Below are positions 1 to 22,195 of a stretch of DNA of 22,195 bases, piece after piece. This DNA comes from Candidatus Aminicenantota bacterium (GTDB lineage Bacteria > Acidobacteriota > Aminicenantia > Aminicenantales > JAFGAV01). Numbering within the stretch: position 1 is the stretch's first letter; every line of letters begins with the position of its first letter. The stretch covers positions 1 through 22,195 of the forward strand of contig VGJG01000001.1 of the NCBI GenBank assembly GCA_016867615.1, read 5' to 3'. Below the pieces are notes generated by a model, which ran no database searches, was not told the DNA's origin, and saw only the letters and a program-made list of their open reading frames with translations. The translations under genes were made by a program, and so were the position numbers.

Positions 1-2517
1 TTCGACTTCCTCGGGATAGGCGGGCATCTCTTTTCTCGTGCGGCGGTAGAGGATCGTGACTTTCTTGACCTTCTTGTCTCTCAGCGCCACGCGCGCCGCA
101 TCGACGGCCGAGTTCCCGCCGCCGATGACCGCCACCCGCCCGCCGAGCTCCGGCGGCCGGCCGAGGTGGACGTCCTTGAGGTACTCCAGGGACTGCAGGA
201 CGCCCTCCGCCTCCTCGCCCGGAACGCCGATCTCGATCGGCTTGTGGGCGCCCGTGGCCAGGAAGACGGCCTTGTAGCCCTGGCAGAAGAGGTCGTCCAG
301 GGTGAAGTCCTTGCCCAGGGCGGTGTTCGTCCGGACGGTCACTCCCGACTTGATGATGTGGTCGATGTCGTCCTGGAGGATGTCCTTGGGCAGCCGATGG
401 CTGGGAATGGTCACGGCCAGCATGCCGCCCGGCACGGGCAGGGCTTCGAAGATCCGGACGGGGAAGCCCTTGCCGGCCAGCATGTAGCCGGCGGCCAGGC
501 CCGCCGGACCGGCGCCGATGATGGCCACTTTCTGGGTCTTGGTCACGGGGAATTTGACCGGGTCGTCCAGCCCTTTTTCTTTGGCCCAGTCCATAACGAA
601 CCGCTTCAGGGCGCGGATGGCGATCGGGTCGCCGATCTCGCCCGCCTTGCAGGCGCTCTCGCAGGTCCGGCTGCAGACGCGGCCGCAGACCGAGGGCAGG
701 GGGTTGTCCCGGCGGATGACCCGGTAGGCCTCCTCGAACTTCTTGGCGGCCACCAGGGCGATGTAGGTCGAGGCCTCCTGGCTTATGGGACAGGTGTAGT
801 GGCAGGGCGAGGAGATGATCTCCTTGCAGACCATGGCCGGACACTTCTTCTCCAGGACGTGCTTCTCGTACTCGGAGCGGAAGTACTTCAGGGTGGAGAG
901 CACCGGGTTGGCGGCCGTCTGCCCCAGGCCGCACAGGGAAGCGTCCTTGACGGCCGCGGCCAGCTCTTCCAGGACGGAGAGATCGGCCAGCGCGGCGGTG
1001 CCGTCGGTGACGCCCTTGACGATCTCCCACATACGCTGCGTGCCCTCGCGGCAAGAGACGCACTTGCCGCAGGACTCGTCGCGCAGGAAGTTCAGGAAGT
1101 ACTTGGCCACGTCGACCATGCACGTCTTGTCGTCCATGACGATCATGCCGCCCGAGCCCATGATCGACCCGGCCTGGGCCAGGCTCTGGTAGTCGATGGG
1201 CAGGTCGAGCATCTCCCTGGGCAGGCAGCCGCCCGAGGGACCGCCCGTCTGGACGGCCTTGAAAGCCCGGTCGCCGGGGATCCCGCCCCCGATGTCGTAG
1301 ATGATCTCCCGGAGGGAGATGCCCATGGGGACTTCGACCAGCCCGGTGTTGTTGATCTTGCCCACCAGGGAGAAGATCTTGGTGCCCTTGCTGTTGTCCG
1401 TGCCGGTCTCGGCGAACCAGTCGGCGCTTTTTTCGACGATCAGGGCCACGTTGCCCCAGGTCTCGACGTTGTTGATGCAGGTCGGCTTGCCCCACAGCCC
1501 GCGGGTCGAGGGGAAGGGGGGGCGCTGGCGGGGCTCTCCGACTTTGCCCTCGATCGAGGCGATGAGGGCCGTCTCCTCCCCGCAGACGAACGCGCCCGAG
1601 CCCTTGGCCACGCGGATGTCGAAGTCGAACCCCGTGCCCAGGATGTTCTCCCCCAGAATCCCGAGGCGGTAGAGGTTCTCCAGGGCCAGGGTGATGTGCT
1701 TCACCGCCAGGGGATACTCGTCGCGGACATAGATCGTCCCCTCCCGGGCCCCGATGGCGTAGCCGCCGATCATCATGCCCTCCAGGACGCGATGGGGGTT
1801 GCCCTCCATCAGGCTGCGGTCCATGTAGGCGCCCGGGTCGCCCTCGTCGGCGTTGCAGATGACGTATTTCGTCTCGCCGGCCGACTTGCGGGCCGACTCC
1901 CATTTCAAGCCGGTGGGAAAGCCGGCGCCGCCTCGGCCGCGAAGCCCGGACTTCTTGACCTCGGCGATGACCTCTTCGGGGGTCATCCGTTTCAGGGCTT
2001 TGAGCAGGGAGCCGTATCCTCCGACCGAGAAATAATCGCCGATGTTCTCGGGGTCGATCAGGGCGTTGTCGCCCAGGACGATGCGTTTCTGCTTCCGGTA
2101 GAAGCCGATTCCCGACTCCTTGGTTTCGGCCTTGCCCGTGCCCGGGTCGACGTACAGCAGGTGGGGCAGGACCTTCTTTTTGAGGACGGTCTGGGTGACG
2201 ATGTTGCGGCCGTCCCTGGGGGCGACCTTCTGGTAGAAGATGTTGTCGGGGAAGATGATGATGTTCGGCTCGGCCTCGCAGAACCCGTGGCAGCCGGTGA
2301 CCTTGACCTGGACCTTGTTCTCGAGCTTGAGGTCCTTCAGGGCGCGCCTCAGGGAACGGATGACTTTCACCGACCCGCGGGCCTGGCCGCACGTCCCGGA
2401 GGAGACCGTGAGGACGGTCTTCTTCTCCGACTTGCGGACACGGACGTGTTCGTCGATCAGGGACTGGAGGTCTCGGGCCGTCATGAGCTTATCGGGGGTC
2501 TTCATGGCGCGACTCAT
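1..2517 (-). CDS. NuoF/HydB-type NADH-binding flavoprotein fused to a GltD/NfnB-like FAD oxidoreductase (3' end off window)
   Basis: Probable electron-bifurcating or transhydrogenase subunit, cytoplasmic. 839 codons are visible and the C-terminus lies beyond position 1. Domains in order: a thioredoxin-like 2Fe-2S domain (about 20-110, with GTCG and later GCHGFC); a NuoF core with the FMN loop GRGGAGFPTG (about 190) and the NADEGDPGAYMDRS stretch typical of bifurcating HydB/HndC-type subunits; the 4Fe-4S motif SCGKCVSC (about 480) with a further Cys in SLCGLG; then from about 555 a GltD-like part with CxxxC, CGRVC and CxxxC clusters, a first Rossmann motif GAGPAG (about 670) and a second, GGGNSA (about 800). 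The start is the ATG at 2517, which overlaps the nuoE stop as ATGA, implying translational coupling; an ATG at 2505 is the alternative. The first half of the 2Fe-2S motif has one Cys instead of two. It resembles a fused version of the StnB and StnC subunits of Sporomusa-type Nfn, as I recall that complex. Partner and substrate are inferred. Confidence 0.88.
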   Translation of the reverse strand, partial: MSRAMKTPDKLMTARDLQSLIDEHVRVRKSEKKTVLTVSSGTCGQARGSVKVIRSLRRALKDLKLENKVQVKVTGCHGFCEAEPNIIIFPDNIFYQKVAPRDGRNIVTQTVLKKKVLPHLLYVDPGTGKAETKESGIGFYRKQKRIVLGDNALIDPENIGDYFSVGGYGSLLKALKRMTPEEVIAEVKKSGLRGRGGAGFPTGLKWESARKSAGETKYVICNADEGDPGAYMDRSLMEGNPHRVLEGMMIGGYAIGAREGTIYVRDEYPLAVKHITLALENLYRLGILGENILGTGFDFDIRVAKGSGAFVCGEETALIASIEGKVGEPRQRPPFPSTRGLWGKPTCINNVETWGNVALIVEKSADWFAETGTDNSKGTKIFSLVGKINNTGLVEVPMGISLREIIYDIGGGIPGDRAFKAVQTGGPSGGCLPREMLDLPIDYQSLAQAGSIMGSGGMIVMDDKTCMVDVAKYFLNFLRDESCGKCVSCREGTQRMWEIVKGVTDGTAALADLSVLEELAAAVKDASLCGLGQTAANPVLSTLKYFRSEYEKHVLEKKCPAMVCKEIISSPCHYTCPISQEASTYIALVAAKKFEEAYRVIRRDNPLPSVCGRVCSRTCESACKAGEIGDPIAIRALKRFVMDWAKEKGLDDPVKFPVTKTQKVAIIGAGPAGLAAGYMLAGKGFPVRIFEALPVPGGMLAVTIPSHRLPKDILQDDIDHIIKSGVTVRTNTALGKDFTLDDLFCQGYKAVFLATGAHKPIEIGVPGEEAEGVLQSLEYLKDVHLGRPPELGGRVAVIGGGNSAVDAARVALRDKKVKKVTILYRRTRKEMPAYPEEVE

Positions 2518-2975
2518 TTCCTGTACTTCTTCAGGACGGCTCCGACTTTGCGGACCGTGGTGTGGGCGTGGTAGTCGTTGTCCACGACGACCACCGGGCC
2601 GATGGCGCAGCAGCCGAGGCAGGCCACGGTCTCCAGGGTGAAGGACTTGTCCTCGGTCGTCTGTCCCGCCTTGACCTTAAGCCGCGCCTCGAACTCGTCC
2701 AGGATGCGCGGCGCGCCCCGGACGTGGCAGGCCGTGCCCTGGCAGACGGTGCAGGTGTGCTTGCCGCGGGGCTTGAGACTGAAAGCCCGGTAAAAAGTGG
2801 CCACGCCGACGATGTCCACCAGGGGGATGTCCAGCGTCTCGGAGACGGCGCGCAGGCAATCCTGGGGAAGGTAGCGGAATTCGGCCTGGATGTCCTGCAG
2901 GATGGCCATCAGGTTGTTCTTCCGTCCCCGGTGCTTGGCGATGATGGCCTGGACCTTGTCTTTTTCAGCAGCCAC
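2514..2975 (-). CDS. nuoE: NuoE/HydC-like 2Fe-2S thioredoxin-fold subunit
   Basis: A 153-residue small iron-sulfur subunit of the NuoE (24 kDa) family, usual length 150-170. It partners NuoF-type flavoproteins and carries one 2Fe-2S cluster. A helical N-terminal part (to about 65, ending VATFYRAF as in the family) precedes the thioredoxin-like fold. The four ligands are visible as TVCQGTAC (Cys x4 Cys) and ACLGCCAIGP. The start is GTG at 2975, chosen because GGGAGG sits 7 bases upstream; the annotated Met is therefore a GTG codon. Its stop overlaps the ATG of the downstream NuoF-GltD fusion by 4 bases, so the two are almost certainly made stoichiometrically. No proton-pumping complex I subunits are next to it, which favours a soluble bifurcating enzyme over respiratory complex I. 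Confidence 0.93.
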   Translation of the reverse strand: MAAEKDKVQAIIAKHRGRKNNLMAILQDIQAEFRYLPQDCLRAVSETLDIPLVDIVGVATFYRAFSLKPRGKHTCTVCQGTACHVRGAPRILDEFEARLKVKAGQTTEDKSFTLETVACLGCCAIGPVVVVDNDYHAHTTVRKVGAVLKKYRK

Positions 2976-3065
2976 GGTGAGTCCTCCCGGAGATGGAATG
3001 GTGGCGGAGCCTTATAATAATAATGGATGTCTCCAGCTGTCGACAACCTTAAAAAACAGATGTCG

Positions 3066-3095
3066 TATATAACAGAGAAAAATCGGGCCTGTCAA
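3066..3095 (-). promoter_or_regulatory. Sigma-70-type promoter for nuoE-nuoF/gltD
   Basis: On the minus strand a perfect -35 TTGACA (3090-3095) is followed after 18 bases by TATATA (3066-3071). The predicted start of transcription is near 3059, giving a leader of about 84 bases. The TGA inside the -35 hexamer is the stop codon of the upstream PEP-synthase-like gene (3092-3094), so the promoter is embedded in that gene's end. The leader contains an 8-bp palindrome TGTCGACA (3038-3045). Confidence 0.6.
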
Positions 3096-6000
3096 GAGTC
3101 CGCGGGGAAGCCGGCGCTCGGCTTGCGCGCCGGAGCCCGGACGCCGAGAGGCAGTTCGAACAAAGATTCCTCCGCCAGCCCCAGGGCGGCCGCCGCGGAC
3201 TTCTTGTCCGTCGCTTCGCTGCCGACAATTCTGTAGACCAGCAGGCGCTCGAGGCGGATGCCCGTCCGGAAGTGATTCGTCTCGGTGAGCGCGGCGTTCC
3301 AGCCCTGGAGCCAGGTTTCGAGCTCCTGGCGCTGCTCGGCGCCGCCCTCGAAATGGACGAGGAGATTGAGCTCGCTGTCCGGGCCGTCGAGCCCGCTGAG
3401 CGTGTTGCCCAGGAGATAGAACGCCTTCACCCCCAGCCGCGGGGCGTCGCACAGCTGCGCGATCCGCTCGGCCATCCGCCGCCTCCAGCGGGAGTGCTCG
3501 TTCGTGTCCCGGGAGCCGCCCAGGCCCGGCCCGCCGACGGCCCTCGGGGATGAACCGGGCTCGCCGAAATAGGCCACCGCCTTTTCCTGGTCGGCGTTCA
3601 TCAGCACTTGGAGGAGTTTCCCGTTCGACGCCCGGGAGACGTCGATGAGCCGGACGGCGTCCGCCAGCCGTTTGTTCTCGGGCAGGAACTGGGCGATGAG
3701 GTTGGGCGCCGACTGCAGGAAAGCGTCGTTGAACCGGACCTTCGGGTCGTCGGGATAGAGGGGCAGGTAGCGGATGCCCGATTCGACCAGGTCCTGGAAG
3801 AAATGTGTCCCGAAGGAGACATCGGGCACGTAATTGCCCTTCTTGCGGGCGACTTCGATGAGCATGGCCGCGTTGGAGATGTCCGAGTAGGTGACCCGCA
3901 CGCCGAGCTTGATATCGCCCCGGCTGCCCCACCGGCCGGGACCCATGAGGATGAAGCGGCGGCGGGGGAGGAGCTTGTTGAGCTTGCCCACGGCCTGGCC
4001 CACGGCGGCCAGGTCTTCGAGCGAGGCGATCTCCCCGTAGCGGTCCGGGTCGACGTAGACGATGTGGCTGATGTCGGACACGCGGCCGTTGGACACGAAC
4101 CTGTCGGCGGTGAACAGGACGGATTCGGCGGGCAAGCCGGCCGGGATGTCCATGGCCGATTCCTCGGCCGACTGGCTCTGGGGACGGCACTGAAGGAGGT
4201 AGAAATCCGCCCCGTCGTAAGCGAACTCGACATCCACGGGAACCCCCAGGGCCGACTCCAGCGTCTTGAGGATGGCCACCAGCCGGCGCATGAACTCTCC
4301 GCCGCCGATCAGGCCGTCGAAGCTGACGATGACGTCCTCCCTCTCGAAATCGGTGACGAGCCCCAGGGGAGGGTAGAGGATGCCCTCCCGGGAGATAGAC
4401 ACGACCTTATCCAGGGCGGGATAGTCGTGCCCGACCTCTCTCATGAGCTCGCGGAAATCCTTGGTGACGAAGCTGTTCGCCTCCAGGTCGATGACGTCGA
4501 TCTTTTTCGGGGAATAGCGCGCCACTTCGTCCTGGGAGACGTTGACCCTGAGGTTCGGCTGAGCCGGCGCCACGAGGACCGGATAGTCGTCGCTCAGCCG
4601 GTCCACCGCCCGCGTGCCCAGGCCGGGGACGAGGCGCAGCAGCCCGTCCTCGCGGCGGATGCGGGCGGACCAGCGGAATTCGTTCCGGGAGAAGGCCACG
4701 CCGGCCAGGGCGGGGAAGTAGTACTTGCCCACGCGGCGGCCGACGACCTCCTGGATCATGATGCCCATCTCCTCGTGGAAGTCGAGCAGGCCGCGCTCGG
4801 AGCGGTACTGGATGGCGTCGGGGTTGAAGGTCGAGGCGTAGACCTCGGCCACGGCGTCGAGCAGGGCGTTCAGGCGCTTTTCCTTGTCCCCCTGGTTGGC
4901 CAGGAAGAGGCTCTTGTATTTGCCGGCGAAGGCCGTGCCCATCCGGTCCTCGAGCAGGCTCGAGCTCCGGACGATGATCGGCCTCTCCCCGAAGTCGTCG
5001 AGCGCCACCGACAGTCCCTTGACGATCTCGGGGAGGAAGGCGCAGTTCTTGAACACCTGGACGAGATGGGGATACTCGAGCCGGACTTCGTCGAGGTCCT
5101 TGTATTTCTGCTCGATGACGTCCTCCAGGTTGTTGTACTGGAGGAAATGGATGACGCCGTCCGAGGTCAGGTACCAGGTCTTGGGCTTCTTGACCGTGCC
5201 CAAGGCCTTGACCCGGCGGGCGGCCTGCCGCAGCACCCGGCTGGCCAGGAACAGGCCGGCGCTCTTGCCGCCCAGCTTGCCCCGGCTGTCGGGCGGGAAG
5301 ATGATCCGGCCGACTATGTCGAAAAAATCCTCGAGGTCGACGTACTTCTTGAGGATGTTGATGTATTCCAGCTGCTCCGTGAAAAAGCGGCGGATGAGCG
5401 CCACCCGGACGCTGTCGGCCTTGGCCCGGGAGAGCTGAACCCCCTGGGGCAGGAGGAGCTTGAGTCGCCGTATCGAGTCCAGAACCTCGTTGAGAGTCGA
5501 ATAGACGTTCTCCAGGACCTTGACCGCGGAGCTGGAGCGGTCCTCGTTGATCCACTTCTGGATGCGGCCCAGGATCTCCTCGTCCGTCAGGTTGACCGCG
5601 GCGATCTTGAACGTCTCTTCGCTCAGGTTGAGGAGCTTCTCCAGGGATTCCTTTTCTTGGGGCAAGTTGGACTCGCCGAACAGCTCCCCCCGCTCCTGGC
5701 TCTCGCCGTGCCGGAGGAGAAGGGAGCGCGCTTCGCTGACTCCCCGCCAGCCGAGGTAATTCATCATCTTGCGCGAGATGCGCAGGAAAAGGTTCTGGTC
5801 CGTGTTGCTCAGGAGGTCGAGGGCGATCCGCCAGCTCGGCTTGGTCTCGGCCGCCTCCCGCCGCTCTCCGTTCATCTCCTCGAACATGAACCGCAGCCGT
5901 TGGTGGAGGATGAAATGCCCCAGCCGTTCGGCGACGGTCTGGATGAGCTTGGCCTCGCCCTGGAGGAAGGGGCCGCAGTCGGCCTCGGGAGTGGACTCGC

Positions 6001-6310
6001 TGTACGAGACGTGGAGGCGGCCGACGACGGATTCCTGGACGCGGATGTCGGCCGTCTGGACGTAGGGGGTTTCCAGGTAATCGGGGGACTCGTAGACATC
6101 CGAGCCGTGAACGATCCGCGCCTGGCAGACTTTGGGGAACTGCCAGCCGGGGGGGATGGCGGCGATGACCCGGCGGAAGACCTCCTCCAGGGAGAGGGCG
6201 TAGTTGCTGAGGATCTCCTCGACGGTGTACAGGCAGCTCAGCTCCTTGGAGCGCTCGTGCAGGGTGCAGAACAGGGCGCTCGCCGTCTTGGACGGGTCTT
6301 GCTGGTTCAT
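3092..6310 (-). CDS. GAF-like sensor / PEP-synthase ATP-grasp domain / degenerate nucleotidyltransferase protein
   Basis: 1072 residues. Function unknown; I do not recognise a characterised homologue. Residues about 15-150 (SKELSCLYTVEEIL, IPPGW, DIRV, GPFLQGEAKLI, AERLG) match the GAF-like input domain seen in sensor histidine kinases. From GGKSAGL (347-353) to LLQCRPQS (about 712) is a PPDK_N/PEP-synthase ATP-grasp domain, with RSSSLLEDRMGTAFAGK near 446-465. The phosphohistidine swivel domain (TSHxAI-type motif) and the PEP/pyruvate TIM barrel of PpsA/PPDK are both absent. A third block (GPGRWGSRGD, 790-799; GTHFFQDLVES) is conserved-looking but unnamed to me. The tail (about 955-1040) resembles an MNT-type nucleotidyltransferase, but its catalytic pair reads E980/N982. 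The start has GGAGGAG upstream and lies 46 bases after gdhA, so they probably share an operon. It is probably not a metabolic PEP synthase; a regulatory phosphotransfer or ligand-sensing role is inference. Confidence 0.85.
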   Translation of the reverse strand: MNQQDPSKTASALFCTLHERSKELSCLYTVEEILSNYALSLEEVFRRVIAAIPPGWQFPKVCQARIVHGSDVYESPDYLETPYVQTADIRVQESVVGRLHVSYSESTPEADCGPFLQGEAKLIQTVAERLGHFILHQRLRFMFEEMNGERREAAETKPSWRIALDLLSNTDQNLFLRISRKMMNYLGWRGVSEARSLLLRHGESQERGELFGESNLPQEKESLEKLLNLSEETFKIAAVNLTDEEILGRIQKWINEDRSSSAVKVLENVYSTLNEVLDSIRRLKLLLPQGVQLSRAKADSVRVALIRRFFTEQLEYINILKKYVDLEDFFDIVGRIIFPPDSRGKLGGKSAGLFLASRVLRQAARRVKALGTVKKPKTWYLTSDGVIHFLQYNNLEDVIEQKYKDLDEVRLEYPHLVQVFKNCAFLPEIVKGLSVALDDFGERPIIVRSSSLLEDRMGTAFAGKYKSLFLANQGDKEKRLNALLDAVAEVYASTFNPDAIQYRSERGLLDFHEEMGIMIQEVVGRRVGKYYFPALAGVAFSRNEFRWSARIRREDGLLRLVPGLGTRAVDRLSDDYPVLVAPAQPNLRVNVSQDEVARYSPKKIDVIDLEANSFVTKDFRELMREVGHDYPALDKVVSISREGILYPPLGLVTDFEREDVIVSFDGLIGGGEFMRRLVAILKTLESALGVPVDVEFAYDGADFYLLQCRPQSQSAEESAMDIPAGLPAESVLFTADRFVSNGRVSDISHIVYVDPDRYGEIASLEDLAAVGQAVGKLNKLLPRRRFILMGPGRWGSRGDIKLGVRVTYSDISNAAMLIEVARKKGNYVPDVSFGTHFFQDLVESGIRYLPLYPDDPKVRFNDAFLQSAPNLIAQFLPENKRLADAVRLIDVSRASNGKLLQVLMNADQEKAVAYFGEPGSSPRAVGGPGLGGSRDTNEHSRWRRRMAERIAQLCDAPRLGVKAFYLLGNTLSGLDGPDSELNLLVHFEGGAEQRQELETWLQGWNAALTETNHFRTGIRLERLLVYRIVGSEATDKKSAAAALGLAEESLFELPLGVRAPARKPSAGFPADS

Positions 6311-6337
6311 CGCCGCTCCTCCCTTTGCGGCGGCCCC

Positions 6338-6353
6338 GCGGCCGGCCGGCCGC
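6338..6353 (-). repeat. 16-bp GC palindrome between gdhA and the PEP-synthase-like gene
   Basis: GCGGCCGGCCGGCCGC is a perfect palindrome lying just after the gdhA stop and before the Shine-Dalgarno of the next gene. It has no following T-run, so it is not an intrinsic terminator. It could stabilise the gdhA message end or set the ratio of the two products. Confidence 0.4.
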
Positions 6354-6356
6354 GCC

Positions 6357-7643
<1,287 letters not shown>

Positions 7644-7709
7644 GGTATGACTCCTTGGAATGATATGATGCCCGATTCGCGGTACTCGACTCCCGAAATC
7701 GGGGAATTC

Positions 7710-7738
7710 ATGATATAGAATCGGGGGGGGAAAAGCAA
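7710..7738 (-). promoter_or_regulatory. Possible gdhA promoter
   Basis: On the minus strand TTGCTT (7733-7738) and TATCAT (7710-7715) are separated by 17 bases. The -10 matches consensus in five of six positions but the -35 in only about three. Transcription would start near 7703, about 60 bases before the ATG. This is the best candidate in the interval, but weak. Confidence 0.3.
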
Positions 7739-7769
7739 TGAAGCAGGGAAGGGGGCTTGGGTTTCGGCC

Positions 7770-7781
7770 TTGTCATGACAA
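7770..7781. repeat. 12-bp palindrome TTGTCATGACAA upstream of gdhA
   Basis: A perfect palindrome about 127 bases upstream of the gdhA start, flanked by GGCC on both sides. Its half-site TTGTCA is the same as in the large inverted repeat at the glnA/lrp promoters, so it may be an operator. Confidence 0.35.
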
Positions 7782-8000
7782 CGGCCAGAGGGGAGGCCCT
7801 CAGCGCCTGGCGCGGTTCAAATCGCTTCGGAAGCTCCGGGTTTCTCGGTCGGCTTCGCGATCCGCTCGCTTGCGCGAGCTGTGCTCAGCCGGCCGGCGAG
7901 AATCTGCCGGAAACCCCTCGAAACCCGTCGCTTCCTTGCTGAACCGCGCATGCCGCTTCGTCCTTTCTCCCGTTCTCAGGAATAGGAAAAAAAATAGGGC

Positions 8001-8028
8001 TTGATAGACTATTGCCGCTGATTAAAAT
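8001..8028 (+). promoter_or_regulatory. Plus-strand sigma-70-like promoter in the gdhA-glnA gap
   Basis: TTGATA (8001-8006), a 16-base spacer and TAAAAT (8023-8028); each hexamer matches consensus in five of six positions. No plus-strand protein gene follows within 1.7 kb, which points to a non-coding transcript. Confidence 0.35.
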
Positions 8029-8034
8029 AAAAGG

Positions 8035-8154
8035 TTCTCTTCCATTTAGTGTGGGTTAATGCGCTTGGGGGGGAGGCCGGTCTAAACGCCGAAACCGAAA
8101 TCCTGGCCGTGAGGCGTTTTCTTTTGGGAGTGCGGCGACGCGTCGCCGCTTTTT
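8035..8154 (+). ncRNA. Candidate small RNA of about 120 nt
   Basis: Defined by the promoter-like pair at 8001-8028 and a strong hairpin plus T-run ending at 8154. Inside it, AAACGCC (8084-8090) pairs exactly with GGCGTTT (8113-8119), giving a second stem, followed by a T-rich single-stranded stretch. It lies antisense-oriented in the gap behind glnA and ahead of gdhA. No known RNA family was recognised. The call rests only on signal order. Confidence 0.3.
8132..8154 (+). terminator. Intrinsic-terminator-like hairpin with T-run (plus strand)
   Basis: The 18-bp perfect palindrome GCGGCGACGCGTCGCCGC (8132-8149) is immediately followed by TTTTT (8150-8154) on the plus strand. On the minus strand no T-run follows, so it is not a classic glnA terminator. 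Confidence 0.45.
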
Positions 8155-8155
8155 C

Positions 8156-8177
8156 GGCCGGCATCGCGATGCCGGCC
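8156..8177. repeat. 22-bp perfect palindrome downstream of glnA
   Basis: Perfectly symmetrical about its centre (core GGCATCGCGATGCC) and separated by only 6 bases from the 18-bp palindrome. Lying just past the glnA stop, it could protect or end the glnA message, or be one copy of a dispersed palindromic element. Confidence 0.45.
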
Positions 8178-8220
8178 ATTCCTGAATCACGCCTCAGCGA
8201 GAACGTTTTCCAGTCTCAGG

Positions 8221-9660
8221 TTATAAAAAAGGAAGGTATTTGCGGAGCTCGTAGTCGCTGACCTGCTTGTCGTACTCGCCGCTGACGTTGCGGTTGTAGT
8301 CCTGGATCTCCTGCCGCTTATTGGCCAGGAACTTCTCGAAGAGGGGGCCGCCGAGAGTCTCGCGGACGAGGGAGCTCTTCTCGGTGAGCCTCACGGCCTC
8401 CTCCAGGTTGCGGGGCAGGGTCTTGATCTCGAGATGCTTCTGGCGGGCGTTGCTCATGTGGTAGATGTTCTCCTCCACGGAGTCGGGAAAGGGCGCCTTG
8501 TCCCGCAGGCCCCGTAGGCCGGCGGCCAGCATGATCGCCAGGGCCAGGTAGATGTTGCAGGCCGGGTCGGGCGAACGGAGCTCGAGACGGGTGGCGTGTT
8601 CCTTGCCCGGCTGGTAGCGGGGCACGCGGATGTAGGCCGAGCGGTTGCGCTGGCCCCAGGCGATGTAGACGGGCGCCTCGTAGCCCTCGATCAGCCTCTT
8701 GTAGGAATTGACCCACTGGCTGAGGATCGAAGAGATCTCCCGGGCATGGGTCATCAGCCCGGCGGCGTAGTGTCGGGCGGCGGCCGAGAGGTGGTAAGGG
8801 TCCCGGCCGTCGAAGAACAGGTTCCGGCCGCCGCGCCACAGGGACTGGTGGACGTGCATGCCGCTGCCGTTCTGGCCGTTGATGGGCTTGGGCATGAAGG
8901 TGGCGTGCAGGCCGTGCATGCGGGCCACGCGCTTGACCATGTAGCGGAAGAGCATCCCCGTGTCGGCCATCTCCAGCGCGTCGCCGAAGCGGAGGTCGAT
9001 TTCGTGCTGGCCGTGCGCCACCTCATGGTGGTCGTACTCCGAGACGATGCCCATGCGCTTGAGGAGAAGCTGGATCTCCTTGCGGATCTCGCCGTGAAGT
9101 CCGGAGAAGAAGTAGCCGCCTTCGTCGAGCGGCCGGGGGTCGGTGTTGGAGGGGAAGAGGAAGAATTCGAGTTCCGGACCGACCTTGAAGCCGTCGACGC
9201 CCGCCGCGGTCCGGGCCCGGCTCAACATCTCCTTGAGAACCCGCCGCGTATCGGCCTCATAGGGCCGGCCGTCCGGAGTCAGGATGTCCCCGAACATGAC
9301 CGCCTCCCGCCAGCGGATGTCGGGCTGGAAGCCGACGTACTCCCAGGGCAGGACGCGGAAGGTGCGGGCCTCCGGCCGGATGACGAGGTCGCTCTCCTCG
9401 ATCCGGACGAACCCCTCCACGGACGAGCCGTCGAACCCCTTTCCCTCTTCGAAGGCCCGAGCCAGTTCCTCCCTGGGAAAGGTGAAGTCCATGGGACGGC
9501 CGAGGATGTCCGGGAACATAATCCGGATGAATTCGATGTTGTTGGCCGGGTCGCGGACATAGTTCAGCACGTCCTCTTTCCGGGCGAAACCGAACGGCCG
9601 GACGGGACCTCCCGCGCGGCGTGTAACGGGCGCCGCTTCTCCCGAACTTCGTTTGGTCAT
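8221..9660 (-). CDS. glnA: Glutamine synthetase, type I (non-adenylylated type)
   Basis: ATP-dependent condensation of glutamate and ammonium to glutamine, in the cytoplasm as a dodecamer. 479 residues. Visible signatures: the N-terminal beta-grasp with FDGSSVEGFVRIEESD; the catalytic-domain metal and substrate motifs GPELEFFLF and HHEVAHGQHEIDLRF; the ATP-site signature KPINGQNGSGMHVHQS; and the R-rich RNRSAYIRVPRY and RLELRSPDPACN stretches. The tail region (NIYHMSNARQKHLEIKTLP) lacks the Tyr adenylylation motif of GSI-beta, so covalent control by GlnE is unlikely. I chose the ATG at 9660: AGGAGG lies 8 bases upstream, and the promoter predicts transcription starting near 9688, too close to the alternative ATG at 9684. 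It is divergent from an Lrp-type regulator, which probably controls it. Confidence 0.94.
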   Translation of the reverse strand: MTKRSSGEAAPVTRRAGGPVRPFGFARKEDVLNYVRDPANNIEFIRIMFPDILGRPMDFTFPREELARAFEEGKGFDGSSVEGFVRIEESDLVIRPEARTFRVLPWEYVGFQPDIRWREAVMFGDILTPDGRPYEADTRRVLKEMLSRARTAAGVDGFKVGPELEFFLFPSNTDPRPLDEGGYFFSGLHGEIRKEIQLLLKRMGIVSEYDHHEVAHGQHEIDLRFGDALEMADTGMLFRYMVKRVARMHGLHATFMPKPINGQNGSGMHVHQSLWRGGRNLFFDGRDPYHLSAAARHYAAGLMTHAREISSILSQWVNSYKRLIEGYEAPVYIAWGQRNRSAYIRVPRYQPGKEHATRLELRSPDPACNIYLALAIMLAAGLRGLRDKAPFPDSVEENIYHMSNARQKHLEIKTLPRNLEEAVRLTEKSSLVRETLGGPLFEKFLANKRQEIQDYNRNVSGEYDKQVSDYELRKYLPFL

Positions 9661-9694
9661 TGAAATGCCCTCCTGAAATTTCATATGTAATGAA

Positions 9695-9722
9695 TTTAGA
9701 ATAAATATTATGTATTTGTCAA
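9695..9722 (-). promoter_or_regulatory. glnA promoter
   Basis: On the minus strand a perfect -35 TTGACA (9717-9722), 16-base spacer and TCTAAA (9695-9700). The start would be near 9688, giving a leader of about 28 bases that includes AGGAGG. The -35 lies inside the left arm of the TTGTCAAT/ATTGACAA inverted repeat. Confidence 0.5.
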
Positions 9723-9746
9723 TTATTTTATTAAATATATTGACAA
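9716..9746. promoter_or_regulatory. Inverted-repeat operator candidate between glnA and the Lrp-type gene
   Basis: Arms TTGTCAAT (9716-9723) and ATTGACAA (9739-9746) are perfect inverted repeats whose centres are 23 bp apart, about two helical turns, with a 15-base AT-only spacer. The left arm contains the glnA -35 and the right arm a TTGACA reading toward the regulator gene. This geometry suits an Lrp/AsnC dimer repressing or autoregulating both promoters. Confidence 0.5.
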
Positions 9747-9774
9747 TCGTATTATATGAAAGCTATGGTATAAT
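9740..9774 (+). promoter_or_regulatory. Promoter region of the Lrp-type gene
   Basis: Two readings fit. One is an extended -10 TGGTATAAT (9766-9774), whose perfect TATAAT has TTGACA 23 bases upstream, too far to be its -35. The other is TTGACA (9740-9745) with TATGGT (9764-9769) at 18 bases. The first would start near 9781, the second slightly earlier. Confidence 0.5.
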
Positions 9775-9803
9775 CGCCTGACTTTCCGGAAGGAGCGAGT
9801 CCC

Positions 9804-10325
9804 ATGAAAAAGACCGCAGCGGCGCGACGAACGGCGGGAGGAAAGACGGCTTCATCGGCGGCCGGTCGGACGGCCGGGCCGGTCATCGACGACCTGGGGA
9901 AGAAGATACTCCGGGTCCTGAACGAGAACGCCCGGAGGAGCTTCCGCGAGGTCGCCAAAAGGATCGGGGTCTCCGCTCCGGTCGTGATCCATAAGGTCAA
10001 ACAGCTCGAGTCGTCGGGCGCCCTGCGGGGCTATATCCCCCTCGTGGACCCCGCCGCCCTCGGGCTGGACCTGACGGCCGTCATCGCCCTGCGCATCTCC
10101 AAGGGGCAGCTTCTGGAGACGCAGGAGCGGATCGCCAAGGACCCCCGGGTGAGGGCGGTGTACGACATCACCGGCGAGTGGGATTCGCTCGTCGTCGGTC
10201 TTTTTCGCGGACGCGACGACCTCAACGCCTTCATCAAGAACCTGCTCGCCCAGCCGAACGTCGACCGGAGCGTGACCCACATCGTCTTGAACACCGTCAA
10301 GGAGGAGTCCCGCGTTCCGGTTTGA
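9804..10325 (+). CDS. Lrp/AsnC-family transcriptional regulator
   Basis: 173 residues. DNA-binding regulator that typically responds to an amino acid through its RAM domain and assembles as dimers to octamers. The winged-helix HTH (about 28-80) shows IDDLGKKILRVLNENARRSFREVAKRIGVSAPVV, split by the family's ID and ILxxL pattern. The RAM/ACT-like domain (about 88-165) contains PRVRAVYDITGEWDSLVVG, with the family's G-D/W-D motif. The first 26 residues are a basic Ala/Lys/Arg-rich tail not usual in Lrp proteins; no internal start explains it away, and the ATG at 9804 has GGAAGGAG 8 bases upstream. Its position opposite glnA, over a shared inverted repeat, suggests control of glutamine synthetase and itself. 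The ligand is not predictable from sequence. Confidence 0.9.
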   Translation: MKKTAAARRTAGGKTASSAAGRTAGPVIDDLGKKILRVLNENARRSFREVAKRIGVSAPVVIHKVKQLESSGALRGYIPLVDPAALGLDLTAVIALRISKGQLLETQERIAKDPRVRAVYDITGEWDSLVVGLFRGRDDLNAFIKNLLAQPNVDRSVTHIVLNTVKEESRVPV

Positions 10326-10387
10326 GGCGGACGCGGGGCCGCGCCGTTCCCCCCATTTCCGCCGCGGGCCGCTCTCCTTTTCCGATG

Positions 10388-10415
10388 TTGACAGCGGTTC
10401 GGAATATGACATAAT
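10388..10415 (+). promoter_or_regulatory. speH promoter
   Basis: Perfect -35 TTGACA (10388-10393), 16-base spacer and CATAAT (10410-10415, five of six). Transcription would start near 10422, and AGGAGG of the speH ribosome site is at 10431-10436. Confidence 0.6.
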
Positions 10416-10442
10416 GACCCCTTCCCGGGCAGGAGGTGCGGC

Positions 10443-10904
10443 ATGGCGGAGAACATTTTCAAGACCATCGGCCATCATTACATCGTCGAGGCCTCGTCCT
10501 GCGACCCCGAGATCATAGGCAGCGTGGAGAAGGTCCAGCAGATCCTGGTCAAAGCCGCCGAGGCGGCCGGCGCCCAGGTGTGGGCCATTTCCTTCAGCCG
10601 GTTTCCGCCCAACGGAGTGAGCGGCGTCGTGGTCATCTCCGCCTCGCACATCTCCACCCACACCTGGCCCGAGAACGGCTACGCCGCCCTGGATATCTAC
10701 ACCTGCGGCGCCGACGTCGACCCCGAGAAGGCCGTTTTCTACGCCGTGGAAGCTTTCGGCGCCTCGACGTCGCACATCACCGAGATCACCCGCGGCATAG
10801 ACGAGGGGGACGCCGCCTATTACCACAGTTTCGTCACCTGGGAAGAGAACTTCCGCAAGACGAAGGAAGCCGAGAAGCGCAGAGAGCGCTGTAACGACTC
10901 CTGA
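10443..10904 (+). CDS. speH: S-adenosylmethionine decarboxylase proenzyme-like protein, class 1B
   Basis: Pyruvoyl-dependent enzyme family that normally makes decarboxylated AdoMet for spermidine synthesis; the chain self-cleaves to create the pyruvoyl group. 153 residues, longer than the usual 120-130 because of a charged tail (about 120-153). Conserved elements: GVSGVVVIS, SHISTHTWPE, GYAALDIYTCG and EITRGI near the end of the core. S68, H73 and C88 are spaced exactly like Ser63, His68 and Cys83 of the Thermotoga maritima enzyme. The residue before the cleavage serine is A67, where the family has Glu, so self-processing or substrate may differ; pyruvoyl arginine/ornithine decarboxylases derived from this family are an alternative. 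The ATG has AGGAGG 6 bases upstream and its own promoter. No spermidine synthase gene lies next to it. Confidence 0.85.
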   Translation: MAENIFKTIGHHYIVEASSCDPEIIGSVEKVQQILVKAAEAAGAQVWAISFSRFPPNGVSGVVVISASHISTHTWPENGYAALDIYTCGADVDPEKAVFYAVEAFGASTSHITEITRGIDEGDAAYYHSFVTWEENFRKTKEAEKRRERCNDS

Positions 10905-10949
10905 TTTTTCCCGGTTGTAAAGGATTTTGACGCTTTTTTCCTAGCCTTC

Positions 10950-10979
10950 AAGGAAATCAGGAGGATTTCCTTGTTTTCT
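10950..10979 (+). terminator. Hairpin between speH and the peptidase gene (terminator or activator site)
   Basis: AAGGAAATC (10950-10958) and GATTTCCTT (10964-10972) are perfect 9-bp inverted arms with a 5-base loop, followed by a T-rich stretch (GTTTTCTC). It fits an intrinsic terminator for speH, though the stem is AT-rich. Its centre is also about 48 bases upstream of the predicted sigma-54 start, so it may instead bind the activator. Confidence 0.45.
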
Positions 10980-10981
10980 CC

Positions 10982-10998
10982 TTGGCACAATTCTGGCA
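10982..10998 (+). promoter_or_regulatory. Sigma-54 (-24/-12) promoter upstream of the M1 peptidase gene
   Basis: TTGGCACAATTCTGGCA matches the RpoN consensus (YTGGCACGRNNNTTGCW) at most positions. The essential GG (10984-10985) and GC (10996-10997) are separated by exactly 10 bases. Transcription would start about 12 bases after the GC, near 11009, leaving a leader of only about 9 bases before the ATG. An NtrC-type activator is encoded nearby in convergent orientation. Confidence 0.65.
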
Positions 10999-11017
10999 AA
11001 ATACCCTCTAGCCGCCC

Positions 11018-13639
11018 ATGAATAAATATGCGACGGGAACCGCGGCTCTGGTCCTCCTCTTCTGGGGGGCGTGTTCCGGAGCGGCCGCCCTGACCGGAGA
11101 AGGGGAAGCGGGACTGGTCGACAAGCTTCAGGCGGCTTTCAATTCCGGCCGGGAAGAAGCGTACACCTCGTTCTTCGTCCCCGAACTCAAAGAGCAGGAA
11201 GCGGCATTCCTGCGCGACCTCCGGGAGGGCTTCGCAATGGAGCGCGCCTCCCTCTATCAGGCCCAGTTCATGGAGTCTCCGGACGGCCGCAGACGGGTTT
11301 TTTTCCAGGCCCTCTTTGAGAACGCCTTTTCGGTCATGATCCAGACCTGGGACTGCCTCCTTCAGCCGGAAGGAGAGGGCGCCGTCATCGCCGAAAAAAA
11401 GATCAGGGTCGATCCCGGCCTGCTCTACAAGGTGTCGATCCCCTCGGGACGGGTTGAGGCGGCTTCCCGGGTGGAGATACGCCATCGGGACATCAGCCTC
11501 GTCTTCAGCGACGCCTACGTGTTTTACGATAACATCCCCGGCCTGGACACGGCGCTGCTGGTCATCGGCCGGGGCCGCGTCGCTTACTCACCCTCATCGC
11601 CCCGGGAAAAACACCAGCTGGAGCTGGCCTATAAGACCCGCGCGCTCACCGCTCCGGTCGGTTATGCCTTCTGCCGGTTTTCGAACCATTTCTTCCGCGA
11701 AAACGTCCGCGTCGTCCCGGCCGTCGGGGAACGGGCTCCGGCGCCCGAAGGGGCCGTCGCGGCCCGGGCGGCCGCCCTGTTCCAGAGGCATTACCCGAGG
11801 TATTTCACCGTGGTCAACTCTCTGACCGGGGAGAGGTATTCGTTCCTCCCCCAGGGAGAGGAGGCCGTCCTGGATTTTCTGACCGAGGACAAAAAAGAGC
11901 TCACCTATATCTACACTCCCTTCTCCACCGAGGAGATCCATCTCGTGGAGCAGAACCGGCAGAGGCTGATCAACCTCTACTCCCCGCCGGAGGAGGAGGG
12001 GCAGAGGAAGATGTTCATCTCCTTCAAGGAGAAATTCGACGTCCTGCACTACGACCTGGAGGCCAGCGTCGTTCCCAAGACGTTCCATCTCTCGGCCAGG
12101 GCGAGGCTGACCTTCAAGTCGCGGGTGGACAACCTGGACAGCATCAAGCTCCGGCTGAACAAGGACCTGGAGATCGTCCGCGTCCAGGACCACCTCGGCC
12201 GAGAGCTGTTCAACACCCGCGACAAGTTCCGGGATCTGCTGTACATCTATTTCCTCGAGCCCTGCGGCCGGGACGAGTCCCTCAGCCTGGAGGTCCTGTA
12301 CCGGGGACGGCTCGTCCCCCCCGACCAGACGATGGACGTCCTGACCGCGGGCCAGACCAGCGAGACGTTCATCCTCACCCCCCCGCGGTACGACAGCCTC
12401 CTCTACAGCCGCTCGGCGGGCTGGTACCCCGAGCCGACGGACGAAGACTATTTCACCGCCCGGCAGAAGATCATCGTGCCCCCCGAGAACGTCTGCGTGG
12501 CCAACGGCCTGCTCGTGGAACGCTCCGTCCTCAGCCGTCCCTCGGGCGTGGTGGGCCTGGACACGGCCGGGCATGCCGTCTATGTCTTCGAGGCCAAGGA
12601 GCCGGTCAAGTACCTGTCCTTCATCGTCGGGACCTTCGACCGGGAGGCCCGGAGTCCCGGTCCGCCGCCCCTGGACTATCTCATCTCCTCCGGCATCTTC
12701 TCCTTTAAAAGGATGAACGCCGCCGTATTGAGAGACATCCTGGACTTCTATGAGGGGTTGTTCGGCGCCTTTCCCTACGAGGCCCTGACCGTCGTCCATC
12801 GCCTCTGGCCGGTCGGCGGAGGCCACAGCCCCGCGTCCTTCGTCGTGATCAACGAGCTTCCCCGCAGCCTGGATTCCCGCTTGCCGATCAACGTCTCCAG
12901 CCCCGTGGACCTGTCGCGCTGGAAGGAATACTTCGCCGCCCATGAGATCGCCCATCAGTGGTGGGGCCAGGGCTTGACCTGGGAGTCCTACCACGACCAG
13001 TGGTTGAGCGAGGGGCTGGCCCAATTCTCCACGGTCCTCTTCCTGGGGGAAAAATACGGCGAGCGGACTTTCCTCGGCATTCTGGAAAAATTCTGCCAGG
13101 GGACGAACGCCGCCTCGCGCTGGGGGGCGATCTCCCTCGGCGCCCGCCTGAGCAACCTCAACTTCGAGGCCTACCAGGTCATCCTCTACAACAAGTCGGC
13201 GGTCGTCCTCAACCTCCTCAAGGAGATCATCGGTCCCCAAGCCTTTTTCGCCGGGCTCAGGGATTTTTTCCGGAGCCACCGTTTCGCCGCCGCCCGGACC
13301 GCGGATTTCCGGAGAGCCATGGAGCGGTCCTCGGGGCGTGACCTGGCGCAGTTTTTCAGGGGCTGGTTCGACTCCCATGAGCTGCCCGACGCGCGGATCG
13401 GACTGGAAGAAGTCGGGACGGGAGAGGACAGGCGCCTGCAGGTCAAGGTCCGCCAGATGTCCGGGGTGTTCGTCTTCCCCCTGTGGCTGGAGTGGCAGAC
13501 GGCCGGCGGCCGGGTCGTCCGGAAAGTGATCGTCGAAGACGGAGAAGCGGTCATCAGCCTGCCTTTCCAGGGGCAGCTCAAGACTCTGAGGGTCAACCCC
13601 CACAAGATCGTCCCGGGCTCGCTGAGAGTCAGCCGCTAG
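11018..13639 (+). CDS. Secreted M1-family (aminopeptidase N-like) zinc metallopeptidase with large N-terminal extension
   Basis: 873 residues. An N-terminal signal sequence (lysine, then ALVLLFWGACSGAAA; signal peptidase I or a non-standard lipoprotein cut) places it outside the cytoplasm. Residues about 30-335 are a region I cannot assign. The M1 part starts near 340 (FDVLHYDLEA, N-terminal beta domain). The zinc site HEIAH is at 642-646 with E665 after 18 residues (WLSEGLAQFS), as required for gluzincins. A Tyr-containing YNKSAVV segment and a C-terminal strand-rich domain follow. The GAMEN exopeptidase motif is replaced by GGGHSPASF (about 605-613), so specificity may not be classic aminopeptidase. 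There is no clear ribosome site; the start is fixed by the signal peptide. It is preceded by a sigma-54 promoter and ends 9 bases from the convergent response-regulator gene. Confidence 0.88.
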   Translation: MNKYATGTAALVLLFWGACSGAAALTGEGEAGLVDKLQAAFNSGREEAYTSFFVPELKEQEAAFLRDLREGFAMERASLYQAQFMESPDGRRRVFFQALFENAFSVMIQTWDCLLQPEGEGAVIAEKKIRVDPGLLYKVSIPSGRVEAASRVEIRHRDISLVFSDAYVFYDNIPGLDTALLVIGRGRVAYSPSSPREKHQLELAYKTRALTAPVGYAFCRFSNHFFRENVRVVPAVGERAPAPEGAVAARAAALFQRHYPRYFTVVNSLTGERYSFLPQGEEAVLDFLTEDKKELTYIYTPFSTEEIHLVEQNRQRLINLYSPPEEEGQRKMFISFKEKFDVLHYDLEASVVPKTFHLSARARLTFKSRVDNLDSIKLRLNKDLEIVRVQDHLGRELFNTRDKFRDLLYIYFLEPCGRDESLSLEVLYRGRLVPPDQTMDVLTAGQTSETFILTPPRYDSLLYSRSAGWYPEPTDEDYFTARQKIIVPPENVCVANGLLVERSVLSRPSGVVGLDTAGHAVYVFEAKEPVKYLSFIVGTFDREARSPGPPPLDYLISSGIFSFKRMNAAVLRDILDFYEGLFGAFPYEALTVVHRLWPVGGGHSPASFVVINELPRSLDSRLPINVSSPVDLSRWKEYFAAHEIAHQWWGQGLTWESYHDQWLSEGLAQFSTVLFLGEKYGERTFLGILEKFCQGTNAASRWGAISLGARLSNLNFEAYQVILYNKSAVVLNLLKEIIGPQAFFAGLRDFFRSHRFAAARTADFRRAMERSSGRDLAQFFRGWFDSHELPDARIGLEEVGTGEDRRLQVKVRQMSGVFVFPLWLEWQTAGGRVVRKVIVEDGEAVISLPFQGQLKTLRVNPHKIVPGSLRVSR

Positions 13640-13648
13640 CGGGCCCAG

Positions 13649-15031
13649 CTAATAGTGGTTTTCCGTTTCCACCCCGAGCCGCTTGATCATCTCGTTGAGC
13701 GTGGTCGGTTTCAGTCCCAGGAGCTTGGCCGCCTGCTTCTGAACGCCCCGGCTGCGGTGCAGGGCGTCGACGATGACCTGACGCTGGAAGGCCTGGAGCT
13801 GCTCCTTGAAGCTCAAGGCCGCCTCGAACTTCGAAACGGACGTCGGAGGGTGCGGCGCCAGATGGAAGGCCGGCAGGCTGGTGCGGTCGATGATCCTGGC
13901 CTTGGTGAAGACCACCGCCCGCTCGATCAGGTTTTCGAGCTCGCGGATGTTTCCCGGCCAGTGATAGTCTTCGAGTAACCGCCACACGTCCTCGTCCATG
14001 CCGTCGACGGTCTTGTTGTTTTCCCTGCCGTAATGCTCCAGGAAGTGCTTGACCAGGAGCGGGATGTCCTCTTTCCTCTTCCTTAAGGGAGGGAGCTCGA
14101 TCTTGATGACGTTCAGGCGGTAGAACAGGTCGTCCCGGAAGGTCCGGCGCCGGATCATGTCCTCCAGGTCGACGTTCGTGGCGACGATGATCCGCACGTC
14201 CACCCTGACGGTCTTCGTCCCCCCCAGGCGCATGAACTCCCTCTCCTGGAGGACGCGCAGCATCTTGGCCTGGGTCTCCGGGTTGAGGGCCGAAATCTCG
14301 TCGAAGAAGATCGTCCCCCGGTCGGCGGCCTCGAAGAGGCCCATCTTGTTGCTGACCGCTCCGGTGAAGGCCCCCTTGACGTGCCCGAAGAGAAGGCTCT
14401 CCAGGAGCTCGGGCGGCAGGGAGCCGGAGTTCACGGTGACGAATGGGAATTGCGACCGGTCGCTGTGCTGGTGGATCGAGCGGGCCACGAGCTCCTTGCC
14501 CGTGCCGCTCTCGCCCTGGATGAGGATGGTCGTGCGCGAGGGCGCCGCGGTCTTGATGAGCTCGAAAACCGTCTCCATGGTCTTGCTCTTGCCGATGATG
14601 TTGGCGAAGCTGAACTTGCCCCGGAGCTCCTCCCGCAGCCGGGTGTTCTCCGCGCGGAGGCTCCGGTGGTCGAGGGCCCGCCGGATGGTCAGCAGCAGCT
14701 CCTCGTGCTTGAAGGGTTTCTGGACGTAATCGTAGGCGCCGCTCTTCATGGCTTCCAGGGCGGATTCCACCGAGGCGTAGGCGGTGATGATGATGACCGT
14801 CGCCTGGGGGTTCTTCTCCCGGATGCGCTTCAGCACGGTCAGGCCGTCCAGGCCGGGCATGAGCAGGTCGAGAAGGATCAGGTCGAACTCCCGGTCCTCG
14901 AGCTTGCCCAGGGCTTCCTCGCCGGAAGTCGAGATCTCGACCTCGTAGCCCTCCGCGCTCAACAGCTGCCCCAGGACTTCGTGGATGACGGGCTCGTCGT
15001 CGATGACGTGGATGACGGTCGGCTGCGGCAT
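13649..15031 (-). CDS. NtrC-family sigma-54-dependent response regulator
   Basis: 460 residues. Two-component activator that, once phosphorylated, uses ATP to open sigma-54 RNA polymerase complexes. The receiver domain (1-120) has acidic D11/D12, phosphoacceptor D55 (LILLDLLMPG), T83 and K105. The AAA+ domain (about 145-370) has Walker A GESGTGKE (173-180), the sigma-54-contacting GAFTGA loop (220-225, intact), Walker B GTIFFDE and the arginine-finger region FRDDLFYRLNV. The C-terminal Fis-type HTH is GVQKQAAKLLGLKPTTLNEMIKRL. The ATG at 15031 has AAGGA 7 bases upstream and lies 14 bases after the kinase gene, so kinase and regulator form an operon and a cognate pair. Its target is inferred to include the neighbouring peptidase gene with the sigma-54 promoter. 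Confidence 0.96.
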   Translation of the reverse strand: MPQPTVIHVIDDEPVIHEVLGQLLSAEGYEVEISTSGEEALGKLEDREFDLILLDLLMPGLDGLTVLKRIREKNPQATVIIITAYASVESALEAMKSGAYDYVQKPFKHEELLLTIRRALDHRSLRAENTRLREELRGKFSFANIIGKSKTMETVFELIKTAAPSRTTILIQGESGTGKELVARSIHQHSDRSQFPFVTVNSGSLPPELLESLLFGHVKGAFTGAVSNKMGLFEAADRGTIFFDEISALNPETQAKMLRVLQEREFMRLGGTKTVRVDVRIIVATNVDLEDMIRRRTFRDDLFYRLNVIKIELPPLRKRKEDIPLLVKHFLEHYGRENNKTVDGMDEDVWRLLEDYHWPGNIRELENLIERAVVFTKARIIDRTSLPAFHLAPHPPTSVSKFEAALSFKEQLQAFQRQVIVDALHRSRGVQKQAAKLLGLKPTTLNEMIKRLGVETENHY

Positions 15032-15045
15032 GTCTTCGTCCTTAG

Positions 15046-17883
15046 CTAGGGATTCCCCGGGCGCCGGCGCCTGGCGTCCAGGTCCATGGGCAGGATCACG
15101 GTGAAGGTCGACCCCCGGCCCTCCCGGCTTTCGACGCTGATCCGGCCCTCGTGCTCCTTGATGATGGCGTGGCTGATGGACAGCCCCAGCCCCGTCCCCT
15201 TGCCGATCCCCTTGGTGGTGAAGAAGGGGTCGAAGATGCGGGGCAGATGCTCCTTCTTGATCCCCGTGCCCGTGTCGGACACCCGGACCAGGGCCTCGTT
15301 GTTCTGCTCGGCGACCTCCAGGAGCAGTTCGCCGCCCTCGGGCATGGCGTCCAGGGCGTTGAGGATGAGGTTGATGAAGACCTGCTGCAGGCGTTCGCCC
15401 TGGGCCCAGATGGGCCTCAGGGCCGCCGGGCGGAACTCGAGCCGGATGTTCATGGCCTTGAGCTTGTATTCGATCAGAGCCAGGATCTCCCTCAGGCTGT
15501 CCACGAGCTGGACCCGGGCGAAGGCGATCTCCGAGGGGTTGCGGGCGAAGTTGAGAAGGTTCTTGATGATGCGGGCCACGCGGTCGGTCTGGACCTCGAT
15601 CTTCCCCAGGATCTGGGCGAAGTGCGGGTCGATCAGCTTCTTCTGCAGCATCTGGACGTAGCTGGAGATGCCCGTCAGGGGGGTGTTGATCTCATGGGCC
15701 ACGCCCGCCGAGAGCAGTCCGATCGAAGCCAGCTTCTCGGAGGTCATGAGCTGCTGCTGGAGCATGATCTTGTCGGTGATGTCCTCGAAGACGATGACCG
15801 TGCCGTAGGGGTTGAAGTTGTTGTCCAGGAGGGGCGTCTTGGCGATGTCGAAGATCCTGGTCTGGCCGGGGGCGACGTCCAGCCGGATCTCGCTCAGGAG
15901 CTGATAGTTCTGCTGGGTGTCGGAGGGGAACAGGGCGCCGAAGTTGGCCTCGCCCAGGACGCCCATCAGGCTCCTGTTCAGGGCCTCGTCCTTCCGTAGG
16001 CGGAACGTCTCCTCCAGGACCCTGTTCCAGCCGATGACCCGCCCCTCCTGGTTGAGGACGGCCACGCCCACGGTCAGGCTTTCGATGATGTTCTCGCTGT
16101 AATCCTTGAGGCGTTCGAGCTCCATGGCCCGTTCGCCGGCCTGGTCGTAGAGGTAGGCGTTCTCCAGGGCCAGGGCCACGGGATAGGCGATGGTCGTCAG
16201 CAGCTCCCAGTCCTCGCTGGTCAGGAAGGCGGCGTTCGTTTTCTTGCTCATGGCCAGGCAGCCGATGAGCTTGTCCTCGATCTTGAGGGGCATGAACTGG
16301 TAGAACCCCAGGGCCGAGAGCTTCTCGAAGTGAAAGCGCAATTCGCTGCGGCCGGTGAAGGCGTAGTAGGACAGATGCGACGATTCCCGCAAGGACCGGA
16401 AGAGGTCGGGGTCGAGGGTCAAGCGGGAGGGAAGGGAGGGGAAGTCCCCCCGCGCCTCGAGCAGGCTGAAGGTCCGGGGCTCGCTCTCGTCGGTAAGGAG
16501 GAGGGCGATGCCCCGGAGCGACAGGGCGTTGGCCACGAGCTCCAGGAGACGCTGGCTCAGGCGTTTCAGGTTCCGCTCCCGGCTCAGCTCCTGGCTGATG
16601 AACAGGAGGGTTTTGCGGTACTTGTAGCTCCGTCGGTAGAAGACCCGGTCGAGGATCGACTGGAAGAGCTTCTTCAGCGGCCCGATGAGCGTGGCGCCCA
16701 GGGCGATGGCCAGCACGCCCAGGAGGAGCGTCGTCCGCTGGTTTTCGGAGAAGAACTTCATCCTGGAGCTCACCAGGAGGTACAGGCTGGCGATGACGAA
16801 ATAGGAGAAGGCCAGGGTGGCGGCCTTCTTGATGATGATCTCGAAGTCCATGATCCTGTACCGGGACAGGGAGTAGGAGACGGTCAGCGGGATCAGGGCC
16901 TGGAAGAGGATGGTCAGCTCGCCGGTCCGGGAGGGCAGGCGGCCGAGGAGGAAGGGGAGTGTGGTCAGGACCAGAAAGGGGACGACCCCGATCCCCAGGC
17001 CGTAGGCGATCCAGGTGTACTGTTTCTTGACCAGGACGGAGGTTGTGCGCCGGGCGCTGTGGAACACGGAGGCGATGGTCAGCAGCAGGAAGGCCGCGAA
17101 ATGGAGCAGCTCGGCCTTCTCCAGCCCGTCGAGGAGAGCGACGACGCGTCGCGCCTCCAGGCCGCTCAGCCAGGGGAGGTGGAGCGAAGTCTGGCCGAGG
17201 AGGAGCAGGGCTCCGGGGATGTAGAAAACGACGGGCAGGTTGGGACGCCGCCTGACGAATTTCTTTCTCTGGGGGAAGAGGCTGAAATAATGAAAGAGCA
17301 GGGGGGGGAAGAGGACAAAGGCGGCCTTGTCCAGCCAGAAGAAGAGGCTGTCCAGGGCGTCCAGGCGCCCCGTGGGGGAAAAGACGTACAGGGCGTACAG
17401 GCAGATCGAGGTCAGGTAGAAGTACAGGTAGGGCATCGTCAGATGGGACTTGGCGTTGAAGAACACCACCGCTCCCAGGACGAGGGCGGTCAGGCCTACG
17501 AGGGCCAGGTAGAAATAGCCCGGCCCCGTGCCGCTCGTGGTCAGGTAGAACGAGGGCGAGAGGGGAGGTTGTCCCTCCCTTCCGATCTCATAAATGGCCC
17601 GTTGCTCGGCCTGGGCGATGAGCCACATCTGCTTGACCTGCTCCGCCCGGTTGGCGACGGGGTTGCCGTTGATGTTGAAGAGAATATCGCCTTCCTTGAT
17701 CCCGGAGAGGTAGGCCGGTCCGTCTTGAAGGACGCGTGCGGCGGTCAGGCCGTTGGGGCGCTGAACCCAGACGACTCCGTCGCTGGGCTCTTTCCAGACG
17801 GCCCGCTGATAAATATTCCAACCGCCGAGAACGAGCAGAATGAGGATCACCGGCACGGCGATCGAAGTCAGTCGCTTGTTCAT
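15046..17883 (-). CDS. Membrane histidine kinase with extracytoplasmic PDZ domain, multispan sensor, GAF and PAS domains
   Basis: 945 residues, inner membrane. Order: one membrane span (7-23); a PDZ-like domain (about 36-105; DGPAYLSGIKEGDILFNINGNPV), predicted outside the cytoplasm; about seven to eight further spans (about 123-410); a GAF domain (about 425-580); PAS (about 600-710; SLTVGVAVLNQEGRVIGWN); HisKA with phospho-acceptor H730 (GVAHEINTPLTG); and HATPase_c with N-box NLILNALDAMPEGG (about 840), DTGTGI, FDPFFTTK and GTGLGLS. It should phosphorylate the response regulator 14 bases downstream. The PDZ fold suggests recognition of peptide or protein C-termini, which fits a nearby secreted peptidase; the ligand is inference. 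No clear ribosome site precedes the ATG at 17883. It lies 45 bases after a small exported-protein gene on the same strand. Confidence 0.93.
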   Translation of the reverse strand: MNKRLTSIAVPVILILLVLGGWNIYQRAVWKEPSDGVVWVQRPNGLTAARVLQDGPAYLSGIKEGDILFNINGNPVANRAEQVKQMWLIAQAEQRAIYEIGREGQPPLSPSFYLTTSGTGPGYFYLALVGLTALVLGAVVFFNAKSHLTMPYLYFYLTSICLYALYVFSPTGRLDALDSLFFWLDKAAFVLFPPLLFHYFSLFPQRKKFVRRRPNLPVVFYIPGALLLLGQTSLHLPWLSGLEARRVVALLDGLEKAELLHFAAFLLLTIASVFHSARRTTSVLVKKQYTWIAYGLGIGVVPFLVLTTLPFLLGRLPSRTGELTILFQALIPLTVSYSLSRYRIMDFEIIIKKAATLAFSYFVIASLYLLVSSRMKFFSENQRTTLLLGVLAIALGATLIGPLKKLFQSILDRVFYRRSYKYRKTLLFISQELSRERNLKRLSQRLLELVANALSLRGIALLLTDESEPRTFSLLEARGDFPSLPSRLTLDPDLFRSLRESSHLSYYAFTGRSELRFHFEKLSALGFYQFMPLKIEDKLIGCLAMSKKTNAAFLTSEDWELLTTIAYPVALALENAYLYDQAGERAMELERLKDYSENIIESLTVGVAVLNQEGRVIGWNRVLEETFRLRKDEALNRSLMGVLGEANFGALFPSDTQQNYQLLSEIRLDVAPGQTRIFDIAKTPLLDNNFNPYGTVIVFEDITDKIMLQQQLMTSEKLASIGLLSAGVAHEINTPLTGISSYVQMLQKKLIDPHFAQILGKIEVQTDRVARIIKNLLNFARNPSEIAFARVQLVDSLREILALIEYKLKAMNIRLEFRPAALRPIWAQGERLQQVFINLILNALDAMPEGGELLLEVAEQNNEALVRVSDTGTGIKKEHLPRIFDPFFTTKGIGKGTGLGLSISHAIIKEHEGRISVESREGRGSTFTVILPMDLDARRRRPGNP

Positions 17884-17928
17884 TCGATGGAATTCAAAAA
17901 ATTGAACCTTTTATGCAAAAAAAATTTC

Positions 17929-18219
17929 CTACTTGAGGGCGTGCTTCCAGCCCGCCCGGATCACCCATTTGATGGCCGGTTGGGACCTGAGCTCCCTCAA
18001 TTCCTTGTTCTCCTCGAGGCCCAGGGGGTTCGTATTCCGGGAGAGGTAGGAGCTCATGTAATCAAAAGCCGGTTTCTGGCCGGGGACGCTTTCCTGGGCG
18101 AGCAGCGTCCCCCTTGTGCGGACGAATCCCTGTCCTTTGGACATGCGCGGCGGAAACAGCAGCGGAGTCAGGGTCAGAAGGGCGATGAGCCCCCAGCCCA
18201 TCCGCATCCTTCTTTTCAT
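17929..18219 (-). CDS. Small exported protein of unknown function upstream of the PDZ kinase
   Basis: Up to 96 residues; not recognised. The N-terminus (KRRMRMGWG, then LIALLTLTPLLFP) is a signal peptide or membrane anchor, followed by about 70 mostly polar residues with GQKPAFDYMSSYLSRNTN and a basic end. With no Cys and no motif, no function can be assigned. It is co-directional with and 45 bases upstream of the kinase, so it may be an accessory or ligand of the sensor, or simply a neighbour. Start choice is open: the ATG at 18219 gives the positively charged signal-peptide head but has no ribosome site and coincides with the predicted transcription start; the ATG at 18201 has AGAAGG 6 bases upstream but loses the charged head. 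Confidence 0.6.
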   Translation of the reverse strand: MKRRMRMGWGLIALLTLTPLLFPPRMSKGQGFVRTRGTLLAQESVPGQKPAFDYMSSYLSRNTNPLGLEENKELRELRSQPAIKWVIRAGWKHALK

Positions 18220-18225
18220 GCTTTA

Positions 18226-18254
18226 AAATTAAGGCTTTCCGCGGGGTTTGTCAA
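18226..18254 (-). promoter_or_regulatory. Promoter candidate for the small exported protein / kinase / regulator operon
   Basis: On the minus strand a perfect TTGACA (18249-18254) is followed after 17 bases by TAATTT (18226-18231), a weak -10. Transcription would begin near 18219, at the first candidate start codon. Confidence 0.35.
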
Positions 18255-18345
18255 CATGGCGCGTAGGACTCGCCGTCTCACCCGTGAATTCGGCCGTTTG
18301 CGCCGGGCGTGGGCGTTTCGGCCGGAGACGCTGACCGGCGCGCGT

Positions 18346-18374
18346 TTGACAAAGAAGAGGGCTTGCCCTAACAT
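18346..18374 (+). promoter_or_regulatory. Promoter of the pilus/secretion assembly operon
   Basis: Perfect TTGACA (18346-18351), 17-base spacer and TAACAT (18369-18374, four of six). Transcription would start near 18381, only about 4 bases before the ATG at 18385, implying a leaderless message. Confidence 0.45.
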
Positions 18375-18384
18375 GAAAATCCTA

Positions 18385-19593
18385 ATGCCCCAGTTTGCCT
18401 GCCGTCTGGCCACGGAGGAGGGACGCCTCCTGACGGAGACGTTCATCTCCCCCTCGCGCGAGGAATGCCGGAAACACTTCGAATCCAAGGGTTTTTGCGT
18501 CCTCTCGGTCAAGAAGGACTGGAAAAAAATCGAGATCTCGCTGTCCCAGCTGAGCCGCAAGGTGCGGGACAAGGATTTCATCCTATTCAATCAGGAGCTC
18601 ATGTACCTCCTCCGGGCCGGGTACCCCGTCCTCAAGAGCTTGGAGATCATCATGAGCCGGACGAGGAACCGGAATCTCCTGGAGGTCCTGCTCCGTGTGG
18701 CCGACGGGGTCCGGAGCGGCAAGAACCTGTCCGAGGCCTTTGCCGCCCTGGGGGACAGGTTCCCGGCGGTGTATAAGGCCGCGCTGCAAGCCGGCGAGCA
18801 AAGCGGAGGCCTGGCCCAGCCCCTCGGTCGTTACCTGGAATACGCCCGCAACATCGAAAAGACCAAATCCCGCGTCCGGCGGGCGCTCGTCTATCCCAGC
18901 CTCCTCCTCATCCTGTCCTTTTCCCTGCTGATGGTCCTCATCAATTTCATCCTGCCCCGGTTTTCAGGGTTCTATGCGGATTTCGACGCCGATTTGCCCG
19001 GCGTCACGCGCTTCCTCGTCGGGTTCTCGCTCGTCATCAGGCGGGCCATGCCGTTCTTCGCCCTGGGGCTTTTGCTCCTGACCGCGGCGTATTTCTTGTT
19101 GGGGAGGAAGGAAGCCAACCGCGTCTGGCTCGACCGGCTCAAGCTCGGCCTGCCCTACGCCCGGAGGATATGGCTCGACACGGGAACGGCGCTTTTCGCC
19201 CGCACCCTGGGCTTGCTGGTCCAGGCGGGGATCCCGCTCCTGCCGGCCGTCCGGCTGGCCTGTCAGGCCATTCCCAACCGGCACCTGTTCCGCATGACGG
19301 CCGCCGTTCCCGAGGACATCCGCAACGGGCAGAGTCTTTCGGACTCCCTGGCCCGCTGCGGTTTCTTCCCCGGCCTGGCCCTGGACATGATCCGCATCGG
19401 CGAGACCTCGGCGAACCTGGAGGGCATGCTGGCCGAGACGGCGGAGGTCTACGACGATTCGGTCCAAGCCCGGGTGGACACCTTCGTCTCCCTCATCGAG
19501 CCCGTGCTGATCATCGTCATGGGCATCCTGGTGGCGGTCATGCTCCTGTCGGTTTATCTGCCGATCTTCAACATCATCACCGTCACCCGCTAA
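18385..19593 (+). CDS. gspF: Type II secretion / type IV pilus inner-membrane platform protein (GspF/PilC family)
   Basis: 402 residues, the family's usual length. It is the polytopic platform that couples the assembly ATPase to pilin or pseudopilin polymerisation. Two repeated cytoplasmic T2SF domains are visible: the first (about 60-165) contains FNQELMYLLRAGYPVLKSLEII and the second (about 265-365) FARTLGLLVQAGIPLLPAVRLA, each followed by a GE(Q/T)S-type helix. Membrane spans lie near 170-193, 224-240 and 370-396. The start is the ATG at 18385, because MPQF matches the family N-terminus (MPxFxY) and the upstream ATG at 18373 overlaps the -10 element. The reading frame stays open far upstream, but only by antisense coincidence with the kinase gene. 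First gene of the plus-strand assembly operon. Confidence 0.93.
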   Translation: MPQFACRLATEEGRLLTETFISPSREECRKHFESKGFCVLSVKKDWKKIEISLSQLSRKVRDKDFILFNQELMYLLRAGYPVLKSLEIIMSRTRNRNLLEVLLRVADGVRSGKNLSEAFAALGDRFPAVYKAALQAGEQSGGLAQPLGRYLEYARNIEKTKSRVRRALVYPSLLLILSFSLLMVLINFILPRFSGFYADFDADLPGVTRFLVGFSLVIRRAMPFFALGLLLLTAAYFLLGRKEANRVWLDRLKLGLPYARRIWLDTGTALFARTLGLLVQAGIPLLPAVRLACQAIPNRHLFRMTAAVPEDIRNGQSLSDSLARCGFFPGLALDMIRIGETSANLEGMLAETAEVYDDSVQARVDTFVSLIEPVLIIVMGILVAVMLLSVYLPIFNIITVTR

Positions 19594-19599
19594 CGAGCC

Positions 19600-21210
19600 A
19601 TGGCCAAGAAAGACAAAGACACGACGCTCCTCAGCGAGGGACGCGACGTCCGGAAGCTGGCCGAGCTTCACCGCGTCCCGGAGGCCGACCTGAGCCGCGT
19701 GTCGCTCGACCGCGACCTCGTCCGGTCCTTTCCCCCGGAGTTCCTCTACCGGTCCAACTTCATCCCCTTCGGCCGGGACGGGGAGACGGTCCTGGTGGCC
19801 ATGGCCGACCCCTCGGATATCGAGACCATCGACGCCGTGGAATCGTTCCTGGGACGCAAGGTCCAGGTCTTCGTCGCCTCGCCCCGAGCCGTGCACGAGG
19901 CCCTGCGCCAGAGCGAAGCCGTGCTCCAGGTCCTGAGGGAAGCCACGGAGGGATTCGTCACCCAGGTCGTGGAGAAGGAGGACGGCCAGGAAGAGGAGGT
20001 CCTCTCCATCGAAAAGCTGGCCGATCAGGACGGCTCGATCATCAAGCTGGTCAACACCATCATCTTCACCGCCGTCCAGAAGAGGGCCTCGGACATCCAC
20101 ATCGAGTCCCGGGAGGAGGGGGTCCAGGTCAAGTACCGCGTCGACGGCGTGCTCGGCCAGGCCATGGAGCCCGTGGACCGGAAGTACCACTCGCCGATCA
20201 TCACCCGCCTCAAGGTCATGTCCGACCTGGACATCGCCGAGCGCCGCGTGCCCCAGGACGGCCGGTTCCGCCTCCGGATCAAGGACAAGACGATCGACTT
20301 CCGCCTGTCGATCATGCCCGGCATCTACGGCGAGGACGCCGTGATCCGCATCCTGGACAAGGAGATGATCACCGAGGCCTTCGCCGAGCTGAGGCTGGAC
20401 CTGCTGGGGTTTTCCGAGGAGGTGCTGCAGCGGTTCCGGCGCTACACCCTCCAGCCCTACGGCATGATCCTCGTCACCGGCCCGACGGGCAGCGGCAAGA
20501 CGACGACCCTCTACGCCGCCCTGACCGAGATCAAGAGCCCCGAGGACAAGATCATCACCATCGAGGACCCGGTCGAGTACCAGATCGACGGCCTGACCCA
20601 GATCCCGGTCAACGAGAAGAAGGGCTTGACCTTCGCCCGGGGGCTGCGCTCGATCCTGCGCCACGACCCGGACAAGATCATGGTCGGCGAGATCCGGGAC
20701 CCCGAGACGGCCCAGATCGCCATCCAGTCGGCGCTCACCGGCCACCTGGTCTTCACCACCGTCCACGCCAACAACGTCTTCGACGTCATCGGCCGCTTCC
20801 TGCACATGCAGGTCGACCCCTACAGCTTCATCTCCGCCCTGAACTGCATCCTGGCCCAGCGCCTCATGCGGGTCCTCTGCCCCCGGTGCAAGACGGCGGT
20901 CAAGGTCGACGAGGCGATGATGGCCGATTCCGGGCTGCCCGCGGACACGTTCCGCCGCCAGACGATCTACGAGGCCCGGGGATGCTCCGAATGCGGCCTG
21001 ACCGGCTACCGCGGACGCACGGCCATCGCCGAGCTCCTGGAGCTTTCGGACGTCATCCGGGAGATGATCCTGGAGAGGAAGCCGTTGTCCGAGGTCAAGA
21101 AACGGGCCAAGGCGGAGGGCATGGTGTTCCTCCGCGAGGTGGGCCTCCAGAAAGTCCTTCGGGGAACGACCAGCCTGAAGGAGCTGAACAAGGTGACGTT
21201 CGTCGAATGA
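19600..21210 (+). CDS. gspE: Secretion/pilus assembly ATPase (GspE/PilB family)
   Basis: 536 residues. Hexameric cytoplasmic motor that hydrolyses ATP to drive pilin or pseudopilin extrusion through the GspF platform. The N-terminal MshEN/T2SSE_N domain (about 20-110) includes PPEFLYRSNFIPFG and VAMADPSDIETID. The core shows RASDIHIE, Walker A GPTGSGKTTT (294-303), the Asp-box ITIEDPVEYQ, Walker B ILRHDPDKIMVGEIRDPETA and the His-box LTGHLVFTTVHANN. A tetracysteine zinc site follows: CPRC (427-430) and CSEC (about 462), typical of extension ATPases rather than PilT retraction ATPases. It starts 6 bases after gspF, and its stop overlaps the next start as ATGA. Confidence 0.96.
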   Translation: MAKKDKDTTLLSEGRDVRKLAELHRVPEADLSRVSLDRDLVRSFPPEFLYRSNFIPFGRDGETVLVAMADPSDIETIDAVESFLGRKVQVFVASPRAVHEALRQSEAVLQVLREATEGFVTQVVEKEDGQEEEVLSIEKLADQDGSIIKLVNTIIFTAVQKRASDIHIESREEGVQVKYRVDGVLGQAMEPVDRKYHSPIITRLKVMSDLDIAERRVPQDGRFRLRIKDKTIDFRLSIMPGIYGEDAVIRILDKEMITEAFAELRLDLLGFSEEVLQRFRRYTLQPYGMILVTGPTGSGKTTTLYAALTEIKSPEDKIITIEDPVEYQIDGLTQIPVNEKKGLTFARGLRSILRHDPDKIMVGEIRDPETAQIAIQSALTGHLVFTTVHANNVFDVIGRFLHMQVDPYSFISALNCILAQRLMRVLCPRCKTAVKVDEAMMADSGLPADTFRRQTIYEARGCSECGLTGYRGRTAIAELLELSDVIREMILERKPLSEVKKRAKAEGMVFLREVGLQKVLRGTTSLKELNKVTFVE

Positions 21211-22127
21211 GGATCAAAGAGTACTTCCTGCGGGGGCCGCGGCTCGGCCTGCACTTCATGCTGACCTCCCGGGCCCTGGCCTGCCTGTCCCCGAAAGCCC
21301 GTGAGCGACGGGCGGACTACGGACGGGCGATCCTGCCCCTGCCCCCCAAGAGCCTCGAGCCCGGTTTCGAGGCGCCCAACATAAAAGACCCGGCCGGGTT
21401 GGCGGAACTCGTCCGCGAAGCGGCCCGAGGGGCGCGGGGCGGGGGGCGCGACGCCGCGCTCCTTCTGCCCGAGACCTGCCAGAAGAGCTTCGTCCTGGCC
21501 TTCGAGGGATTCCCCCCCCGTGCCGGGGAGAGAAGGGAATGGATTCTCTGGCGGCTGAGGAAGCAGATGCCCTCTTTGCCGGAGGATGTCCGCCTGTCCT
21601 ACGACGCCGCGTCCAACGGGTCGCCGCGCCGCGTGTTCGCCTCCCTGGCCCGGTCGTCGGTCATCCGGGAATATGAGAGCCTGTTCGCCTCCTGCGGGTT
21701 CAAGCTGAGAATGATCGGGCTCCCCATCCTGGGCTTGCTGAACCTGCTCGACCGGCAGGGGGAGAGGGACGTCCTCCTGGTCAACATCGAAGCGGACGCC
21801 GTGAGCCTCCTGGCGCTTCTCGACGGACAGCCGGCTCTCTACCGTCTCAAGCCTTTTCTCGCCGGAAAGGACCTCGTCCCGGATGTCCTGGCGGCGGCCG
21901 TCGCCAGGGAGATCGCGGGGACGAAGCGCTTTCTCGAGGACCGGGAGAAAAGGGCCGTGGCGGCCGTATGGGTCCGCGCGGGCGCGGGCGGGGATCCCGC
22001 GGAACTCCTCGCCGGCCTCAAGGCCGGACTCGAACTCCCCGTACGCCGGCTCGATGCGCCTCCCTCGTCGGGCTTCAATCAGCGGGAGGGGCATTTCCTG
22101 GGCCCGCTCATAGGAGCGGCGTCATGA
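21207..22127 (+). CDS. PilM/GspL-like assembly protein (actin-fold, divergent)
   Basis: 306 residues. By position (after gspE and before a PilN-like gene) and weak sequence similarity it is the cytoplasmic PilM/GspL-type adaptor that links the ATPase to PilN/PilO. Supporting stretches: WRLRKQMPSLPEDVRLSYDA, VIREYESLFASCGFKLRMIGLPILGLLNLL and VLLVNIEADAVSLLALLDG, which follow the PilM order. The N-terminal phosphate-loop motif (DIGSSSIK-like) is not visible; the equivalent segment reads PRLGLHFMLTSRA, so nucleotide binding may be lost. The start overlaps the gspE stop (ATGA). Family assignment is moderate. Confidence 0.65.
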   Translation: MRIKEYFLRGPRLGLHFMLTSRALACLSPKARERRADYGRAILPLPPKSLEPGFEAPNIKDPAGLAELVREAARGARGGGRDAALLLPETCQKSFVLAFEGFPPRAGERREWILWRLRKQMPSLPEDVRLSYDAASNGSPRRVFASLARSSVIREYESLFASCGFKLRMIGLPILGLLNLLDRQGERDVLLVNIEADAVSLLALLDGQPALYRLKPFLAGKDLVPDVLAAAVAREIAGTKRFLEDREKRAVAAVWVRAGAGGDPAELLAGLKAGLELPVRRLDAPPSSGFNQREGHFLGPLIGAAS

Positions 22128-22195
22128 ACGGAAGCCGCGGGATCAACATCAACCTGGCCGGCGAGCCGCTGAAAAACACGAGGTTTTTCAGGGCG
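22124..22195 (+). CDS. PilN-like assembly protein, 5' fragment
   Basis: Only the first 24 residues are in the window. INININLAGEPLKNTRFFR fits the conserved cytoplasmic head of PilN/fimbrial assembly proteins (an INL...P..N.R pattern) that binds PilM, just before their single membrane span. GGAG lies 7 bases upstream of the ATG, which overlaps the previous stop by 4 bases. The position after the PilM-like gene supports the call. Confidence 0.65.
   Translation, partial: MNGSRGININLAGEPLKNTRFFRA

Follow-up and report, generated by a model that had tools for sequence, protein, structure and literature searches.

A GAF-bearing, dikinase-like protein consistently linked to gdhA may be a dedicated regulator of glutamate dehydrogenase

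Directly behind the glutamate dehydrogenase gene gdhA in a Candidatus Aminicenantota genome lies a gene whose product joins a GAF sensor domain to a PPDK-type ATP-grasp domain, a conserved domain X and a decayed nucleotidyltransferase (Table 1). The window, i.e. the whole 22,195-nucleotide stretch analysed here, holds one example of a pairing that recurs across about 20 phyla. We read the protein as a dedicated regulator of glutamate dehydrogenase (GDH), working as a GAF-gated histidine autokinase derived from PPDK, and give this reading a probability of roughly 0.47.

Table 1. Features of the gdhA-linked gene and its product (positions in the window)
Feature	Position	Strand	Residues	Remarks
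gdhA, glutamate dehydrogenase	6357..7643	-		partner gene directly upstream of 3092..6310
Protein in question	3092..6310	-	1072 aa	GAF, helical linker, PPDK_N ATP-grasp, domain X, decayed nucleotidyltransferase
GAF sensor domain	5852..6277	-	12-153	
Helical linker	5306..5836	-	159-335	secondary structure of the model
PPDK_N ATP-grasp domain	4145..5278	-	345-722	Pfam PF01326, E 5e-60
Domain X	3536..4129	-	728-925	probable divergent phosphohistidine swivel, from structure alignment rows
His836	3803..3805	-	836	candidate phospho-carrier; invariant in aligned long proteins
Nucleotidyltransferase-fold domain	3146..3493	-	940-1055	catalytic triad lost (E980, N982, V1025)

The gene is a real reading frame, and its architecture is not a product of chance, since 6852 of 8000 scored homologues reached E<=0.001 and the matches of the 120 listed span 90-100% of its length. 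The N-terminal domain belongs to the GAF fold, as the earlier note on this DNA had proposed, while an alignment of it gave no credible match among PDB sequences and the helical linker had no match in Pfam. The note's second assignment, a PPDK_N ATP-grasp domain, is equally secure, with a score of 203.9 bits against a cut-off of 27. The ATP site of PPDK_N is formed by a K, an R, a D/E-x-E and a Q-x-R motif, and K349, R448, D693, E695, Q707 and R709 do not vary across 101 aligned sequences. In an alignment with PPDK sequences from related genomes, the GGK, D/E-x-E and Q-x-R motifs match as well, and the Arg motif does not. Scans of the window with Rfam and for tRNAs found nothing, nor did a PHROGs search, and PADLOC returned candidate families only, of nucleotidyltransferase- and phosphoesterase-like type.

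The link to gdhA is strong and specific to one GdhA subfamily, defined here by at least 65% identity to the window's GdhA. Our neighbourhood survey covered a subset of the homologues, 80 loci from 20 named phyla. A close gdhA lay beside or near the gene at 71 of the 72 loci with enough upstream DNA (67 in the same orientation and no more than 2.6 kb away, three at 5.0-6.7 kb and one divergent), and only five gene families recurred in at least six of the 80 loci. Co-occurrence follows the same pattern: among 199 genomes of the phylum, 37 carried both proteins, two only the GdhA, three only the long protein and 157 neither, counts that ignore shared ancestry, and among 59 relatives the figures were 25 with both, one with GdhA only (G058) and 33 with neither. 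The partner was not found in G058, G142 and G182, where the GdhA is present, nor a close GdhA in G061, G191 and G242, where the partner is present at 45% identity or more; six further genomes hold weaker homologues (35-44%) without a close GdhA. At 18 of 50 places in the 199-genome sample no close GdhA was found on the contig, some of these places being near contig ends. Moreover, at 42 of 61 places a different GDH, about 31% identical, has immediately downstream of it a relative whose N-terminus is receiver-like. These observations bear out the earlier suggestion of gdhA as the partner and extend it to a second GDH subfamily. The trees of the long protein and GdhA are congruent (Mantel r 0.44, with none of 999 permutations as high), which shared host phylogeny could explain. 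The linked GdhA subfamily has a signature of about 50 columns, and because several of them also occur in the GdhA of G025, which is unlinked, we propose no modification site. The window continues with redox genes of NuoE and NuoF/GltD-like type that share the gene's orientation, with two promoter-like matches in between.

The stretch between residues 715 and 950 consists mostly of domain X, a single conserved unit for which the earlier note had denied any phosphohistidine swivel. As a statement about sequence this denial holds: the protein has no match to PF00391 and lacks the canonical GGxT[SC]HAA motif, comparison of X with swivel profiles gave an hhalign probability of 0.1 against 98 for the PPDK/EI control, and the motif around His836 reached a median rank of 86.5 of about 171 positions against the PPDK and EI motifs, which is chance level. 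Pfam gave nothing credible on 36 pieces of X (best E 0.029), and neither did an alignment of X against PDB sequences. As a statement about fold, the denial is probably wrong, since in AlphaFold models of both the long protein and the short paralogue X is matched to the swivel domains of PEP synthase, PPDK and rifampin phosphotransferase, at the level of ranges and with the residue pairing not visible. In the long model, rows for 5hv3, 2ols and 1dik, the last of which has its swivel at the PEP site, run through X with 340-366 residues aligned, and those for 2dik and 1ggo reach 312-321, compared with 289 for the longest row confined to the ATP-grasp domain (5hv6_A); in the short model, 5hv3, 2ols and 1dik align over 351-366 residues against 277. 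The swivel families exceed the longest ATP-grasp-only rows by 23-77 and 69-89 residues, respectively, which weakens the idea that no swivel-type domain exists at all. Range ends taken alone are weak evidence, because the alignments with the PPDK conformers 5lu4, 5jvl, 1vbg, 2r82 and 1vbh end at the ATP-grasp domain and those with the unrelated ATP-grasp enzymes Ddl and carbamoyl-phosphate synthetase also stray into X. Thus, in these models X matches the swivel of certain solved poses but not of the rest; we consider it probably a divergent phosphohistidine swivel. The counterpart of His836, H511, is kept in 40 short paralogues, and the distance from the ATP-grasp Gln to this His is 129 residues in the long and 123 in the short protein, compared with 120 or 124 in PPDK. 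A terminal "VDG..G.GV"-like motif occurs in 37 of 40 short and 4 of 30 receiver-type proteins; among the long proteins, 89 of 101 fit a looser version, while the strict swivel pattern fits none of the 40 short ones, counts that carry little weight since the patterns were picked by eye after the sequences had been seen.

The roughly 140 residues that follow X are occupied by a nucleotidyltransferase-type domain that the earlier note overlooked, as it did the short paralogue and the metallophosphoesterase present in other phyla. PF01909 was found at E<=0.01 in 26 of 32 C-terminal pieces scanned (75 were available), while Pfam gave no nucleotidyltransferase match in the window protein itself. There, the triad positions read E980, N982 and V1025, against D, D and D in 71 of 101 aligned rows, and the G-S...D-x-D...D residues of NTP_transf_2 are replaced by G-N, E, N and V. 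Outside the window's clade, the majority of loci also have a second ATP-grasp-X gene and an intact nucleotidyltransferase, often together with a convergent metallophosphoesterase; the window has none of the three. The phosphoesterase accompanies 36 of 53 loci with a DDD nucleotidyltransferase and none of 10 without, a coupling that is not significant given only four independent pairs on the tree, and its coupling to the short paralogue is likewise not significant on independent pairs.

In the preferred reading, the protein resembles VadK and PtsP. The latter, the EI-Ntr of the nitrogen PTS, is charged by PEP by means of a PEP barrel, whereas the window protein has an ATP-grasp domain and no barrel. 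The nucleotidyltransferases GlnE and GlnD, with GS adenylylation, offer a likeness by analogy in that a domain of this fold would be placed in control of a nitrogen-assimilation enzyme, although their architecture differs. Compared with rifampin phosphotransferase and PEP synthase or PPDK, the protein lacks a RIF or PEP substrate domain, and its X is without the swivel motif. VadK (Rv1127c) is a PPDK-derived histidine autokinase that interacts with methylcitrate-cycle enzymes and whose catalytic His422 was confirmed by mutation and mass spectrometry (PMC12636432). The likeness lies in a truncated protein with a PPDK-derived ATP-grasp and a phospho-transfer His domain, described in the case of VadK as tuning metabolic enzymes; the GAF sensor, the divergent X, the nucleotidyltransferase tail and the GDH linkage set the window protein apart, and family search and profile comparison found in it no recognisable PPDK His domain of the VadK type. 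The GAF domain of PtsP binds glutamine and 2-oxoglutarate (PMC13104625). The two-component dikinases HpeHI, CreHI and PpsAB differ in acting on phenols and in keeping the conserved swivel His motif (PMC12167813). Control of GDH by covalent modification has a precedent in SelO, which AMPylates and inactivates the mammalian enzyme (PMC12375108).

Many homologues carry the database label "pyruvate, water dikinase", yet the probability that we are dealing with an ordinary PEP synthase or PPDK, or with a chance neighbour of gdhA, is negligible. No family of the PEP/pyruvate-binding barrel or of the swivel matched the protein, the NCBIfam PEP synthase models scored 54-59 bits against cut-offs of 598-883, and besides this gene the same genome holds a PPDK-like frame of 932 aa, all of which supports the earlier view that the PEP domain is missing and that the usual reaction is not to be expected. 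Chance is likewise rejected by the neighbourhood survey and by the distribution over the 199 genomes. A metabolic dikinase is a more serious, though still unlikely, candidate: the ATP-grasp domain and X might phosphorylate a small molecule that GDH or amino-acid breakdown makes or uses, under allosteric control by GAF, with the gdhA link reflecting a shared pathway. The nearest structural kin (RPH, PEP synthase and HpeI) do act on small molecules (PMC12167813), and redox genes follow in the window, though behind the two promoter-like matches; however, no substrate domain akin to the PEP barrel or the RIF domain was recognised, and the sensors (GAF, or receiver-like in the relative) and the association with two GDH subfamilies fit regulation better.

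To an ATP-grasp protein without any swivel we assign a similarly low likelihood. X would then be a new fold acting directly, for instance as that half of a ligase or protein kinase which binds the acceptor, and its structural match accidental, as the uniformly negative sequence comparisons with a working positive control, the lack of credible Pfam or PDB sequence matches and the straying of unrelated ATP-grasp rows into X would suggest; against this speak the alignment of both models with the swivels of three enzyme families, well past the ATP-grasp-only rows, and a Gln-to-His spacing close to that of PPDK. Quite improbable is a GDH regulator past catalysis, in which the nucleotide-bound ATP-grasp domain is a switch with output by protein contact alone. 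The decay of the window's nucleotidyltransferase implies that this lineage tolerates the loss of one activity, but the invariance of K349, R448, E695, Q707 and R709 argues against such a state.

Under the preferred reading of a GAF-gated autokinase, a small signal, perhaps a nitrogen or carbon metabolite as in PtsP, would bind to GAF, which would gate the ATP-grasp domain; the latter would use ATP to phosphorylate His836 in X, the divergent swivel. As the protein lacks a PEP barrel that could hand this phosphate to pyruvate, X might act on GDH, the presumed target, through its charged state or its position, by phosphotransfer or binding. At most loci outside the window's clade, the second ATP-grasp-X subunit and the intact nucleotidyltransferase tail, often with the metallophosphoesterase, might form a second layer that plausibly adds and removes a nucleotide and that is missing or decayed in the window's lineage. 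A broader proposal, which we regard as doubtful at present, is that of a widespread covalent control of GDH, in which PPDK-derived sensor kinases with a cryptic His836 swivel would be dedicated to GDH in two of its subfamilies and about 20 phyla. Its full form would be a writer-eraser system, composed of a GAF-kinase that carries a nucleotidyltransferase tail, a further ATP-grasp-X subunit and a metallophosphoesterase that acts as the eraser, and would replace GlnE/PII-type control where this is lacking; in the window's relatives, the GlnE family was not found in any of the 40 genomes searched and PII was patchy (12 of 40).

We found no description of this form of GDH control, nor of a pairing of GDH with a dikinase-type sensor among the best literature matches, a search that proves little as it was confined to open-licence PMC articles. 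GDH connects carbon with nitrogen metabolism. If our reading is true, many genes now annotated as "pyruvate, water dikinase" or "PEP/pyruvate-binding protein" would be regulators instead of gluconeogenic enzymes, and the metabolic models of many uncultured phyla may contain a false PEP synthase step. The protein would further illustrate the evolution of a signalling device from a metabolic dikinase, and it would provide a defined set of two to four genes to reconstitute in E. coli.

The long gene, whose product joins a GAF sensor, a helical linker, a PPDK_N ATP-grasp domain (345-722, the sole Pfam match above cut-off), the conserved domain X and a nucleotidyltransferase-fold domain, lies 46 bp behind gdhA in the window. 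A GGAGGAG stretch precedes its ATG, and no promoter-like sites were called between the two genes. The earlier note had named glutamate dehydrogenase (GDH) as the obvious partner and proposed a gene-neighbourhood survey, which bore out the linkage: among 80 homologous loci from public genomes, chosen as best matches, a close gdhA (>55% identity) was found in 71 of the 72 with enough upstream DNA, the other eight being cut by contig ends. It lies within 900 bp in 26 of the 71, 0.9-2.6 kb away in 41 (usually with the short gene, a second ATP-grasp-X paralogue, inside the gap), 5.0-6.7 kb away in three and divergent in one, while the sole exception, L051, has more distant GDH genes only. Judged by record title, the loci (metagenome bins) span 20 named phyla, with 15/80 unplaced, and only five gene families recur in at least six of the 80, namely the long family, GDH, a phosphoesterase and two minor ones. 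Among the matches listed, the nearest named homologues are from Candidatus Aminicenantes. About 50 signature columns mark the linked GdhA subfamily, among them Q366/N370/N372 and a WDQ insertion at 244-246; several of these columns also occur in the unlinked GdhA of genome G025.

Coordinates of the long gene, its surroundings and related features
Feature	Location	Strand	Remark
Long gene, 1072 aa	window 3092-6310	minus	window frame
gdhA	window 6357-7643	minus	
NuoE-like gene and NuoF+GltD-like fusion	window 1-2975	minus	downstream of long gene, same direction; fusion runs off window edge
glnA, divergent Lrp/AsnC regulator, S-adenosylmethionine decarboxylase	window 8221-10904		glnA upstream of gdhA
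990-aa receiver-like + ATP-grasp + X protein	L073:12212-15181		also L161-L190
Metallophosphoesterase (example)	L009:11198-12052		directly behind long gene

An even sample of the phylum, 199 genomes, also showed co-occurrence at cut-offs of >=45% identity for the long protein and >=66% for GdhA: both are present in 37 genomes and neither in 157, two have GdhA alone (G142, G182) and three the long protein alone (G061, G191, G242). Without correction for ancestry, the Fisher test gives 3e-34. Long homologues of lower identity (35-44%) occur in six more genomes, where close GdhA is missing. GdhA lies upstream on the same strand within ~2 kb in 27 of 50 places and in another arrangement within 1.6 kb in five, and is absent from the contig in 18. 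Among 59 relatives, genomes with only distant GdhA (<=54%) are without the long protein; G058 has close GdhA without it.

Of the 199 genomes, 60 were found to carry a 990-aa relative whose N-terminus is receiver-like (Response_reg just below cut-off), and 75 a second GDH, ~31% identical to that of the window; 56 hold both, four the relative alone and 19 this GDH alone. ATP-grasp-X partners with different sensors thus accompany two GDH subfamilies, since the relative is directly downstream of the second GDH in 42/61 places (five others share a contig with it, 14 do not). The strongest case for a GDH-directed function comes from this double pairing. The second pairing is not exclusive: in G088, G101 and G126 the relative comes after a GdhA of the window's subfamily, and in G092, G140 and G235 it adjoins a long gene. 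One 11-kb run in L076 holds GDH2, gdhA, short, long and receiver-type genes.

Of 77 aligned loci, 50 have the short gene upstream of the long one and 24 showed no short gene; the other three could not be judged. The two genes overlap in 35/42 measured pairs. Directly behind the long gene, a PF00149 metallophosphoesterase follows in 36 of the 63 loci whose downstream DNA extends for 1 kb or more, convergent in 35 of the 36. Its carriers among the 59 relatives are the five genomes that show the short gene; it was found neither in the window's genome (83% complete, 542 contigs, the window being one whole contig) nor in any of ten tested loci with a non-DDD nucleotidyltransferase triad. PF01909 was detected (E<=0.01) in 26/32 C-terminal pieces scanned, and the D-D-D triad is intact in 71/101 aligned rows (E-N-V in the window protein). 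A FastTree phylogeny built on ATP-grasp-X places 26/30 non-DDD rows in the window's clade and requires five changes for the non-DDD rows; therefore, judging from sequence, nucleotidyltransferase activity was probably lost in the window's lineage and kept in most relatives. Some relatives of the order (L097, L098, L099 and L101) have a long protein that stops near residue 920-930, without this domain, and the long copies of L104 and L105 are split between frames, which may reflect decay or assembly error.

The window's genome also contains a PPDK-like frame distinct from the long gene, as well as a fragment with a swivel. GlnE was found in none of 40 genomes searched, the window's included (control positive in 3/14 named genomes), and PII-like proteins above cut-off in 12/40. 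The genes around glnA form a nitrogen/amine neighbourhood. The NuoE-like and fusion genes resemble the Sporomusa-type electron-bifurcating transhydrogenase, which would fit NAD(P)H supplied by GDH; in L099, too, NuoE and NuoF-like genes are downstream.

The domains of the long protein are consistent with a His autokinase that lacks a metabolic acceptor domain and whose activity the GAF sensor would gate; everything in this mechanism beyond gene linkage and fold we infer. VadK (preprint, PMC12636432), a PPDK-derived His kinase tuning a metabolic pathway, is a precedent for such regulatory kinases, and PtsP, whose GAF domain gates phosphorylation of His in response to glutamine and 2-oxoglutarate (PMC13104625), one for the gating. 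A nucleotidyltransferase layer would be thinkable, because SelO AMPylation inactivates mammalian GDH (PMC12375108). Database labels aside, no account of the long protein system was found in the literature searched. The system is real and widespread; PPDK-derived regulatory kinases and GAF-gated His phosphorylation are known kinds, whereas none of the close known systems compared has a GDH partner.
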